NCBI RefSeq assembly: GCF_041435015.1
Contig: NZ_CP107989.1
Coordinates: 1,302,001 to 1,366,000, forward strand
Length of the DNA: 64,000 bases
Source of the DNA: Streptomyces canus
GTDB taxonomy: Bacteria; Actinomycetota; Actinomycetes; Streptomycetales; Streptomycetaceae
Direction of reading: 5' to 3'
Position 1 is the stretch's first letter. Each line of letters begins with the position of its first letter. The translations under genes were made by a program, and so were the position numbers. Positions 1-64,000 of this stretch are shown here, in pieces. Under the pieces are notes generated by a model. The model worked only from the letters and a program-made list of their open reading frames with translations, had not been told where the DNA came from and searched no databases.

Positions 1-77
1 GACCCCCCGCCTTCCGGAGCCCGGGCAAGCGCTCCGCGGGCTGATCGACCCAGCCCTGTTCAGGTCCAAGCGACCTT
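1..77. other. Left edge, no gene recognised
   Basis: This short edge segment precedes the terminator that follows sdhB. I see no start codon with a ribosome binding site and no recognisable protein fragment on either strand. It could be the tail of a gene lying outside the window, but nothing here proves it. Confidence 0.4.
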
Positions 78-114
78 GGCGGGGCCGGACCTGAGCACCA
101 CGTCCGGCCCCGCC
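78..114. terminator. Terminator after the sdh operon
   Basis: A perfect 13-bp inverted repeat (arms 78-90 and 102-114, GGCGGGGCCGGAC and its complement) surrounds an 11-nt loop. It lies 28 bp past the sdhB stop codon on the minus strand. There is no U-tract, as is usual for high-G+C actinobacterial terminators. Confidence 0.7.
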
Positions 115-141
115 CGTCCGCACCTTGTCGGCGAACGTCCC

Positions 142-887
142 TCAGCGCCTGGCGACCTTCCGGGTCGCCCGCAGCCATTCCTTGTTCATGCTGGTGATGG
201 AGACCAACGGAATCCCCTTGGGACAGGCCGTCGCGCACTCACCCGTCAACGTGCACCCGCCGAAGCCCTCCTCGTCCATCTGCTCCACCATGTCGAGAAC
301 CCTGGTCTCCCGCTCCGGCGCCCCCTGCGGCAGCACGTTCAGGTGATTCACCTTGGCCGCGGTGAACAACATCGCCGCTCCGTTGGGGCATGCGGCGACG
401 CACGCCCCGCAGCCGATGCACTCGGCGTGCTCGAAGGCGAGGTCGGCATCGGGCTTGGGTACCGGCGTCGCATGGGCCTCGGGCGCCGCACCCGTGGGCG
501 CCGTGATGTATCCCCCGGCCTGGATGATCCGGTCGAAGGCCGACCGGTCCACGACCAGGTCCTTGATCACCGGGAACGCGGACGCCCGCCACGGCTCGAC
601 GTCGATCGTGTCGCCGTCCGAAAAGGACCGCATGTGCAGCTGACAGGTGGTCGTCCGCTCGGGCCCGTGGGCGTCGCCGTTGATGACGAGCGAGCACGCG
701 CCGCAGATGCCCTCCCGGCAGTCGTGGTCGAAGGCCACCGGATCCTCGCCACGCAGGATGAGCTCCTCGTTGAGGGTGTCCAGCATCTCCAGGAAGGACA
801 TGTCGGACGAGATGCCGTCCACCTCGTACGTGGACATCGCACCGTCGGCGTCGGCGTTCTTCTGTCGCCAGACGCGCAGGGTGAGCT

Positions 888-891
<4 letters not shown>
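142..891 (-). CDS. sdhB: Succinate dehydrogenase iron-sulfur subunit
   Basis: 249 aa, the electron-transfer subunit of succinate:quinone oxidoreductase, on the cytoplasmic face of the membrane between the flavoprotein and the cytochrome b. The N-terminal ferredoxin-like half carries the [2Fe-2S] ligands in CREGICGAC. The C-terminal half has [12 protein letters not shown] for the [4Fe-4S] cluster and [15 protein letters not shown] for the second C-terminal cluster ([3Fe-4S] in this family). The ATG start overlaps the sdhA stop by 4 bp (ATGA), so the two are probably translationally coupled. The length and motifs match the family closely. It is the last gene of sdhC-sdhA-sdhB. A fumarate reductase role cannot be excluded from sequence alone. 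Confidence 0.95.
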
Positions 892-2834
<1,943 letters not shown>

Positions 2835-2836
2835 GG

Positions 2837-3544
2837 TCAGCTCACCACTCCGGTCATGACACCCACGGGCACCGCGATGAAGCCGGCCGTGAGCAGCAGT
2901 GCGAGGACATGGGCGACGGCCTTGAGGGCACGGTCGCGGGTGCGGCTGCCGACGCCGAGGGTCTGCGCGGCACTCCAGAAGCCGTGCCGGACGTGCAGGC
3001 CGAGGGCGAGCATCGCGAGGATGTAGATGACGTTGCCGTACCAGGTGGAGAAGGTGTCCACGACGTTCTGGTACGGGTGGCCCTCCTGGAAGCCGCCGGA
3101 GTGCACGGTGCCGGTCGTCAGGTCGAGGACGTGCCACACGATGAACAGGCCGAGGATGATCCCGCCCCAGCGCATGGTGCGCGTCGCGTAGCTCGCCCGC
3201 GGCTTCTTGTGGACGTACCTGCTGGGCCGTGCCCGGATGTCGCGGCGGCTGAGCTGGTACGCCGAGACGGCGTGTGCGACGACGGCGACCACCAGGACGA
3301 CGCGGATGAGCCAGAGCGTCCACTCGTAGTGCATGAACGGTTCGCCGACCGTGCGCAGCCAGTGCGCGTAGTGGTTGAACTCGCCCGCCCCGAAGAAGAT
3401 CTTCAGGTTGCCGATCATGTGGACGACCAGGTACAGCAGCATGATCAGGCCGCTGACGGCCATCACGGTCTTCTTGCCGACGGAGCTGTCCCACACGGTG
3501 CGTGCCATGGACGGCCGTCGGTCCGTCCGCGTTGCCAGAGCCAT
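2837..3544 (-). CDS. sdhC: Succinate dehydrogenase cytochrome b subunit (type B)
   Basis: 235 aa integral membrane subunit that anchors SdhA/SdhB and passes electrons to quinone through heme. I count five hydrophobic segments (about residues 27-47, 70-93, 120-145, 170-190, 210-232). Histidines fall in or near several of them ([33 protein letters not shown]), as expected for the di-heme, single-anchor type B family. This explains why the operon has no separate sdhD. The start at 3544 is preceded almost directly by a -10-like TAGCGT, so the mRNA may be nearly leaderless. MARTVWDSS at 3508 is an alternative start. Confidence 0.88.
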
Positions 3545-3552
3545 GGGTCAAG

Positions 3553-3582
3553 ACGCTAGGGCCGAACGGGCCGATCGGTCCA
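3553..3582 (-). promoter_or_regulatory. Candidate promoter of sdhCAB
   Basis: Reading the minus strand, TGGACC (3582-3577) and TAGCGT (3558-3553) are separated by 18 nt and resemble a Streptomyces vegetative -35/-10 pair. Transcription would begin only a few bases before the sdhC ATG at 3544. The site lies in the 84-bp divergent gap shared with the LysR gene. Confidence 0.4.
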
Positions 3583-3628
3583 AGACATGGTCCGGCTTGA
3601 TTCCATAGGGAACGGCTATCGTACGAGG

Positions 3629-4516
3629 ATGCAGTTCCAGCAGCTCCAGTACTTCGTGGCGGTCGCCGAGACCCGGCACTTCACCCGCGCCGCCGACCTC
3701 GTCCATGTGGCACAGCCGTCCCTGTCCCAGCAGATCAAGGCCCTTGAGCGGGAGCTCGGGGCCGATCTGTTCCTGCGGGCGCGCGGCAACATCTCCCTCA
3801 CCGACGCGGGCGAGGCCCTGCTGCCGCTGGCCCGCCGCATCCTGGCCGACGCGGACACGGCCCGGCACGAGGTGCAGGAGCTGGTGCAGCTGCGCAGCGG
3901 CCGGGTCCGGCTCGGCGCGACCCCGAGCCTGTGCACCGGTCTGCTGCCGGACGTGCTGCGCGCCTTCCACGACCGCTATCCCGGCATCCGGCTGATGATC
4001 GAGGAGGGCGGCTCCCACGATCTCGTCCGGCTGCTCGCGCGCGGTGCCCTCGACCTGGCCCTGGTGGTCCTCCCGCTGCCGTCGCCGTCCCCGGCGCTGA
4101 CGACGGTGGAGCTGCTGCGCGAGGACCTGGTGGTCGTGTCCTCGCCGGAGGGACCCGCGCCCGGCGGTCCGGGCCGCCGTACCGTGCGCGTCGCCGACCT
4201 GGAGAGCGAGCCCCTGGTGATGTTCCGGCACGGCTACGACCTGCGCGAACTGACCGTGGCCGCATGCCGTGCCGAGGGCTTCGAGCCGGACTTCGCGGTG
4301 GAGGGCGGGGAGATGGACGCGGTGCTGGGCTTCGTCCGGGCGGGCCTGGGCGTGGCCGTCGTACCGCGCATGGTCGCCACCCGCTCGGGCCGGGGGCTGC
4401 GGGTCACCCCGCTCGCCCGGCCCGGCCTGCACCGGACGATCGCGCTGGCCCACCGCAGCGATGTGGCTCCGCCGCGGGCGGCACGGGAGTTGCAGCGGAT
4501 GCTCCTGGAGCGCTGA
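3629..4516 (+). CDS. LysR-family transcriptional regulator
   Basis: 295 aa from the ATG at 3629 ([18 protein letters not shown]). The winged helix-turn-helix occupies about residues 1-60 and includes [20 protein letters not shown]. The LysR substrate-binding domain follows from about residue 90 to the end ([20 protein letters not shown]). It is divergent from sdhCAB across an 84-bp gap, the classic arrangement for a LysR protein that controls its neighbour and itself, so regulation of this succinate dehydrogenase is a reasonable inference. The effector is unknown. A TATCGT 6 nt before the ATG suggests a leaderless transcript. A start at 3587 in the same frame is less likely because it would lie upstream of that -10 element. 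Confidence 0.88.
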
Positions 4517-4557
4517 GCGGTCGTAGCATGGGGTTTTCTCAGACGGGGTGGGCGGGG

Positions 4558-5793
4558 ATGAAGCGGCGGATCGTTGCGGTGGGCGCGGCACTGCTGGTGC
4601 TGGTGGGGTGCGCGGGGAACACCGCGTCCGGCGGATCGAAGAGCCCGGCGGTCTCCTCGCCGTCCGGTGACTCCGGGCTGACGGTGGAGACGACCTCGAG
4701 GTCCGTCTCGGGCCCGTGGCGCGCGTGGACGGCGTCCCTCTCCAGCCGGGAGGCCCACGGCAGTTGCGGCGCGACGGCGCACCAGGTGGTGTGCGCGACC
4801 GACTCCGGCGGATTCGTGGGGCGTTCGCGGGCCGACGGCCGTATCACCTGGACCGTGCCCGCGGGCGACCACGGCAAGAGCGCCGGACTGGTCGTCGACG
4901 CGGCCGACGAACGGGCCGTGACCGGGGTCGCGGGCAGGCTCCGCGCGGCGAACCTGCGGACGGGTACGCAGGCGTGGACCCATCAACTGCCCACCAGCCG
5001 GGCCTACTTCGCCCTCGGCGCTGCGGATGGGATCGTCTACGCCCTCCACGCGCCGGCTCCCTTCACGGACACCGCCGCCGTCCTCGACGCCGTGCGCGCA
5101 TCCGACGGCACGCCCCTGTGGCACCGGACCGTCGGCTGGAGCACGGGCGAGCCCCTGGCCGCCTTCCGGGGCCGCGTCTACACGGCCGACGGCACCCGGG
5201 TCACCGCCCGCGACGCCCGCACCGGCGACACCGTGGCGACCAGCCCCACGGGCGTCGAGTGCCCGCACCTCGTCACCGGCGGCCACTACCTGGTCTGCAC
5301 CGGCAGCCCGTTCTCCGCCGAGGACACCTTCCCGCCCATGCGACGCCTGGATCCGGCGACGCTGAGGCCGCTGCCGACCCCGCGGAACACGATCAACAAG
5401 CCCGTGCACGGGGTGATCTCCGACGACGGGGTCCTGGTGCTGTACGAAGCCGGCGCCGAGGACACGAGCGCGGGCGACTGGTTCGCGTACGACCTCGAGA
5501 ACGACCGCAAACTGTGGAGCACGTACGCCACCGAGGCGGACGCCGCCGTGGCCGGCGGCCGGTTCGTGACCTTCACCCCCGTCAACGACCGCACTACGCG
5601 GGGCCGCGTGCTCACGATCGACCTGCACGCGGGTCCGCGGGGGACCGGAACCGCCGCGCCCCGCATGTCCGCGGCGTACGCGCAGACCCGAGACGGCGAA
5701 CACCCCGTGGTCGTCGTGCCGGACGGCGACACGGGCCATGTCGTCGTCATGGCCCGTACCCACGGTTCGCTGCGGTCGCTTCCGCTGCCCTGA
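4558..5793 (+). CDS. PQQ-like beta-propeller lipoprotein
   Basis: 411 aa starting MKRRIVAVGAALL with a lipobox LVGC (Cys18), so it is expected to be a membrane-anchored extracytoplasmic lipoprotein. After a Ser/Pro/Gly-rich linker the rest looks like PQQ/pyrrolo-quinoline-type beta-propeller blades: repeated stretches of the kind ADGRITWTVPAG, RTGTQAWTHQLP, ASDGTPLWHRTVG and ENDRKLWSTYA, each with the W that marks this fold. No cofactor-binding catalytic site is visible, so a binding or scaffold role is more likely than an enzyme. It follows the LysR gene by 41 bp on the same strand and meets the c-di-GMP gene tail-to-tail with a 13-bp gap. An ATG at 4528 is possible but would spoil the signal peptide. 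Confidence 0.75.
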   Translation: MKRRIVAVGAALLVLVGCAGNTASGGSKSPAVSSPSGDSGLTVETTSRSVSGPWRAWTASLSSREAHGSCGATAHQVVCATDSGGFVGRSRADGRITWTVPAGDHGKSAGLVVDAADERAVTGVAGRLRAANLRTGTQAWTHQLPTSRAYFALGAADGIVYALHAPAPFTDTAAVLDAVRASDGTPLWHRTVGWSTGEPLAAFRGRVYTADGTRVTARDARTGDTVATSPTGVECPHLVTGGHYLVCTGSPFSAEDTFPPMRRLDPATLRPLPTPRNTINKPVHGVISDDGVLVLYEAGAEDTSAGDWFAYDLENDRKLWSTYATEADAAVAGGRFVTFTPVNDRTTRGRVLTIDLHAGPRGTGTAAPRMSAAYAQTRDGEHPVVVVPDGDTGHVVVMARTHGSLRSLPLP

Positions 5794-5806
5794 GGGGGCG
5801 GGGCGT

Positions 5807-7942
5807 TCAGCCCGTCGCGTCCACCAGCGCCAGCTCGTGCAGCCGCTCCGGCGGGCCCGGGCGGGCGTAGTACCAGCCCTGGGCCGTGTCGCAGCCCAGT
5901 ATCCGCAACTGCTCGGCCTGGGCCCCGGTTTCGACCCCCTCGACGGTCACCGCGAGGTTCAGGCCGTGGGCGAGCGAAACGATACCCTCGACGATCTTGA
6001 GGTCGACGGGATCGGCGGGGAACTGCTGCATGCTCTGGGTGAAGGAGCGGTCCAGCTTCAGGACGCTGACCGGGAGGCGGCGCAGGTTCGCCAGGTTCGA
6101 GTAGCCGGTGCCGAAGTCGTCCAAGGCGATGTCGACGCCCATCTCGGCCAGCCGGCGCAGCGGCTTGAGGAGGTCGTCGTCGGCGCCGATGAGGGCCGAC
6201 TCCGTGACTTCGAGGCACAGGGCATCCGGCTCGACGCCGGCGCGCTCCAGGATGTCGACGGTGTCCTGGACCAGGCCGGGGTGGGTGAGCTGGCACGGCG
6301 AGAGGTTGACGTTGATCCTCTGAGGGCCGTTCTCCCCGTAGCGTTCTCGCCATTCGCGGGCCTGCCGTACCGACTGCTCCAGGACCCAGCGGCCGAGCGG
6401 CACGATCAGCCCGGTGTGCTCGGCGAGCGGGATGAACCGGTCCGGGCCGAGCACCCCGTGCTGTGGATGCAGCCAGCGCACCAGCGCCTCGGCGCCCCGC
6501 ACACTGCCGTCGCCGAGGTGGACCAGCGGCTGGTACTCGATGAAGAACTCGCCGCGGTCCAGGGCCGCGGGCAGCGCCGTGGTCAGCCCGTGCCGGGTGA
6601 TGGCGCGGGCGTCGGCCTCCGGGTCGGCCAGCTCGAAGCGGTTGCCGCCCGCCGACTTGGCCCGGTACATGGTGATGTCGGCGCTGCGCAGGACCTCCGC
6701 CGGACCCCGCTCGCCCGTGGGGCCCTCGACGATGCCGATGCTGCCGCGCACGGTCAGCTCGCGGCCGTCGATACGGACCGGGGCGAGCAGCACGTTCATG
6801 ATGCGCGCCGCGAGGTCGTCGACCTCGCTCTCGGTGTCGGGCCCTGTGGTCAGTGCCACGAACTCGTCACCACCGAGCCGGGCCACCATCTCGCCCGGCG
6901 CGGTCGCACACGACTGGAGCCGGTCGGCGACCTCCACGAGCAGCCGGTCGCCGGCCGCGTGGCCGAGGCTGTCGTTGATGGTCTTGAAGCCGTCGAGGTC
7001 GAGGTAGCACAGGCCGAACCGCTGGCCCTCGCCCGCGTTCAGCGCCTTCTCCAGGCGCTCGAAGAACAGCGTGCGGTTGGGCAGTCCGGTGAGCGCGTCG
7101 TGCGTGGCCTCGTAGCGCAGCCGGAGGTTGAGCAGCCGGCGCTCGGTGGTGTCCTCCATGAGGGCGAGCTGGTACTGCGGGACGCCGTCGGCGTCGCGCA
7201 GCAGGGAGACCGTCAGGTTGGTCCACAGGGCCGTTCCGTCCGGGCGGTAGAAGGCCTTTTCGAGGTGGTAGTGCTCGCGCTCGCCGCGGACGAGTTCGTC
7301 GTAGAGCGTCCAGGTCTGGGGGGCGTCCTCGGGGTGGGTCCACTCCTGGACCCGGCGGCCGCGCATCGTCTGGTCGGTGATGCCGAACATGCGCAGCAGC
7401 GCGCCGTTGACCTGGAGGACGTTGCCGTCCAGGTCGGCGATGCCGATCCCTATGGCCGCGCCCTCGAACACCGCGCGGAACCGGGCCTCGGTCGCGTGCA
7501 GCGCCTGTGCCACCACGCCCTGCGCCTCGAGGGCGGCCTGTGCGATGGCCTCCTGCTCGGCCAGCGTCCGCTCCCGCAGCGCGTGCGCGAACCCGGCGGC
7601 CATGGCGTGCTGGAGTCGCGCGGAGCGCGACCGCAGGTCCTCGCGGTCGCCGTCGCCGCCGCAGTAGAGCACCAGATAGGCGTCGACGCAGTCCAGGGAG
7701 CGGGTCAGCGCCTCCGGATCCGTGCAGTGCGCGTCGACGAGGGCGGCGCCGACGGCCCGGCCCTCGTCGGTGTCGACGACCCTGGCCGCGAGCGCCTCGC
7801 TCAACCGGCGGGCCAGCGGCAGCAGTTGTTCCTCGAACTCCGGCCGGGTCGCGGACGTCGACGTCACCGGGAAGACGGCCCGGCTCCAGATCGTCGCGAA
7901 CCGGCGCAGTCTGTCCTCCGGCCCGTCCGGCTCGGCGATCAC
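5807..7942 (-). CDS. rmdA: PAS-GGDEF-EAL cyclic di-GMP enzyme, RmdA-like
   Basis: 711 aa from a GTG at 7942 that shares 4 bp (GTGA) with the stop of the upstream methyltransferase gene. Residues about 1-145 form an unassigned N-terminal region. A PAS domain with a PAC tail lies about 150-265, GGDEF at about 285-440 with an intact GGDEF motif (357-361), and EAL at about 460-705 with EALVRWLHP (485-493) and DDFGTGYSNL. Both diguanylate cyclase and phosphodiesterase motifs look functional. No membrane segment is visible, so it is cytosolic. Domain order, and the position near sdh, LysR and methyltransferase genes, match my recollection of S. coelicolor RmdA, a c-di-GMP phosphodiesterase that influences development. 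The symbol rests on that memory rather than on an alignment. Confidence 0.8.
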   Translation of the reverse strand: MIAEPDGPEDRLRRFATIWSRAVFPVTSTSATRPEFEEQLLPLARRLSEALAARVVDTDEGRAVGAALVDAHCTDPEALTRSLDCVDAYLVLYCGGDGDREDLRSRSARLQHAMAAGFAHALRERTLAEQEAIAQAALEAQGVVAQALHATEARFRAVFEGAAIGIGIADLDGNVLQVNGALLRMFGITDQTMRGRRVQEWTHPEDAPQTWTLYDELVRGEREHYHLEKAFYRPDGTALWTNLTVSLLRDADGVPQYQLALMEDTTERRLLNLRLRYEATHDALTGLPNRTLFFERLEKALNAGEGQRFGLCYLDLDGFKTINDSLGHAAGDRLLVEVADRLQSCATAPGEMVARLGGDEFVALTTGPDTESEVDDLAARIMNVLLAPVRIDGRELTVRGSIGIVEGPTGERGPAEVLRSADITMYRAKSAGGNRFELADPEADARAITRHGLTTALPAALDRGEFFIEYQPLVHLGDGSVRGAEALVRWLHPQHGVLGPDRFIPLAEHTGLIVPLGRWVLEQSVRQAREWRERYGENGPQRINVNLSPCQLTHPGLVQDTVDILERAGVEPDALCLEVTESALIGADDDLLKPLRRLAEMGVDIALDDFGTGYSNLANLRRLPVSVLKLDRSFTQSMQQFPADPVDLKIVEGIVSLAHGLNLAVTVEGVETGAQAEQLRILGCDTAQGWYYARPGPPERLHELALVDATG

Positions 7943-8772
7943 GCCGTACGTCCCACGCCGGCGAACCCGGAGAAGGCCCACGGATCCTCGTCGTCGGGGT
8001 TCCAGGTCGCCGACTCGGGCCGCCACCGCGGCGGCGACACCAGTCCCGGTTCCACCATGTCGTACCCCTCGAAGAACCGCGCGATCTCCTCGCGCGAGCG
8101 CATGATCAGCGGGTTGCGAATGTCCTTGTACACGTCCACCGCACCCTCGGTCCGCTCCTGCGGAAGCGGCATTCCCTCGTACGACGCGTGCGTGAGCACC
8201 AGCAGGCTGCCCGGCGCGAGTGCGTCGCGCAGCTCCGCCACCGCTGCGTAGGGGTCGTCCGTGTCTTCCACGAAGTGCAGTATGGCAACGAGAAGCAGTG
8301 CCACCGGCCGGTTCAGGTCGATCAGGCGCTGAACCTCGGGACTGGCGAGGATCTCCCGGGGCTTGCGAAGGTCGGCGGCGACGACTCCCGCGTCCGCGTT
8401 GCCCTCCAGAACGGCCTGGCTGTGCGCGACGGCCACCGGGTCGTGGTCGACGTAGACGACACGGGCGCCGGGGCGGGCGCTCTGGGCGACCTCGTGGACA
8501 TTGCCGAAGGTCGGGATGCCGGAGCCGATGTCCAGGAACTGGGTGATGCCCTCGCCGGCGGCGAACCGCACCGCCCGCCGCAGGAAGGCCCGGTTCGCCT
8601 GCATGGTCTTCGGCAGCCCCGGTGCGAACTCCATGACCCTGCGGGCCGCCTCCCGGTCGGCCTCGAAGTTGTGCGAACCGCCCAGGTAGAAGTCGTAGAT
8701 ACGCGAGACACTCGGCACCGAGATGTCGATGCTCCGGGGAGCCCAGGCGGGACGCTCCATGTATCTCTCCAA
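7939..8772 (-). CDS. SAM-dependent methyltransferase, Methyltransf_19 (DUF574) family
   Basis: 277 aa, or 273 aa if MERPAWAPRSID (M5) is the start. The family signature begins at once with ISVPSVSRIYDFYLGGSHNF, followed by the Rossmann SAM-binding FLDIGSGIPTFGNVHEVA, VVYVDHDPVAV and ADLRKP. The fold is methyltransferase-like but no substrate is known for this actinobacteria-rich family. The stop codon overlaps the GTG start of the GGDEF-EAL gene, so ribosomes finishing this gene probably initiate the next. That coupling suggests a fixed stoichiometry or shared pathway with c-di-GMP signalling, which is inference. Confidence 0.85.
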   Translation of the reverse strand: MERYMERPAWAPRSIDISVPSVSRIYDFYLGGSHNFEADREAARRVMEFAPGLPKTMQANRAFLRRAVRFAAGEGITQFLDIGSGIPTFGNVHEVAQSARPGARVVYVDHDPVAVAHSQAVLEGNADAGVVAADLRKPREILASPEVQRLIDLNRPVALLLVAILHFVEDTDDPYAAVAELRDALAPGSLLVLTHASYEGMPLPQERTEGAVDVYKDIRNPLIMRSREEIARFFEGYDMVEPGLVSPPRWRPESATWNPDDEDPWAFSGFAGVGRTA

Positions 8773-8982
8773 GGCGTAGACGATCCGGTGTTCGAGCTGA
8801 GGCTACTGATCGACCGCCAAGGGAGCGAGTGGAAACGGAAATTGACCGTCCGTTCCCGGTCACTGCCTGCGGCACGTGCCGCTCGGGAACTCCGCGGATC
8901 CCCTACGAAAAGTAGGCGCCGCACTCCGGAGAGTTCCGGAGCGGGCGCCGACTCGCGGGGAGTTGGGGGGAATGACGGCTAA

Positions 8983-9025
8983 ACCGGCCCGCCCCCTCCG
9001 TGCGGCGCGGAGGGGGCGGGCCGGT
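8983..9025. terminator. Strong bidirectional-looking terminator
   Basis: A perfect 18-bp inverted repeat (8983-9000 and 9008-9025) with a 7-nt loop lies 20 bp past the stop of the repeat lipoprotein gene on the minus strand. It would insulate that gene from the methyltransferase-rmdA pair downstream. Confidence 0.8.
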
Positions 9026-9044
9026 GGTTCGGGCGAGACCGCCG

Positions 9045-10010
9045 TCACTTGTCGGAGACGCCGACCATCTCTCCGTTGGGGCGGACGGCGTACCAGGTGC
9101 CGCCGACGCCCTGGCCGTTGGTGTCGCCGGGCGCCTTGTCGGCCGCGAAGGTGTAGATGGGCGAGCAGTTGACCGTCTGCTGCTTGACGCCGTCGGAGCG
9201 GGTGAAGCTCATCAGGCCCTTCTTCTGGACGCCCTTGGTGTCGTTCGACGACACGGGCGCCACGGCCGGCCACTTCTCCAGGCACGCACCGGTGCAGTTG
9301 GAGACCGGCTTGGGCCAGGCCTTGTCCTTGGCGAAGCGGTAGACCGTCATGCCGTTCTTGTCGACGACGATCTCGCCCAGGTTGGGGTCGTTGCGCGTGG
9401 ACAGTCCGGGCAGGCTGGCGACCGACGCCTTCTTGCCCGTGGGCGCCAGCGCGTACCACTTGCCGCCCACGCCCTGACCGGTCAGATCGCCGGCCTTGGT
9501 GTCCTTCGCATAGCGGTAGGCCGGCCAGCCGGCGATGGTCAGCTGCTTGCTGCCGTCGGCCCGGGTCACCTCACCGAGCAGCGCCTTGTCGATACCGGCG
9601 CCGGCCGAGGCGTCGTTCGCGGGTACCGGCGGCCAGGCGGTCGCGCAGTCGCCGTTGCAGTTCGACTTCGGCGGCTCGGCGGTGTCCTCGTCGAAGCGGT
9701 AGAGGCTGAGACCGGCGCTGTCGGTCAGCACGTCCCCGAGTTCGGCGTTCGCGGAGACCTCGAGCTTGCCGGCCGAGGCCGACTGGGCTCCCAGGTTCCC
9801 CTGGCCACCGCCCACGGTCGAGCTGGGGCTCGGGCTGGTACCGGTTCCGATGCCGGAGCCGACACCGCCGTAGCCGCCCGCCGCCGCCGTGGCGCCGACG
9901 TTCTGGCTGCCCACCGACGACGTGCCGCCTTCCTGACCGCACGCCGTCGTCAGCACCAGCACCGCCGCGGCGCTTGCCACGAGTGAGGCGTTCCGCCAGG
10001 AGGTCTTCAT
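9045..10010 (-). CDS. Secreted-repeat lipoprotein (COG4315/Lipoprotein_15 type)
   Basis: 321 aa from the ATG at 10010, which has GGAG 8-9 nt upstream; the ATG at 10031 lacks one. A lipoprotein signal ends in LTTAC (Cys24), followed by a Gly/Ser/Thr linker. The mature part has two copies of an A-B pair. Each A unit contains a YRF core followed by SNC-G-x-C and WPPV or WPAV (SNCNGDCATAWPPV and SNCTGACLEKWPAV). Each B unit contains Y-(R/T) plus GQGVGGKWYA or GQGVGGTWYA. The paired Cys in each A unit could form a disulfide. The family is annotated only as a secreted repeat of unknown function; ligand binding on the cell surface is a guess. Confidence 0.82.
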   Translation of the reverse strand: MKTSWRNASLVASAAAVLVLTTACGQEGGTSSVGSQNVGATAAAGGYGGVGSGIGTGTSPSPSSTVGGGQGNLGAQSASAGKLEVSANAELGDVLTDSAGLSLYRFDEDTAEPPKSNCNGDCATAWPPVPANDASAGAGIDKALLGEVTRADGSKQLTIAGWPAYRYAKDTKAGDLTGQGVGGKWYALAPTGKKASVASLPGLSTRNDPNLGEIVVDKNGMTVYRFAKDKAWPKPVSNCTGACLEKWPAVAPVSSNDTKGVQKKGLMSFTRSDGVKQQTVNCSPIYTFAADKAPGDTNGQGVGGTWYAVRPNGEMVGVSDK

Positions 10011-10271
10011 CGTCAACTCCCCATAATTCAAAAGGGTGTTGCAGCGCCCTGCTGCGCCGCCGCACGACCATGGGTACGCACCGGAGCAGGGGTTGTGTTC
10101 AACCGTCCCGCATATTTCTTTTCGGAAGCTGTGACCACACCCGCCCCAGACCGCACAGATGTACCCCCCACCGGACGGGCGAGCGCCCGGAATTCAAACA
10201 TCGGGCGGTCTTTTGTCCCTCCTTCGGACCAATCTCTTCGCGCCCGCGCGTGAGAGGGCGCGGCAGGCCTC

Positions 10272-10919
10272 ATGATCTCCGTCGTGCATCGACCCGAATC
10301 ACCCCAATCCGCCTCCGCCATACGGGTGTTGGCCCTGCTGACGTTGACGTGGGCGCTCATCGGTCCCACCGCCGGGGTGGCCGAGGCGGATGCCTGCGCG
10401 TACGCCTCTGTCGGCCCCAACGGCGCGGAGGCAGTGGCGGTCGCCGGAAGCCCCAACTGGCCCACGTTCCCGCCGTGCCCGAAGCCCGAGCCTCCACCTC
10501 CGCCCACTCCCACTCCCCCACCCCCCGAGCCTCCGTGTACGCCGACACCCACTCCCGACCCCACGCCGACACCGACGCAGAAGCCACCGAAGCCGAAGCC
10601 GACGCCCACCCCCGAGCCACCGCCTCCCCCGCCCCCACCGCCCCCACCGCCCGCACCGGCACCGCAACCGGCCGCACCGCGAGCGCGACCCACACCGCCC
10701 CCCGCACCCACCCCGACACCGGCTCCCACCCCGGCCCCGACGCGGAAGCCACCGCCCAGGCCGGCCCCGGGCCCCTCCGCGACCCCGGTGACCTACCCGG
10801 CCTACCACCACGCGAAGGCGCCCGACCGGCCCACGCACAGCACGACCTCACCCGTGATCTACGTCCTGCTCATCACCGCGCCCGCGGTGGTCGCCGTGGC
10901 CGCCCTGCGGCCCCGCTAG
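10272..10919 (+). CDS. Proline-rich secreted protein with C-terminal hydrophobic anchor
   Basis: 215 aa. The N terminus (about residues 1-40) looks like a signal peptide ending near GVAEADA. It is followed by a short region with two cysteines, then about 120 residues of Pro-rich low complexity made of PTPTP, PPPEP and KPKPTPTPEP-type units, and a final hydrophobic stretch (VIYVLLITAPAVVAVAALRPR) that could hold it in the membrane. Such a polyproline rod can span the thick cell wall. No LPXTG motif is present. The next gene begins 21 bp downstream, so the two are likely co-transcribed. The real start could also be at a downstream in-frame codon, since several hydrophobic starts would work. Confidence 0.65.
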   Translation: MISVVHRPESPQSASAIRVLALLTLTWALIGPTAGVAEADACAYASVGPNGAEAVAVAGSPNWPTFPPCPKPEPPPPPTPTPPPPEPPCTPTPTPDPTPTPTQKPPKPKPTPTPEPPPPPPPPPPPPAPAPQPAAPRARPTPPPAPTPTPAPTPAPTRKPPPRPAPGPSATPVTYPAYHHAKAPDRPTHSTTSPVIYVLLITAPAVVAVAALRPR

Positions 10920-10940
10920 TGCCGATCCTGGAGGCATCCC

Positions 10941-11705
10941 TTGCCGGAATGGCTTGTTCTCATCCTCGCGATGCTGGCCGCATGCGCCGTGGTGGTGGCC
11001 ATCACGCTCATCCGCCACAAGGCGGCACCCGTGGACGAGGATCCCAGCGAGACCCCGGACGTCATCGAGTACATGACGATGTGGATCGGAGTGGTGTACG
11101 CCATCGTCCTGGGTCTGGCCATCGCGGGCGTCTGGGAGGCCCGCAGCTCGGCCCAGGACCACGTCCAGGCGGAGGCCCAGGCGCTGCACGAGATCTCGGA
11201 GCGGGTCCAGGTCTATCCGGCCGACACCCGTGACCGCATTCGGGACGATGTCAACGCCTATGTCGGACACGTCGTCACCACCGAGTGGAAGGAGATGGCC
11301 GACCACCGCCGCATGACCGGACGCGGCACCGAACTTCTCGACCGGCTGCGCACGGACGTCACCTCCTACCAGCCGAGGTCCGACTTCGAGGCCCAGGCCT
11401 ACCAGCCGCTCGTCGACCAGGTGGCGGCCGTGGACCAGGCCCGCAACGCCCGCGCGGACTCGGTCGAGCCCACCATGCCCGGGGTGGTCTGGTTCGGTCT
11501 GCTGGGCGGCGGCGTCGTCACCATCGGCATGGTCTTCGCGCTGCAGATCCGGCGTACGACACGCGAGCTGATCCTGGCCGGGCTGTTCTCCGCGCTGATC
11601 GCCTTCCTGCTCTTCCTGATCTGGGACTTCGACGCCCCCTACAGCCGTGGCATCACGGCGTCGGCGGAGCCGTTCTTCGCCCTCTTCCCGGACATCAAGG
11701 GCTGA
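10941..11705 (+). CDS. DUF4239 integral membrane protein
   Basis: 254 aa from a TTG at 10941 preceded by GGAGG (10930-10934). Two membrane segments lie at the N terminus (about 3-25 and 45-66), a soluble alpha-helical middle of roughly 110 residues follows, and two more membrane segments lie at the C terminus (about 182-205 and 212-235). This 2+2 layout with an extracytoplasmic or cytoplasmic helical domain is that of DUF4239 (bestrophin-like in some annotations). No biochemical function is established. It follows the proline-rich protein closely. Confidence 0.72.
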   Translation: MPEWLVLILAMLAACAVVVAITLIRHKAAPVDEDPSETPDVIEYMTMWIGVVYAIVLGLAIAGVWEARSSAQDHVQAEAQALHEISERVQVYPADTRDRIRDDVNAYVGHVVTTEWKEMADHRRMTGRGTELLDRLRTDVTSYQPRSDFEAQAYQPLVDQVAAVDQARNARADSVEPTMPGVVWFGLLGGGVVTIGMVFALQIRRTTRELILAGLFSALIAFLLFLIWDFDAPYSRGITASAEPFFALFPDIKG

Positions 11706-11911
11706 CGGCGTCCCGCCGCGGGCACGGCCGGGGGATGTCCGGCGTCCGACACACCGTCGGCGTCCCCTGACCGGCCCACACGCATGCCCCATTCGGAGCG
11801 ACAGCGATCGCGCGGACGTACACCTATTCCTAGCGTTTCGGTCATCGAGGTGCATTTTCGACCAAGGCGGAAAAGGTCCGCAGCTGCTCCTCGGGGACCG
11901 GAGGAACCACC

Positions 11912-12445
11912 ATGCGCGCGATACGCGTCGCTTCGGCCGCACTGCTGGGCGCGACCGCCCTGACCTTCTCCGCACCGGCCGCCGTGGCGAAGGACACCGA
12001 CGTCACGCCCTTCGGCTTCAGCGTCCTGCCCTCGACCATCGCCGCGGGCGGACAGGTGGCGCTCCTGCTGGAACGGAACCACGGCGGCTGCAGAGGCTCC
12101 GCGACCGTCACATCGGCGGTCCTCGACACCGTCATCATCCCGCCGCACAAGAGCTATGCGACGGCCATCGTCGACTGGGACGCCAGACCCGGTTCGGTGT
12201 ACCGGGTGACGTTCACCTGCGACGGCGTGAGCGGGTCCACGCGTGTGACCATCGCCGGCGGCCGCCCGGACGGCCCCACGCCGGTGCCGCTCCACCCCGA
12301 CCGGGGCGTGCGCGCCGGCGAGGGCGGCAGCAGCATCGCCGGGTTCGACCTCAAGGAGCTCGGCATGGGCGCCGCGCTGATCACGGGGTCGATCGGGGCG
12401 GCGTACTACTTCTCCCGTCGTCGCAGCGGCGAGGACGACGCGTGA
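11912..12445 (+). CDS. Small secreted protein with C-terminal anchor, sortase-cluster paralogue 1
   Basis: 177 aa. A Sec signal peptide spans about residues 1-26 (ending in PAAVAK). The mature domain is predicted to be all-beta, with VLPSTIAAGGQVAL at its start and two cysteines (in NHGGC and VTFTC) that could pair. The C terminus reads GGSSIAG, a spacer, then a hydrophobic stretch and SRRRSGEDDA: the pattern of a wall-sorting or membrane-anchor signal but without LPXTG. The protein at 12549-13040 has the same architecture and matching blocks, so the two are paralogues. GGAGG precedes the ATG. Function unknown; surface exposure is inferred. Confidence 0.75.
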   Translation: MRAIRVASAALLGATALTFSAPAAVAKDTDVTPFGFSVLPSTIAAGGQVALLLERNHGGCRGSATVTSAVLDTVIIPPHKSYATAIVDWDARPGSVYRVTFTCDGVSGSTRVTIAGGRPDGPTPVPLHPDRGVRAGEGGSSIAGFDLKELGMGAALITGSIGAAYYFSRRRSGEDDA

Positions 12446-12466
12446 CGGCTCCGCCGGGCGCGCAGA

Positions 12467-12506
12467 CCTTCGCCCCGGTGGTTCCTCTCGGAATCCGGGG
12501 CGAAGG
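12467..12506. terminator. Shared terminator of two convergent genes
   Basis: A 12-bp inverted repeat (CCTTCGCCCCGG at 12467-12478, complement at 12495-12506) with a 16-nt loop lies between the stops of the two paralogous secreted-protein genes, and can serve both. Confidence 0.7.
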
Positions 12507-12548
12507 CCTGTGCCACGTGGGGTCGGAGGTCTCCGAAGGGGGCGGAGA

Positions 12549-13040
12549 TCAGATGTGCTTCTCGGACCGCCGGCGCATCCAGAACACCCCGCCGCCGATG
12601 ACGGCCAGGGCCACGAGACCGCCGCCGATGGCCATGTCCGTCGGGGTGGCCCCGGCGGAGCTGCTGCCACCGAGGCCGCCGCGGACTCCGCCGATGACGG
12701 TGAAGGCCGTCGGGTTGATCACGGTGCCGTTGCCGCAGACGACGCTGATGCTGTGCGATCCCGTGGACGCGTTCCGGTTGACCGTGGCGCGTCCCGTCGC
12801 CAGGTTGTTGGCTCCCGTCCTCAGCCTGATCGTCCGGAACGCGTCCGAGCTCGCGGTGGCGTTGCCGGTGCAGTTGTTGACGGTGATGGTCAGTTGTCCG
12901 CCCCGGGCGATGACGTTGGGAAGGGCGACGACGTTGCTGGGGCTCAGGTTCATGCCGTCCCGCGCGACGGCCGCCGGGGCGGCGAGTTGGAGCACGGCGA
13001 CCGCGGCGCCGGCGGCCGCCAGGGCACGAGTAGTACGCAT
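12549..13040 (-). CDS. Small secreted protein with C-terminal anchor, sortase-cluster paralogue 2
   Basis: 163 aa from the ATG at 13040, with GGAGG about 7 nt upstream. The signal peptide ends near PAAVARDG. The mature domain shows ALPNVIARGGQLTI and two cysteines (VNNC, VVC) in positions like those of the protein at 11912-12445. The C terminus has GGSSSAG, a short linker, a hydrophobic segment (MAIGGGLVALAVIGGGVFW) and RRRSEKHI. There is no LPXTG or LAXTG. It is transcribed away from the class F-like sortase gene across a 333-bp gap. Likely membrane- or wall-attached; function unknown. Confidence 0.75.
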   Translation of the reverse strand: MRTTRALAAAGAAVAVLQLAAPAAVARDGMNLSPSNVVALPNVIARGGQLTITVNNCTGNATASSDAFRTIRLRTGANNLATGRATVNRNASTGSHSISVVCGNGTVINPTAFTVIGGVRGGLGGSSSAGATPTDMAIGGGLVALAVIGGGVFWMRRRSEKHI

Positions 13041-13373
13041 GTGAATCCTCCGCGGGAGACGCCCCGGGAACGGTCCCCGGTGGATCGGCGAGAAAACGCC
13101 TCCCAGAAAGACCCTCAGATGCCGTGCGCAAGCCCGCATTTCGGCACTGGTCCGAACTGGTGAGAGGACACGCCGAACGAAAAGCGCACAATCGGATATC
13201 TCCGCAGGTCACGGACCGTCAGAAAATTCCTGCTCACGGCAACTCGGATGGCGCACCAACCGCGTCAGGGGGCCACCCGTTCGCCGTCGCCCCGTCGCCG
13301 GTTTCGCGCGCGGGACTTAGCGTTCTCGTATGCGCGAATGACGTGGCGACGGCCGCGTCGAGAGGGGAAGTCA
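13041..13373. other. Divergent intergenic region, no gene
   Basis: This 333-bp gap separates the start of the minus-strand secreted protein from the plus-strand sortase. I see no open frame with a ribosome binding site. It should hold two divergent promoters; a TAGCGTT near 13318-13325 resembles a -10 element for the sortase side and matches a similar TAGCGTTTC upstream of the gene at 11912. This shared motif is weak evidence for common regulation. Confidence 0.4.
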
Positions 13374-14051
13374 ATGTCTGCGTCCGAGCTGGCCGGGCTG
13401 GCCGAAGAGGAGGAGCAGCGGAAGAAGCGCGCTCCCTGGGGCGTGATAGCGCTTGTTCTGCTGACCGGTCTCGCGCTCATTCGGAACGGTTCGGGGGAGT
13501 TCGACGTCGGCCCGCCGCAGCCCGCGTCGGCGGCCGCGGCGGACAGCCGGGTGCACGGCACCGCCTTCGGCAACGCCCCCGCCCCCGCTCCCCTGCCGTA
13601 CGCCGCGCCCGACCGGGTCTCCATCCCGGCGATCCGGGTCGACGCGCCGATGGTGCCGGTCGGCCTGGACCCGGACGGCTGGGTCGGCGCGCCGCCGCCG
13701 GAGGACCCGAATCTGGCCGGCTGGTTCACCGGCGCGGTCTCCCCCGGCGAGAAGGGCACCGCGGTCGTCGTCGGCCATGTCGACAACAAACAGGGCCCCG
13801 CCGTGTTCTACGGACTCGGGGCCCTGAAGAAGGGAAATCGCGTCGAGATCAGGCGCAAGGACGGAAAGACGGCCGTCTTCGAGATCTACGGCATCGAGGT
13901 CTTCGAGAAGAGCAATTTCCCCGGAGACCGTGTCTACGGCTCCAAGGGAACCCCCGAATTGCGGGTCATCACCTGCGGGGGTGGATTTTCCAAGAACAAC
14001 GGCTACGACGGAAACGTCGTCGCCTTCGCCCGCCTGGTCGAGGTCCGCTGA
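13374..14051 (+). CDS. Class F-like sortase
   Basis: 225 aa from the ATG at 13374 (GAGAGGGGAAG upstream). One N-terminal membrane segment (about residues 22-37) is followed by an Ala/Pro-rich linker and a sortase domain from about residue 80. The catalytic His135 lies in VVVGHVDN and the catalytic Cys201 in RVITCGGGF. This TCGG context is typical of actinobacterial class F enzymes. The Arg usually found as Y-R-D-N after the Cys is not there: the segment reads GYDGNVVAFARL. Sortases cleave C-terminal sorting signals and attach proteins to the wall. The two neighbours with C-terminal anchors are the obvious candidate substrates, although they lack LPXTG. It could instead be a sortase-like protein with altered activity. 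Confidence 0.82.
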   Translation: MSASELAGLAEEEEQRKKRAPWGVIALVLLTGLALIRNGSGEFDVGPPQPASAAAADSRVHGTAFGNAPAPAPLPYAAPDRVSIPAIRVDAPMVPVGLDPDGWVGAPPPEDPNLAGWFTGAVSPGEKGTAVVVGHVDNKQGPAVFYGLGALKKGNRVEIRRKDGKTAVFEIYGIEVFEKSNFPGDRVYGSKGTPELRVITCGGGFSKNNGYDGNVVAFARLVEVR

Positions 14052-14081
14052 GCGTTCCCCGACCAGGCGGGCGCGTTCCGG

Positions 14082-14948
14082 CTATACGTACTGCCGTCGC
14101 GGGACGGTGATGTGATAGCCGGAATCGATGAGCTGCGGCAGATAGTCGCGCAGCGCCCGGACACTCTGGGAGCGGTCGCCCCCGGCGTCGTGCGAGAGCA
14201 CCACGACGCCGGGGGCGGCGTTGTTCTCCACCGTGCCGACGATGCGGCGGGTGCCCGGGGTGGTCCAGTCGAGGGTGTCGACGGTCCAGGCGAGGGGTTC
14301 CATGCCGAGTTCGGCGCCGAGTTGGAAGGCGGCGCGGTTCCAGGCGCCGTAGGGAGCACGGAACCATTCGGGCCGCTCGCCGTAGGCGTCCTCGATGACG
14401 TCTGAGGTGCGTTCCATCTCGGAGCGGATGCGGGAGCGGGTGAGCCGGGTGAGCAGGGGGTGGGACCAGGTGTGGTTGCCGACGATGTGTCCCTCGTCGG
14501 ACATCCGGGCCAGCAGGTCCTGGTTGTCGACCGCCATCTCCCCGCACACGAAGAACATGGCCCGTACGTCGTACTCGGCCAGCGTGTCCAGGATGTGCGG
14601 GGTGTAGCGGGGGTCGGGTCCGTCGTCGAAGGTCAGCACCATGGTCCTGCCGCGTCCGGAGACCTTCAGCAACGGCTCGTGGCGCACCAGCGTCTTCCGG
14701 CGGGTGGCGTGCGGCGGGCCGTACCCGGTCAGGGGCTGGAGGCGGTAGGCCGAGGACTTGACCGCGCGGTGGGCCGGTGGGCCGGCGGCGGGGAGCGCCG
14801 GCCCGACCGGCTTCTCGCCGGTGACCGCCGCGAGCACTCCGGCCGTGCCGGCGGCCCCGACCGCGGCGGCGCCGGCCAGCAGGGCCCGACGCCGGGTGAG
14901 CACCGCCGCCGTCGACGACAGCCGTGTGAGCAACTGATCCTTCGTCAT
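14082..14948 (-). CDS. Polysaccharide deacetylase (NodB/CE4 family)
   Basis: 288 aa. The N terminus has a twin-arginine-like signal (TRRRALLAGAAAVG), so export is likely by Tat. The NodB domain runs from about residue 95 with all main motifs: TFDDGPDP (metal ligand and base Asp), HTWSHP (metal-binding His pair), RAPYGAWN, DTLDW and VVLSHD. It removes acetyl groups from an N- or O-acetylated glycan such as peptidoglycan or chitin oligomers; the exact substrate cannot be read from sequence. It meets the sortase gene tail-to-tail with a 30-bp gap. Confidence 0.88.
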   Translation of the reverse strand: MTKDQLLTRLSSTAAVLTRRRALLAGAAAVGAAGTAGVLAAVTGEKPVGPALPAAGPPAHRAVKSSAYRLQPLTGYGPPHATRRKTLVRHEPLLKVSGRGRTMVLTFDDGPDPRYTPHILDTLAEYDVRAMFFVCGEMAVDNQDLLARMSDEGHIVGNHTWSHPLLTRLTRSRIRSEMERTSDVIEDAYGERPEWFRAPYGAWNRAAFQLGAELGMEPLAWTVDTLDWTTPGTRRIVGTVENNAAPGVVVLSHDAGGDRSQSVRALRDYLPQLIDSGYHITVPRRQYV

Positions 14949-15266
14949 GACTCATCAGTCGCCCGGCGGAGCTCCGACGCACCTCAGCAACACCGGTGTG
15001 GCGGCACGAATGCACCCACCCGGCCCAGTGAGGACGTGCCCGGGCGGCATGGCGGAGCGTCAGGCCGACGTCGTACAAGGGCAATCGGCTTCGGCCCCGG
15101 CCTCGTCCCCTCCGTCGAGGCCGGGTGCCGAGGGCTGCGGCGGGCTTCGGTGGCGGCCCGCTCGCGGCCCGCCCCTCGGGTGCCCCTTTGCGGCAAAACT
15201 TGCGCACCCATGTCGACGGGTCCCCGAATGCCGTCCGGACCTGCGGCTTCCGATAGCCTCACAGCC
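14949..15266. other. Divergent intergenic region, no gene
   Basis: This 318-bp gap between the deacetylase start and the stress-protein start holds no frame I would call coding. A TAGCCT at 15254-15259 lies 7 nt before the GTG at 15267 and is a plausible -10 for a leaderless transcript of the stress protein. Confidence 0.4.
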
Positions 15267-15728
15267 GTGACGGAACAGCATGCGCACCAGTTCGAGCGGG
15301 GCACGGACGGGCCCAAGGTCATCGTCGTCGGCGTGGACGGCTCCGACTCCTCGCTCCGCGCCGCGGCATACGCCGGCGGTCTGGCCCGGCGGCAGCACGC
15401 ACTGCTCGCCGTCGTGTACGTCCAGCCGGTGATCGCCTCGGGTGCCGCGCTCGGCGCGCCGGTCGCCGAGACGACCGACGAGATCGCCGAGGACCTGGTC
15501 GCCCAGATCCGGCACGCGACCGAGCAGAACAAGGGGATATTCGATGTGCGCTGGGAGTTCCACACCTTCCGCGGCGACCCCTACAGCGGGCTGACCAAGG
15601 CGGCGGACGAGCTCAAGGCCGACGCGGTCGTCGTCGGAGCCTCGGAGCAGGCCGGCCACCGGATCGTCGGTTCCGTCGCGGTGCGGCTGGTCAAGGCCGG
15701 GCGCTGGCCGGTGACCGTGGTGCCGTGA
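15267..15728 (+). CDS. Universal stress protein (single UspA domain)
   Basis: 153 aa from a GTG at 15267. The fold is a single UspA-type alpha/beta domain: VIVVGVDGSDSSLRA at the start, and the ATP-binding tail VVVGASEQAGHRIVGSVAVRLVKAG, broken here as VVGASEQAGHR and VGSVAVRLV, near the C terminus. The G-x2-G-x9-G(S/T) pattern is close to that of ATP-binding members. These cytosolic proteins accumulate in stationary phase or stress. No Shine-Dalgarno sequence is visible, and a -10-like TAGCCT ends 7 nt upstream, so translation is probably leaderless. Confidence 0.88.
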   Translation: MTEQHAHQFERGTDGPKVIVVGVDGSDSSLRAAAYAGGLARRQHALLAVVYVQPVIASGAALGAPVAETTDEIAEDLVAQIRHATEQNKGIFDVRWEFHTFRGDPYSGLTKAADELKADAVVVGASEQAGHRIVGSVAVRLVKAGRWPVTVVP

Positions 15729-15904
15729 ACCCGCTCGGGGTCAGGAGAGCGCCACCTCGCGCAGCCGGTTCCGTACTTTCAGCCGGCCTTCCGCCGCCTC
15801 ACGGGCCGAGGTCACGCGAACTGCATGATGTCGTCGGCTTCGTAGCGGCCGGATACAGAGGCCGCCGGCACCCGGAGACCTCGGTCTCGGAACCAGGCCA
15901 TGCC

Positions 15905-16507
15905 TCACGCCTGGGCGACAGGTGCGAACGGAACGGTGGCGCCGAGCGCCGCGCTCTGCAACGCCGTGACGCGCTCGATGACGAGCCCCAGCAGCACGGC
16001 CGCCGCGATCATGAGCCCCTCCGCCACGATGAGGAAGGCCGTCGACCCCGGGGCCACCCGGCCCGCCGCTAGCAGCACCAGCGCGTGCGTGATCCAGGCG
16101 ATCCACCACAGGTTCACCAGTGTCGTGTCTCGCTTCGGCTCCCATGACGCGGAGCTCGCGCGCCCGATGTCGAGGACGAACCGGCGCGGGACGAAGAAGT
16201 TGACCACCGGTATGAACCACGCGCCGACCGTCCAGCCCCGACTCGGGAGCGAGGCCTGGGGGGACAGCTCCTGGGCGTTGCGCCGGGACCGGGCGAGCCA
16301 CACGAGGAACAGCACGGTCGCAGGAGCCGACACATAGAGGAAGATCATCGAGATGAGGCCCGACCTGTGCAGGGACGCATCGGTGGGGTGCAGGTAGTGA
16401 TCCCGGACTGCCGCCGCGCGGAACACGTCCGCCACGGCGGCCGCCGCTATCGCCACCTGCGCTGAGCGGGCAAGGATCCAGGGAGCCTTACGGGCGGTAC
16501 TCGTCAT
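15905..16507 (-). CDS. DUF4328 membrane protein
   Basis: 200 aa with five hydrophobic segments (about residues 15-32, 52-70, 92-106, 132-150, 158-177). The segment SRGWTVGAWFIPVVNFFVPRR with WW-x-A-W afterwards is the signature of DUF4328 proteins of actinobacteria, which often follow a proline-rich or GYF-like cytosolic part that is absent here. Function unknown. The 176 bp between its stop and the stress-protein gene hold nothing I can name. Confidence 0.75.
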   Translation of the reverse strand: MTSTARKAPWILARSAQVAIAAAAVADVFRAAAVRDHYLHPTDASLHRSGLISMIFLYVSAPATVLFLVWLARSRRNAQELSPQASLPSRGWTVGAWFIPVVNFFVPRRFVLDIGRASSASWEPKRDTTLVNLWWIAWITHALVLLAAGRVAPGSTAFLIVAEGLMIAAAVLLGLVIERVTALQSAALGATVPFAPVAQA

Positions 16508-16683
16508 CGACTTCGGCCTGTCTCGGAGGCGTGTGCGGCCGCAGCGGACGCTGAGGCGGAGTGATCATAGGGTCTGATCGCCGCACACATGTACGCCTTT
16601 CGGGTCCGCAGTCGGAGGAGTGCGGTTTCCCTCACGCCGAACACCTCCGGGCCGCGGACACCCCGGCCGGCGAAAGTGCGAGG

Positions 16684-17499
16684 TCAGAGCGAGCGCAGGA
16701 AGTCCAGCACGATCGCGTTGAACTCCTCGGGCTTCTCCAGGCTGGGGAGATGCGAGGCGCCCTCCACCAGCACCGAGCGGCCGTTCGGGACGGTGCCGGC
16801 GAAGCGTTCCGCGTCGGCGATCAGGTCCGGCACGTCGAGCGTGCCGTTGACCATGAGCACCGGGACGTCGATCTTCGGAACCCGGGCCCAGGTGTCGGTC
16901 ATGGGTACGTGCCAGTCCCGTTCGCCCGGTGTGTGCTTGGTGACGGTGTGGACGGCCATGTCGCGCAGGTGCTCCAGGATGCGCGGGTCGAGCTCGTCGG
17001 GCGAGCGGAACGGACCACTCACGGCCCTGAGGAAGATCTTCAGCCAACCCTCGATGTCGCCCGAGTGCAGGGCCCGGTGGGAGTCGGCCACGATCTTCCT
17101 GGTTGCCTCGTGGGTGTACTGGAAGTCGCTGACCGAGGCCCCGCTGACGACGATCCCCCGGACCAGTTCCGGATACTCGATCGCCGTGTCACCAGCAATG
17201 GCTCCGCCCATCGAGGCACCGACCAGGACCGCGGGGCCCACGTCGAGATGGCGCAGCAGCTCGGCGAGGTCGTCGGCCCAGCGGAAGGACTTGGTGGCGT
17301 TGGCGGTCCAGCCGTGTCCGCGGGCGTCCACGGCGATGACGCGGTACTCGGCGGCGAAGGCCGGTATCTGGGCGTCGAAGAGGCGGTGGTCGACGTAGCC
17401 GGCGTGCAGCAGGACCACGGGGTCCCCGGTTCCGGTGTCGAGATAGGCGATGTCCCCGTCGGTGGACGCGAAGTAGCTCAGTTCCGAAGCAACTGTCAT
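16684..17499 (-). CDS. Alpha/beta-fold hydrolase
   Basis: 271 aa from the ATG at 17499. It has the oxyanion segment VVLLHAGYVDH, the nucleophile elbow GASMGG with the catalytic Ser, an acid Asp in NGTLDVPDL and the catalytic His in EGASHLPSLEKPEEF. These motifs resemble the beta-ketoadipate enol-lactonase/haloperoxidase-like branch, but the substrate is not determined. It is divergent from a MarR gene, and the first operator overlaps its start codon, so it is very probably repressed by that MarR protein and induced by a small molecule it may act on. Confidence 0.87.
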   Translation of the reverse strand: MTVASELSYFASTDGDIAYLDTGTGDPVVLLHAGYVDHRLFDAQIPAFAAEYRVIAVDARGHGWTANATKSFRWADDLAELLRHLDVGPAVLVGASMGGAIAGDTAIEYPELVRGIVVSGASVSDFQYTHEATRKIVADSHRALHSGDIEGWLKIFLRAVSGPFRSPDELDPRILEHLRDMAVHTVTKHTPGERDWHVPMTDTWARVPKIDVPVLMVNGTLDVPDLIADAERFAGTVPNGRSVLVEGASHLPSLEKPEEFNAIVLDFLRSL

Positions 17500-17515
17500 G
17501 ACAACCAAGGTGTCA
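17499..17515. promoter_or_regulatory. MarR operator 1, overlapping the hydrolase start
   Basis: TGACAACCAAGGTGTCA is an interrupted palindrome with TGACA/TGTCA arms. It resembles the perfect site at 17530-17546 and overlaps the start codon of the hydrolase gene, so binding there would block its expression. Confidence 0.65.
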
Positions 17516-17529
17516 TCTTTCCGCGACTT

Positions 17530-17546
17530 TGACAACTCGGTTGTCA
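17530..17546. promoter_or_regulatory. MarR operator 2, perfect palindrome
   Basis: TGACAACTCGGTTGTCA is a perfect inverted repeat (7-bp arms, 3-bp centre), 10 bp before the MarR start. Its centre is 31 bp, about three helical turns, from the centre of operator 1, which suits two dimers bound on the same DNA face. Confidence 0.75.
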
Positions 17547-17556
17547 TGATGGACCG

Positions 17557-18045
17557 GTGCATGATGAGCGGGTGAACGACATCGACGAACCACTGCCCCC
17601 CGACGATCTCGGCCACCGCGTCTCCGAGGTGTTCGACCTGATCGGCGCCCTGTACCGACGCGGCCTGCGCAAGCTCGAACAGGGTCAGCAGATCGAGGGG
17701 GTCTCCGTCGGCGTACGTTCCGTGCTGGTCCTGCTGCGCAGGTACGGCGCCATGACGGTGCCTCAGATGGCCCGGCTCATGGCGCTGACCCGGCAGTTCG
17801 TGCAGCGCATGGTCAACGACGCGGTGGGCGCGGGCTGGGCGGAGGTCACACCGAACCCCGCGCACCAGCGCTCCTCACTGATCCGGATCACGGCCGAGGG
17901 CGAGGCCGTCATCGACGCGATCCTCGCCCGCGAGCACGCCCTGAACCGGCAGGTCGGCGGCGATCTGACGGACGCCGAACTGCGGGCCTGCGCACGCGTC
18001 CTGAAGGAGATGCTGCGGACCTTCGACCATGTGGACGTGGACTGA
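17557..18045 (+). CDS. MarR-family transcriptional regulator
   Basis: 162 aa from a GTG at 17557, or 157 aa from a GTG at 17572. A winged helix-turn-helix occupies about residues 45-125 (VPQMARLMALTRQFVQRMVNDAV as the recognition region; ITAEGEAVIDAI after the wing), with flanking dimerisation helices. It is divergent from the hydrolase gene, and two similar palindromes lie between them, so autoregulation plus repression of the hydrolase is the likely circuit. The ligand is unknown. Its stop is 1 bp from the stop of the CapA-like gene on the other strand. Confidence 0.87.
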   Translation: MHDERVNDIDEPLPPDDLGHRVSEVFDLIGALYRRGLRKLEQGQQIEGVSVGVRSVLVLLRRYGAMTVPQMARLMALTRQFVQRMVNDAVGAGWAEVTPNPAHQRSSLIRITAEGEAVIDAILAREHALNRQVGGDLTDAELRACARVLKEMLRTFDHVDVD

Positions 18046-18046
18046 C

Positions 18047-19201
18047 CTACTCCCCCATCACCAGCCCGTCCTTCGCCGCGCCTCGGCTCAGCACCACCTC
18101 CCGGATCCGGTCGCGGACGCCCTCGAGATCGGCGCCCTGCGCGATCGCCTGGTTGAGGTTCACCGCCCGGCCGGCGTCCACGTCGAACATCTGCGGCAGG
18201 AACTCCGCCTTCGCGACCCGCCAGCGCCCGCCCGGCCGGGCGGGCGGGGCGAACGTGAAACGGCCGAGGGTCGACTGGTTGCCGCGCGGGTCCTGCGCGC
18301 CCTCGTTGTTGAACATCTCGCCCGCGATCTGGTCGCCCATGCCGTAGACGACCCAGGTGCCGTTGACCTTCTCGTACGCCTGCGGGACATGGGCGTGGGT
18401 GCCGAGGATCAGGTCGACGTCGGGACGGCCGCCGGTGCGGGCGGCGGTCAGATCGCGCGCCAGGGCCACCTGCTGCTCATCGGGCTCGTCCTGCCATTCG
18501 GTGCCCCAGTGCAGCGATACGACGACCACGTCGGCGCCCGCCTTCCGGGCGCCCCGGGCGTCCGCCAGGATCTTCTTCTCGTCCATCAGGTTGACCGCCC
18601 AGGGCTGCCCCTGGGGCAGCGGGAAGCCGTTGGTGTCATAGGTGTACGCGAGGTGGGCGACCTTCGCCGACCCGGCACGCAGGACGGTGACCGTGCGTGC
18701 CTCGGCCTCGGTACGGGCCGACCCGGCGTGCCGCACACCCGCGCGGTCCAGGGCGTCGAGGGTGCGGCGGATGCCCTCGGAACCGTCGTCGAGGCTGTGG
18801 TTGGAGGCGGTGGAGCAGCCGTCGTAGCCGGTGACGGCAAGGCCCTGGGCCACCTCGGGCGGCGACTTGAAGGTCGGGTATCCGGTGTAGTCGCCGTTCG
18901 CACCGTAGACGGTCTCCATGTGACACAGCGCCAGATCGGCGCGGGAGACGACGGATCGGATTCCGGCCAGCATCGGACGGAAGTCGTAGCGGCCCCCGCC
19001 CGCGTCGAAGCGGGCCCGGTCGATGATCGAACTGTGCGGCAGGACGTCACCGGAGGCGACGAGCGTGAAGCCGCGCGGTGCGGCGGCGGCCGGGGCCGGG
19101 GCCGGGCGCCCGGGTGTCTCGTGGTCGTGCGCCTGGCAGGCGGCACCCCCGGCGAGAAGTGCCGTGAGGGCCAGGGCAACCTGCCGTCTGCGTGCAATCA
19201 T
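18047..19201 (-). CDS. CapA/PgsA-like metallophosphatase lipoprotein
   Basis: 384 aa. A lipoprotein signal peptide ends at GGAAC (Cys22). The PGA_cap (CapA) domain spans about residues 44-330 with the metallophosphatase-like motifs ASGDVLPHS, HMETVYG, ASNHSLDDG, VSLHWGTEW and LGTHAHVPQ. In Bacillus the homologue takes part in poly-gamma-glutamate capsule assembly or release, but no capB/capC partners lie here. In actinobacteria such proteins are common orphans of unknown role. It should act on the outer face of the membrane. The 221 bp upstream are shared with the ECF sigma gene. Confidence 0.85.
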   Translation of the reverse strand: MIARRRQVALALTALLAGGAACQAHDHETPGRPAPAPAAAAPRGFTLVASGDVLPHSSIIDRARFDAGGGRYDFRPMLAGIRSVVSRADLALCHMETVYGANGDYTGYPTFKSPPEVAQGLAVTGYDGCSTASNHSLDDGSEGIRRTLDALDRAGVRHAGSARTEAEARTVTVLRAGSAKVAHLAYTYDTNGFPLPQGQPWAVNLMDEKKILADARGARKAGADVVVVSLHWGTEWQDEPDEQQVALARDLTAARTGGRPDVDLILGTHAHVPQAYEKVNGTWVVYGMGDQIAGEMFNNEGAQDPRGNQSTLGRFTFAPPARPGGRWRVAKAEFLPQMFDVDAGRAVNLNQAIAQGADLEGVRDRIREVVLSRGAAKDGLVMGE

Positions 19202-19422
19202 CAGCTCACCCCACTGTGGTCATATTTGCTGACGAATAGGTATGAGCTTGTCCGCGTCCGCAAACGGCCTGGCCGCCTTCTTGACCCGTCCGGGGTGGAC
19301 GGGACGTGGAAGGGACGCGGAACGGACCGTTCACCGAACCGTTCGTCGACGCGATCGACCGTCCGCCGCAGATCCTTGTGCGTGCCCTGTCCCCCGGCCC
19401 CGCGCTGAGGTGCCATACGGCC

Positions 19423-19968
19423 ATGACGGCCGGAACCACCCTCACGAACGGGACGACCGCCGAGCACGAGCTCGCCGCACTGCAGCGGGAGCACGGCCGG
19501 CCCCTCTTCGCGCTCCTGCTCCGGCTCAGTGACGGCGACCGGCAACGCGCCGAGGACCTGGTGCAGGAGACCCTCGTGCGCGCCTGGCAGCACCCCGAGG
19601 CGCTGCGCGCGGACGCCTTCGAGTCCGTACGGCCATGGCTGCTGACCGTGGGACGCCGGCTCGCGATCGACGCGCGACGGGCCCGGCAGGCACGCCCCGC
19701 CGAGGTCGGCGACGCGGTGTTGGAGAACGCCCGGGTGTGCGCCGATCACGCCGAACAGGCGGCCGCCGCCCTCGACGTACGCGAGGCTGTGAAGACACTC
19801 ACTCCGGAGCACCGTGAAGTCCTGGTGCTGGTGTACTTCCAGGGGGCGAGTGTGGCGGAAGCCGCCGAAATCCTCGGAATTCCGCCCGGTACGGTGAAGT
19901 CCCGCGCGTACTACGCGCTGCGGGCCCTGCGCCGGGTGCTTCCGGGATACGCGGCCGACCTGCGGTGA
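19423..19968 (+). CDS. ECF-type RNA polymerase sigma factor
   Basis: 181 aa from the ATG at 19423 (MTAGTTLTNG). Region 2 has DRQRAEDLVQETLVRAWQHP and WLLTVGRRLAIDARRARQ. Region 4 has LTPEHREVLVLVYFQGASVAEAAEILGIPPGTVKSR, here split as TPEHREVLVL and IPPGTVKSRAYYALRALR. The domain order and length are standard for an extracytoplasmic-function sigma factor. Its likely partner is the zinc-binding anti-sigma protein at 20771-21424, two genes downstream on the same strand. The signal it responds to is not evident. A start at 19306 in the same frame is less likely, since the added residues do not resemble the family. Confidence 0.9.
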   Translation: MTAGTTLTNGTTAEHELAALQREHGRPLFALLLRLSDGDRQRAEDLVQETLVRAWQHPEALRADAFESVRPWLLTVGRRLAIDARRARQARPAEVGDAVLENARVCADHAEQAAAALDVREAVKTLTPEHREVLVLVYFQGASVAEAAEILGIPPGTVKSRAYYALRALRRVLPGYAADLR

Positions 19969-20007
19969 AACCAATGGGAAAGTCAAACCTCCGTAAAGCG
20001 CCTTGCT

Positions 20008-20037
20008 GAGGAGCCGATTGAGTAATCGGCTGTCCTC
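20008..20037 (+). terminator. Hairpin between the sigma gene and the next gene
   Basis: A 7-bp stem (GCCGATT at 20013-20019, AATCGGC at 20024-20030) has a GAGT loop and is extended by GAGGA (20008-20012) pairing with TCCTC (20033-20037) past a small bulge. It may terminate or attenuate sigma-gene transcription before the hypothetical gene at 20104. Confidence 0.5.
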
Positions 20038-20103
20038 ATCCGTGTTCCGGACTGGGGTCCCGGCGACGGGCGACGCGCACGCACCGGAGGAAGGCAGGAA
20101 GGG

Positions 20104-20619
20104 ATGCTGCACAGAGGTCAAGAGAGCACGGACGGCACCGGCGGGGGCGAACTCCTCGTCCCCATGGCCTGGTTGTACGCGGAGTACATCGCCGACGAGC
20201 TGCTGCGTTCCGGCGATCTGATGCCGCCGACGTCCTTCGAGTTCCGCGCCGGGCGGGACGCGCTGGCGCTGACCGTCTTCCTCGCCGACACCGAGGGAGA
20301 ACTCTCCGGCATCCAGGTCGTCTCCCAGCTGGAGAACTGGCTGTCACTGACGGCGTACGACCAGCCGTGGCAGGACTGGGTGTGCGAGCGGATGGCCGCG
20401 CTGACCGCCGCGGCGGTGGCCACCGGCGAGCCCGCGCCGGACCTCGAACTCGCGGCGGCGGCCTGGCGCTGGCTGGAGGAGACGGAGCTGCTCGCGCCCG
20501 ATCTGAACGCCGTGCCGGGCGGCGGGGCGGGCCTCGGTGAGGACGAGGGCCCGAAGGTGTGGACACCGGCGTGGCAACTCGGTCTTCCCCTCGGTCACCT
20601 CGCCATCCACCTGTTCTAG
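20104..20619 (+). CDS. Hypothetical actinobacterial protein between sigma and anti-sigma genes
   Basis: 171 aa, acidic, without signal peptide or membrane segment. I do not recognise a named domain. Conserved-looking stretches include VPMAWLYAEYIADELLRSGDLMPP (here as WLYAEYIADELL and LRSGDLMPP), EFRAGRDALALTVFLAD and WLSLTAYDQPWQDWVCERM. A strong GGAGGAAGG-type ribosome binding site supports the ATG. It lies between the ECF sigma gene and the anti-sigma gene on the same strand, so it may belong to that regulon, or may have its own promoter given the hairpin upstream. Confidence 0.65.
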   Translation: MLHRGQESTDGTGGGELLVPMAWLYAEYIADELLRSGDLMPPTSFEFRAGRDALALTVFLADTEGELSGIQVVSQLENWLSLTAYDQPWQDWVCERMAALTAAAVATGEPAPDLELAAAAWRWLEETELLAPDLNAVPGGGAGLGEDEGPKVWTPAWQLGLPLGHLAIHLF

Positions 20620-20770
20620 ATTCCTTTCGATTCGGACCAATCCGCGGGGCCGACCGCTCCGAATCCCTTGGTCACGATTCTGTGCATGCCTTGAGTGATT
20701 CGGCGGGCTGGTGCGTACCGGTGGGAGCAACCAGTAACCCCACCCACACTCAACGGCACGAGGTTTCCGC

Positions 20771-21424
20771 ATGAGGTCCTTGGAGAGGCATCGCGACGTC
20801 GGCGCGTACGCGCTCGGCGTGCTGGATGAGGCGGAGGCCTTCCGCTTCGAGGATCACCTCATGGAGTGCCCCAAGTGCGCGGCACACGTGACCGAGTTCG
20901 GTCCTGTGACCCGTCAGATGATGCTCTACCGCCGGGCGACTCCGCGCGTCGTGCACCCGATGGCCCAGCCCGGCCCCCAGCTCCTCAACCGCCTCCTCGG
21001 CGAGGTCGCGACGCGGCACCGGGCGCGCCGCAGGCGGCTGTTGTACGCCGTCGCCGCCTCGGTGGTCCTGGCGGTGGGCGGTTCCAGCCTCGCCCTGACG
21101 GCGGGCGGCGACCCGGGCGGCACCACCAGTGTCGAGGCCACCGACGGCCGGTCCGGGGTGTGGGCCCAGGTCACCACCGAGGACGAGGACTGGGGCACCC
21201 AGGTGGAGCTCAAGGTCAAGGACGAGTCCGGCCCCCGCGCCTGCCACCTCGTCGCGATCAGCCGCGACGGCAAGGAGGAGACCGTCACCGGCTGGAACGC
21301 CACCGGGCACACCACCGACGACAACACCATGATGGGCAGCTCCACCTTCCACGCCGACCAGATCGACCACTACGAGGTCAGGACGTCGGGCGGGGAGCAT
21401 CTGGTGACGCTGGATCCCGGCTGA
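20771..21424 (+). CDS. Zinc-binding anti-sigma factor (ZAS type), membrane-anchored
   Basis: 217 aa. The N-terminal domain holds a zinc-binding H-x3-C-x2-C (His29, Cys33, Cys36 in FEDHLMECPKC), probably completed by His7, as in the ZAS/zf-HC2 family. One membrane segment (about residues 90-110, LLYAVAASVVLAVGGSSLAL) is followed by an extracytoplasmic beta-rich domain of about 95 residues. It would hold the ECF sigma factor encoded at 19423 inactive on the cytoplasmic face until an outside signal is sensed. Its stop is 10 bp from the Fpg gene stop, tail-to-tail. Confidence 0.85.
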   Translation: MRSLERHRDVGAYALGVLDEAEAFRFEDHLMECPKCAAHVTEFGPVTRQMMLYRRATPRVVHPMAQPGPQLLNRLLGEVATRHRARRRRLLYAVAASVVLAVGGSSLALTAGGDPGGTTSVEATDGRSGVWAQVTTEDEDWGTQVELKVKDESGPRACHLVAISRDGKEETVTGWNATGHTTDDNTMMGSSTFHADQIDHYEVRTSGGEHLVTLDPG

Positions 21425-21434
21425 GCACGTCCGA

Positions 21435-22298
21435 TCACTTGAGCAGCCTCGACAACCTCCGGTCCGCCAAGGGTTTGCCGCCCGTCTGGCAGGTGGGGCA
21501 GTACTGGAGCGAGGAGTCGCTGAAGGAGACCTCCCGGATGGTGTCGCCGCAGACCGGGCAGGGCTGACCGGTGCGGCCGTGGACGCGGAGGCCGGACTTC
21601 TTCTCCGACTTCAGGCGGCCCGCCGCCACCCCTCTTGAGCGTTCCACCGCTTCGGTGAGGGTCGTGCGCAGGGCCCGGTAGAGCGCTTCCGTCTCCTCGG
21701 GAGTCAGGGAGGCGGCCAGTTTGAAGGGGGACATTCTCGCCGCGTGCAGGATCTCGTCGCTGTAGGCGTTGCCCACACCGGCGATGAGCGTCTGGTCGCG
21801 CAGGGCGCCCTTCAGCTGTCGGCGTTCGTCCTTCAGCAGAGCCGCGAAGCTCGCCTCGTCGAAGTCCTCGGCCAGCGGGTCCGGGCCCAGGCGGGCGATG
21901 CCGGGGACCTCCTGAGGGTCGGCCACCACGTACACCGCCAGGCGCTTCTGCGTGCCCGCCTCCGTGAGGTCGAAGCCCGCGCCGGTCTCCAGGGCCACGC
22001 GCAGGGCGAGGGGACCCTTGCCGGGACGGGGCGGCCCGTCGGGGAGGCGGTCCTTCCAGTGCAGCCAGCCCGCGCGGGCCAGGTGGGTGACGAAGCGCGG
22101 GCCACCGTCCGTCTCCAGGTCGAGGAACTTGCCGTGGCGGTGCACGGCGACCACCTCGCGGCCCTCGACGGCGGTGAGCGGAGGGTCGTACGTCTTCAGG
22201 ACGCTGATGGCCACCGGCAGGACGCGCACGATCTCGTGGCCGACCAGGTTCTCGGTCAGGAAGTCCTTGAGCGCTTCCACCTCGGGGAGTTCGGGCAT
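21435..22298 (-). CDS. Fpg/Nei-family DNA glycosylase/AP lyase
   Basis: 287 aa from the ATG at 22298. The mature N terminus PELPEVEALKDFL carries the catalytic Pro2 and Glu3. A Lys in HRHGKFLDLE matches the DNA-contacting Lys57 of Fpg. The helix-two-turn-helix region has AGVGNAYSDEILHAARMSP, and the zinc finger CPVC...CPTC closes the protein. It excises oxidised bases (8-oxoguanine or oxidised pyrimidines) and nicks the abasic site. Whether it is Fpg or Nei in specificity is not resolved. It lies 32 bp behind the SpoIIE-type phosphatase gene and may share its transcript. Confidence 0.9.
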   Translation of the reverse strand: MPELPEVEALKDFLTENLVGHEIVRVLPVAISVLKTYDPPLTAVEGREVVAVHRHGKFLDLETDGGPRFVTHLARAGWLHWKDRLPDGPPRPGKGPLALRVALETGAGFDLTEAGTQKRLAVYVVADPQEVPGIARLGPDPLAEDFDEASFAALLKDERRQLKGALRDQTLIAGVGNAYSDEILHAARMSPFKLAASLTPEETEALYRALRTTLTEAVERSRGVAAGRLKSEKKSGLRVHGRTGQPCPVCGDTIREVSFSDSSLQYCPTCQTGGKPLADRRLSRLLK

Positions 22299-22330
22299 AC
22301 GTCCAGAGTGCCACCGGGGGCCGTTGTGGG

Positions 22331-24418
22331 TCAGGTCCGCTCCCGTACGACGAACTCGCACCACACGCACTTCCCGCCGCCCCGCGCCTCCACGCCCCAG
22401 ACATCGCTCAGCAGGTCGACCAGGAGCAGGCCTCGGCCCGAGACCCCCGACTCGCCCGCCTCCCGGCGGCGCGGCAGGGCGCTGGAGGAGTCCTCGACCT
22501 CGACGCGCATCCGCCGGTCGGAGGCGGTCAGGACCCTCAGGGTGACGATCGCGGCGCCCTCGGTGTGCATCAGGGCGTTGGTGATCAGCTCGTCGGCGAC
22601 CAGTTCGATCTCGTCGGAGCGCTCCCGCGCGCCCCAGGCGGCGACCGCGGCCCGGATCATGTGCCGGGCCTCGGTGAGGGCCTCGGGGTCCCCGGACGCC
22701 ACGTGCTGCTGGAGGCGGCCGCCTGACTCCGGGGTGTCCTGGCCGCGGCGGAACAGCAGGAGCAGCGCCACGTCGTCGTCGCCGGCGCGTTCCTCGGCCA
22801 CGTCGATGAGCAGGTCGGCCAGCTCCCACACGTCGGTGGGGCCGCCCGTGATGAGGGTCGTGAGGGTCTGCATGCCGTCGTCGAGGTCGGCGCCGGGCTC
22901 TTCGACCAGCCCGTCCGTGCACAGCAGCAGGGTGTCCCCGGGGTCGAGTTCGAGGGTGCCGACGGGATAGTCGAGCTGCCCGAACTCGGCGGACAGCCCG
23001 AGCGGCAGCCCTCCTGCCACGGTCACCCGGCGGCAGCTGCCCCCGGCCTGCCGGACCAGCGGGTCGATGTGACCCGCCCGGACCACCTGGACGACTCCGG
23101 TGGACAGATCGGCCTCCGCGTACAGGCAGGTCGCGAAGCGGTCGGTGTCGAGCTCGTGGAGGAACACGGAGGCACGGGCCATCACCGTGGCCGGGGGGTG
23201 TCCCTCGGCCGCGTAGGCCCTGAGGACGATTCTCAGCTGGCCCATGACGGCGGCGGCGTGCGTGTCATGGCCCTGGACGTCTCCGATGACGGCGCCGACG
23301 CGGCCTCCGGGCAGCGGGATCAGGTCGTACCAGTCGCCGCCGATGTCCCGGGCCAGCGAGCCCTCGGCGCTGGCTGCCCGGTAGCGGACGGCGACATCGA
23401 CGCCGGGGACGCTCGGAATGGTGCGCGGGAGCATCGCCTGCTGGAGCCCGGTGGCGAGGTCCTTCTCCTGTTCGTACAGCATGGCCCGCTGGAGGCTCTG
23501 GGCGATGCTGCTGCAGAGGGCGATCAGGACGTTGCGGTCCTCGGGGGTGAAGCCGTACCGGTCGCTGTACAGCAGACCCATCGCACCGATCGGACGGGCC
23601 TCGGCGATCAGCGGGAGGTAGGCGGCGGAGGTGATGTTGAGGCCGGTGATGTGCGGCCACAGGATCGGGTAGCGATCGGCGAACTCCTCCGGCGACTCGA
23701 TGAAGCGCGGCGTGAGCGTGCGCACGGCCTCGCTCATCGGGTACGGCTCGTCGATCCGGGTGATGTCGGTGCCGGGCACGAAGCTGCCCGCGGGGCCCTC
23801 GGCGATCAGCCGGATCCGGCCGGCCTCGACCAGGCCCATGACCAAACTGGTCGCGCCGAGATGGGTGAGGCCCTGGGTGTCCTTGAGAACGTCGATGACG
23901 TCCTGGACGGTCCGGGCGTGGGCGAGAGCGGCCGTGGTGAGCTGGACGACGTTGGTCTGCTGGCGCCTGGCCTCGTCCTCGACGGCCTGCTCCCGGCGGT
24001 TCTCCAGCTCGCCCATTTCCTGGGTGGCGTCGCGGACGATGCCGATGATCCGGCGCGGGCGTCCCGTCCCGTCCCGTCGGATGTAGCCCTGGGTGTGGGT
24101 CCAGCGCAGGCTGCCGTCGCGGCAGCGCAGACGGAAGTAGGTGCCGTAGTTCTCGCTGCCGTCCTTGATGGCCTGGGCGACGAGCGCGTCGAGCCGGTGC
24201 GCCTCGGCCCTCGGCACCCGGACGGCGAGGCTCATCGGGCTTCCGTCGTACTCGTCGGGGCGCAGGTCGAAGACCTCGTGGGCCTGGGCGTCCATGTGGA
24301 ACAGACCGGTGTCCAGGTCCCAGTCGAAGCTGCCCATGCGGTTGAGCGCCAGGATCGGATCCGGGTGGGCGGGCCAGTCGTCCGGGAGTGACAGGGCGCT
24401 CGCTCCCCGATCAACCAT
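22331..24418 (-). CDS. PAS-GAF-SpoIIE phosphatase-HATPase regulator
   Basis: 695 aa from the ATG at 24418. A PAS domain spans about residues 20-140, a GAF domain about 160-310 (LTTAALAHARTVQDVIDVL; YLPLIAEARPIGAMGLLY), and a PP2C-type SpoIIE phosphatase about 330-545 with GGDWYDLIPL and IGDVQGHDTHAAAVMGQLR. A C-terminal HATPase_c_2 (RsbW-like kinase) domain spans about 560-690 with ELVADELITNALMHT and GRGLLLVDLLSD. It therefore fuses an RsbU-like phosphatase with an RsbW-like anti-sigma kinase module behind two sensory domains. Such proteins act on anti-anti-sigma factors in the cytosol; no STAS partner is encoded nearby. Confidence 0.9.
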   Translation of the reverse strand: MVDRGASALSLPDDWPAHPDPILALNRMGSFDWDLDTGLFHMDAQAHEVFDLRPDEYDGSPMSLAVRVPRAEAHRLDALVAQAIKDGSENYGTYFRLRCRDGSLRWTHTQGYIRRDGTGRPRRIIGIVRDATQEMGELENRREQAVEDEARRQQTNVVQLTTAALAHARTVQDVIDVLKDTQGLTHLGATSLVMGLVEAGRIRLIAEGPAGSFVPGTDITRIDEPYPMSEAVRTLTPRFIESPEEFADRYPILWPHITGLNITSAAYLPLIAEARPIGAMGLLYSDRYGFTPEDRNVLIALCSSIAQSLQRAMLYEQEKDLATGLQQAMLPRTIPSVPGVDVAVRYRAASAEGSLARDIGGDWYDLIPLPGGRVGAVIGDVQGHDTHAAAVMGQLRIVLRAYAAEGHPPATVMARASVFLHELDTDRFATCLYAEADLSTGVVQVVRAGHIDPLVRQAGGSCRRVTVAGGLPLGLSAEFGQLDYPVGTLELDPGDTLLLCTDGLVEEPGADLDDGMQTLTTLITGGPTDVWELADLLIDVAEERAGDDDVALLLLFRRGQDTPESGGRLQQHVASGDPEALTEARHMIRAAVAAWGARERSDEIELVADELITNALMHTEGAAIVTLRVLTASDRRMRVEVEDSSSALPRRREAGESGVSGRGLLLVDLLSDVWGVEARGGGKCVWCEFVVRERT

Positions 24419-24480
24419 GGGCCCACCTTGCCAGGATTTGTCCGATTCTTCGACCCGTAGGCGCGTGTGCTCCGGAGCCG

Positions 24481-25629
24481 TCAGACACCGAGGACGGCGG
24501 CGGGGCCGGTGAAGACGGCGTCCGTGCCGGCCGGCTCCGACGGATCGTCGGGGATCAGCCCGCCACCGTCGGGGAGATCGGGGGTGTCCGGGACGGTCTC
24601 GGGGCCGATTCCGGTCTCGGGGTCCGGGTCCACGGGGACGGTCGTGCGGGTGCCGTCCGGTGGGAGCGCGGGGAGGCCGGGCCCGGTCGTGGGCGGCGGA
24701 GTGGCCGTGGGGCAGTTCTCGTCGTACGACTCCTCGGTCACGACGACGCCAGGTGTGCCGGTGGGGGTGGCGCAGCCGCTCCCGGCGCTCGGCGAGGCCT
24801 CCGGGGGCGCCGTCTCGTCCGGACGCTGTCCGAGAGGTGTCGCGGGAGCCGACAAGGGAGTCGGGGACTCCGGCTGCGGCAGTGGTACGACATGGTCGTG
24901 GCGGCAGTCGTAGTCGATCAGCCGCTCGATCCAGGTGTGGTCGACGAGGTCGATGATCGTGATGTAGGTGATGAACTGCTCGCTGGGGGCCACCACCACC
25001 ACCCGGGCGGCCCGGTATCCGGGCCACGGCTGCCCGCCCACGACCGCGCGGCCCCGCATCGCCACCGGCGGCGTCAAGGGGTTGCCGCAGGCGCAGCGGA
25101 CCCGTGGGACGCCACGGTCATCGACGAGGACGGCGGTGCCCGCCTGGAGGACGGACGGGTAACCGCTCGCCCGGCCCGCGCCGTAGCGGTGGTTGGTGAC
25201 GAGGGTGTCGGCCCGCAGCACGACCGGGGCGAGCCCGCGCAGGAAGTCCGGCACCGCGTCCGGAGAGACGCCCACGACCTGGGCGAACGCGCGCTCCCTG
25301 GACCGGTCCGCGGTCAGGTCGTCGAGCTGCCGCGCCACGTCGCAGCTGCCGACGCGCTCGATGCCGCCGTAGAGACCCGGCATCCCGCCGGAGACGGTCC
25401 GCGGGGCGGTCGAGGCCCGCTGGGGCGTTCGGGTGAGGGGAGAGGACACGGTCGCCGAGGTCGCCGTGGAGCGGGTGAAGGGGCTCGGGCCCCGAGCCGC
25501 CGCCGACTGAAGAAACACTTCGCCCTTCGCCTCGGCGTTGTTCGCGTCGCCGCCTCCGGCGCATCCGGCGACGAGGAGTGCCGCCGCGAGCGCGCAGGCC
25601 GTGACGAGGGCTTGGGTGGGTGTCCGCAC
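24481..25629 (-). CDS. DUF6777-like lipoprotein
   Basis: 382 aa from a GTG at 25629; the adjacent GTG at 25632 is equally possible (GGGAGA upstream). A lipobox VAGC gives Cys23 as the lipid site. The middle (about residues 80-240) is conserved in Streptomyces secreted proteins: YGGIERVGSCDVARQLDDL, VVLRADTLVTNHRYGAG, VRCACGNPLTPP and ITIIDLVDHTWIERL appear in order. Cysteines in SCD, RCAC and YDC may form disulfides. The last 130 residues are Pro/Thr/Asp-rich. Function unknown. It is divergent from the lipase-maturation-factor-like gene and precedes the phosphatase gene by 62 bp. Confidence 0.72.
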   Translation of the reverse strand: MRTPTQALVTACALAAALLVAGCAGGGDANNAEAKGEVFLQSAAARGPSPFTRSTATSATVSSPLTRTPQRASTAPRTVSGGMPGLYGGIERVGSCDVARQLDDLTADRSRERAFAQVVGVSPDAVPDFLRGLAPVVLRADTLVTNHRYGAGRASGYPSVLQAGTAVLVDDRGVPRVRCACGNPLTPPVAMRGRAVVGGQPWPGYRAARVVVVAPSEQFITYITIIDLVDHTWIERLIDYDCRHDHVVPLPQPESPTPLSAPATPLGQRPDETAPPEASPSAGSGCATPTGTPGVVVTEESYDENCPTATPPPTTGPGLPALPPDGTRTTVPVDPDPETGIGPETVPDTPDLPDGGGLIPDDPSEPAGTDAVFTGPAAVLGV

Positions 25630-25761
25630 CACATTCTCCCGTCCACGCCGACATTTCGTCACTATTGTCTGCTTCGCTCACTTTGGTTACGCAAGCGGAG
25701 GGAAGGTACACGGGGAGTCACGCAGGGTTCGGCGGGACAATGGAGGCGGGAGAAGACGGCT

Positions 25762-27180
25762 GTGGACTGGTTCACCGCACCCGACTACTGGCTGAGCCGG
25801 CTGGTCTTCCAGCGGGCTCTGGCCGGGCTGTACTTCGTCGCGTTCCTGGCGGCGGCCCTGCAGTTCCGGGCACTGCTCGGGGAGCGCGGGATGCTGCCCA
25901 TCCCGCGTTTCGTCGCCCGCGTGCCCTTCCGGAGGGCGCCGAGTCTCTTCCACCTCCACTACTCGGACCGGTTCTTCGCTCTCTGCGCGGGGACGGGCTG
26001 CGCGGTGGCGGTCGCGCTGGCGGCGGGTCTCGACTCCCGGCTGCCGCTGTGGGGCGGGATGCTGCTGTGGCTGGTGCCGTGGCTGCTGTATCTGTCGATC
26101 GTCAATGTGGGCCAGACCTGGTACGGCTTCGGCTGGGAGTCCCTGCTGCTGGAGGTGGGCTTCCTCGCGGTGTTCCTCGGCAACGACGAAGTGGCCCCGC
26201 CGGTCCTGGTGCTGTTCCTCCTGCGCTGGATCCTGTTCCGGGTCGAGTTCGGCGCGGGGCTCATCAAGATGCGCGGCGACGCCTGCTGGCGCAGACTCAC
26301 CTGCCTCGACCACCACCACGAGACACAGCCGATGCCGGGGCCGCTGAGCTGGTTCTTCCACCATCTGCCCCGGCCGCTGCACCGGGTGGAGGTGGCCGCG
26401 AACCACCTCACCCAGCTCGTGGTCCCCTTCCTCCTGTTCACCCCGCAGCCGATCGCCACGGCGGCCGCGTCCCTGATGATCGCGACCCAGCTGTGGCTGG
26501 TGCTCTCGGGCAACTTCGCCTGGCTGAACTGGATCACGATCGTGCTGGCGGTGCCGGCGCTGGACCTCTCGGGCGAGGCGCCGGACCTGCCCGCCACTCC
26601 GCTCTGGTACGAGATGGTGGTCCTCGCCGTCGCCGCGCTGCTCCTGGGCCTGAGCTACCAGCCGGTCCGCAACATGATCTCCCGGAGCCAGATCATGAAC
26701 CGCTCCTTCGACCCGCTCCATCTGGTCAACACCTACGGCGCGTTCGGCAGCGTCAGCCGGATCCGCTACGAGGTGGTGGTCGAGGGTACGGCGGACGACG
26801 TACCGCGCAGGGACTCCGAGTGGAAGGAGTACGAGTTCAAGGGCAAGCCGGGCGACCCACGGCGCTGGCCGCGCCAGTTCGCGCCCTACCATCTGCGCCT
26901 GGACTGGATGATGTGGTTCGCCGCGCTGTCCCCGGCCTACGCCCAGGCGTGGTTCGGCACCATGGTCGAACGGCTCCTGGAGAACGACCCCGCCACGCTG
27001 AGGCTGTTGCGCCGCTCACCGTTCCCGCCGCACGAGCCGCCCCGCCATGTCCGCGCCCGCCTCTTCCGGTACCGGTACACGACGTGGCGGGAGCTGCGGG
27101 AAACGGGGGCGTGCTGGGAGCGGACGTATGTGCGGGAGTTTCTGCCGCCTACGCGGCTGGCGGAGGTTGCGAGTCACTAG
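25762..27180 (+). CDS. Lipase maturation factor (LMF1)-family membrane protein
   Basis: 472 aa from a GTG at 25762 (VDWFTAPDYWLSRLVFQR), with GGGAGAAG upstream. There are about eight hydrophobic segments in the first 300 residues. The family core includes VNVGQTWYGFGWESLLLE, VEFGAGLIKMRGDACWR, LTCLDHHHETQPMPGPLS and HRVEVAANHLTQL. A soluble C-terminal part has NTYGAFGSVSRIRYEV and YEFKGKPGD. In vertebrates LMF1 helps lipases fold in the ER; the bacterial proteins have no established role, and assistance to exported proteins is only an analogy. No lipase gene is adjacent. Confidence 0.88.
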   Translation: MDWFTAPDYWLSRLVFQRALAGLYFVAFLAAALQFRALLGERGMLPIPRFVARVPFRRAPSLFHLHYSDRFFALCAGTGCAVAVALAAGLDSRLPLWGGMLLWLVPWLLYLSIVNVGQTWYGFGWESLLLEVGFLAVFLGNDEVAPPVLVLFLLRWILFRVEFGAGLIKMRGDACWRRLTCLDHHHETQPMPGPLSWFFHHLPRPLHRVEVAANHLTQLVVPFLLFTPQPIATAAASLMIATQLWLVLSGNFAWLNWITIVLAVPALDLSGEAPDLPATPLWYEMVVLAVAALLLGLSYQPVRNMISRSQIMNRSFDPLHLVNTYGAFGSVSRIRYEVVVEGTADDVPRRDSEWKEYEFKGKPGDPRRWPRQFAPYHLRLDWMMWFAALSPAYAQAWFGTMVERLLENDPATLRLLRRSPFPPHEPPRHVRARLFRYRYTTWRELRETGACWERTYVREFLPPTRLAEVASH

Positions 27181-27335
27181 ACGGTGCGGCGGGAGTGGAT
27201 CGTCGCTGAAGACGCCGTCGGGCATGCCACCGGATACCGGCACACGGCGGCGGTGCTGGGCGGCTGCCCTGAAGACCGCGTGCGCGTGGCCACCGCCCGC
27301 CCACACGGGCGCCCCGAAGGACAGGGCGCAGAACG

Positions 27336-27351
27336 GCCGGGACGTCCCGGC
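27336..27351. repeat. 16-bp perfect palindrome in a convergent gap
   Basis: GCCGGGACGTCCCGGC is a perfect palindrome without loop, in the 181-bp gap between the convergent membrane-protein and lactonase genes. It could be a protein-binding site or part of a terminator. I see no gene in this gap. Confidence 0.4.
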
Positions 27352-27361
27352 ATCTCCTTGG

Positions 27362-28204
27362 TTACGTCCCGGGGGCGTCGAGTCCGTAGACGCGCGTGGC
27401 CGTGGCGCCGAAGACCTGGGGGTGGGCGGACGGGGGCGTCAACCGACGTGCCGTGTCGAGCACGTGCCCGTATGTCGCTCCCAGTGTGCACACCGGCCAG
27501 TCCGAGCCGAACATGAGACGCTCCGGGCCGAAGGCGTCCAGGACCGTGTCGGCGTACGGGCGCAGGTCGTCGATCGTCCAGGAGTCGAGGTCCGCCTCGG
27601 TGACCATGCCGGAGAGTTTGCAGACAGTGTTGGGCAGGGCGGCCAGGGCACGGACGTCGGCCGCCCAGGGTTCCAGGGCGCCGGAGGCGATGGGCGGTTT
27701 ACCCAAGTGATCGAGGACGAAGGTGAGTTGGGGCAGCGACTCGGCCGCCTTGGCGCAGGCGGGCAGTTGGTGGGGCAGGACGACCAGGTCGTACACCAGG
27801 CCCGCTTCGGCCACCGCGGTCAGGCCTCGGCGTACGTCCGGCCGCAGCAGCCACTCGGGGTCCGGCTCGCTCTGGACCTGGTGGCGGATGCCCTTGAGGC
27901 AGGTCCCGCCGGGGCATTCGCGCAGACGCGCCAACTCGTCGGCGGCGTCGGGACGGGTCAGGTCGGTCCAGCCGACGACACCCGCGATCACGTCGTGGCG
28001 GGCCGCGAGGGCCAGGAACTCCGGGGTCTCCTCGGGCACCGTGATCGTCTGGACGAGGACCGTACGTTCGACGCCCGCCGCGCGGGCCTCGGGGGCGAGG
28101 TCCTCGATGGTGAAGTTCCGTCGCAGCGGACTGTCGGAGGTGATCCAGTCCTGGTCCCGCACCGACAGGTCCCACACATGGTGGTGCGCGTCCACCACCG
28201 TCAC
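27362..28204 (-). CDS. Amidohydrolase, probable L-fucono-1,5-lactonase
   Basis: 280 aa from a GTG at 28204 that overlaps the mutarotase stop (GTGA). It is a TIM-barrel amidohydrolase_2 protein: metal-binding DAHHHVWDL at the N terminus, LDHLGKPPIA in the middle, and FGSDWPVC near the C terminus. In the oxidative fucose pathway this family opens the lactone formed by L-fucose dehydrogenase to L-fuconate. The surrounding dehydratase, SDR, aldo/keto reductase and mutarotase genes support that assignment; L-rhamnono- or L-arabinono-lactone are the main alternatives. It is the last gene of the operon. Confidence 0.82.
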   Translation of the reverse strand: MTVVDAHHHVWDLSVRDQDWITSDSPLRRNFTIEDLAPEARAAGVERTVLVQTITVPEETPEFLALAARHDVIAGVVGWTDLTRPDAADELARLRECPGGTCLKGIRHQVQSEPDPEWLLRPDVRRGLTAVAEAGLVYDLVVLPHQLPACAKAAESLPQLTFVLDHLGKPPIASGALEPWAADVRALAALPNTVCKLSGMVTEADLDSWTIDDLRPYADTVLDAFGPERLMFGSDWPVCTLGATYGHVLDTARRLTPPSAHPQVFGATATRVYGLDAPGT

Positions 28205-28515
28205 GGCAGCTCCCACACGACGGGCAGGCCTGCGTCGGCGCCCTCGTCGGAGTAGTCGTGCGCCACGTCGAGGAGTTCGGCCATGCGGGCCTGCCAGGTG
28301 ACGTTCACCGGGAGCTTCTCCAGCTCGGCGAGGAGGCGGCCGTAGTCCTCGCACTCCAGGACGTGGAAGAGGTCGGTACCGCTGCGCCAGATCGTCCAGG
28401 AGTGGGCCCCGGCGGCGCGGATCGCGTCGGTGAGTTCGACGGGGACCTCGCGGTGCGCGGCCTCGTACTCGTCGATGCGGTCCGCGCGGACCTTGGTGTG
28501 CAGGGCGACTCTCAT
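28201..28515 (-). CDS. L-rhamnose/L-fucose mutarotase (RhaM/FucU-like, DUF718)
   Basis: 104 aa, a ferredoxin-like dimeric protein. It begins MRVALHTKVRADRIDEYEAAH with the family's catalytic His and ends near ARMAELLDVAHDYSDEG. HSWTIWRSGTDLFHVLECED is also conserved. It interconverts alpha and beta anomers of a 6-deoxyhexose so that the dehydrogenase receives the right form. Both ends overlap neighbours by 4 bp (ATGA with the aldo/keto reductase stop, GTGA with the lactonase start), which ties its expression to the catabolic operon. Confidence 0.85.
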   Translation of the reverse strand: MRVALHTKVRADRIDEYEAAHREVPVELTDAIRAAGAHSWTIWRSGTDLFHVLECEDYGRLLAELEKLPVNVTWQARMAELLDVAHDYSDEGADAGLPVVWELP

Positions 28516-29480
28516 GACGGCTCCTCGGTGGTCAGGAGACCGGTGTCGCGCAGCTCCTGCCAGAAGGCAGCGGGCACCGGGGTCGCGAACTGGTCGGCGG
28601 CATCGTGGACTTCGGCCGCCGATCGGGCGCCCACCAGGACGCTCGCGACGGCCGGGTGGGCGGCGCAGAAGGCGAGGGCGGCGGCACGCAGGCTGATGCC
28701 GTGCCGCTCGGCGGCCTCCCGCATGCGCAGGGCCCGGTCCAGCACGTCGCCGGAGGCCTGCGCGTAGTTGTACGTCGCTCCCGGCCGCGGATCGGCCAGC
28801 AGCCCGGAGTTGAAGGCGCCGCCGATCACCACGGAGACGCCCCGTGCCACGGCGGCGGGGAGCAGCTCGGTGAGCGCGCTCTGGTCGAGCAGGGTGTAAC
28901 GGCCGGCGCACAGCACCACGTCGACGTCGGTCTCCCGGACGAAGCGGGTCAGCATCTCGGCCTGGTTCATGCCGGCGCCGATCGCCCCGACGACGCCCTC
29001 GGAGCGGAGCTTCTCCAGGGCCGGGTAGCCCTCGCGGAAGGCCTCTTCGGCGTGGTCGTCGGGATCGTGGAGGTAGACGACGTCCACGTGGTCGAGGCCG
29101 AGCCGTTCGAGGCTCGACTCGAGGGTGCGTCGTACGCCGTCGGCGCTGAAGTCCCAGACCCGGCGGTGGGTGGCGGGGACCGCGAAGCCGTCGGCGAGGT
29201 CGTCGCCGCCGTCCCCGGACGGCTCCAGGCGGCGGCCCGCCTTCGTGGAGAGCGTGTACTCCGCGCGCGGATGCTCGCGCAGTACCTCCCCCAGCCGGCG
29301 TTCCGACAGTCCCAGACCGTAGTGCGGGGCGGTGTCGAAGTAGCGGATGCCGCGCTGCCAGGCGACGGTGACCGCCTCGTGCGCCTGTTCGTCGCCGACC
29401 TCGGTGAACAGGTTGCCGATGACGGCGGCGCCGAAGCCCAGGCCACTGACCCGCACACCGCTCGCGCCGAGGGTGTTCAC
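28512..29480 (-). CDS. Aldo/keto reductase, probable L-fucose dehydrogenase
   Basis: 322 aa from a GTG at 29480, overlapping the SDR stop by 4 bp. It is an (beta/alpha)8 AKR with FDTAPHYGLGLSERRLGEVL (catalytic Asp and Tyr), the catalytic Lys in LSTKAGRRL, and the His in VVYLHDPDDH. Relatives include D-threo-aldose 1-dehydrogenase and pyridoxal 4-dehydrogenase; D-threo-aldose dehydrogenases accept L-fucose. In this operon the expected step is L-fucose to L-fucono-1,5-lactone with NAD(P)+. Substrate assignment rests on context. Confidence 0.82.
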   Translation of the reverse strand: MNTLGASGVRVSGLGFGAAVIGNLFTEVGDEQAHEAVTVAWQRGIRYFDTAPHYGLGLSERRLGEVLREHPRAEYTLSTKAGRRLEPSGDGGDDLADGFAVPATHRRVWDFSADGVRRTLESSLERLGLDHVDVVYLHDPDDHAEEAFREGYPALEKLRSEGVVGAIGAGMNQAEMLTRFVRETDVDVVLCAGRYTLLDQSALTELLPAAVARGVSVVIGGAFNSGLLADPRPGATYNYAQASGDVLDRALRMREAAERHGISLRAAALAFCAAHPAVASVLVGARSAAEVHDAADQFATPVPAAFWQELRDTGLLTTEEPS

Positions 29481-30232
29481 TGGCCCACCGGCCTCAGGCG
29501 CAGGCCCTGCATGCCCCCGTCGACGGCGAGAGAGGTGCCGGTGGTGGCGCCGGAGAGCGGGCTCGCCAAGTAGGCGATGGCGCCCGCGACCTCGTCCGCC
29601 GACACGAGCCGGCCGGTGGGCTGGCGGGCCTCCAGGGCGACCCGTTCGGCGGCCGGGTCGGGGGCCTTGGCGAGCAGCCGCCCGATCCACGGAGTGTCCG
29701 CCGTGCCGGGGTTGACGCAGTTCACGCGGATGCCCTCGCGGACGTGGTCGGCGGCCATGGCGAGGGTCAGGGAGTACACCGCCCCCTTGGTCGCGCTGTA
29801 CAGCGCCCGTTGCGGGAGGCCCGCGGTGGCCGCGATGGAGGAGGTGTTCACGATCGCCGCGTGCGCGGACGTGCGCAGGTGGGGCAGGGCGGCGCGGGCG
29901 ACGCGGACCATGCCGACGACGTTGACGTCGAGGACGCGGTGCCATTCGTCGTCGTCGTTGTCCGCCACGGTGCCCTGGGCGCCGATGCCCGCGTTGTTGA
30001 CCACGACGTCGAGTCCGCCGAGGTCGGCCACGGCGGCGGCCACGGCCTCGCGGACGGAGGCGTCGTCGGTGACGTCGGCACGGTAGGCGAGCAGCGGCTT
30101 CTCGACCGAGGACGGGTCCAGGTCGAGGACCGCGACCTGGGCGCCGCGCGCGACGAGGAGTTCCGCGGTGGCCCGGCCGATGCCGGAGGCGCCGCCGGTC
30201 ACCAGGGCCTTGATGCCCTCGAAGTCACTCAT
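29477..30232 (-). CDS. SDR oxidoreductase, probable 2-keto-3-deoxy-L-fuconate dehydrogenase
   Basis: 251 aa classical short-chain dehydrogenase. It has the cofactor motif TGGASGIG (about residues 13-20), [14 protein letters not shown], the catalytic Ser in NTSSIAAT, Tyr-x3-Lys in YSATKG, and [12 protein letters not shown]. The acidic residue after the second strand (VLDLD) favours NAD over NADP. Directly after the dehydratase in the operon, it most likely oxidises 2-keto-3-deoxy-L-fuconate to the 2,4-diketo acid. Its ATG overlaps the dehydratase stop by 4 bp. Confidence 0.85.
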
Positions 30233-31578
30233 GCCGCCTGCCCCTTCTTCCGCGTGTCGTTGGCGAGGTCTTCTGCCCAGAAGGCGCCGCCGGGGAACGT
30301 GTACCGCGCGATGGACTCGGGGCGCATGGCGGCCGAGAAGCCCGGCGCGACGGGTGCCGTGTAGTGGCCTTCCCGGATCACCACGGGATCGAGGAAGTGG
30401 TCGTGCAGATGGTCGACGTACTCGATGACCCGGTCCTCGGTGGTGCCGGTGACGGCCACGTAGTCGAACATCGACAGGTGCTGGACGAGTTCACACAGGC
30501 CGACCCCGCCCGCGTGCGGGCAGACCGGCACGCCGAACTTGGCGGCAAGCAGCAGGATGGCGAGGTTCTCGTTGACGCCGCCGACGCGGGCCGCGTCGAT
30601 CTGGACGACGTCGAGAGCGCCGGCCTGGAGCAGCTGCTTGAAGACGACCCGGTTCTGGACGTGCTCTCCGGTGGCGACCTTGACCGGGGCGACGGCCCTG
30701 CGGATCGCCGCGTGGCCGAGGATGTCGTCGGGGCTGGTGGGCTCCTCGATCCAGTACGGGTCGAACTCGGCGAGCGCCTTGGTCCAGCGGATCGCCTCGT
30801 CGACGTTCCAGCGCTGGTTGGCGTCGATCGCCATGCGGATGTCGGCGCCGACGACCTGACGGGCGACACGGCAGCGCCGTACGTCGTCCTCCAGATCCGC
30901 GCCGACCTTGAGCTTGATCTGCCGGAAGCCGTCGGCGACGGCCTCGGCCGCGAGCCGGGTGAGCTTCTCGTCGTCGTAGCCGAGCCAGCCGGCGGAGGTG
31001 GTGTACGCGGGGTAGCCGGTGGCCAGGAGCCCGGCGACCCGTTCGTCGGCTCCCTCCCGCCCCCGCCGCAGGATCTCCAGGGCCTCCTCCGGGGTGAGCG
31101 CGTCCGTGAGGTAGCGGAAGTCGATCTGGCCGACCAGCCACTCGGGGTCGCCCTCGGCCAGCAGCCGCCACAGCGGCTTGTCCGCGCGTTTGGCGGCCAG
31201 GTCCCACACGGCGTTGACGACCGCGCCGATCGCCATGTGCATCACGCCCTTCTCGGGTCCGAGCCAGCGCAACTGGCTGTCGCCGATCAGGTCGCGGTTC
31301 AACGTCCCCGGGTCCGCGCACAGTTCCTCGACGGACCGTCCCACGACATGCCCGCGCAGCGCCTCGATCGCGGCGACCTGGACCTCGTTGCCCCGCCCGA
31401 TGGTGAAGGTGAATCCGTGCCCCTCGTGCCCGTCGGCCGCATCCGTGCGCAGCACGACGTAGGCCGCCGAGTAGTCGGGGTCCGGGTTCATCGCGTCGGA
31501 ACCGTCCAGCTCGCGCGAGGTGGGGAAGCGGATGTCGTAGGTGTCTACCGCGGTGACACGGGCGGGGGTCGAGGACAC
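30229..31578 (-). CDS. L-fuconate dehydratase (enolase superfamily)
   Basis: 449 aa from a GTG at 31578 with GAAAGG upstream; the frame is open further upstream but lacks a fitting start. It has the mandelate-racemase-type residues: the K-x-K in QIKLKVGAD, metal ligands in [19 protein letters not shown] and [10 protein letters not shown], and the catalytic His in [29 protein letters not shown] is typical of the FucD group. It dehydrates L-fuconate to 2-keto-3-deoxy-L-fuconate. It starts the string of five overlapping catabolic genes, downstream of the ABC importer. Confidence 0.9.
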
Positions 31579-31616
31579 GGAGTGCCTTTCGGTAGGTGAC
31601 GGGGACGCGGGCGGGC

Positions 31617-32642
31617 TCAGTCCTGGGCGCGCCCCGTCGTCACACGGGCGATCATGAGGGCGACCAGGATGATTCCGCCGTAGATGGCCTGGATCCAGAA
31701 GGACGGCACCTGGGCGAGTGTCAGCAGATTCTGGACGACACCCAGCAGGAGTACGCCGGTCAGGGCGCCGAACATGGTGCCCTTGCCGCCGTCGAGGCTG
31801 ATGCCGCCGATCACCGCGGCCGCGAACACCGTGAAGATCATGTTCTGGCCCTGGTTGGCGCTGATCGCGCCGACGTAGCCGGTCTGCATGATGCCGCCGA
31901 CGGAGGCGAGGACGCCGGCCACGACGAACACGCCGAGCATCACCCGCTCGACGCGGATGCCTGCGGCGCGGGCCGCGTCGGCGTTGCCGCCGATGGCGTA
32001 CAGGGAGCGGCCGATGCGGTGGTACTTCAGGACGAAGCCGGTGACGGCGAAGGCGGCCGCGGCGAGCCACACGGACATGGGGACGTTCAGGAAGGTCGTG
32101 GTGGCCAGGGAGTAGAAGCTGTCCGGCATGCCGAACAGGGTCTTGCCCTTGGTGGCGCCGACGAGCAGTCCGCGCAGCACGATCAGCATCGCGAGCGTCA
32201 CGATGAACGCGTTGAGCTTGAACTTCACGACCAGGATGCCGTTGAAGGCGCCGACGGCCGCGCCGACGACGAGGACCGCGAGCAGGGCGAGGACGGCCGG
32301 GAACTCGGTGCCCCAGCCGGACTGGGCCGCGGGCAGGACGAGGAGCGCGCCCACGGCGGGCGCGATGCCGACGACCGACTCCAGAGAGAGGTCGAACTTG
32401 CCGGTGATCAGGACGAGGGACTCGGCGAGCACCACCATGGCGAGGGCGGCCGAGGCGCCGAGGATGGAGATCAGGTTGCGCTCGGTGAGGAACGAGTCGT
32501 TCACGAACGCGCCGAGGACCATGAGCAGCAACAGGGCCGGGACGAGGGCGAGTTCGCGGGCGCGGCGCAGCAGGACCGTCCGGGCTGCCCGCGCCTCGGG
32601 CACCCGCACGTGCTTCACCGGCGGAGCCTGGGTGTCAGCCAT
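31617..32642 (-). CDS. Sugar ABC transporter permease (CUT2/RbsC type)
   Basis: 341 aa with about ten hydrophobic segments. Family blocks include [20 protein letters not shown] (shown here as [15 protein letters not shown]), [32 protein letters not shown] and [17 protein letters not shown]. It forms the membrane channel of the importer with the ATPase encoded just before it (8-bp overlap). Position at the head of a fucose catabolic operon points to L-fucose or a related 6-deoxyhexose as cargo. Confidence 0.9.
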
Positions 32643-34128
32643 GGTGGTCCACTCCTTCGATGGAGGCGATCAGCTCGTGGTCGCGCCAGCCGGCCGGGTG
32701 CTCGGCGACCACGCGGCCGTGGAAGAGGACGAGGACGCGGTCGCAGCGGCGCAGGTCGTCGAGTTCGTCGGAGACGACGAGGACCGCGGTGCCGTCCTCG
32801 CGGGCGGTGTCCACGCGGGAGAGCAGGGATTCCTTGGACTTCACGTCGACGCCCGCGGTGGGGTTGATGAGGACGAGCAGGCGCGGGTCGGAAGCCAGGG
32901 CGCGGGCCATGACGACCTTCTGCGCGTTGCCGCCGGAGAGGTCGGAGACGGGCTGGTCGGGGCCCTCGGTGTGGATGTCGAGCCGGTCGATCAGTTCGGT
33001 GGCGAAGCCGCGCTTACGGTCGGTGCCGACGAAACCGTAGCGGCCGAGTCGGTCCAGGACACTGAGCGTGGCGTTGTCGCCGATGGTCATGCCGAAGACC
33101 AGGCCCTGTGCGTGCCGGTCCCGCGGGACGAAGCCGACTCCCGCCCCGAGGCTCGCCTGTACGTCGCCGAACGGCAGCGGCCTGCCGTCGAGTCGGGCCG
33201 TTCCGCTCGTCGGGGTGTGCAGTCCGGTGAACGACTCGGCCAGCTCGATCTTGCCGCTGCCGCTGATGCCGGCGAGTCCGACGACCTCACCGCGGCGCAC
33301 GGTGAGGTCGACGTTGTCGTAGGCGTCGGAGGTGAGGCCGCGGACGTCGAGGAGCACGGGGGCGGTCTCCTCGACCTCCCTGAGCTGTACGGCCTGTTCG
33401 GCGATGGTCTCGCCGGCCATGGCCTCGATCAGGGCCGCCCGGGGCATGTCGGCGACCGGGGCCGTGGTGATCCAGCGGGCGTCCCTGAGGACCGTCACCG
33501 TCTGGCACACCTCGTACACCTCCTGGAGGTGGTGCGAGATGAACAGGAAGGTGACGCCGGAGTCCTGGAGTGCGCGCATCCGGCCGAAGAGCCGCTCGAT
33601 CTCCCGCTTGTCGAGCTGTGCGGTCGGCTCGTCGAGGACGATGAAGCGGGCGCCGAAACTCAATGCCCTGGCGATCTCCACCATTTGGCGGTCCTCGACC
33701 TTGAGGTCGGCGGTGCGCGCCTCCGGGTCGACGCGCACGTCCCAGGTGTCGAGGAGCTCGGCGGCCCGGGTCCTCAGCCCACGCCAGCTGATGAACCCGC
33801 GGTGCAGGGGCTGCCGGTTGATGAAGAGGTTCTCGGCGACCGTCAACTCGGGTACGACGGTGGGCTTCTGGTAGACGCAGGCGACCTTGCTCCGCCAGGC
33901 GTCCCGGTCGGCGAGGGGTGGCGCGGGCTCGCCGTCGAAGCGGACGGTGCCCTCGTCGGGGGCCTGGAGACCGGTGAGGATCGTGACGAGGGTGGACTTG
34001 CCCGCGCCGTTGCGGCCGACGAGGGCGTGGGACTCGCCGGGCAGGACGGTGAGACGGCCGTCGGCGAGGGCGGTCGTGGGGCCGTACCGTTTGACGACCC
34101 CCTGGGCTTCCACGAGTGGGCTGCTCAT
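32635..34128 (-). CDS. Sugar ABC transporter ATPase, two-domain (RbsA/MglA type)
   Basis: 497 aa with two nucleotide-binding domains. The N-terminal one has Walker A GRNGAGKST, an altered signature (LKVEDRQMVEIARAL) and Walker B FIVLDEPTA. The C-terminal one has a degenerate P-loop (GISGSGKIEL), a good signature LSGGNAQKV and an altered Walker B (LLVLINPTAGVD). Such asymmetry is normal for monosaccharide CUT2 ATPases. The ATG overlaps the stop of the binding-protein gene by 4 bp. Confidence 0.9.
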   Translation of the reverse strand: MSSPLVEAQGVVKRYGPTTALADGRLTVLPGESHALVGRNGAGKSTLVTILTGLQAPDEGTVRFDGEPAPPLADRDAWRSKVACVYQKPTVVPELTVAENLFINRQPLHRGFISWRGLRTRAAELLDTWDVRVDPEARTADLKVEDRQMVEIARALSFGARFIVLDEPTAQLDKREIERLFGRMRALQDSGVTFLFISHHLQEVYEVCQTVTVLRDARWITTAPVADMPRAALIEAMAGETIAEQAVQLREVEETAPVLLDVRGLTSDAYDNVDLTVRRGEVVGLAGISGSGKIELAESFTGLHTPTSGTARLDGRPLPFGDVQASLGAGVGFVPRDRHAQGLVFGMTIGDNATLSVLDRLGRYGFVGTDRKRGFATELIDRLDIHTEGPDQPVSDLSGGNAQKVVMARALASDPRLLVLINPTAGVDVKSKESLLSRVDTAREDGTAVLVVSDELDDLRRCDRVLVLFHGRVVAEHPAGWRDHELIASIEGVDHHG

Positions 34129-35198
34129 TTGACCGTGTTGCCCCACAGCTTGGGGTCGTCGACGTTGTCCTTGGTGACCAGGGGCGCGGGCAGCTGGTCC
34201 TCCAGGATGCCGCTGGGCAGCTTGACGATCGTGGAGTCGTGGTCGGTCGGGCCGGGCTTGAAGGTCTTCCCCTGCATCGCCGCCTTGATGTAGTACATGC
34301 CGTACTTGGCGTACAGGTCGGCGGGCTGGGAGACGGTGGCGTCGATCTCGCCCTTGCGGATGGCGTCGTACTCCTGCGGGATGCCGTCGTTGGAGACGAT
34401 GGTGATGTGGCCCGCCTGCCCGGCCTTCTTCAGCATCCCCTTGGACTTGAGGGTCTGCAGGGTCGGGGCGAGGTAGACGCCGCCGGCCTGCATGTAGATG
34501 CCCTTGATGTCGGGGTTGGCGTTCAGGAGGGTGCCCAGCTGCGAGGCGGCCGCGTCGGACTCCCACTTGGCGGGGATCTCCAGCACCTTCAGCTTCGGGA
34601 AGTTCTTCTTCACACAGGCCCGGAAGGCCTCGGAGCGGTCGCGGCCGTTGACCGAGGCGAGGTCGCCCATGATCTGCACGACCTTGCCGGAGGGGATCTG
34701 CTCCCCGAGGTACTGGCAGGCCTTCTCGCCGTACGAGACGTTGTTCGCCCGTACGACCATGGCGACCTTGCCCTTGTCGGGGGCCACGTCGACCGCGACG
34801 ACCGGGACGCCCTTGCGCTCGGCCTGGTCGAGGCCGGCCTCGATGGCGGCGCTGTCGAGCGGGGCGACGACCAGACCCTTCACGCCCTGGTTGAGCTCGT
34901 TGTTGATGTCGGTGATCTGCTGGGAGGGGTCGCTGTTGGAGTTGACGGTCTTCAGCGTGTCCACCCCCTCGGACTTGGCCATCTTGGGCACGTAGTCGTT
35001 GTACGACTGCCAGAACGGCGAGGTCAGCAGCGGCAGGATCACGCCCACCTTGCCGGACCCGTCGCCTCCTTCGGCGCCGGAGCTGCCGGTGTCCTTGGTG
35101 CTGCCGCACGCGGCGAGCACGAGTGAGGCGCTCGCGGCCGCGGCCACCGCGCCGATGATCCGAAACCTGTTCCGCTTCCCCACTGTTCTGCCGGGCAT
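34125..35198 (-). CDS. Sugar-binding lipoprotein of the CUT2 importer
   Basis: 357 aa from the ATG at 35198, chosen because GAGGAG lies 7 nt upstream; the ATG at 35213 has no such site. The lipobox LVLAAC gives Cys31. The mature protein is a periplasmic-binding-protein-like domain of the ribose/galactose group: VGVILPLLTSPFWQSYNDYV, NSDPSQQITDINNELNQG, GLVVAPLDSAAIEAG and IVSNDGIPQEYDAIRKGE, each read as separate blocks. It captures the sugar outside the membrane. First gene of an eight-gene minus-strand operon; the FadR-like palindrome at 35331-35343 lies upstream of it. Confidence 0.88.
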   Translation of the reverse strand: MPGRTVGKRNRFRIIGAVAAAASASLVLAACGSTKDTGSSGAEGGDGSGKVGVILPLLTSPFWQSYNDYVPKMAKSEGVDTLKTVNSNSDPSQQITDINNELNQGVKGLVVAPLDSAAIEAGLDQAERKGVPVVAVDVAPDKGKVAMVVRANNVSYGEKACQYLGEQIPSGKVVQIMGDLASVNGRDRSEAFRACVKKNFPKLKVLEIPAKWESDAAASQLGTLLNANPDIKGIYMQAGGVYLAPTLQTLKSKGMLKKAGQAGHITIVSNDGIPQEYDAIRKGEIDATVSQPADLYAKYGMYYIKAAMQGKTFKPGPTDHDSTIVKLPSGILEDQLPAPLVTKDNVDDPKLWGNTVK

Positions 35199-35330
35199 CT
35201 GATGGCTCCTCATCGAGCGTGTCGAGCGTGATCGAGCATGAGCGTGATCGAGCAGATGACGGCATACTTATCAGACCACTCACCCCTTGCAATACCCTCT
35301 GTCGGCAGATTTTCCCGTCTTCCGGCCATA

Positions 35331-35343
35331 GTGGTCCGACCAC
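35331..35343. promoter_or_regulatory. Operator for the GntR/FadR-type regulator
   Basis: GTGGTCCGACCAC is a perfect 13-bp palindrome with the GGTC-N-GACC core seen in FadR-subfamily operators. It sits in the gap between the divergent fucose operon and the regulator gene, 47 bp before the regulator start. A half-like ACCACT follows TCAG at 35271-35280. Repression of both directions is plausible. Confidence 0.7.
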
Positions 35344-35389
35344 CCTGCCGGTTAGACTGCGGCGCACCCCGGTGATGTGGAGGAATGGC

Positions 35390-36091
35390 GTGGACGAGAC
35401 AGCTCCGCAGAAGGGCACCGTGACGCAGCGCGCCATCGAGCAGATCAAGGCGATGATCGGCGAGGGCCGGCTGGAGCCCGGCCAGCGGCTGCCGACCGAG
35501 CGTGATCTGGCCGTCCAGCTGGGCCTCTCCCGCAGTTCGATGCGGGAGGCGATCCGGGCGCTGACGGTGATGGGCGTCCTGGAGGCCCGGCACGGCTCGG
35601 GCATCTACGTCACCCAGCTGGAGGCGGGTGACCTGCTGGAGACCTTCGGCGTGGTCGCCGACCTGTCCCGGGGCCCGCGTCTGGTGGAGCTGCTCGAGGT
35701 GCGCCGCGTCCTCGAATCGACGGCGACCGCGCTGGCCGCCGCCCGCATCACGCCCGACCAGCTGGCCGAGGTCGAGAAACACCTCGCGGCGATGAACGCC
35801 ACCGACGACCCGGAGGAGATCCTCGCCCACGACCTGGCCTTCCACCGCGAGATCGCGGTGGCGGCCGGCAACGACACGATGGCGGCGATCCTGGAGGGCC
35901 TGTCGTCGCGCACCTTCCGGGCGCGGGTGTGGCGCGGCTACCAGGAGGAGGGCGCGTTCGAGCGCACGCGGCGCGAGCACGCCGCGATCCACCGGGCCCT
36001 GATCGCCCACGACCCGGAGGCGGCCCGGGCGGCGGCGGCCGCGCATGTGGGCGAGGTGGAGGAGTGGCTGCGGGCACAGCTCGGGGGGTGA
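35390..36091 (+). CDS. GntR-family regulator, FadR/FCD subfamily
   Basis: 233 aa from a GTG at 35390 with GGAGG 7 nt upstream. The winged HTH spans about residues 8-75 (QRLPTERDLAVQLGLSRSS; VLEARHGSGIYV), and the all-helical FCD ligand domain about 95-225 with the expected metal-binding Asp and His positions (HDLAFHREIA, HAAIHRALIAHD, AAHVGEVEEW). It is divergent from the fucose importer/catabolic operon and is the probable sugar-acid-responsive repressor, with L-fuconate or a later intermediate as ligand by analogy. Confidence 0.88.
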   Translation: MDETAPQKGTVTQRAIEQIKAMIGEGRLEPGQRLPTERDLAVQLGLSRSSMREAIRALTVMGVLEARHGSGIYVTQLEAGDLLETFGVVADLSRGPRLVELLEVRRVLESTATALAAARITPDQLAEVEKHLAAMNATDDPEEILAHDLAFHREIAVAAGNDTMAAILEGLSSRTFRARVWRGYQEEGAFERTRREHAAIHRALIAHDPEAARAAAAAHVGEVEEWLRAQLGG

Positions 36092-36119
36092 GCCGCGGCC
36101 AGGATCAGCTCACGAGGTG

Positions 36120-36145
36120 AAGGGGGCGGGTCTCCCCGCCCCCTT
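36120..36145. terminator. Bidirectional terminator
   Basis: An 11-bp inverted repeat (AAGGGGGCGGG at 36120-36130, complement at 36135-36145) with a TCTC loop lies between the converging regulator and alpha-mannosidase genes, 2 bp before the mannosidase stop. The terminal AA/TT pairs suit termination in both directions. Confidence 0.75.
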
Positions 36146-36147
36146 GC

Positions 36148-39100
36148 TCAGGCCCTGGTGAACCGCAGCGTGACCAGCTCGAACGGCCGCAGTCGCAAGG
36201 CCACCTCGTTCCCCTCACGCCGCAGCGAGGGGGCATCGGCCGACGGGCGCTCCAGGAGATCCGTCGCCGTGACCCCGGCGACCTCGAACCCCGCCGTGAG
36301 GGTGGCCCGGGCCCGCCCGCCGTGTGCCTCGTGGAAGCGGACCACCACGTCGCCGCTGCCGTCGTCGGCCAGTTTGACCGCGGTGATCACCACCGCCTCC
36401 TGGTCGACGGTCACCAGAGGGGCGACCGCCTCGGCACCCTGGACGACCTGCTCCGGCAGATTGATCCGCCACCCCTCCCGTACCGCGTCCCCGATGCCCG
36501 CCCCGGGCACCAGCGCGTGCCGGAACCGGTGGACGCCCTGGTCCGTCTCCGGGTCCGGGAAACGCGGGGCCCGCAGCAGCGACACCCGGACCGTGGTGGT
36601 CGTGCCATGGTCGCCGTCGGCCCGGACCGTACGGGTCACGTCATGCCCGTACGTCGAGTCGTTGACGATCGCCACGCCCCAGCCCGGTTCCTCCAGGTGC
36701 ACGAAGCGGTGGTTGCAGGCCTCGAACTTCGCCGCCTCCCATGAGGTGTTGGTGTGCGTGGGCCGGTGGAAGTGCCCGAACTGCGTCTCCGACGCGTACC
36801 GTTCGGCGTGCACGTCGAGCGGGAAGGCGAGCTTCAGGAACTTCTCCGTCTCGTGCCAGTCGACCTCCGTGTCCACGAGAAGCCGCCGCTCACCGGGCCC
36901 GAGGGACAGCACCTGGGTGACGCGGGAACCGCCGAAGGTCCGCACGATCCGCACCCCGTGCCCCTCGGGGGCTAGCTCGTCCACATCGGTGAGATCCGTG
37001 ACCGTGTTGCGGTAGAACTCGTCGACGTCCCAGGCGTCCCACATGTTCGGGAAGTCCGGGTGGAGTTGGAGGAGGTTGCCGGCACGGCCCGGTGCGATCG
37101 TCTCCCGGTCGGCCTCGATGTCGTACACGGAGACGGCCAGGCCGCGGGCGTCCACCTCGACCCGCAGGATGCCGTTGTCCAGGACGTGCCCGCCGCCGGG
37201 CCGCTCGGTCACCGTCGTCCGCCCCTCGACGACCGCGGTTCCGGCGCCGCCCGCGGCGACTCCGTCACGGCCATGGGGTGCGGAATTGAAGAGCAGTTCC
37301 CGTGTCCCCTCCCCCGCCAGGGCGCGCTGGGCCGCGTCGATGATGCCGTTCAGCTCCTCCGCGAGCCGCTCGTAGGTGCGCCGCGCCTCCCGGTGCACCC
37401 AGGCGATCGACGACCCCGGCAGGATGTCGTGGAACTGGTGGAGCAGCACCGTCTTCCAGATGCGGTCCAACTCCTCGTACGGGTAAGAGAATCCCGTCCG
37501 TACGGCCGCCGTCGCCGCCCACAGCTCGGCCTCCCGCAGCAGGTGTTCGCTGCGGCGGTTGCCCTGCTTGGTCCTCGCCTGGCTGGTGAGGGTCGCGCGG
37601 TGCAGCTCGAGATACAACTCGCCCACCCAGACGGGCGGTTCGGGGTACTCGGCCTCGGCCTTGGTGAAGAACTCCTTCGGGGTCTCCCAGGCCACGGTCG
37701 CCGAGCCTTCGAGGTCGCGGAGGCGGGCCGCCTTGGCGACCATCTCGCGGGTCGTGCCGCCGCCTCCGTCGCCCCAGCCGGTGGGGGCGAGGGAGTGCCG
37801 GGCGACTCCCTTGTCCTTGAAGTTCCGTGCCGCGTGGGCGATTTCGCTGCCCTTCATGGAGCAGTTGTAGGTGTCGACGGGCGGGAAGTGCGTGAAGATC
37901 CGGGTGCCGTCGATGCCCTCCCACTGGAAGGTGTGGTGGGGGAACTTGTTGGTCTGGGACCAGGAGATCTTCTGGGTCAGCAGCCACTTGGAGCCCGCCG
38001 CCCTGATGATCTGGGGCAGTCCGGCCGCGAAGCCGAACGTGTCGGGCAGCCACGCCTCCTCGTTCTCGACGCCGAACTCGTCGAGGAAGAACCGCTTGCC
38101 GTGTACGAACTGACGGGCCATCGCCTCCGAGCCCGGCATGTTGGTGTCCGACTCCACCCACATGCCGCCGGCCGGCACGAACCGCCCGTCCGCCACGGCC
38201 TTCTTCACCCGCGCCCACACCTCGGGCCGGTGGTCGCGGACCCAGGCCCACTGCTGGGCCTGGGACATGGCGAACACGAACTCCGGCTCGTCGTCGAGGA
38301 GCGCGGTCATGTTGGAGGTCGTCCGGGCGACCTTGCGCACGGTCTCCCGCAGCGGCCACAGCCACGCCGAGTCGATGTGGGCGTGTCCCACGGCGCTGAT
38401 GCGGTGGGCGGAGGGGACGGCGGGCGCCTCGAAGGCACTGTCCAGCCGCGAACGGGCCTGCGCCGCCGTGCCGCCCACGTCCTGGAGGTCCAGCGCGTCC
38501 AGTGCCTTCTCCACCGCCCGCAGGATCTCCCAGCGCCGCGCCGACTCCACCGGCAGCTCGGCCATCAGCTCACCGAGCACCTCCAGGTCGATCACCAGCT
38601 GCCACACCGTCTCGTCGAGGACGGCGAGGTCCATGCGTGCCAGCCGGTACTGCGGTTCGCCGCCCGCGGTCTCCTTGTCGCCCAACCGCGTGGGCAGGAA
38701 GGGGTGGTAGTCGAGGATGACGGGGTTGGAGGCGGCCTCGATGTGCAGGCGCACCTCCTCGCCGCCCTCGACGGGCGCGCCGATCCGCACCCACTGGTTG
38801 CGCGGGTTGAGGCCCTTCACCGGGGTGCCGTCGGGCCGGTAGACCAGGCCCTCGCACTGGAAGCCGGGCATGTTCTCGTCGAAGCCGAGGTCGAGGAGCG
38901 CCTCGACGGTCTTCCCGGCCCATGCCTCGGGGACGGTCCCGGTGACGCGGAACCAGCTGGTGCCCCAGGGAGCACCCCAGCGGGCGCCCACGGCGATGGG
39001 CTCCGGCTCGGCCGCGAGGCCCTCGGCGACGGGCACCGGCTCGTCGGGCGCGTGCCACACCGCCACGTCCAGCGGCACGGACTCGGGGTACACGGCGGGG

Positions 39101-39162
39101 CGGAGTCGCTCGTCGAGGACGCGCCTGAGGCGGGCTTCGACCAGGCTGCGGTCGTCATGCAT
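36148..39162 (-). CDS. Alpha-mannosidase, glycoside hydrolase family 38
   Basis: 1004 aa, no signal peptide, so it is intracellular. The GH38 N-terminal catalytic domain starts around residue 250 with GHAHIDSAWLWPLRET (zinc ligands His and Asp). The nucleophile Asp is in MWVESDTNMPGSEAMARQF, and the middle and C-terminal beta domains follow to residue 1004. It hydrolyses alpha-mannose linkages, probably of N-glycan fragments that have been imported. The gene starts 27 bp after the GH85 stop, hence the two are likely co-transcribed. The N-terminal 250 residues match the extended lectin-like or helical region of the bacterial and vacuolar type. Confidence 0.9.
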   Translation of the reverse strand: MHDDRSLVEARLRRVLDERLRPAVYPESVPLDVAVWHAPDEPVPVAEGLAAEPEPIAVGARWGAPWGTSWFRVTGTVPEAWAGKTVEALLDLGFDENMPGFQCEGLVYRPDGTPVKGLNPRNQWVRIGAPVEGGEEVRLHIEAASNPVILDYHPFLPTRLGDKETAGGEPQYRLARMDLAVLDETVWQLVIDLEVLGELMAELPVESARRWEILRAVEKALDALDLQDVGGTAAQARSRLDSAFEAPAVPSAHRISAVGHAHIDSAWLWPLRETVRKVARTTSNMTALLDDEPEFVFAMSQAQQWAWVRDHRPEVWARVKKAVADGRFVPAGGMWVESDTNMPGSEAMARQFVHGKRFFLDEFGVENEEAWLPDTFGFAAGLPQIIRAAGSKWLLTQKISWSQTNKFPHHTFQWEGIDGTRIFTHFPPVDTYNCSMKGSEIAHAARNFKDKGVARHSLAPTGWGDGGGGTTREMVAKAARLRDLEGSATVAWETPKEFFTKAEAEYPEPPVWVGELYLELHRATLTSQARTKQGNRRSEHLLREAELWAATAAVRTGFSYPYEELDRIWKTVLLHQFHDILPGSSIAWVHREARRTYERLAEELNGIIDAAQRALAGEGTRELLFNSAPHGRDGVAAGGAGTAVVEGRTTVTERPGGGHVLDNGILRVEVDARGLAVSVYDIEADRETIAPGRAGNLLQLHPDFPNMWDAWDVDEFYRNTVTDLTDVDELAPEGHGVRIVRTFGGSRVTQVLSLGPGERRLLVDTEVDWHETEKFLKLAFPLDVHAERYASETQFGHFHRPTHTNTSWEAAKFEACNHRFVHLEEPGWGVAIVNDSTYGHDVTRTVRADGDHGTTTTVRVSLLRAPRFPDPETDQGVHRFRHALVPGAGIGDAVREGWRINLPEQVVQGAEAVAPLVTVDQEAVVITAVKLADDGSGDVVVRFHEAHGGRARATLTAGFEVAGVTATDLLERPSADAPSLRREGNEVALRLRPFELVTLRFTRA

Positions 39163-39189
39163 GCGGGGTGCTCTCCAAGGGTCCGGGGG

Positions 39190-41181
39190 TTACCAGGGGT
39201 GGGTCACGGTCACGGGGTCCGACGACGTGTACAGCTCCCCCACGGCACGCAGCTCCAACCGCGCCTGCCGCTCGCCCTGTTCGGGCCGGAGGCCGCCGAC
39301 GAAGTAGGCCCGCTGACAGGTGCCGCCGAGGAAGCGCCGGCTGCCGTCGGGCAGGAGCCGGTGCAGGGTGTAGTGGCGTACGGCGCCGGGAGCGGGGTTC
39401 CACGCGAGGCGCAGATCACCGCCGGAGGCCGCGGTGATCCGCAGGCCGGAGGGTGCGGCGGGGGTGCCGGGGGTGTCGTACACCGCGAGAGAGCCGAGCC
39501 GCCACGTCAGCGAGCCGCTGCCGGTGAGCCGCACGCCGAGCGCGTGGACGGTCCCGGAGAGGCCGTTGAGCCGTACGGTCGAGGTGTGCCAGCCGTCGCC
39601 GGTGGTCACCGGAAGATGGACGTACGGCGGTGTCGCCCCCGGCGCGCCCGGCTCGGCGGTGGCCACGGCGAGCTCGACGCCCACCGCCCCCGCGTCGGTC
39701 CGGTGGGTCAGCTCGACCACCGTGCCGTCGCCGATCGGCAGTCGCGCGGCATACAGATCGACGGTGACCGGCTCGTCCACCGAGCCACTCACGAGCACAC
39801 TGCTTCCGCCTCGCCAGGCGTCCGCGAAGTCGAAGGAGACGGCCGGCCGGGAGCCCTCCGTCCGCACCACCCACTGCCGCGACGGCAACCGGTCCTGCAA
39901 CCCGAGGTGGTTCCAGGCCGCGTCCGACGTGACGGCGCCCTCCTCGTACCAGCGCAGCCCGTGCCCGGTGTTGAACACGCTCGCGAACGGCACCGAGGTG
40001 ACCGTCGACCGGTCGGCGACCGACACCGCCGGAGCGCGCCAGCCGTCCGTCCCGTCGGGGCGGGACGGATCGAGCGACCGGCCCGTCCAGAAGCGGTCGT
40101 CGGCGGCGTGGAAGTCCTCCGGTGACCGCTGGTCCGCGGGCAGGTGGTTGCGGGTCCACTCCGGCCGGTACAGCCCGATCGAGGTGATGTGCGGTTTGCC
40201 GGCCGGCACGATCGCGTCCCAGTTCTCGGACGTGTTCCAGCCGGCCGCCTCCACGTCCACCCCGGCCCACAACTCGTAGCGGCTGCGACCCAGTCGCTGC
40301 GCCAGGGGGCCCGAGGACTCCAGACCGGCCGCCGTCCACCGGAAGTCGACGAACATGTCGTCGGCGGCCTCGAAGAACGCCTGGTTGCGGCTGTTCAGCG
40401 CACCCTGCCAGCTCACCGTCCCGCTCACGGTCATCGAGTCGTACCACGTCACCCGCTGCCCGTGAGCGGCGGAGAGCGACTTCAACTCCCGGACGAATCC
40501 CAGCATGTCCGCCCCGAGAGCCGCGTCTCCTCCCCCGGTCTCGGCGTTGACGAACCACCCGTCGAAGCCGTGGGCGGCGGCGACCGCGACGAGTTGAGCC
40601 GCCAGTGGATACCGTCCGGCCGCGTCCTTCTGCACCAGGTCCCGGGTCCACTGCAACTGCCCGCCGTAGGCGACCGGCGGCAGGAAGATGTTGCCGAGGA
40701 CGGGCACGCCGTGGCGGTGGGCGGCGTCCACGATCGGGGCGTTCGGCGCGAGGATCAGTCCCTCGCCGGACGAGCCGCCCCAGAAGACCAGTTCGTCGAC
40801 GTGGGCCCAGTGCCCGAAGGCGTAGTAGTCGGACGTCGCCGAGCCCTGCGACGGGTTGCCCGACGTGGGCCCGAAGGAGACCAGCGACTGGATGCGGGCC
40901 TGGCCTGCGCGTGCCGTCGTGTTCGCGGGGGTCGGGGTGAAGCGGGCGGCGAGCGGTACGGAGGCCGCGTTGAAGGCGAGGTCGGCGTCGTCGGCCGCCC
41001 GCCAGGCCTTGAGGCTGCGCCAGGTGATGCCGGTGCCGGGGCTGCCGGAGGGCAGGGAGTCCGGGTACCAGTAGGTGGCGTACGGCTGGAGGGCGGTCGC
41101 CTCCGCTGCCTTCGCCGGCAGGGCGGGCAGCAGCGCCGCCGCGGTCGCGGCGAGCAGAACCGTGCGTCTGGTGGGATTCAC
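39190..41181 (-). CDS. Endo-beta-N-acetylglucosaminidase, glycoside hydrolase family 85
   Basis: 663 aa from a GTG at 41181 with AGGAGG 9 nt upstream; an ATG at 41274 would place an awkward leader before the signal peptide. The signal is of Tat type (TRRTVLLAATAAALLP), ending near PAKAAEA, so it is secreted. The GH85 domain contains YWYPDSL, VDELVFWGGSSGEG, GNIFLPP and the catalytic Asn/Glu pair in GWFVNAETGGG. Beta-sandwich and fibronectin-like domains form the rest. It cuts the chitobiose core of N-glycans, leaving one GlcNAc on the protein. It is the entry enzyme of the cluster. Confidence 0.88.
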   Translation of the reverse strand: MNPTRRTVLLAATAAALLPALPAKAAEATALQPYATYWYPDSLPSGSPGTGITWRSLKAWRAADDADLAFNAASVPLAARFTPTPANTTARAGQARIQSLVSFGPTSGNPSQGSATSDYYAFGHWAHVDELVFWGGSSGEGLILAPNAPIVDAAHRHGVPVLGNIFLPPVAYGGQLQWTRDLVQKDAAGRYPLAAQLVAVAAAHGFDGWFVNAETGGGDAALGADMLGFVRELKSLSAAHGQRVTWYDSMTVSGTVSWQGALNSRNQAFFEAADDMFVDFRWTAAGLESSGPLAQRLGRSRYELWAGVDVEAAGWNTSENWDAIVPAGKPHITSIGLYRPEWTRNHLPADQRSPEDFHAADDRFWTGRSLDPSRPDGTDGWRAPAVSVADRSTVTSVPFASVFNTGHGLRWYEEGAVTSDAAWNHLGLQDRLPSRQWVVRTEGSRPAVSFDFADAWRGGSSVLVSGSVDEPVTVDLYAARLPIGDGTVVELTHRTDAGAVGVELAVATAEPGAPGATPPYVHLPVTTGDGWHTSTVRLNGLSGTVHALGVRLTGSGSLTWRLGSLAVYDTPGTPAAPSGLRITAASGGDLRLAWNPAPGAVRHYTLHRLLPDGSRRFLGGTCQRAYFVGGLRPEQGERQARLELRAVGELYTSSDPVTVTHPW

Positions 41182-41542
41182 GAGCGGGTGCCTCCTAGTG
41201 GTCCTTGCGGGGTCGGTGCTGCTCACCAGGGAGTGCAGACAAGGCCGCATGAGCTCGATCGTGTGATCGTCCACTTACGGGCTTGCGGCGCCCTGGGCTG
41301 TTTGGGCTAGCGTGGTCGTGCGACCTGGGACACCGGGTACGGCGTCAGCGTGCGGGGCCCCTGCTCCACCTGAGGATGGTTCAGGGCCTCCCCCTCGCCT
41401 CTGGCCGTACCCACATGGCCAGGTCGTGAGGGAACTGGCCTCCCGGGCTCGGACCATGCACAGGATGCGTGTCGCCACCCGGGGTCGAGTACGCCGGGGA
41501 CCAGCTCGCCCAAGACCGTTCGGGGCGCGCGGCTGAACGGAC
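41182..41542. other. Intergenic region upstream of the GH85 gene, no gene
   Basis: This 361-bp gap between the GH85 start and the GH5-type gene stop contains no credible open frame. It may hold a separate promoter for GH85-GH38. I find no TTAGT/ACTAA motif of the kind seen upstream of the importer operon. Confidence 0.4.
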
Positions 41543-42799
41543 TCACTCCCGCTCAGTCCACAGGAACGGTGGGAGTACCTGATCGGGTGTGACGACCTCG
41601 GTGATGCCGCGCGCGGAGAGGTGGTCCCGGTCGCCGGCACGGGTGTCGAGGACGGTGGTGGGGCGGGCGCCGTCGGCGACCAGCCGGAAGTAGGCGTCGA
41701 AGACGGGGCCGCCGGGCGCGCAGAGCGAACGGGAGGCGGGGGCGGAGGGAACGACCAGCGCGGTCGTACGACGTTCAGGCGCGTGCGAGCCCGTACGCGC
41801 CGCCCGCTCCAGCACCCGGGCCGCCTCCTTCGACTTCCGGTCGTTGGTCAACAGGCCGAGCCCGTACTCCAGTTCCGGGAAGTCGGCCAGTTCCCGGGAC
41901 ACGTCGTGGGAGCACCACCAGGTGATGCCCCACAGGTCGGGGCAGTCCAGGGCGTTCGCCACGGTCGCCTCGGTGAAGGCGGCGGCGTGCTCGGGCGGCA
42001 CCAGCGGGGCGGGGGCGCCGACCTCCTGGAGCCAGACCGGCCGGTGCGGGTCCTCGGCCCAGGCCTTGCTGAGCTCGACGAGGTAGGCGGCGTGGTGTTC
42101 GGCCGGGACGGAGGTGCGGCCGTGCCGCTGGGCAGTGCCGTTGAAGACCCACGAGTGCACGGCGGTGACGGCACCGTGGCGGGCCGCCTGGGCGGGGGTG
42201 AAGGGCTGGTCGTCCTGGTACCAGGTGGCGTCGTACTCGGCGTGCAGGTGCAGTCGGCCCGGGGCACCTTCCTCGCAGGCGGCGAGCATGCGGGTGAGCC
42301 AGGCGTCGATCTGCTCGGACGTGGCCCGGTCGGGGTCGGGATGCGGGCCCGCGGAGAACTGGTTGACCTCGTTGCCGAGGGTCATGCCGATGAAGTTGGG
42401 CCGGTCCGCCAGCGCCGCCGCCAACGTGCGCAGATAGGCGGCCTGGCCCTCGACGACCTCCGGGTCGGTGAAGAGATTGCGCCGGTGCCAGGTCCGGGTC
42501 CAGGCCGGCAGGAAGTCGAAGCTGCTCAAGTGGCCTTGCAGGCCGTCGACGTTGACGTCGAGACCGCGTTCGGCGGCGGCGTCGACGAGCCGCACGAGAT
42601 CCGAGACGGCCCGCTCCCGGATCAGGGTGCGGTTCGGCTGGAAGTAGGGCCACAGCGGGAAGACCCGGATGTGGTCGAGACCCAGGGCGGCGATCGAGTC
42701 GAGGTCGGCGCGGACCGGGTCGAGGTCGAAGTCGAGCCAGTGGTGGAACCATCCGACGCTCGGGGTGTAGTTGACGCCGAAGCGCACGGCAGCAGGCAT
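41543..42799 (-). CDS. GH5-type glycosidase, candidate beta-mannosidase for N-glycan core
   Basis: 418 aa without signal peptide. It begins RFGVNYTPSVGWFHHWLDFD and has a (beta/alpha)8 clan GH-A fold: acid/base Glu in GMTLGNEVNQF, HSWVFNGTAQRHG in the middle, nucleophile Glu in PVWLQEVGAP, and WGITWWCSHDVSRE near the end. This set looks like GH5 subfamily 18, whose members cleave the Man-beta-1,4-GlcNAc core unit of N-glycans. Subfamily is my judgement. It is 30 bp downstream of the permease genes in the same operon, so the imported sugar is probably its substrate. Confidence 0.78.
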   Translation of the reverse strand: MPAAVRFGVNYTPSVGWFHHWLDFDLDPVRADLDSIAALGLDHIRVFPLWPYFQPNRTLIRERAVSDLVRLVDAAAERGLDVNVDGLQGHLSSFDFLPAWTRTWHRRNLFTDPEVVEGQAAYLRTLAAALADRPNFIGMTLGNEVNQFSAGPHPDPDRATSEQIDAWLTRMLAACEEGAPGRLHLHAEYDATWYQDDQPFTPAQAARHGAVTAVHSWVFNGTAQRHGRTSVPAEHHAAYLVELSKAWAEDPHRPVWLQEVGAPAPLVPPEHAAAFTEATVANALDCPDLWGITWWCSHDVSRELADFPELEYGLGLLTNDRKSKEAARVLERAARTGSHAPERRTTALVVPSAPASRSLCAPGGPVFDAYFRLVADGARPTTVLDTRAGDRDHLSARGITEVVTPDQVLPPFLWTERE

Positions 42800-42829
42800 G
42801 CGGAGTCCTTGTCAGACGCGAAGCGGGGT

Positions 42830-43660
42830 TCAGCCCTTCACCGCCCCCTCGCCCACCCCGCGGAAGAAGTACCGCTGGAGGCCGGCGAAGAGGGCGATCA
42901 GCGGGGCCACGGCGATGACCGTGCCCGCGGCGACGAGCCGTTCGTCGTTGGCGAAGGTGCCGTGCAGGTAGTTGAGGCCGATGGTGAGCGTGAACTTCGA
43001 CGGGTCGCTCAGCACGATCAGGGGCCACAGGAAGTCGTCCCAGGCGCCCATGAAGGCGAAGATCGCGACGACGGCCACGGTCCCCTTCACTGCTGGCAGC
43101 GCGATCCGCAGGAACCGCTGCCAGACGTTGGCGCCGTCGACGTAGGCCGCCTCCTCTATTTCGTACGGCAGGTTCAGGAAGGCGTTGCGCATCAGCAGGA
43201 CGTTCATCGCGCCGATGCAGCCCGGCAGGACCACACCGATCAGGGTGTTGTTGAGGCCGAGCTCCCGCATGGTGGTGAACTGGGCGATGATGATGCCCTC
43301 CACGGGCACGAGCATCGCCAGGACGAACGCGAGGGTGGCCGCGCGACGGCCGCGGTAGCGCAGCCGGGCCAGGGCGTATCCGGCGAGTGCCGAACCGACG
43401 CAGTTGGTCACGACGTTGGCGGTGGCGACCCTCAGCGAGTTGAAGGCGTAGTCCCAGACGGGGATGGTGTCGGCGACCCGCTCGTAGTTGTGAAGGGTCG
43501 GATGCCGCGGCAGGAAGGACGGCGGCGAGCTGTAGATGTCCTCCGTGGGGCCCTTGAGCGAGGTCGACAACTGCCAGAGGAAGGGGCCTACGGTCAGGGC
43601 GAGGACGGCGAGCAACAGGACGTACCGCAGCACCAGTTCGCCCTTGCGTACCCGAGTCAC
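42830..43660 (-). CDS. CUT1 sugar ABC permease, second subunit (MalG type)
   Basis: 276 aa with six hydrophobic segments. The EAA loop reads EEAAYVDGANVWQRFLRIALPAVKG near residue 165-190, here as EEAAYVDGANVWQRF. It overlaps the first permease gene by 4 bp. It forms the channel with that protein and takes the sugar from the binding lipoprotein. Confidence 0.92.
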   Translation of the reverse strand: MTRVRKGELVLRYVLLLAVLALTVGPFLWQLSTSLKGPTEDIYSSPPSFLPRHPTLHNYERVADTIPVWDYAFNSLRVATANVVTNCVGSALAGYALARLRYRGRRAATLAFVLAMLVPVEGIIIAQFTTMRELGLNNTLIGVVLPGCIGAMNVLLMRNAFLNLPYEIEEAAYVDGANVWQRFLRIALPAVKGTVAVVAIFAFMGAWDDFLWPLIVLSDPSKFTLTIGLNYLHGTFANDERLVAAGTVIAVAPLIALFAGLQRYFFRGVGEGAVKG

Positions 43661-44550
43661 GTGTCCCCCCTCCGGTCGGCCCGCAGCACCAGCACCATCA
43701 GCGCGACGGTGACGACGAAGACGACGACCGAGATCGCGGACGCGTAGCCGACGCGCCCTGTGAGTCCGGTGCCGGTGCGCTGGACGAGCATCACGAGCGT
43801 GGTGTCCTCACCGGCCGGTCCTCCGCTCGGGCCGGCCATCAGGTAGACCTCGGAGAACACCTTGAAGGCGGCGACCGAGGACAGTGCCCCGACGAGTGCC
43901 ATGGTCGAGCGGACGGCGGGCACCGTCACCGTGACGAACCGCCGGATCGCCCCGGCCCCGTCCACCGCCGCGGCCTCGTGCAGCTCACGCGGCACGTTGG
44001 CCAGTGCGGCCAGGTAAATGATCATGTAGTAGCCGAGGCCCTTCCACACCGTGACGGCCATGGCGCTCAGCAGGAGCAGCCACTGGTCGCTCAGGAAGCC
44101 GATCCGGCCGACCCCGACGGCCTCCAACAGCGAGTTGATCAGGCCGCGTTCGTCGAGGAGCCACACCCAGATGAGTCCGACCACGACGATCGACGCGACG
44201 ACCGGGGTGTAGAAGGCGGACCGGAAGAAGGTGATGCCGGGGATGTTCTTCTGCACCAGCAGCGCGAGCAGCAGCGGCAGGATCACCAGCGCGGGCACGA
44301 CTCCGAGGACGTACAGCGAGCTGTTGCGCAAGCCGATCCAGAACATGTCGTCGTGCAGCAGCTCACGGAAGTTCGCCAGGCCCACGAACTCGCCCGGGAT
44401 CAGGGTGCGCCGGTCGGTGAAGGCGTTGACCAGGGTGGAGACGAACGGGTACAGGATGAACGCGCCGATGATCAGCAGACCGGGTGCGGCGAACAGCCAG
44501 GGGCTCGTCGGCAGTTGACGCCGCACCCGGGAGACGGTGGACGACGCCAT
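43657..44550 (-). CDS. CUT1 sugar ABC permease, first subunit (MalF type)
   Basis: 297 aa with six hydrophobic segments and an EAA loop (HEAAAVDGAGAIRRFVTVTV). N-terminal segment PWLFAAPGLLIIGAFILYPF is typical. The gene begins 2 bp after the binding-protein stop. No ATPase gene is in the operon; in Streptomyces such importers use the shared MsiK ATPase, which is presumed here. Confidence 0.92.
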   Translation of the reverse strand: MASSTVSRVRRQLPTSPWLFAAPGLLIIGAFILYPFVSTLVNAFTDRRTLIPGEFVGLANFRELLHDDMFWIGLRNSSLYVLGVVPALVILPLLLALLVQKNIPGITFFRSAFYTPVVASIVVVGLIWVWLLDERGLINSLLEAVGVGRIGFLSDQWLLLLSAMAVTVWKGLGYYMIIYLAALANVPRELHEAAAVDGAGAIRRFVTVTVPAVRSTMALVGALSSVAAFKVFSEVYLMAGPSGGPAGEDTTLVMLVQRTGTGLTGRVGYASAISVVVFVVTVALMVLVLRADRRGDT

Positions 44551-44552
44551 GG

Positions 44553-45839
44553 CTATCCCTGCTGCTCGAGCAGCGTGTCACAGGCCTTGACAGCGTTGTC
44601 GAGAGCTTCCTCGGGACTCTCCTTGCCCTGCAACGCCTTCGCGACCTCGTTGCGCAGGGCCGTCTTCATCTGCTCGCTGAACAGCACGGGCGTGTAATTG
44701 ACCGCGTTCTTCAGGGACTTGGCGGCGGCGACCCGCACCCGCGTCTCGTCGGTCCCGTCCTCCTCGGTGAAGTAGGGGTCGTCCAGCGATCCCGCGGTGC
44801 TCGGGAAGATGGCGACCTTCTTCGCGAAGGACATCTGGTGCTCGGCGTCGGTGACGTAGTGCGCGAAGGCGACGGAGGCGGCCTTCTTCTTGGTCTGCGC
44901 GTTCACCATCACGCCCATCACGTACATGTTGACGTGCCCGGTGCTGGTGATCTGGTCGGTGATGCCGATGTTCTTGTACAGGTTCGGCGCCTGCTTCTTG
45001 AAGTTGCCGAGGTCCAGGGCGCTGCCGGGGTTCATGGCGACGGCCCCGGTGAGGAACTTCTTGCCGGAGGACTCGGGCGTGGCGGTCAGTGCCTGCGGAT
45101 CGAGCGCCTTGGCGTCGTACAGCTCCTTGTACTTCGTGAGCAGTTCGACCCCCTTGGCGTCGTTGAAGGCGAAGGCGGTGCCCTCGGAGTTCATGAGCGG
45201 GACGCCGTAGCGGCCGAAGTCCTCGACGGTGGGCACGTTGGCGAGGGTGGCGACCTTGCCGTCGCTCTTCTTCGCCAGCTCCAGGGCGTCGGCGAAGAGG
45301 TCGTCGTACGTCTTCGGCGGCTGGTCGGGGTCGAGCCCGGCCTCCTCGAAGAGGGACTTGTTGTAGAAGAGCGGTCCGGTGTTGAGGTACCAGGGGAAGG
45401 CGTAGGTGCCGGTCATGCCAGGTATCCGGTGGCTGGCCCAGGCGCCGTCCAGGTACTCCTTCCGGTACCGCCCGGCCGCCTTGTCGAGGTCGAGCGCGAG
45501 GCCGGCCTTGGCGAGGGGCGCGACCAGGTCCGGGGACACGTTGACGACGTCGGGCAGGGTGCCGCCGGCGGCATCGGCGCTGATCTTGTCGGCGTAGCCT
45601 TCGGCGGGCTGGTCGATCCACTTCACCTCGGTGCCGGGGTACTTCTTCTCGAAGTCGGCGATCAGGCCCTCGAAATAGTCCTTGAAGTTCGCCCTGAGGT
45701 TCCAGGTCTGGAAGGTGATGTCACCCTCGATCCTGCCGGAGGCATCACTGGAACCGCCGTCGTCACCGGACCCGCAGCCGCTCAGCGGCAGAAGGGCACA
45801 GACAGCGGCGGCAGCGAAGGTTCTGCGGGAAATGGGCAC
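44553..45839 (-). CDS. CUT1 sugar-binding lipoprotein
   Basis: 428 aa. The N terminus combines a twin-arginine pattern (SRRTFAAAAV) with a lipobox LSGC (Cys22), so it is a Tat-exported lipoprotein. The mature part is an extracellular solute-binding protein family 1 fold: DITFQTWNLRANFKDYFEG, AEGYADKISADAAGGTLPDV and TYAFPWYLNTGPLFYNKSLF are characteristic blocks. By context it binds an oligosaccharide released from N-glycans. First gene of the importer operon, facing the LacI gene over a 184-bp gap. Confidence 0.9.
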   Translation of the reverse strand: MPISRRTFAAAAVCALLPLSGCGSGDDGGSSDASGRIEGDITFQTWNLRANFKDYFEGLIADFEKKYPGTEVKWIDQPAEGYADKISADAAGGTLPDVVNVSPDLVAPLAKAGLALDLDKAAGRYRKEYLDGAWASHRIPGMTGTYAFPWYLNTGPLFYNKSLFEEAGLDPDQPPKTYDDLFADALELAKKSDGKVATLANVPTVEDFGRYGVPLMNSEGTAFAFNDAKGVELLTKYKELYDAKALDPQALTATPESSGKKFLTGAVAMNPGSALDLGNFKKQAPNLYKNIGITDQITSTGHVNMYVMGVMVNAQTKKKAASVAFAHYVTDAEHQMSFAKKVAIFPSTAGSLDDPYFTEEDGTDETRVRVAAAKSLKNAVNYTPVLFSEQMKTALRNEVAKALQGKESPEEALDNAVKACDTLLEQQG

Positions 45840-45935
45840 GGCGAACCGGTCTCCTTTGCGGCGGAGTTGGCCAACGACGGAGACCTTGCACGCCCTTCCA
45901 CGGAAGCGTCAATGCATCACGCACAGCTAATTTCT

Positions 45936-45956
45936 TTAGTGACTAATGCGTATTAG
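45936..45956. promoter_or_regulatory. LacI-type operators between importer and regulator genes
   Basis: TTAGTGACTAA (45936-45946; perfect 5-bp arms around a central G) merges into CTAATGCGTATTAG (45943-45956), which has CTAAT/ATTAG arms and the central CG typical of LacI-family sites. A related GCATTAGTGC follows at 45974-45983. All lie between the divergent promoters. Confidence 0.65.
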
Positions 45957-46023
45957 GTTGACGGAGCTGAACCGCATTAGTGCATACTGTCCCGACGAAC
46001 TGCCGGGGGAATGGGGAAACAGC

Positions 46024-47082
46024 GTGTCAGGCAAGCGGTCACCGGTCCGCAGGCCCACGATGAAGGACATCGCCCGGCAGGCCGGCGTCTCCCAGAGCGC
46101 GGTCTCCTTCGCACTGAACGGCCGCCCCGGGGTCTCCGAGGACACCCGCGACCGGGTGCGAAGGGTCGCCGAGGAACTCGGCTGGCGCCCGAGCACCGCG
46201 GCCCGCGCGCTGTCCGGGGAGGGCGCCGCCACGGTGGGCTTCGTCCTGGCCCGCCCGGCCGAGACGCTCGGCGTCGACTCCTTCTTCCTCCAACTCGTCT
46301 CCGGGATACAGGAAGTGCTCGCGGAGCGTCATCTCGGGCTGCTGTTCCAGGTGGTGGAGGACGTCGAGGACGAGTGCGCGGTGTACCGGCGCTGGTGGGC
46401 CGAACACCGGGTGGACGGTGTCCTGGTGGTCGACCCGCGCACCGACGACCCGCGCACCGGGGTCCTCGACGAACTGGGCCTGCCCGGCGTGGTGATCGGC
46501 GGCGCCCCCGACGAACGCCACCCGGGGCTGTCGACCGTCTGGGCGGACGACGCGGGCGCGATGGCCGCGGTCGTGGACGAGCTGTACGCGCTGGGCCACC
46601 GGCGGATCGTGCACATCGCGGGCCTGCCGGGGCTGGCGCACACCGAGCGCCGTATCCGCACCCTGCGGGCGGAGGCCGAACGGCGCGGGCTGACCGGGGT
46701 GAAGTCGGTGACCACCGACTACTCGGACGCCGCGGGCGCTGCCGTGACCCGCAGGGTCCTGGAGGCGCCCGCTCCCCCGACCGCGCTGATCTACGACAAC
46801 GACGTGATGGCCCTCGCCGGAGTCGCCGCCGCGACCGAACTGGGCCACTCGGTGCCCGGGGACGTGTCGGTGGTCGCCTGGGAGGACTCGGCACTGTGCC
46901 GCATGGTCAAGCCGTGGCTGTCGGCCCTGTCCCGGGACAGCGTGGAGTTCGGCCGTACGGCGGCCACGGAACTGACCGCGCTGCTGGACGGCGGTCCGGC
47001 GCGGACGGTACGGGTGCCGGTGCCCCGGCTGATCGTGCGGGACAGCACGGGCGTTGGTCGTGAGGTGCGACCGCTACGATGA
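46024..47082 (+). CDS. LacI-family transcriptional regulator
   Basis: 352 aa from a GTG at 46024 (GGGGAA upstream). The HTH and hinge helix are in TMKDIARQAGVSQSAVSFALNG and the following ARALSG, read here as TMKDIARQAGVSQSAVSF. A periplasmic-binding-protein-like ligand domain follows from about residue 70 to the end. It is divergent from the N-glycan importer operon and is the likely repressor of it, perhaps also of GH85-GH38 and GH29/GH20. Its stop overlaps the start of the Trypco1-like gene (ATGA at 47079-47082), which is unusual because the two functions look unrelated. Confidence 0.9.
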   Translation: MSGKRSPVRRPTMKDIARQAGVSQSAVSFALNGRPGVSEDTRDRVRRVAEELGWRPSTAARALSGEGAATVGFVLARPAETLGVDSFFLQLVSGIQEVLAERHLGLLFQVVEDVEDECAVYRRWWAEHRVDGVLVVDPRTDDPRTGVLDELGLPGVVIGGAPDERHPGLSTVWADDAGAMAAVVDELYALGHRRIVHIAGLPGLAHTERRIRTLRAEAERRGLTGVKSVTTDYSDAAGAAVTRRVLEAPAPPTALIYDNDVMALAGVAAATELGHSVPGDVSVVAWEDSALCRMVKPWLSALSRDSVEFGRTAATELTALLDGGPARTVRVPVPRLIVRDSTGVGREVRPLR

Positions 47083-47471
47083 GCAGTCCGTCCGGATCGG
47101 ACAGAAGGGCACAGCAGTTGGGCGAGGAAGCGGATGTAACGGTTCCGGTCGAGGTGGACGGGCAGAAGATTCTCGTCTCGGTCGGAGCAGCCGGAGCGCA
47201 CAGCGGATCCGGACTGGCCGAGGAGCAGGAGATCGGCTGGCGGGCGCCGCGTCTGGAGACCGTGCTCGACAGCCTGACCGCCGTGGCCCGGGCCATGGGC
47301 ACCCGGCTCCAGCAGACCGGCGCTTCGAAGGCGACAGTGGAGTTCGGCTGTGATGTCTCCCTCGACACCGGCCAGTTGCTGGCGGTGGTCGGCAAGGCGT
47401 CCTCGAAGTCGGCGTGGAAGGTGACGCTGGAGTGGACCGCTCCGGAAACCGGTGAGTCCCCGGAGCGATAG
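47079..47471 (+). CDS. Trypsin-co-occurring protein (Trypco1, CU044_2847-like)
   Basis: 130 aa. After a short variable N terminus the domain begins VTVPVEVDGQKILVSV and ends with VEFGCDVSLDTGQLLAVVGK and WKVTLEW. This is the arrangement of the small beta-rich trypsin-co-occurring domain 1, found next to trypsin-like proteases fused to NTPase modules in actinobacteria. The ATG at 47079 overlaps the LacI stop by 4 bp; a TTG at 47118 is an alternative start. Only 2 nt separate its stop from the protease-NACHT gene, so the two form one unit. Its job is unknown; it may be a substrate or regulator of the protease. Confidence 0.75.
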   Translation: MSSPSGSDRRAQQLGEEADVTVPVEVDGQKILVSVGAAGAHSGSGLAEEQEIGWRAPRLETVLDSLTAVARAMGTRLQQTGASKATVEFGCDVSLDTGQLLAVVGKASSKSAWKVTLEWTAPETGESPER

Positions 47472-47473
47472 GC

Positions 47474-50400
47474 ATGGACGGCTGGAGAGATCCGCTGGAG
47501 GCCGCCACCGTCGCCCTGGACCTCCTGGACGGAAGCGGCGGCGGTACGGGATTCGTCCTCGCCCCCGGAACCGTGGTCACCTGCGCTCACGTGGTCGCCG
47601 GGGCCGCCACGGTGCGCGGCCGCATCGTGGCGACCGGGACCGAACTCACGCTGACACTGTCCGAGGACTCACTCCATCGCGCGGCGAACGGCTTGGACAT
47701 CGCGTTTCTGCGGTTCGAGGCGGAGGCCCCCGCCCCGACGTACGTGCTCACCGCACCGCACACCGCGTTCGGCGACCGCCTGTGGGTCTACGGCCATCCG
47801 CGCGGCGACTACCGCGCGGGCCAGTGGGCCGCCCTCGAGTACCAGGGCGACTCCCGCCTGTCCTTCGACGACCCGCTGCCGCTGCCCCGCGGCTTCGGCA
47901 CTCCTGTCGGTGAGGGCTTCAGCGGCAGCCCGGTGGTCAACCGGCGCACCGGCGGGGTGTGCGGGATGCTCGCCCGCTCCAACAAGGCGGGCAGCGCACA
48001 CATGGTGCCGGTCTCCGAGATCCTCTCCCGATGCCCCGCACCGGCACCGCCCGTGCCCTGGCTGGACGCGCTCACCGACGAGCAGTTGCGGGCCGGCGGC
48101 TACCGCTATCCCGGCACCCGGCTGCGCGACTACCTCACCGCCGCTCGGGACGCCGCGGACGAGCATCCGTACGCCGCGGTCCTCACCGACGCGCAGGACA
48201 TTCCACTGTCGACCGTCTACGTCCGCCAGGAGGCGGCGCCCGCCGACGAGACGACGGTGGACGCGGCTTCCCCGGACCGCGACCGCCGCCGGGGCAGGGC
48301 ACGGCCGAGCGCCGAGAGCGTACTTCCGGACCACCGCCACGTGCTGTTCACCGGCGGTGCCGGAACAGGCAAGTCGAGCCTCCTGCGGCGGCTGGCCTAC
48401 ACCGGAACCTCTGCTTGGCTGGACGACCCGGCACGGGCGCCGTCGTACGTACCCGTACGCGTGGAGGCCTCCGAACTCCTCGACCGCCCCTTCCCGGAGG
48501 CGCTGGCCCGGGCGGTCGGCCGTGATCTCCAGGGTCTGCGGCGCTCACTGCTTCCGGAGTCCTTCGAAGCCGCCCCGCTGCCCTCGGTGGACTGGCTGGT
48601 GTGCGTCGACGGGCTCGACGAAATCCTCGACCCGGACGGGCGCGGCAAGGTCATCCGGCTGGTCCAGAACTGGGCTCGTGAACCCTACGTGCGCTTCGTG
48701 GTCGCCAGCCGCTCGCTGGTCACCGCCGAGATGAACCGGCTCGGCGCGCTGAGCCGCTACTCACTGCAGGAGTTCGGCGACCAGGAGATCACCGGCGTCG
48801 CCCAGGCCTGGTTCACGGCGCTGGACGTGCCCGACGCACCCCGGCGGGCCGCGGAGCTGGCGGTCGGCCTGCGCCGCGGCCGCCTCGCGGAGGTCGCACG
48901 CAATCCGCTCTACCTGACCATGATCTGCGTGGTCGCCGCCCTGCACGAGCTGCCCCGCAATCCCGCCGAACTGTATGCGCGGTTCATCGGCGTGCTGCGC
49001 GAGAAGGGCACGGCACGGCTCCGGCGCAGCGGACGGGCCGGACACGGCATCACCCCGGTCCTCCTGGAGCGGGTGCACGGCGTGTTGTATCCAGCCGCCG
49101 AAGCACGGCAGAACGGTGACACGAGACCACTCCTCGACCATGTGCAGGATCTGCTCGCCGAGCGGTTCCCGGAGTCGTCCGCGGACCGCGACACGGTCCT
49201 GGACGCCCTCACCTTCACCGGACTGGTCCGACGTCACGGCGAGGACCTGCACTTCCTCCACCACACCATTCAGGAGTACCTGGCCGCGCACTCCCTGGCG
49301 GACCGCCTCGGCCCCACGGCCCCGGAGGCCCTGGCCACCGTGCGCGAGGCCATCGCGGCCGAACGTCCCAACCTGGTGCTCTTCATGGCCGCCCGTTGGC
49401 AGGCTCAGGGCATGCCGCTGGAGGAGTTCCTGCGCACCGTCGTGGACGGCGGCGGCTGGCGCGACCTGCTGCTGTGCGCGACGATCCTGAGCGACGAACT
49501 GGTGACGGACGAGGAGCTGACCGGTCGGTTCACACGCGCGGTGATCAAACTGACCGACCGGTCCGTCACCGTGGGAGACCTCGATGTCCCCACCGTGCTG
49601 GACCGGCTGTACGCGGTGCTCGACACAGCGGGCCTGGCCTCAGTCGTCACCGATCCCTCCCTCCCGCACGCGGTGCGTGCCGAGGCGCTGAAGCATCATG
49701 TGCGCCGCGGCGCCGACGGTACGGCCGAGCTGGCCGCCGGGCTGGCCGACGATCCGTGCCTCCTGGGCAACGTGCGGGTCGAGGCGGCCTCGTCGCTGGC
49801 GCGAGCGGGCGACACCGAGGGCGCGTGCCGTCGTCTGCTCGCTCTGGCGGAAGATCCCGGCCGGGTCCCGGAAACCCGGCTGGCAGCGGCTGTCGCACTC
49901 CTCCCGCTCGACCACCTCGCCGCGACCGACGCCCTGTGCGAGCTTCTGCGGACCTCGGAGTTCCCTTATCACCATGTCGACTATTTCCGCGACATCCGCC
50001 CCGCCCCTCTCCCCGAGGAGACACTCACCGCCCTGGCCGACGCATTGCAGGACAATCCGGTGCTGACCGATGCCCCCTTCACGACCCGGTATCTGAAGGG
50101 CCGGGTCCTGGCCCCGGAGCTGCCGGGACTTCTCGTGGACCTGTGCTCGGATCCTGCCGCGCCCCTGTATCTCCGCCACCGGGCGACATGGGACCTCCCC
50201 GCGGACCAAAGGCGCCAGAACTCCGAAACCGTGCGTCTGGTCCGCACTCAGGTCGTCGAAAGCCCCGACTCGCCTGACTACGCGGTGGCCACGGCGATGG
50301 GCGGCGTCGCTGACGCGGCCCTCGCCGAACGTGTGGCACGGAACGCGCGGCTGAGCCACTTCCCCCGGCGCGAAGCCATCACACGGCTCATCCAGCTCGG

Positions 50401-52243
50401 CCGCCTGTCGGTCGCGAGGGAGTGCGTGGACGGTCTTCTTGCCGACGCCGCGGGCGGATGGTCCCTCCGGGACCTCGGCCGGGTCCTGCCCACGCTGGGA
50501 GATCCGGCCCGACACGCGCAGCTGGCGGCGGAGGCCTTCCACGATTCCACGCTCTCCGTCGACGAACGCATCGCCGACGCCGAGTCGCTGGCGGACCTCG
50601 GTCTCACGGACGAACTGGACGTCACATTGACGCAGATGGCGACCGACCCGGCCATCGGAGCCGCGGACCGGCTCCTGGCCGTGGAAGCGCTGGACGAGCT
50701 GGACGCGCCGGACGTCGACGTCCTTCTCACCGCGATCGCGGCGGACGCCACGCTGCCCGGGGACGTCCGCCAGGACGCGGCGACGCAATTGCTGGCCACC
50801 GGGGAGCGGGACACCGCCTCGCGGCTGCTGCGCCGGATCGCCGAGGACCCGCAGGCAGGCATGGACGACCGCGTCAAGGCACTCTCCGCCCTGGCGGAGG
50901 TCGACGTGCGCGCCGCCTCCGAAACCCTGCACCACCTCCTCGACGAGGCCGGACTGCCCGACGAGCACCTGTGGCGGCTTCTCGATCTCGGGGACGCCCT
51001 GAGCCCCGACGCCACGCTCCGAGGACGGCTGGAGACGATGCTGGAGGACGAGTCCGTGCCCACGGACTCGCTGCTGGGGTTCAAGGGCGAGTCCTGGCTG
51101 CACCGTTCGGCCGTCGTACCTCACGCCGGCCGGGTTCTGACGCGCATCGCCGCGGACCCCACGGCCGATCCGCACGACCGGGCCCGGGCCGCCTGCGACC
51201 TCCTCGGGCTGATCCCCTACGCGCAGTGGAGAACGCTGATGGCCGGCGTCGGCCACGATCCTCTGCACAGCCTGAGCCTCCACCTGACGCTGGGAGCCCT
51301 GTCCACCCACACGTCGAATCCGACACTGTGGCAGACCCTGGGCTTCTACCAGGGCGACGAGGGAACGCACGTCCCGGCGACCGCCCTCGCCAGGGCGGAT
51401 TCCCGTGATCCCGCCGCTCAGTGGGTCGACCTCGTCACGCGGCGGCAACCGGAGGCAGTCACCCGGCTCGGGCACCTGTGGCTCCTGGTGGAGGACGAAC
51501 GCACCGACGTCCGCGTACGCGCCATGCTTCTCGCCTGGGCACAGGACGACTCGGTCCCCGTCCCGGAGAGATGCGCGACCGTCGAGACCGCCGGCGGAAG
51601 CCTCGACGAGCCGTGGTTCGCCCTGGCCGAGGATGACAGCACACCGCCGGAACTCCGTGTTGCGGTCTGCGAGCACCTGCCGGCGAGCGGCGCGCTCAGC
51701 CGCATTCCCGTCGCCCGCGCCCTGGCCTCCGACCCAGCCTGCACCGTCGGGGTCCGCGCGCGGGCCGCCGCGCTGCTCGCCGCGGACTTGGGTGAGGAGG
51801 GCCGGGCCGTCCTGCGCTCGCTCTCCCGTCCCGGCACGTCCGACGCGGAGGCCCATCTCGCCGTAGCGGCCGCCTGGGCGAAACTCGACGTCGGACGTGA
51901 GGCGGAGGCCGCCTGCCGCAGGGTCGTGGACGGCGACGACGCGAACGTGCAGCAGCGTGTTCTGGCGGCGGCCCGGCTCATGAAGTGGCGCTCGGCGCGG
52001 GGACGGGCGTCGGAGGTGCTCCGCTCTGCGCTCGCCGACCGACACGCACCCGTCGGCGTACGCGTCGAAGCCGCTGAGACGCTGATCGCTTTCCGTGAAA
52101 CGGCCGAGGCCCATTTGGGCTTGTTGCGCCTGGCCCTCGAACTCGGCCCCGGTCACCGGGAGCAGGCCCGCGTCCTCGATCTCCTCCCCTGCGATCTGCG
52201 AGCGTGCGTGCCGGGCGCCCAGGAGGCGACACGCAGGAGCTGA
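47474..52243 (+). CDS. Trypsin-like protease-NACHT NTPase-HEAT repeat protein
   Basis: 1589 aa, cytosolic. Residues 1-190: trypsin-like serine protease with a full triad, His39 (TCAHVVAG), Asp75 (NGLDIAFL) and Ser150 (GEGFSGSPVV). About 195-285: linker ending in PLSTVYVRQEA. About 290-640: NACHT ATPase with Walker A GGAGTGKSS (Lys300), Walker B VDGLDE (379-383 centred on D379-E383), a sensor Arg in VVASRSLV, and the family's HHTIQEYLAAHSLA near 597-610. About 650-1589: a long alpha-helical array of HEAT-like repeats of roughly 35-40 residues, for example LRRIAEDPQAGMDDRVKALS. This is the plan of NTP-dependent conflict systems: repeats sense, NACHT oligomerises, the protease acts. Target and trigger are unknown. 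Confidence 0.9.
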   Translation: MDGWRDPLEAATVALDLLDGSGGGTGFVLAPGTVVTCAHVVAGAATVRGRIVATGTELTLTLSEDSLHRAANGLDIAFLRFEAEAPAPTYVLTAPHTAFGDRLWVYGHPRGDYRAGQWAALEYQGDSRLSFDDPLPLPRGFGTPVGEGFSGSPVVNRRTGGVCGMLARSNKAGSAHMVPVSEILSRCPAPAPPVPWLDALTDEQLRAGGYRYPGTRLRDYLTAARDAADEHPYAAVLTDAQDIPLSTVYVRQEAAPADETTVDAASPDRDRRRGRARPSAESVLPDHRHVLFTGGAGTGKSSLLRRLAYTGTSAWLDDPARAPSYVPVRVEASELLDRPFPEALARAVGRDLQGLRRSLLPESFEAAPLPSVDWLVCVDGLDEILDPDGRGKVIRLVQNWAREPYVRFVVASRSLVTAEMNRLGALSRYSLQEFGDQEITGVAQAWFTALDVPDAPRRAAELAVGLRRGRLAEVARNPLYLTMICVVAALHELPRNPAELYARFIGVLREKGTARLRRSGRAGHGITPVLLERVHGVLYPAAEARQNGDTRPLLDHVQDLLAERFPESSADRDTVLDALTFTGLVRRHGEDLHFLHHTIQEYLAAHSLADRLGPTAPEALATVREAIAAERPNLVLFMAARWQAQGMPLEEFLRTVVDGGGWRDLLLCATILSDELVTDEELTGRFTRAVIKLTDRSVTVGDLDVPTVLDRLYAVLDTAGLASVVTDPSLPHAVRAEALKHHVRRGADGTAELAAGLADDPCLLGNVRVEAASSLARAGDTEGACRRLLALAEDPGRVPETRLAAAVALLPLDHLAATDALCELLRTSEFPYHHVDYFRDIRPAPLPEETLTALADALQDNPVLTDAPFTTRYLKGRVLAPELPGLLVDLCSDPAAPLYLRHRATWDLPADQRRQNSETVRLVRTQVVESPDSPDYAVATAMGGVADAALAERVARNARLSHFPRREAITRLIQLGRLSVARECVDGLLADAAGGWSLRDLGRVLPTLGDPARHAQLAAEAFHDSTLSVDERIADAESLADLGLTDELDVTLTQMATDPAIGAADRLLAVEALDELDAPDVDVLLTAIAADATLPGDVRQDAATQLLATGERDTASRLLRRIAEDPQAGMDDRVKALSALAEVDVRAASETLHHLLDEAGLPDEHLWRLLDLGDALSPDATLRGRLETMLEDESVPTDSLLGFKGESWLHRSAVVPHAGRVLTRIAADPTADPHDRARAACDLLGLIPYAQWRTLMAGVGHDPLHSLSLHLTLGALSTHTSNPTLWQTLGFYQGDEGTHVPATALARADSRDPAAQWVDLVTRRQPEAVTRLGHLWLLVEDERTDVRVRAMLLAWAQDDSVPVPERCATVETAGGSLDEPWFALAEDDSTPPELRVAVCEHLPASGALSRIPVARALASDPACTVGVRARAAALLAADLGEEGRAVLRSLSRPGTSDAEAHLAVAAAWAKLDVGREAEAACRRVVDGDDANVQQRVLAAARLMKWRSARGRASEVLRSALADRHAPVGVRVEAAETLIAFRETAEAHLGLLRLALELGPGHREQARVLDLLPCDLRACVPGAQEATRRS

Positions 52244-52498
52244 CGTCGAGGGCGACGACGACCGGGCGCGCCCGAGCGGCCCGGCCGCCTCCACATCCCG
52301 CGGTGCGAGCCCGACCGCGACGCCCGTGGACCCTGTCGATCCAGGCCCTGATCCGGCACGGCACCGTCCACACGATCTGCCCGAACACATTTACCGCACC
52401 TGCGCCGAGCACCTGCCGGCCGGCGCCTGACACGGCAGCGGGAGGGCGCCGACGACCTGGTACGGCTGGAGACCTGGGACGCCTGGCGGCCGGGGCCG

Positions 52499-54031
52499 TC
52501 AGACCCGGGACCGGTACAGCCCGAACTCCGCCATCCGTACGGCACCTCGAGCTTGTGTCACCCGCACCCGCCACCTCCGGGCCCGTACCGGAGTCGACAA
52601 CAACAGGATGCGGCTGGCGCCGATGGTCCCGGCGCCCGTGGCCTCCGTCCAGGCGCCGTCGCGGAACGCCTCGACGACGAAGCTCTCCACCTGCTGGCCG
52701 TGCCGGATGTCCTCGGCGAGGCGGATGCGGTCGATCTCGTGTTCCGTGCCGAGGTCGACGGTGACGCGGCCCGGTGCCGACGTGGTGCGACCGCGCGCGG
52801 CCAGGTCGTTCGGGAGCTCCCGCTCGATCCGTTCCCTGAACTCCCGCAGTCGCACGACGTCCGTGCCGTGCAGCCGGCCCTCCGTGTCCGGTGGGACATT
52901 CAGCAGCAGCACCGCGTTGCGCCCCACCGAACCGAAGAAGATCTCCGTCAAGTAGTCGACTGATTTGGGCTGTTGGTCGGCGTGGTAGAACCAGCCGTCG
53001 CGGATGGAGACGTCGCACTCGGCGGGCCACCACTGGAGGTAGTCCGTCGCGGGCTGCGCCTTCACCAGGGCGGCGCGACTGCCCTCGTCGGGGGTGTCGT
53101 AGGACAGGGCCCAGTCGGTGCGGCCGTACTGGTTCTCCTTGACCGGGATGACGCTCCACTCGTCCTCGCGCGCGATGCCGCTCTCGTTGCCGACCCAGCG
53201 CAGGTCGGGGCCGGTGACGGCGATCGCCGCGTCCGGGGCGAGGGTCCGCACCAGGGTGTACCAGCTGTCCCAGTCGTAGCTCTCCACCTTCTCGGGCGGG
53301 ATGTGCCCCTGCGCGCCGTCGAACCACACCTCGTCGACGGGCCCGTACTCGGTGAGCACCTCGTACAGCGTGTTGAGCATGTGGGCGCCGTAGTCGGTGG
53401 CGTCCAGGGTGTGGAAACGGTCCGGCGTACGGTCGTCGCCCGCCACGAGGGTCGGGATCGTGCGCGGGGAGCGGGCACTGCCGTTGGCGTACACACCGTG
53501 CAGGTACTGGTTCTCGTCGGCGGGTGAGATGTAGACGCCGACCTTGAGGCCGTGGCGGCGCATGGAGTCGGCGAAGGAACGCAGCACATCGCCCCGACCC
53601 TCGCGCCAACTGCTCGATGCCACCGAGTGGTCGGTGTAGCGGGAGGGATAGAGAACGAAGCCGTCGTGGTGCTTGACGGTGAGGATGGCGAGCCTGAAGC
53701 CGCCGTCCTTCAGGGCCGCCGCCCACTGGTCGGTGTCGAGGCCGGTCGGCTGGAAGACGTCCGGGTCCTCGTCGCCGGTGCCCCACTCCAGGCCGGTGAA
53801 GGTGTTCACGCCGAAGTGCAGGAAAGCGGTCCGCTCGAGGCTCTGCCAGGCGACCTGCCGTGCGGTGGGCCTGACCTGGGACGCCTTGCGGACGAGGTCG
53901 GCCTCGGTGTCGTCCGGGGAGACGGGGATGCGGTAGGAGCGGTCGTCGGTGGCCGCGGCAGCCATCGTGGGGATGCCGGTCACGGCGAGTGCGGTGGCGG
54001 CGGTGACGAAGAGGCGTCTGGAGACGGTCAT
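52499..54031 (-). CDS. Alpha-L-fucosidase, glycoside hydrolase family 29
   Basis: 510 aa. A Tat signal (SRRLFVTAATALAVTG) predicts export. The GH29 catalytic domain has FLHFGVNTFTG, TVKHHDGFVLYPS, the nucleophile Asp in DEVWFDGAQG and LNVPPDTEGRL. The last ~110 residues look like a discoidin/F5-8 type C (CBM32-like) domain, with IDRIRLAEDIRHGQQV and RVRVTQARG. It removes alpha-L-fucose from glycan ends. It lies 10 bp after the GH20 stop, so the pair is an operon, and its product feeds the fucose operon at 27362-35198. The 255-bp gap to the convergent NACHT gene holds no gene I can defend. Confidence 0.92.
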   Translation of the reverse strand: MTVSRRLFVTAATALAVTGIPTMAAAATDDRSYRIPVSPDDTEADLVRKASQVRPTARQVAWQSLERTAFLHFGVNTFTGLEWGTGDEDPDVFQPTGLDTDQWAAALKDGGFRLAILTVKHHDGFVLYPSRYTDHSVASSSWREGRGDVLRSFADSMRRHGLKVGVYISPADENQYLHGVYANGSARSPRTIPTLVAGDDRTPDRFHTLDATDYGAHMLNTLYEVLTEYGPVDEVWFDGAQGHIPPEKVESYDWDSWYTLVRTLAPDAAIAVTGPDLRWVGNESGIAREDEWSVIPVKENQYGRTDWALSYDTPDEGSRAALVKAQPATDYLQWWPAECDVSIRDGWFYHADQQPKSVDYLTEIFFGSVGRNAVLLLNVPPDTEGRLHGTDVVRLREFRERIERELPNDLAARGRTTSAPGRVTVDLGTEHEIDRIRLAEDIRHGQQVESFVVEAFRDGAWTEATGAGTIGASRILLLSTPVRARRWRVRVTQARGAVRMAEFGLYRSRV

Positions 54032-54041
54032 GGGGGGCTCC

Positions 54042-55862
54042 TCAGCTCAAGTGCCAGACGGCGGGGGTGCGTTGATCGGCCGGGTACTGCACGATCCGGC
54101 CGTCGTCCGTGACGGAGAGCGCCATCTGTGTGATCGCGTTGACGAGCCGGTAGCCGCCCGCCACGGGCTCCAACTCCCAGCGCTGCAAGGTGCCGGACGT
54201 GTCGCAGGGGTCCCAGGTCGCCTCGACACCGGGCTGCAGCGGCACGTTGAGCGTGAGCTTGCCGCCGCTGATCGCGAGGCAGCCGGCCGCCGACCGGAGG
54301 GTCGCGTAGCCGTCCGCCGTGCGCTGCACGGAGGCCGTGAACGACCGACCGAAGGTGTACGTGCCGTCCGCCACCGGCACCCGGGTCAGGTCCCGCCACC
54401 CCGGCGCGTGCCCCACCGCGGCACCGCGCGCCACGAACTCCGCGTAGGTGGCGTCGGGATGAGGGTCCCCCCACGTGGCCTGGGCGACATGCTGTAGCGC
54501 GGGCCAGAGCCGGACGGCGACCTCGTTCTCGGTCTCGCCGCGTCCGTTGTCCGGCCACAGGCTGATCTTCGCGCCGGTGACGCCCCGGGAGGAGGCGAGC
54601 TTCTCGCCCTCGAAGCTGCGCGGGTCCCACCTCTGGTCGTAGAGCGACTCGGTGTCGCTGTGGAAACCGCCTCGGATGAGGTAGAGCGAATAGGAGGAGT
54701 TCATCACCGAGTAGCCCTGCGCGATGAGTTGACTCGGCTTGACCGCCACGTTCAGCCAGTGCTCGACCGTGGTGTCGGCCCTGACCGGCACGGTGTTGGC
54801 TCCGGTCAGGCCGTCGTTCCAGATCCGCAGCTTCACGCCCCTGCCCGCCGCGTAGTCGTGGACGCGGTTGACGAAGTCGACGAAGGCGTCCTGCGGGGTG
54901 GCGTCCGAACCGTACTTCTGCTGGGCGTACTCGAGGATCTGCGGGTACTTCGCGAAGTCGGAGCCGAGCATGTACTCGTCGGCTCCCATGTGCCAGGACT
55001 TCGCCGTGAAGACCTGGGCGTACTCGTCCATCAGGCTCGTGTAGTAGTCGAAGGCCGCCTGCTGGGTGATGTCGAGCCGGGAGGGCTGCTTGTTGCCGTC
55101 GGAGTCGGTGAGCTGGAGGTCCGGGCGGTTCTCGATCCACGGGTCGATGTGCCCCGGGGAGTTGATCTCGGGGATGATCTCGACGTGGTACTTGTCGCCG
55201 AGCGCGACGAGCTGTCGTATCTCGTCCTTGGTGTAGTAGCCCCAGGTGTTGGCCTCCGGGTGGGCGTCGCTCTTGACCTTCAGCTCCACGAGCAGCTGGT
55301 TGAGCTTGTTGTAGGCCATCTCGCGGACGAGGTTCTCCAGCCAGGGCAGCGAGACGTGGATGTAGCAGGCGCACACGCCGACACCCCGCTCCTTGTAGCG
55401 CGGCACGTCGACCGTGCGCCCGGCGGGGATCCGGTCGCCCTGAGCGAGGAGCTGGAGGAGGGTCCGGGTGCCGTAGAAGGCGCCGGTCTCGGTCGCCCCG
55501 GTGATCGACAGGCTTGTGCCGGCGTGGAGTTCGTAACCCTCGGCGCCGAGGGAGCTTCGGGACGGCGTGACGTCGACAACGATGTCACCGGTCCGGGCTC
55601 CGCCGTGTACGACGGGGAGCGAGCCGTGGCCCGCCGCTCGCAGATCAGCGGCGAGCGTGTCGGCCACCCGGCGTTCGGCCGGGTCGTCGGCGACGAGCCG
55701 GGCCCCGGGCCGGTAGAGGTAGGCGCCCGACTCCGGAGTCCACCGGGTCAGGGCAGGCACCGTGGCCGGCGGGCCCTGGTCCGAGCGCGCGAGCGCCGGG
55801 GCGGGTGCCAGGAGCAGCGTCAGCAGCGCCACGACGGCGGCGAATCTCAGCCGTTTCCTCAT
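54042..55862 (-). CDS. GH20 beta-N-acetylhexosaminidase or lacto-N-biosidase-like enzyme with ricin-type tail
   Basis: 606 aa from the ATG at 55862 with GGGAG 6 nt upstream; ATGs at 55880 and 56009 lack one. A Sec signal peptide ends near APALARS. A GH20b domain (about 50-165) precedes the GH20 barrel, with IPEINSPGHIDPW and the catalytic Asp-Glu pair in WHMGADEYML. The C terminus (about 480-606) resembles a ricin-type beta-trefoil: YRLVNAITQMALSVTDDG. Terminal GlcNAc removal is the default reading; the HxGADEY form also occurs in lacto-N-biosidases, so disaccharide release is possible. Confidence 0.88.
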   Translation of the reverse strand: MRKRLRFAAVVALLTLLLAPAPALARSDQGPPATVPALTRWTPESGAYLYRPGARLVADDPAERRVADTLAADLRAAGHGSLPVVHGGARTGDIVVDVTPSRSSLGAEGYELHAGTSLSITGATETGAFYGTRTLLQLLAQGDRIPAGRTVDVPRYKERGVGVCACYIHVSLPWLENLVREMAYNKLNQLLVELKVKSDAHPEANTWGYYTKDEIRQLVALGDKYHVEIIPEINSPGHIDPWIENRPDLQLTDSDGNKQPSRLDITQQAAFDYYTSLMDEYAQVFTAKSWHMGADEYMLGSDFAKYPQILEYAQQKYGSDATPQDAFVDFVNRVHDYAAGRGVKLRIWNDGLTGANTVPVRADTTVEHWLNVAVKPSQLIAQGYSVMNSSYSLYLIRGGFHSDTESLYDQRWDPRSFEGEKLASSRGVTGAKISLWPDNGRGETENEVAVRLWPALQHVAQATWGDPHPDATYAEFVARGAAVGHAPGWRDLTRVPVADGTYTFGRSFTASVQRTADGYATLRSAAGCLAISGGKLTLNVPLQPGVEATWDPCDTSGTLQRWELEPVAGGYRLVNAITQMALSVTDDGRIVQYPADQRTPAVWHLS

Positions 55863-56110
55863 GAGCGACTCCCTATTCATCGGATGGCTGATAATTGAGG
55901 TCCATAGAAGGGCTGTCAACGGGGCCGAATCGGCCGAGAGTTGATTCAGAGATCGGATGACCTGCTGGTCGGCGCCTCTGTCCGGCGTCCTCCGTTGCGA
56001 AAAGTCCAAGAAGACCGGTCCGAATGTCCAAGCGCGAGCGCTCTCGACGCGACGTCCGCCGCCGGGCAGAGTTCTCTCTACGTACTCGCGAGTAGCCCCG
56101 AGGAGCGCAC

Positions 56111-57454
56111 GTGACCAGCTGGGTCGGCCGTACCGCCGCCGAGATCGCCGCCGCCGTCCGCGAGAAGCGGGCCACGCCCCGGGAGGTGGTGGCCGAGCAC
56201 CTCGCCCGGATCGAGAAGCTCGACGAGCGGATCGGGGCCTTCCGGGTGGTGCGCGCCGAAGCCGCGCTGGCGGAGGCCGACGAGGTGGGCGCCCGGGGCG
56301 ACCTCGGCGAACTGCCGCTGGCCGGGGTGCCCGTGGCCGTCAAGGACAACCTCTCCGTGCGCGGCGAGACCAACCGCGTCGGCTCCGCCGCGACCCCCGA
56401 CACCCCCGCCGAGGCCGACCATGAAGTCGTGGCCCGGCTGCGGGCCGCGGGCGCGGTGGTCGTGGGGCTGACGAACGTGCCGGAGCTGTGCGTCTTCGGT
56501 ACCACGGAGGGCGTCCACGGCATCTCCCGCAACCCCTGGGACACCTCGCGTACGGCAGGCGGCTCGTCCGGCGGCAGCGCGGCCGCGGTCGCCGCGGGTC
56601 TGGTCCCGATCGCCCTCGGCAACGACGGCATGGGCTCCCTGCGCATCCCGGCGGCCAACTGCGGGCTGGTCACACTGAAGCCGGGGTCGGGGGTGGTCCC
56701 GGCCGGCATCAGCGACGGCGACTGGTTCGGCATGTCCGAAAACGGTCCGCTGGCGACCACGGTCGAGGACGCCCGCCTGCTGCTTTCGGTCATCGCCGGC
56801 AGCGAGTTCGTACGACGGGACACGCCCGCCGCGCTCGACGTCGCCGTTTCCCTGCGCAGCCCGCTCGCAGGGGTCACGGTCAGCTCGCCGTATACGAAGG
56901 CGGTCCGGGAGGCGGCCGGGCTGCTGATCAAGGCGGGGCATCAGGTGCGGCGCGCCGACCCGCCGTACCCGCTCTCGCTGAGTGTCACCTCGCTCGCCAC
57001 CTGGACGGCGGGCACCTCGGTGGACGCGGCGGGGCTGGATCCGCGGCTGCTGGCCCGGCGCACCCGGGTGCACGCGGCGATCGGCCGGCGCTTCGTCAAG
57101 GCCGTACGGAAGGGCACGGCCCGGCAGGAACTGCGCGAGCGCCTGGAGCCGTTCTTCGCCGAGCACGATGTCCTGCTGCTTCCGGCGCTGGCCCGCCGCT
57201 CCCCCAAGGCCGAGGCCTGGCACGAGCGGGGCTGGCTGCGCAACGTGCTCGTCAACACCAACTACTCGCCGCTCACTCCGCCGTGGAACCTCACCGGTTG
57301 GCCGGCGATGTCGGTCCCGCTCGGCACTCTGCCCTCGGGCGCCCCGACCGCCGTACAACTGGTGGCACGGCCCGGGTCGGAGTCGGTACTGCTGGAGGTC
57401 GCGGAGGAGCTGGAGCGGCGGCAGCCGTGGCGGCGGACGGCGCCGCTCGACTGA
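56111..57454 (+). CDS. Amidase signature-family hydrolase
   Basis: 447 aa from a GTG at 56111, with AGGAG at 56101-56105. The Ser-cisSer-Lys triad appears as Lys in VAVKDNLSV, a Ser-rich TAGGSSGGSAAAVAAG, and a Ser in GNDGMGSLRIPAANCG, where most relatives read GTDTGGSIR. It hydrolyses amide bonds; the natural substrate is unknown. It lacks any GatB or GatC partner here, so it is not a tRNA amidotransferase subunit. It is divergent from GH20 across 248 bp. GAGCGCTC at 56036-56043 lies in that gap. Confidence 0.87.
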   Translation: MTSWVGRTAAEIAAAVREKRATPREVVAEHLARIEKLDERIGAFRVVRAEAALAEADEVGARGDLGELPLAGVPVAVKDNLSVRGETNRVGSAATPDTPAEADHEVVARLRAAGAVVVGLTNVPELCVFGTTEGVHGISRNPWDTSRTAGGSSGGSAAAVAAGLVPIALGNDGMGSLRIPAANCGLVTLKPGSGVVPAGISDGDWFGMSENGPLATTVEDARLLLSVIAGSEFVRRDTPAALDVAVSLRSPLAGVTVSSPYTKAVREAAGLLIKAGHQVRRADPPYPLSLSVTSLATWTAGTSVDAAGLDPRLLARRTRVHAAIGRRFVKAVRKGTARQELRERLEPFFAEHDVLLLPALARRSPKAEAWHERGWLRNVLVNTNYSPLTPPWNLTGWPAMSVPLGTLPSGAPTAVQLVARPGSESVLLEVAEELERRQPWRRTAPLD

Positions 57455-57463
57455 ACACCGGTC

Positions 57464-57946
57464 CTAGAGGGCCTTGTACATGATGTGCAGTCCGACCCGT
57501 CCGTGCCGGGGGTGTTCGAAGGCGTCCGGCACGGTGCCGAGGATCGTGAAGCCGAGCGAGGTCCACAGCCGCACGGCCGGGTTGGTCTCGACGACGGCGT
57601 TGAAGACCATCCCTCGGTAGCCGTCGGCCGCTGCGGCGGCCAGGACGTGCTCGGCGAGGGTGCGGCCGATGCCGCGGCCGCCCTGGTCGGGGTCGACCAT
57701 GAAGCCCGCGTTGGCGATGCGGGCGGCGGGACCGCCGTAGTTGGGGGTGACGTAGGCCGAGGCGACGACGGCGCCGCTCACGTCCTCGACTACGTAGACG
57801 CGCTTGGCCGGGTGCATCCACAGGGCGCGCGCTGCTTCTTCGGGAGTGGCGGGGTCCCAGGCGTAGGTCTCGCCCGCGGCCACGATCCGGTGCCAGAAAG
57901 GCCAGATCCGCGGCCAGTCGTCGGCCGCGGCTTCTCTGATCAGCAT
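57464..57946 (-). CDS. GNAT-family N-acetyltransferase
   Basis: 160 aa covering a complete GNAT fold, with the acetyl-CoA binding V-x-x-x-x-QGxG form in FMVDPDQGGRGIGRTLAEHV and the NAVVETNPAVRLWTSLGF segment after it. The general group resembles phosphinothricin- and amino-acid-type acetyltransferases. Substrate unknown. It meets the amidase gene tail-to-tail with a 9-bp gap. Confidence 0.88.
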   Translation of the reverse strand: MLIREAAADDWPRIWPFWHRIVAAGETYAWDPATPEEAARALWMHPAKRVYVVEDVSGAVVASAYVTPNYGGPAARIANAGFMVDPDQGGRGIGRTLAEHVLAAAAADGYRGMVFNAVVETNPAVRLWTSLGFTILGTVPDAFEHPRHGRVGLHIMYKAL

Positions 57947-57997
57947 GGGCGTGAGTCTCGCACGCCCATGCCGTCGGCGATCGCGAAGGTCCTGCGG

Positions 57998-58171
57998 TCA
58001 GTCCACGCTGGGCAGGATGTGGGGCTCGGCGAGGTCGTCCTCGTAGCCCGCGAGACGGATGGGGGCGGAGCGCGCCCACACGTCGAGACTGCCGATGTCT
58101 GCGGGCCGTCGGCCCGCGCGCTCCGGGCGTTCCTTGGGGCGCTGTTCGCGATCTGTCTTCTCCGGTGTCAC
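57998..58171 (-). CDS. Small conserved-looking protein of unknown function
   Basis: 57 aa from a GTG at 58171, supported by AAGGAG 7-9 nt upstream. The first half is very polar and charged (EKTDREQRPKERPERAG). The second half is SLDVWARSAPIRLAGY followed by an acidic EDDLAEPHILPSVD. I believe I have seen similar small proteins in Streptomyces, but I cannot name a family. The leader-plus-distinct-tail layout recalls some peptide precursors, yet no modifying enzyme lies adjacent. Confidence 0.55.
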   Translation of the reverse strand: MTPEKTDREQRPKERPERAGRRPADIGSLDVWARSAPIRLAGYEDDLAEPHILPSVD

Positions 58172-58650
58172 CGCGCACTCCTTATGTGTCGGGCTCACCC
58201 TCGGGACGTACCTGCGCAACCTACGGTCGGTGCCTGGACGTCCGCTCGGGTCTGGGTCGAGATCGGGTTCGGACGCGGTGGCGCCGGTAACTCAGGTGAG
58301 AGCAGGCCGTGGTGACCGGCTTGTCCCGGGACGGACTGTGGGTGTGGGTGGGACCCCGTACTGCCGTCCGTCGGCTACAGATTAACCAGATGAGCGGTGG
58401 TCCGCTCGATAGGGGCTGAAAACAAGGCGTAACCATTACGAGTCGTCTAAAGTCTTTCAGCCATATTCTGCGCAGGTTTGTCACCCCATGCGTGATGCCG
58501 GAGTCACCCGACCGGCCTACACGACCGGGCACGCCTTCGACGGTCCGGAGCCACGCAGTTCAGGTCCCGTTGGCCGAATCGCAAACCACCCATGATCTGC
58601 TGACGTGCGGCAACGGCTTGTCCCGCGGGTGGACTCGGGAGGACTGACGC
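58172..58650. other. Long intergenic region, no gene
   Basis: This 479-bp gap contains no credible coding frame. A less G+C-rich patch at about 58375-58480, with TAAAGT and TATTCT, may be a promoter region for the gene at 58651. I checked it for a tRNA-like cloverleaf and saw none. Confidence 0.4.
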
Positions 58651-59046
58651 ATGGAGCTGCGCAGTGTCGAGGAGCTGATGGACCTGCTGTACGCCTGTCG
58701 GCACCAGCAGGCGTTGCGGACCGCCGCGCTGCTGCGCCGCAGCCGCCCCGCAGACAAGGAACTCCAGGTGGCGGGGCTGGTCCGGGACATCGGGCAGCTG
58801 CTCTCCCCCGCCGATGGCAGCGTCCGGGCCGAACGCGCGGCGGCGGCGGTACGCCCCCTGCTCGGCGAGCGCGTCGCCCACCTGGTCCGCCACCGTGGCC
58901 CGACCTCCGACGACGACCTGCTGCGCCTGCGTGAGGCGGACGAGGAGAGCCGGGCCGTCGTCTTCGACGCCGGCGTCCTGGAGGACTGGCGCACCCTGCT
59001 GGAGCTGGTCGCCGCACGCAACTCCCGTCTAGGGGCTGTTGACTGA
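58651..59046 (+). CDS. Degenerate HD-domain (PhnZ-like) protein
   Basis: 131 aa; GGAGG precedes the ATG by 9 nt. The helical pattern (LYACRHQQALRTAALL, then VAGLVRDIGQLL) matches the short HD proteins related to PhnZ and myo-inositol oxygenase, in which one expects LLHDIGHLL. Here the HD is Arg45-Asp46 and the later His is Gln49, so the metal centre is probably incomplete. A later HLVRHRG may be the remaining His ligand. It is likely non-catalytic or altered. It precedes the SDR gene by 25 bp and may be co-expressed. Confidence 0.55.
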   Translation: MELRSVEELMDLLYACRHQQALRTAALLRRSRPADKELQVAGLVRDIGQLLSPADGSVRAERAAAAVRPLLGERVAHLVRHRGPTSDDDLLRLREADEESRAVVFDAGVLEDWRTLLELVAARNSRLGAVD

Positions 59047-59071
59047 CGGTCCGTCATGAGACGGTACGGCG

Positions 59072-59857
59072 ATGATGCCTGGACTGCACGGCAGGGCCGC
59101 CCTGGTCACCGGGGCCACGCGCGGCATCGGACGGGCCGTCGCCCGACAGCTGGCCGAGGCCGGGGCGCGGGTGTGTGTGACGGCCAGGGACGCGGAAGAG
59201 GTCCGGCGGACCGCCGAGCAGCTCGGCGGTATCGGACTGGCGGGGAGCGTAGCGGACCCGGAGCACGCACGGGCGGCCGTGGATCTCGCTCTCGGCGAGT
59301 TCGGCCGGATCGACATCCTCGTCAACAACGCGGCGACGAATCAGCCGTACGGCCCCCTCATGGAAGTGGATCCCCAGGCGTGGCGCGAGGCCTTCACCGT
59401 CAATGTCGAGGCACCGCTGCGGCTGGTGCAGGCGGCGTGGCGGGGGTGGATGCGGGAGCACGGCGGGTCGGTGGTCAACGTCTGCACGGAGGGCGCCGGA
59501 CACGTGGGGCCGAACGTCGGCGCGTACGGCACCAGCAAGGCGTCGCTGCTCCATCTCACCCGGCAGCTGGCGGGCGAGCTGGCTCCCCGGGTGCGGGTCA
59601 ACTCCGTCTCTCCCGGTCTCGTACGGACGGAGATGGCGCGGTTCGTGTGGGAGAAGGGCCCCGTCGACCTGCCGTTGGGGCGGATCGGTGAGCCCGAGGA
59701 CATCGCGCGGGCCGTGGTGTGGCTGGCGTCCGACGCGGCCGAGTGGATCACCGGGGCGGACCTGCTGGTGGACGGGGGCACACGGGTGCGGGCGGCGCAC
59801 CCGGGCGGGTACGCCGTCCATGACCGGCTGCGGTCGTATGCCCCGCCGCCCTCATGA
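59072..59857 (+). CDS. Short-chain dehydrogenase/reductase
   Basis: 261 aa classical SDR: cofactor motif TGATRGIG, NNAATNQPYG, catalytic Tyr and Lys in YGTSKAS, and NSVSPGLVRTEMARF; C-terminal GADLLVDGGTRVRAA. An Arg after the second strand (VTARDAEE) favours NADP. The substrate is unknown. It resembles the 3-oxoacyl-ACP reductase group, but no fatty-acid genes are adjacent. Confidence 0.87.
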   Translation: MMPGLHGRAALVTGATRGIGRAVARQLAEAGARVCVTARDAEEVRRTAEQLGGIGLAGSVADPEHARAAVDLALGEFGRIDILVNNAATNQPYGPLMEVDPQAWREAFTVNVEAPLRLVQAAWRGWMREHGGSVVNVCTEGAGHVGPNVGAYGTSKASLLHLTRQLAGELAPRVRVNSVSPGLVRTEMARFVWEKGPVDLPLGRIGEPEDIARAVVWLASDAAEWITGADLLVDGGTRVRAAHPGGYAVHDRLRSYAPPPS

Positions 59858-59862
59858 CGGCG

Positions 59863-60093
59863 TCACGGGAACAGGGCGATGCCCATGACGACGATCAGGC
59901 AGACGAAGACGACGAACGCGATCATGCCCCAGCTCCAGGGATGCTTGATCGGGTCGGCGGCACCACCGCGGGGCCGGTCCTCCGGGAGCTCGTGCTGGAC
60001 CGGACGGTCGCTCGCGTAGAACTCCTCGTCGGTCGGGTAGTGGTTGCGCGGATCGTTGAAGGCGCGCGGATCGATGCTGTGTGGACGTGCCAT
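59863..60093 (-). CDS. Small single-pass membrane protein
   Basis: 76 aa from the ATG at 60093 with AGGAG upstream. The soluble N terminus is polar (DPRNHYPTDEEFYASDRPVQ) and one C-terminal membrane segment follows (WGMIAFVVFVCLIVVMGIA). I do not recognise a family. Its stop is 5 bp from the SDR stop on the other strand. Confidence 0.6.
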   Translation of the reverse strand: MARPHSIDPRAFNDPRNHYPTDEEFYASDRPVQHELPEDRPRGGAADPIKHPWSWGMIAFVVFVCLIVVMGIALFP

Positions 60094-60188
60094 GACAACT
60101 CCTCGCAGGAAACCTTCCGGGTTCCCGGGTTCCCCGTCGGCGACGGCCCACACGTCAGGGCCGCCGGCCGACCGTCACGGCCGCGGGC

Positions 60189-61706
60189 TCACCACTTGCC
60201 GGGCGCGTAGTCCTTCAGGAAGACCCCGTACACGTCCTCGCCGTCCTCGCCGCGCACGATCGGGTCGTAGACGCGGGCCGCTCCGTCGACCAGGTCGAGG
60301 GGGGCGTGGAAGCCCTCCTCGGCGAGGCGGAGCTTGTCGTAGTGGGGGCGCTCATCGGTGATCCAGCCGGTGTCGACCGAGGTCATGAGGATGCCGTCGG
60401 TCTGGAACATCTCCTGGGCGCTGGTCCGCGTGACCATGTTCATCGCGGCCTTGGCGGCGTTGGTGTTGGGGTGGCCCGCGCCCTTGTAACCACGGCCGAA
60501 GACGCCCTCCATCGCCGAGACGTTCACGACGTAGGCGCGTCCGCTGCCGGCCTTCTTCGCGGCGTCGGCCATGGCCGGGCGCAGCGCGCTGATCAGGATG
60601 AACGGTGCCGTGTAGTTGCACAGCTGGGTCTCGAGCAGCTCCACCGGGGAGATCTGCTCGATCGTCTGGACCCAGGTGTTGCTGTCGACGACGTCGGGGA
60701 CGAGGCCACCCGCGTCGATGGCGGTCCCGTCCAGGTGCCGGGCCACGCTGGCGTTGCCCGCGACGAGGGCGAGGTCGGCGATCTGCTGCGCGTCGAGGCC
60801 GGAGATCCCGGCGGGCAGGGAGGCGAGTCCGTCGACCGCGCCGGAGCCGAAGGCACCGATGACGTGGTGGGCGGGGAGCTCACCGGCGGGCAGCGGGGCG
60901 CTCTCGCCGTCGACCAGGGCGGCGTAGGCGGAGGGCAGCCGTCGTACGGTCTGCGTCGCGTTGTTGACGAGGATGTCGAGCGGCCCCGCCTCGGAGACCT
61001 GCTCGGCGAGGGCCACGGCCTGCGCCGGGTCCCGCAGGTCGATGCCGACGACCTCCAGGCGGTGGATCCAGTCCGCCGAGTCGTCCATGGCCTTGAAACG
61101 GCGGATGGCGTCCTTCGGAAAGCGTGTGGTGATCGTGGTGTGCGCGCCGTCGCGCAGCAGCCGCAGGGCGATGTACATGCCGATCTTGGCGCGGCCGCCG
61201 GTGAGCAGGGCGCGCTTGCCGGTGAGGTCGGCGCGGACGTCGCGCTTGGCGCGGTTCAGGGCGGCGCAGTCCGGACAGAGCTGGTGGTAGAAGTAGTCGA
61301 CCTCGACGTACCGGCTCTTGCAGGTGTAGCAGGAGCGCGGGCGCTGGAGTATCCCCGCGATCCGGCCCTCCTCGGTGACCGACGACGGCAGGATGCCCTC
61401 GGTCTCGTCGTCGATGCGCTGGGCGGAGCCGGTCGCCGTGGCCTCCGTGACCGCCTTGTCGTGGGCGGTCTTGGCGGCCCGGCGCTCCTGCCGGCGGCGC
61501 TGCTTCACGGTGCGGTAGACCCCGGCGGTGGCCCGGCGCACGGCGATCGCGTCGGGGTGGTCGACCTCCAGCTTGTCGAGCTCGTCGAGCACGCTGAGGC
61601 AGACGGCCAGCCGCTCCGGGTCGATGCCGGGGCCGTGCACGACCTCGTCACCGGGCTCGCGCACGACCTCGTCCATGGTCGCCGAGCCGTCCTCTGTCAC
61701 CGTCAT
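60189..61706 (-). CDS. Zinc-ribbon/SDR fusion oxidoreductase
   Basis: 505 aa, about twice the usual SDR size. The N-terminal ~120 residues are helical and charged. A zinc ribbon follows (Cys126, Cys129, Cys144, Cys147 in SCYTC and LCPDC), then an SDR domain with TGGRAKIG at 169-176 and NNATQTVRRLPSAY. The catalytic area reads NVSAMEGVFGRGY and then PNTNAAKAAMN, where the position four before the Lys is Thr instead of Tyr. A similar fused protein occurs in actinobacteria and some eukaryotes, as far as I recall. Function unknown. Confidence 0.75.
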   Translation of the reverse strand: MTVTEDGSATMDEVVREPGDEVVHGPGIDPERLAVCLSVLDELDKLEVDHPDAIAVRRATAGVYRTVKQRRRQERRAAKTAHDKAVTEATATGSAQRIDDETEGILPSSVTEEGRIAGILQRPRSCYTCKSRYVEVDYFYHQLCPDCAALNRAKRDVRADLTGKRALLTGGRAKIGMYIALRLLRDGAHTTITTRFPKDAIRRFKAMDDSADWIHRLEVVGIDLRDPAQAVALAEQVSEAGPLDILVNNATQTVRRLPSAYAALVDGESAPLPAGELPAHHVIGAFGSGAVDGLASLPAGISGLDAQQIADLALVAGNASVARHLDGTAIDAGGLVPDVVDSNTWVQTIEQISPVELLETQLCNYTAPFILISALRPAMADAAKKAGSGRAYVVNVSAMEGVFGRGYKGAGHPNTNAAKAAMNMVTRTSAQEMFQTDGILMTSVDTGWITDERPHYDKLRLAEEGFHAPLDLVDGAARVYDPIVRGEDGEDVYGVFLKDYAPGKW

Positions 61707-61810
61707 CGCGCTGCCGTTTCCCTGGTCACCCGAGCGGCGCGTCGGCCGCGTCCGCTTGTCGAACGCGGAATTTTACTTCAGCGCCGGGCCTGACCCGCAA
61801 TCCGGAACGA

Positions 61811-63139
61811 TCAAGAACCGCAGGCAGCCAGCAGTTCCTTCACCTCCGCGGACAGCGCCCGGGCGAGGACGTCCAGGTCAGGCACTGCTTCGGCGTCCGC
61901 CACGAGGCCGTAGTGGACCTGTCCCCGGTACGTCGAGATCGCGACCGCGAGGGACTGGCCGCGGGCGAGCGGGGCGAAGGGGTAGACCTCGGTGACCAGG
62001 TTGCCGCCGAGCTTCAGGCCGATGCCGGGCAGCGGGACGCTGGTGACGAGGATGTCGAACCAGAGCCGGGCGCCCTGGCCGGCCAGGGGGCCGCCGAGGC
62101 GGTGGCCGAGGGCCGGGACGTGGTCGGCGAGCAGGGCGACGGCGCCCGCGCCGCGGTTGGAGCCGGCGTCCTTGTTGCGGTCCATGGCCGTGCGGACCGT
62201 GTCCAGGCGGCCCAGCGGGTCGGGGTCGCCGACCGGAAGCCGCATCAGGTACCCGGACAGCCGGTTGCCCTGCGGGTGCGCGGTGCGCGGACGGCGCTTG
62301 GAGACGGGGATCAGGGCGCGGGGCGCCACGCCCGCACTGCCGTCCCCCCGCTCGTCCAGCCAGCGGCGCAGCGCGCCCGCGACGACGGCGATCAGGACGT
62401 CGTTGACGGTGCCGCCCCGGGCCTTGCGGACGTGGTGCACGTCGTCGAGGTCGACGACGACTCCGGCGGTGCGGCGGGTGCCGCTCGGCTCGGAGACGAG
62501 GGCGGCCGAGGAGCTCACGCCCACGCAGGACAGGGCGACGGATGCGCCGATGTCGAGGGCACGGCCCAGGTCGGAGACGGCGGACCGGACGCGCCCGGGC
62601 AGTTTGCGCACGTCCGGGAGCAGGGGCTTCGCGGGTTCCGCGGGGCGCGGCTTGCGCACGGGCAGGTCCATCGGGTCCAGGACGGCGGCGGCGAGCGTCA
62701 GGGCCCGCAGTCCGTCGGCCAGGGCGTGGTGGAACTTGAAGAGCACGGCGAAGGAGACTCCGTCCTCCCCCGGCAGCACGTGCGCCTCCCATGGCGGCCG
62801 TTCGCGGTCGAGCGGCCGCTGCATGAGCCGGCCGGCCTCGGTGTGGAAGTCGGCGGTCGGGGCGTGCAGCAGGACGTGGCGCAGCGGGTCGAAGTCCGGG
62901 TCGGGTACGCGGGCGGCTCCCCCGAAGGCGTACGGGAAGCCGAGCGGCCACACGTCCCGGATCCGCATCCTGAGGCCGGGCACGGCGGCGGCCCGGCCCG
63001 CGAGCAGGTCGGCCGCGTGCGCGCCGGCGGTGGGCGAGTGCGCCGCGAAGACGCCGAGCGCTCCCAGGTGCATCGGGTGCTCGGCGGATTCCATGTTCCA
63101 GAACGCCAGGTCGAGAGGGGCGAGCAGGTCAGAAGTCAA
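61811..63139 (-). CDS. Wax ester synthase/diacylglycerol acyltransferase (WS/DGAT)
   Basis: 442 aa from a TTG at 63139, preceded by GAGG; it begins LTSDLLAPLDLAFWNMES, the usual start of the family. The catalytic HHxxxDG is FKFHHALADG. The C-terminal half holds NDVLIAVVAGALRRWL, PVSKRRPRTA and FDILVTSVPLPG, typical WES_acyltransf and DUF1298 parts. It esterifies fatty acyl-CoA to fatty alcohol or diacylglycerol for storage lipid in the cytosol/membrane interface. The family has many copies in Streptomyces. An ATG upstream in frame gives an unlikely leader. Confidence 0.88.
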   Translation of the reverse strand: MTSDLLAPLDLAFWNMESAEHPMHLGALGVFAAHSPTAGAHAADLLAGRAAAVPGLRMRIRDVWPLGFPYAFGGAARVPDPDFDPLRHVLLHAPTADFHTEAGRLMQRPLDRERPPWEAHVLPGEDGVSFAVLFKFHHALADGLRALTLAAAVLDPMDLPVRKPRPAEPAKPLLPDVRKLPGRVRSAVSDLGRALDIGASVALSCVGVSSSAALVSEPSGTRRTAGVVVDLDDVHHVRKARGGTVNDVLIAVVAGALRRWLDERGDGSAGVAPRALIPVSKRRPRTAHPQGNRLSGYLMRLPVGDPDPLGRLDTVRTAMDRNKDAGSNRGAGAVALLADHVPALGHRLGGPLAGQGARLWFDILVTSVPLPGIGLKLGGNLVTEVYPFAPLARGQSLAVAISTYRGQVHYGLVADAEAVPDLDVLARALSAEVKELLAACGS

Positions 63140-63240
63140 TGGCTTGCCTCGCGTCCGACAACGGGTGGGCCAGCAGTCAATCGCCCTCCGGCGATTACGG
63201 TCAAGTACGATCAAGCTACGCACAGTTAACAACAGATTAA

Positions 63241-63269
63241 GTCCCGCCCCCAGTCGAAAGGGGCGGGAC
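63241..63269. terminator. Terminator after the GH2 gene
   Basis: A 10-bp inverted repeat (GTCCCGCCCC at 63241-63250, complement at 63260-63269) with a 9-nt loop lies 17 bp past the stop of the minus-strand GH2 gene. Confidence 0.75.
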
Positions 63270-63286
63270 ACATGGTGCGAATGCAA

Positions 63287-64000
63287 TCATCCGTCGGTTG
63301 ACACACACCCTGCCGGAATCGCCCGGGGCGCGTCCCGGATCAGGGCACGGTGCGCGGCCCTGACCCGCTCGACGTCCGGTTTGAGGACCTTGCGGTCGTA
63401 GGTGAGCAGCCCGTTCAGCTCACCCTCGACGTCCGAGATCTGGGTGTAGACGGCCCCGTTGCCGCCTCGGCAGGCCAGGGCCCGCACCTCGTCGAGCTTG
63501 GCCAGATAGTCGTCGGTGTAGGTCGCCGGATCCACGTCGACGTACGACTGCTGGACGGACCAGGCGTGCCCGGGGACCGCGAGACCCAGACCGCCGTACT
63601 CACCGCTGACCAGGGCGCGTCTGCCGTCCGGGTGAGGCGGCAGGGCGGGACTGGGATACCCGTGCTCGTCCATGATGTCGCCGGCGTTGCCGTCGGCGCC
63701 GAGGTTGAGACCCGACTGGTTGTCGACCAGGCGGGTCGGGTCCCAGGCCTTGGCCTGTTCGGCGATCCGTCCGATGTCGTACTGCCCCCAGCCCTCGTTG
63801 AAGGTCACCCACATGACGACCGACGGACTGCTGATGTGATCGTCGATCATCTGCTTCATCTCGCGCTCGTACTCGGCGCGGGCGGCGGGACCCGGATTCA
63901 CCCCCGCGGTCATCGCGGGCATGTCCTGCCACACCATCAGGCCCAACCGGTCGGCCCAGTAGAACCAGCGGTCGGGCTCGACCTTGATGTGCTTGCGGAC
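63287..64000 (-). CDS. Glycoside hydrolase family 2 enzyme, C-terminal part (cut by the window edge)
   Basis: About 238 C-terminal residues are visible; the gene continues past position 64000. They include RKHIKVEPDRWFYWADRLGL, the acid/base Glu in WVTFNEGWGQ, HGYPSP and the nucleophile Glu in VSGEYGGLG, then YTQISDVEGELNGLLTYD, here read as YTQISDVEGELNG. This is the GH2 TIM-barrel pattern of beta-galactosidases and beta-mannosidases. Which sugar cannot be told from this half. It may belong to the glycan programme, but unrelated genes lie between. Confidence 0.85.
   Translation of the reverse strand, partial: VRKHIKVEPDRWFYWADRLGLMVWQDMPAMTAGVNPGPAARAEYEREMKQMIDDHISSPSVVMWVTFNEGWGQYDIGRIAEQAKAWDPTRLVDNQSGLNLGADGNAGDIMDEHGYPSPALPPHPDGRRALVSGEYGGLGLAVPGHAWSVQQSYVDVDPATYTDDYLAKLDEVRALACRGGNGAVYTQISDVEGELNGLLTYDRKVLKPDVERVRAAHRALIRDAPRAIPAGCVSTDG

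What the first reader, a model, noticed from the sequence alone, without database searches (positions are those of the whole stretch)
47079..52243. Two-gene trypsin-NACHT-HEAT conflict system with a Trypco1 partner
Seen: a 130-aa protein with the beta-rich Trypco1-like core, then 2 nt later a 1589-aa protein with an intact His39/Asp75/Ser150 protease triad, a NACHT domain with Walker A and DGLDE Walker B, and a long HEAT-like array. Known: NACHT and other STAND ATPases fused to proteases and repeats are predicted or shown immune effectors in bacteria, and Trypco domains co-occur with trypsin-like modules. Inference: this is an immune or self-killing system in which repeat-sensed input drives oligomerisation and activates proteolysis, with the small protein as the adaptor, inhibitor or first substrate. 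To my knowledge neither a trigger nor a target has been reported for this architecture.
Basis: partly seen in the sequence, partly recalled or inferred. Interest (0 to 1): 0.9.

Follow-up and report, generated by a model that had tools for sequence, protein, structure and literature searches.

The report
Protease-armed bacterial NLR with swappable partner
A Streptomyces gene pair encodes an immune-receptor-like ATPase fused to a protease with all its catalytic residues, next to a small protein that in the related loci examined comes and goes with the protease domain and not with the ATPase, so the pair is likely a defence switch in which the small protein would hold the protease in check and be its first cut target.

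Summary
47079-47471 encodes a Trypco1 protein; 47474-52243 encodes a 1589-aa protease-NACHT-repeat protein. The triad H39/D75/S150 is kept in all 42 of 44 aligned rows that have the domain. The predicted fold joins an HtrA-like protease to an NLRP3/NOD2-like NACHT module. The new result is a test of what the small gene belongs to. Of 87 NACHT relatives examined (found with the NACHT part alone), 20 of 23 with a trypsin domain have Trypco1 (8) or Trypco2 (12) directly upstream, none both; 0 of 64 without trypsin do. On the trypsin tree the partner type changes once, the attached NTPase module 7-8 times. So trypsin plus Trypco behaves as a cassette fitted to different NTPase scaffolds, like the nuclease-protease pairs of Hachiman and AVAST. 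Trypco1 with trypsin was named in 2020 for VMAP systems; I found no report of the two-gene NACHT-HEAT form. Immune function, trigger, target and cleavage of Trypco1 are inferred. Best reading: an NLR-type protease switch whose Trypco partner gates the protease. New variant of a known kind.

The parts
47079..47471 (+). Trypco1 gene, 130 aa (possible later TTG start at 47118, 117 aa)
   Evidence: Pfam PF19493 E 5.8e-14; 38 homologues
47154..47438 (+). Trypco1 core (residues 26-120), predicted strand-strand-helix-three strands
   Evidence: Pfam match; AlphaFold model, mean pLDDT 64; blocks of residues 61-120 average 69-85
47214..47243 (+). conserved flexible loop, residues 46-55 (LAEEQEIGWR); Ile52-Gly53 is the candidate cut site (inference)
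   Evidence: residues 37-54 pLDDT under 50; I52 in 38 of 39 rows of A2 (the other is a gap), V/I/T in 58 of 72 rows of A3, V/I in 118 of 123 of A4
47474..52243 (+). trypsin-NACHT-HEAT gene, 1589 aa
47474..48040 (+). HtrA/DegS-like serine protease domain (residues 1-189; Pfam core 24-165)
47588..47590 (+). catalytic His39 codon
   Evidence: all 42 rows with the domain
47696..47698 (+). catalytic Asp75 codon
   Evidence: all 42 rows with the domain
47921..47923 (+). catalytic Ser150 codon (GFSGSP)
   Evidence: all 42 rows with the domain
48338..48817 (+). NACHT domain (residues 289-448)
48353..48379 (+). Walker A, GGAGTGKSS (residues 294-302)
   Evidence: K300 in 44 of 44 rows
48602..48622 (+). 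Walker B, CVDGLDE (residues 377-383)
   Evidence: D379, D382, E383 in 44 of 44 rows
49664..52240 (+). HEAT-like repeat array (residues 731-1589), the most variable part
   Evidence: 10 motif copies vs 1.1 in shuffles; 37-58% identity to relatives vs 66-74% for residues 1-730

Best explanation
The two genes encode an NLR-like protein with an intact N-terminal serine protease and a Trypco1 protein that belongs to that protease, and they likely act as a defence switch in which Trypco1 would bind and restrain the protease until the receptor assembles and then would be the first protein it cuts. Shown here by sequence or computation: all three catalytic residues and the ATPase motifs are intact and conserved; the NACHT part is predicted to fold like NLRP3/NOD2 and the protease like DegS/HtrA; the C-terminal repeats are the most variable part; in the NACHT loci examined, Trypco1 or its counterpart Trypco2 is usually present when the NACHT protein has a trypsin domain and was never found when it has not; trypsin domains with their Trypco partners occur on at least three kinds of NTPase module. 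Inferred: an intracellular trigger, perhaps a phage product, binds the repeats; ATP-driven assembly brings protease domains together; the activated protease cuts Trypco1 in its conserved flexible loop (candidate Ile52-Gly53), which frees it to cut further targets; infected cells stop growing or die. Unknown: trigger, final target, and whether release or cleaved product is the output.
Against: No experiment on this locus or on any Trypco1 protein was found. The pattern fits a bound regulator, a chaperone or a substrate; nothing here shows cleavage. The Ile52-Gly53 idea rests on a MAFFT alignment of a low-confidence loop, and its alignment-free control fails: a [V/I/T]G pair lies in the 24 residues before the helix in 40 of 72 and 79 of 122 wider Trypco1 rows, hardly above the 0.55 for random 24-residue stretches of the same proteins. 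The branch that parts Trypco1-type from Trypco2-type trypsins has weak support (SH-aLRT 21 at the midpoint, 81 below it). The mirror-tree test inside the close family does not single out the protease (Trypco1 distances correlate 0.53 with trypsin, 0.58 with the C-terminal repeats). Trypco1 genes without a trypsin neighbour exist (3 of 40, 8 of 20 and 8 of 16 loci of three samples), so Trypco1 can have other uses. 3 of 23 trypsin-NACHT loci have no Trypco directly upstream. No defence genes were recognised by Pfam among nine flanking genes: sugar uptake, a LacI regulator, glycoside hydrolases, an amidase, an acetyltransferase and one without a match.
Confidence: 0.43

Rival explanations
1. Trypco1 is only a bound inhibitor, assembly factor or structural subunit of the protease and is never cut; the protease's real targets lie elsewhere.
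For: The partner tracks the protease domain; it is at least as conserved as any part of the big protein (76% over residues 19-120 and 87% over 55-120, against 74% for the trypsin domain; the sets of strains differ); it has no enzyme domain in Pfam or NCBIfam and no hydrophobic segment; in three decayed loci Trypco1 remains, whole in one (L056) and partly in two (L057, L061), while most or all of the big gene is gone, so Trypco1 alone seems tolerated.
Against: In the closest tested precedent the same genomic slot holds the substrate. The big gene is a 12-fold larger target for deletions, so the asymmetry of decay is weak evidence.
Confidence: 0.32
2. Trypco1 is a pro-effector: once cut by the protease it becomes the toxic agent, as HamM does (and gasdermins, recalled).
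For: Same gene order as nuclease-protease pairs; conserved residues in a flexible loop.
Confidence: 0.12
3. It is not immunity: a protease switch for stress or development of the mycelium, perhaps tied to the sugar genes around it.
For: The operon overlaps a LacI regulator by 4 nt and lies between sugar uptake genes and glycoside hydrolases; STAND ATPases in bacteria have mainly been studied as transcription regulators (Kaur 2020 passage).
Against: The LacI contact is not kept: in L003 a 385-aa gene on the other strand lies between them, and relative G001 has the flanks without the operon. The close family is rare: a NACHT match over 80% in 3 of 392 genomes, own included. A relative sits on a plasmid near a transposase gene. 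Repeats vary fastest.
Confidence: 0.13

Closest known systems
Trypco1/trypsin pairs of VMAP (MoxR-vWA) ternary systems (Kaur et al. 2020, PMC7159879; passages read)
   Same: Trypco1 gene directly before a gene with an N-terminal trypsin domain; Trypco1 and Trypco2 mutually exclusive; 36 of 59 Trypco1-paired trypsins in my tree carry VMAP-C
   Different: the fused module here is a NACHT ATPase with intact motifs and HEAT-like repeats instead of VMAP-C; no MoxR or vWA match among the nine neighbours tested
Nuclease-protease pairs of Hachiman, AVAST type 1, Lamassu and DRT (Tuck et al. 2025, PMC12799240; abstract and sections 4-5 read)
   Same: separate upstream gene plus trypsin domain fused to the N-terminus of varied defence proteins; pair moved between systems; this trypsin matches PADLOC RT-Protease_XI and weakly LmuA
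   Different: the upstream protein is a 130-aa Trypco1, not an MBL-fold pro-nuclease; cleavage not shown
bNACHT antiphage proteins (bNACHT25, PMC12169576, passages read; EruA model NF058535)
   Same: tripartite effector-NACHT-sensor plan
   Different: effector is a protease and there is a dedicated partner gene; EruA similarity covers residues 375-612 only (33.9 bits against a cut-off of 1000)
CARD-NLR systems with trypsin-like peptidases (LypABC, PMC13236601, passages read)
   Same: trypsin-like peptidase and NLR-like ATPase together, peptidase activity needed for lysis
   Different: there the peptidase and the NLR-like protein are separate and meet through a CARD; no CARD, second peptidase or gasdermin match here

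Membership tests
Trypco1 (PF19493) | profile match over curated cut-off | tested here: met
   52.9 bits against 24.6
Trypco1 (PF19493) | gene next to a trypsin-domain gene | tested here: met
   2 nt upstream; also in 5 of 5 further close-family loci found by the large protein
S1/HtrA-like serine protease | His-Asp-Ser triad in a chymotrypsin-type fold | tested here: met
   (fold predicted)
NLR-like / bNACHT protein | N-terminal effector, NACHT with Walker A and B, C-terminal repeats | tested here: met
NLR-like / bNACHT protein | antiphage activity | not testable with these tools
   needs an infection assay
VMAP ternary system | VMAP-C domain | tested here: not met
   no VMAP-C in either protein up to E 1
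VMAP ternary system | MoxR and vWA genes alongside | tested here: not met
   no such match among nine neighbouring genes at E 1e-5
AVAST type 1 | trypsin domain fused before a STAND ATPase | tested here: met
   (kind of fusion only; the Avs1b profile gives E 0.045)
AVAST type 1 | upstream MBL-fold nuclease gene | tested here: not met
   upstream gene is Trypco1; no MBL-fold match among the neighbours
Nuclease-protease pair | partner cut and activated by the protease | not testable with these tools
   needs biochemistry
CARD-NLR / gasdermin system | CARD domain or gasdermin gene | tested here: inconclusive
   no Pfam match, but CARD-like bundles can be missed by sequence

The most novel reading that the evidence does not exclude
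Trypsin plus Trypco is a portable 'gated protease' cartridge that bacteria clip onto NLR-like ATPases: Trypco1 and Trypco2 are two far-diverged versions of one small gate fold, each matched to its own clade of HtrA-like proteases, and cutting the gate in its conserved loop (Ile52-Gly53 here) is the step that turns receptor assembly into runaway proteolysis. The fold link has some support: the global profile alignment of Trypco1 with Trypco2 scores 17.0 over 67 columns, against at most 6.3 in 60 column shuffles, 9.1 for the reversed profile and 6.0 for 50 unrelated windows; but the local score (18.5) is hardly above the reversed profile (17.8), and hhalign's own probability is only 4%. One natural swap is in hand: P0081 has this NACHT-HEAT scaffold but a trypsin domain whose best matches are Trypco2-type, so its neighbour is predicted to be Trypco2.
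Probability: 0.23. Interest if true: 0.82.

Novelty: new variant of a known kind. Interest (0 to 1): 0.63.

Why it matters
Trypco1 and Trypco2 were named in 2020 for sitting near trypsin genes, and five full-text searches turned up no study of what they do. Showing that they go with the protease domain, whatever ATPase it is attached to, turns the question into a simple biochemical test: does the trypsin domain bind and cut its Trypco? If the gate model holds, it would be a second family of protease-partner cartridges in bacterial immunity beside the nuclease-protease pairs, and a bacterial parallel to inflammasome-type protease activation.

Tried and rejected
Trypsin-less natural variants: P0054 and P0082 looked like family members without the protease, but both annotated starts fall at residue 248, so truncated or mis-started genes are likelier; not used. 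Mirror-tree inside the close family (19 pairs, 18 of them matched only by equal contig length): correlations 0.39-0.58 for all parts, not discriminating. Trypco1 fold: model of low confidence, no PDB match of weight; no claim on its fold class is made. Sequence search of Trypco1 against PDB: nothing credible. Alignment-free test of a [V/I/T]G motif in the wider family: not above background. A third partner for the two Trypco-less loci L203 and L212: no shared small ORF directly upstream. Phage records: no relative of P0001.

Corrections and rows left out: my first gene caller missed many Trypco1 genes and was replaced by open frames. The first NACHT table had 22 with trypsin and one Trypco2 beside an apparently trypsin-less protein, L178; Pfam then showed a trypsin domain in L178 and the table became 23/64. 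A second trypsin profile found none in the 64. Five of the 65 loci then without trypsin had under 1.2 kb of sequence before the ORF; four of them were looked at again in longer stretches, with no Trypco or trypsin. Trypco2 in these loci was sought with a profile built from Pfam PF19631 hits of 14 of the genomes. Of 121 places listed, 87 were examined (the window's own not counted); 33 were not. Partner changes were counted without the 10 partnerless rows, module changes also without 'other'; one search also left out six long rows. All trees are of the 'quick' kind. Module labels: most come from my own profiles seeded from Pfam-checked proteins; L251 was labelled after its neighbour in the tree, L252, without a scan; L090, L249 and L250 match NPHP3_N better than NACHT in Pfam and are counted as NACHT. 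Three Trypco1 samples: 40 of the 96 places, 20 of the strongest, and 16 of the 17 hits; a trypsin neighbour in 37, 12 and 7.
Full report
WHAT IS THERE. The two genes are real and as described. Gene 1 (47079-47471) is a Trypco1 protein (PF19493, E 5.8e-14). Gene 2 (47474-52243) begins 2 nt after its stop and encodes Trypsin_2, NACHT and a long helical repeat region.

PAIRING. Five loci of the close family were found by the large protein alone: L002-L005 and L259. All five, like the window, have Trypco1 directly upstream on the same strand. The fifth hit, L006 from Catenulispora (30% identity, no trypsin match in that protein), has no Trypco1 in its 17 kb.

WHAT THE PARTNER BELONGS TO. I searched 392 Streptomyces genomes with the NACHT part only (103 genomes, 121 places) and examined 87 places. 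My trypsin profile found a trypsin domain in 22, and Pfam added one more, L178. Of these 23, 8 have Trypco1 and 12 have Trypco2 directly upstream on the same strand; none has both there. Of the other three, L203 and L212 have neither and L225 has a Trypco2 nearby on the other strand. Of the 64 without trypsin, none has either. Fisher p is 7e-17; related genomes are not independent, so the trees matter more.

TREES. On a tree of 87 trypsin domains the partner label (Trypco1 or Trypco2) needs one change, the attached module (VMAP-C, nSTAND1-WD40, NACHT, nSTAND5-TPR and others) seven. The branch between the two partner types is itself weakly supported (21 at the midpoint, 81 below it). With six long, partnerless rows removed the figures are one and eight; the AU test rejects a single clade of all NACHT-attached trypsins (p 1.7e-6) and of the Trypco1-type NACHT trypsins (p 0.02), and does not reject a single clade of Trypco1-type trypsins (p 0.19). 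On a tree of 88 NACHT domains the effector label needs ten changes. The Trypco1 tree, short of columns and with a warning about long branches (the window's own clade hangs on one), repeats the key nesting: the Trypco1 proteins of two NACHT systems (L229, L230) fall inside those of VMAP systems (99*), as their trypsins do (97*). I read this as trypsin and Trypco travelling together and being refitted to different NTPase modules. P0081 shows such a refit in the close family: the same scaffold (56% over 86%), but a trypsin domain whose best matches are mostly Trypco2-type and in no case Trypco1-type among the six listed (33-35% identity; its place on the tree has no starred support).

SURVEY OF TRYPCO1. 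Trypco1 occurs in 305 of 392 Streptomyces genomes, but this subfamily is rare: at E 1e-10 the window protein finds 16 of 392 genomes, own included. In three samples a trypsin neighbour was found in 37 of 40, 12 of 20 and 7 of 16 loci. Partner architectures seen in 14 Pfam-scanned trypsin-bearing neighbours and their profile-matched kin are trypsin-VMAP-C, trypsin-nSTAND1-WD40 and trypsin-NACHT(-HEAT). Orphans exist, among them seven loci (L063-L069) without a trypsin neighbour; in the one whose neighbours I scanned (L065) they are a ThrE exporter and an L,D-transpeptidase.

LOCUS HISTORY. Relative G001 has the same flanks (LacI gene and fucosidase gene) with 1.3 kb and no operon between them; G011 has a different 9.2 kb there. 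The operon is therefore an accessory block, gained or lost at a variable spot. Three relatives keep Trypco1, whole (L056) or in part (L057, L061), while most or all of the big gene is gone. A 35%-identical trypsin-NACHT gene on a S. canus plasmid has a Trypco1-family gene (CU044_2847) beside it in divergent orientation, with a transposase gene some 2 kb downstream.

MECHANISM. The tripartite plan and the NLRP3-like fold point to trigger-driven assembly (established for NLRs; inferred here). HtrA proteases are commonly switched on by contacts within an assembly (recalled), so bringing protease domains together is a plausible on-step. Because the partner follows the protease and not the NTPase, I place Trypco1 at the protease: a gate that holds it and is cut first. 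The precedent is direct in layout: in Hachiman a separate upstream protein is the specific substrate of an N-terminal trypsin domain, cut after two conserved isoleucines in disordered insertions, and the paper reports the same mechanism for AVAST (PMC12799240). In Trypco1 the loop 37-54 is predicted flexible, yet E49, E51, I52 and W54 are each identical in 38 of 39 rows of the close family, the other row being a gap; across wider alignments position 52 is V, I or T in 58 of 72 rows and V or I in 118 of 123, followed by G, S or A in 70 of 72 and 123 of 123. Against this, an alignment-free count of [V/I/T]G before the helix is not above background in the wider family (40 of 72 and 79 of 122, background 0.55). 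Ile52-Gly53 is thus the first site to test, not evidence of cleavage.

TRYPCO1 AND TRYPCO2. Global profile alignment puts the two in register over 67 columns with a score far above shuffled, reversed and unrelated controls; the local score barely beats the reversed control and hhalign's own probability is 4%. Common descent is possible and would explain why one replaces the other.

LITERATURE. Trypco1 and Trypco2 each appear in the same two papers of the library: Kaur 2020, which names them for trypsin-bearing VMAP systems, where they are frequent and mutually exclusive neighbours (passages), and a 2024 paper on hypermutated sensors (passages). The passages that I read do not describe Trypco1 with trypsin-NACHT proteins. 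Searches listed no study of this two-gene form; the library lacks most subscription journals, and Kibby 2023 was not held.

VERDICT. Observation confirmed; interpretation supported and narrowed. It is a new variant of a known kind: a stand-alone NLR-type member of the Trypco-trypsin world, with a general rule about what Trypco serves that can now be tested.

Noticed in passing
P0081 (protein database; compare window 47474-52243): Same NACHT-HEAT scaffold (56% identity over 86%) but a Trypco2-type trypsin domain by best matches: a natural effector swap. Its neighbouring gene could not be reached.
   Followed up: partly
L063-L069, near position 10000 of each: Orphan Trypco1 genes (102-116 aa where called) with no trypsin gene nearby; three scanned ones fit the CU044_2847 family, and in L065 the neighbours are a ThrE-type exporter and an L,D-transpeptidase. 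Their role is unexplained.
   Followed up: partly
window 47060-52500; L253 5300-6650; L254 5200-14450: The gap between the LacI gene and the fucosidase gene is a variable spot: operon here, a 1.3-kb two-gene stretch in G001, a different 9.2 kb in G011.
   Followed up: partly
L061, L057, L056: Decayed versions in which Trypco1 remains (whole in L056, part in the others) while most or all of the trypsin-NACHT gene is gone.
   Followed up: partly
L005/L054 (S. canus 299MFChir4.1): The large reading frame ends early, at about 1195 aa, although the DNA matches the window to the end of the gene.
   Followed up: no
L227 (G367:C144): A Trypco2-trypsin-NACHT system lies about 2 kb from a separate Trypco1-trypsin pair on the other strand.
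   Followed up: no
window 47952-48042: ARAGORN reports a tRNA-Val inside the trypsin coding region; most likely a false positive.
   Followed up: no
L203 and L212: Two related trypsin-NACHT proteins without any Trypco neighbour: either a lost partner or a different one.
   Followed up: partly
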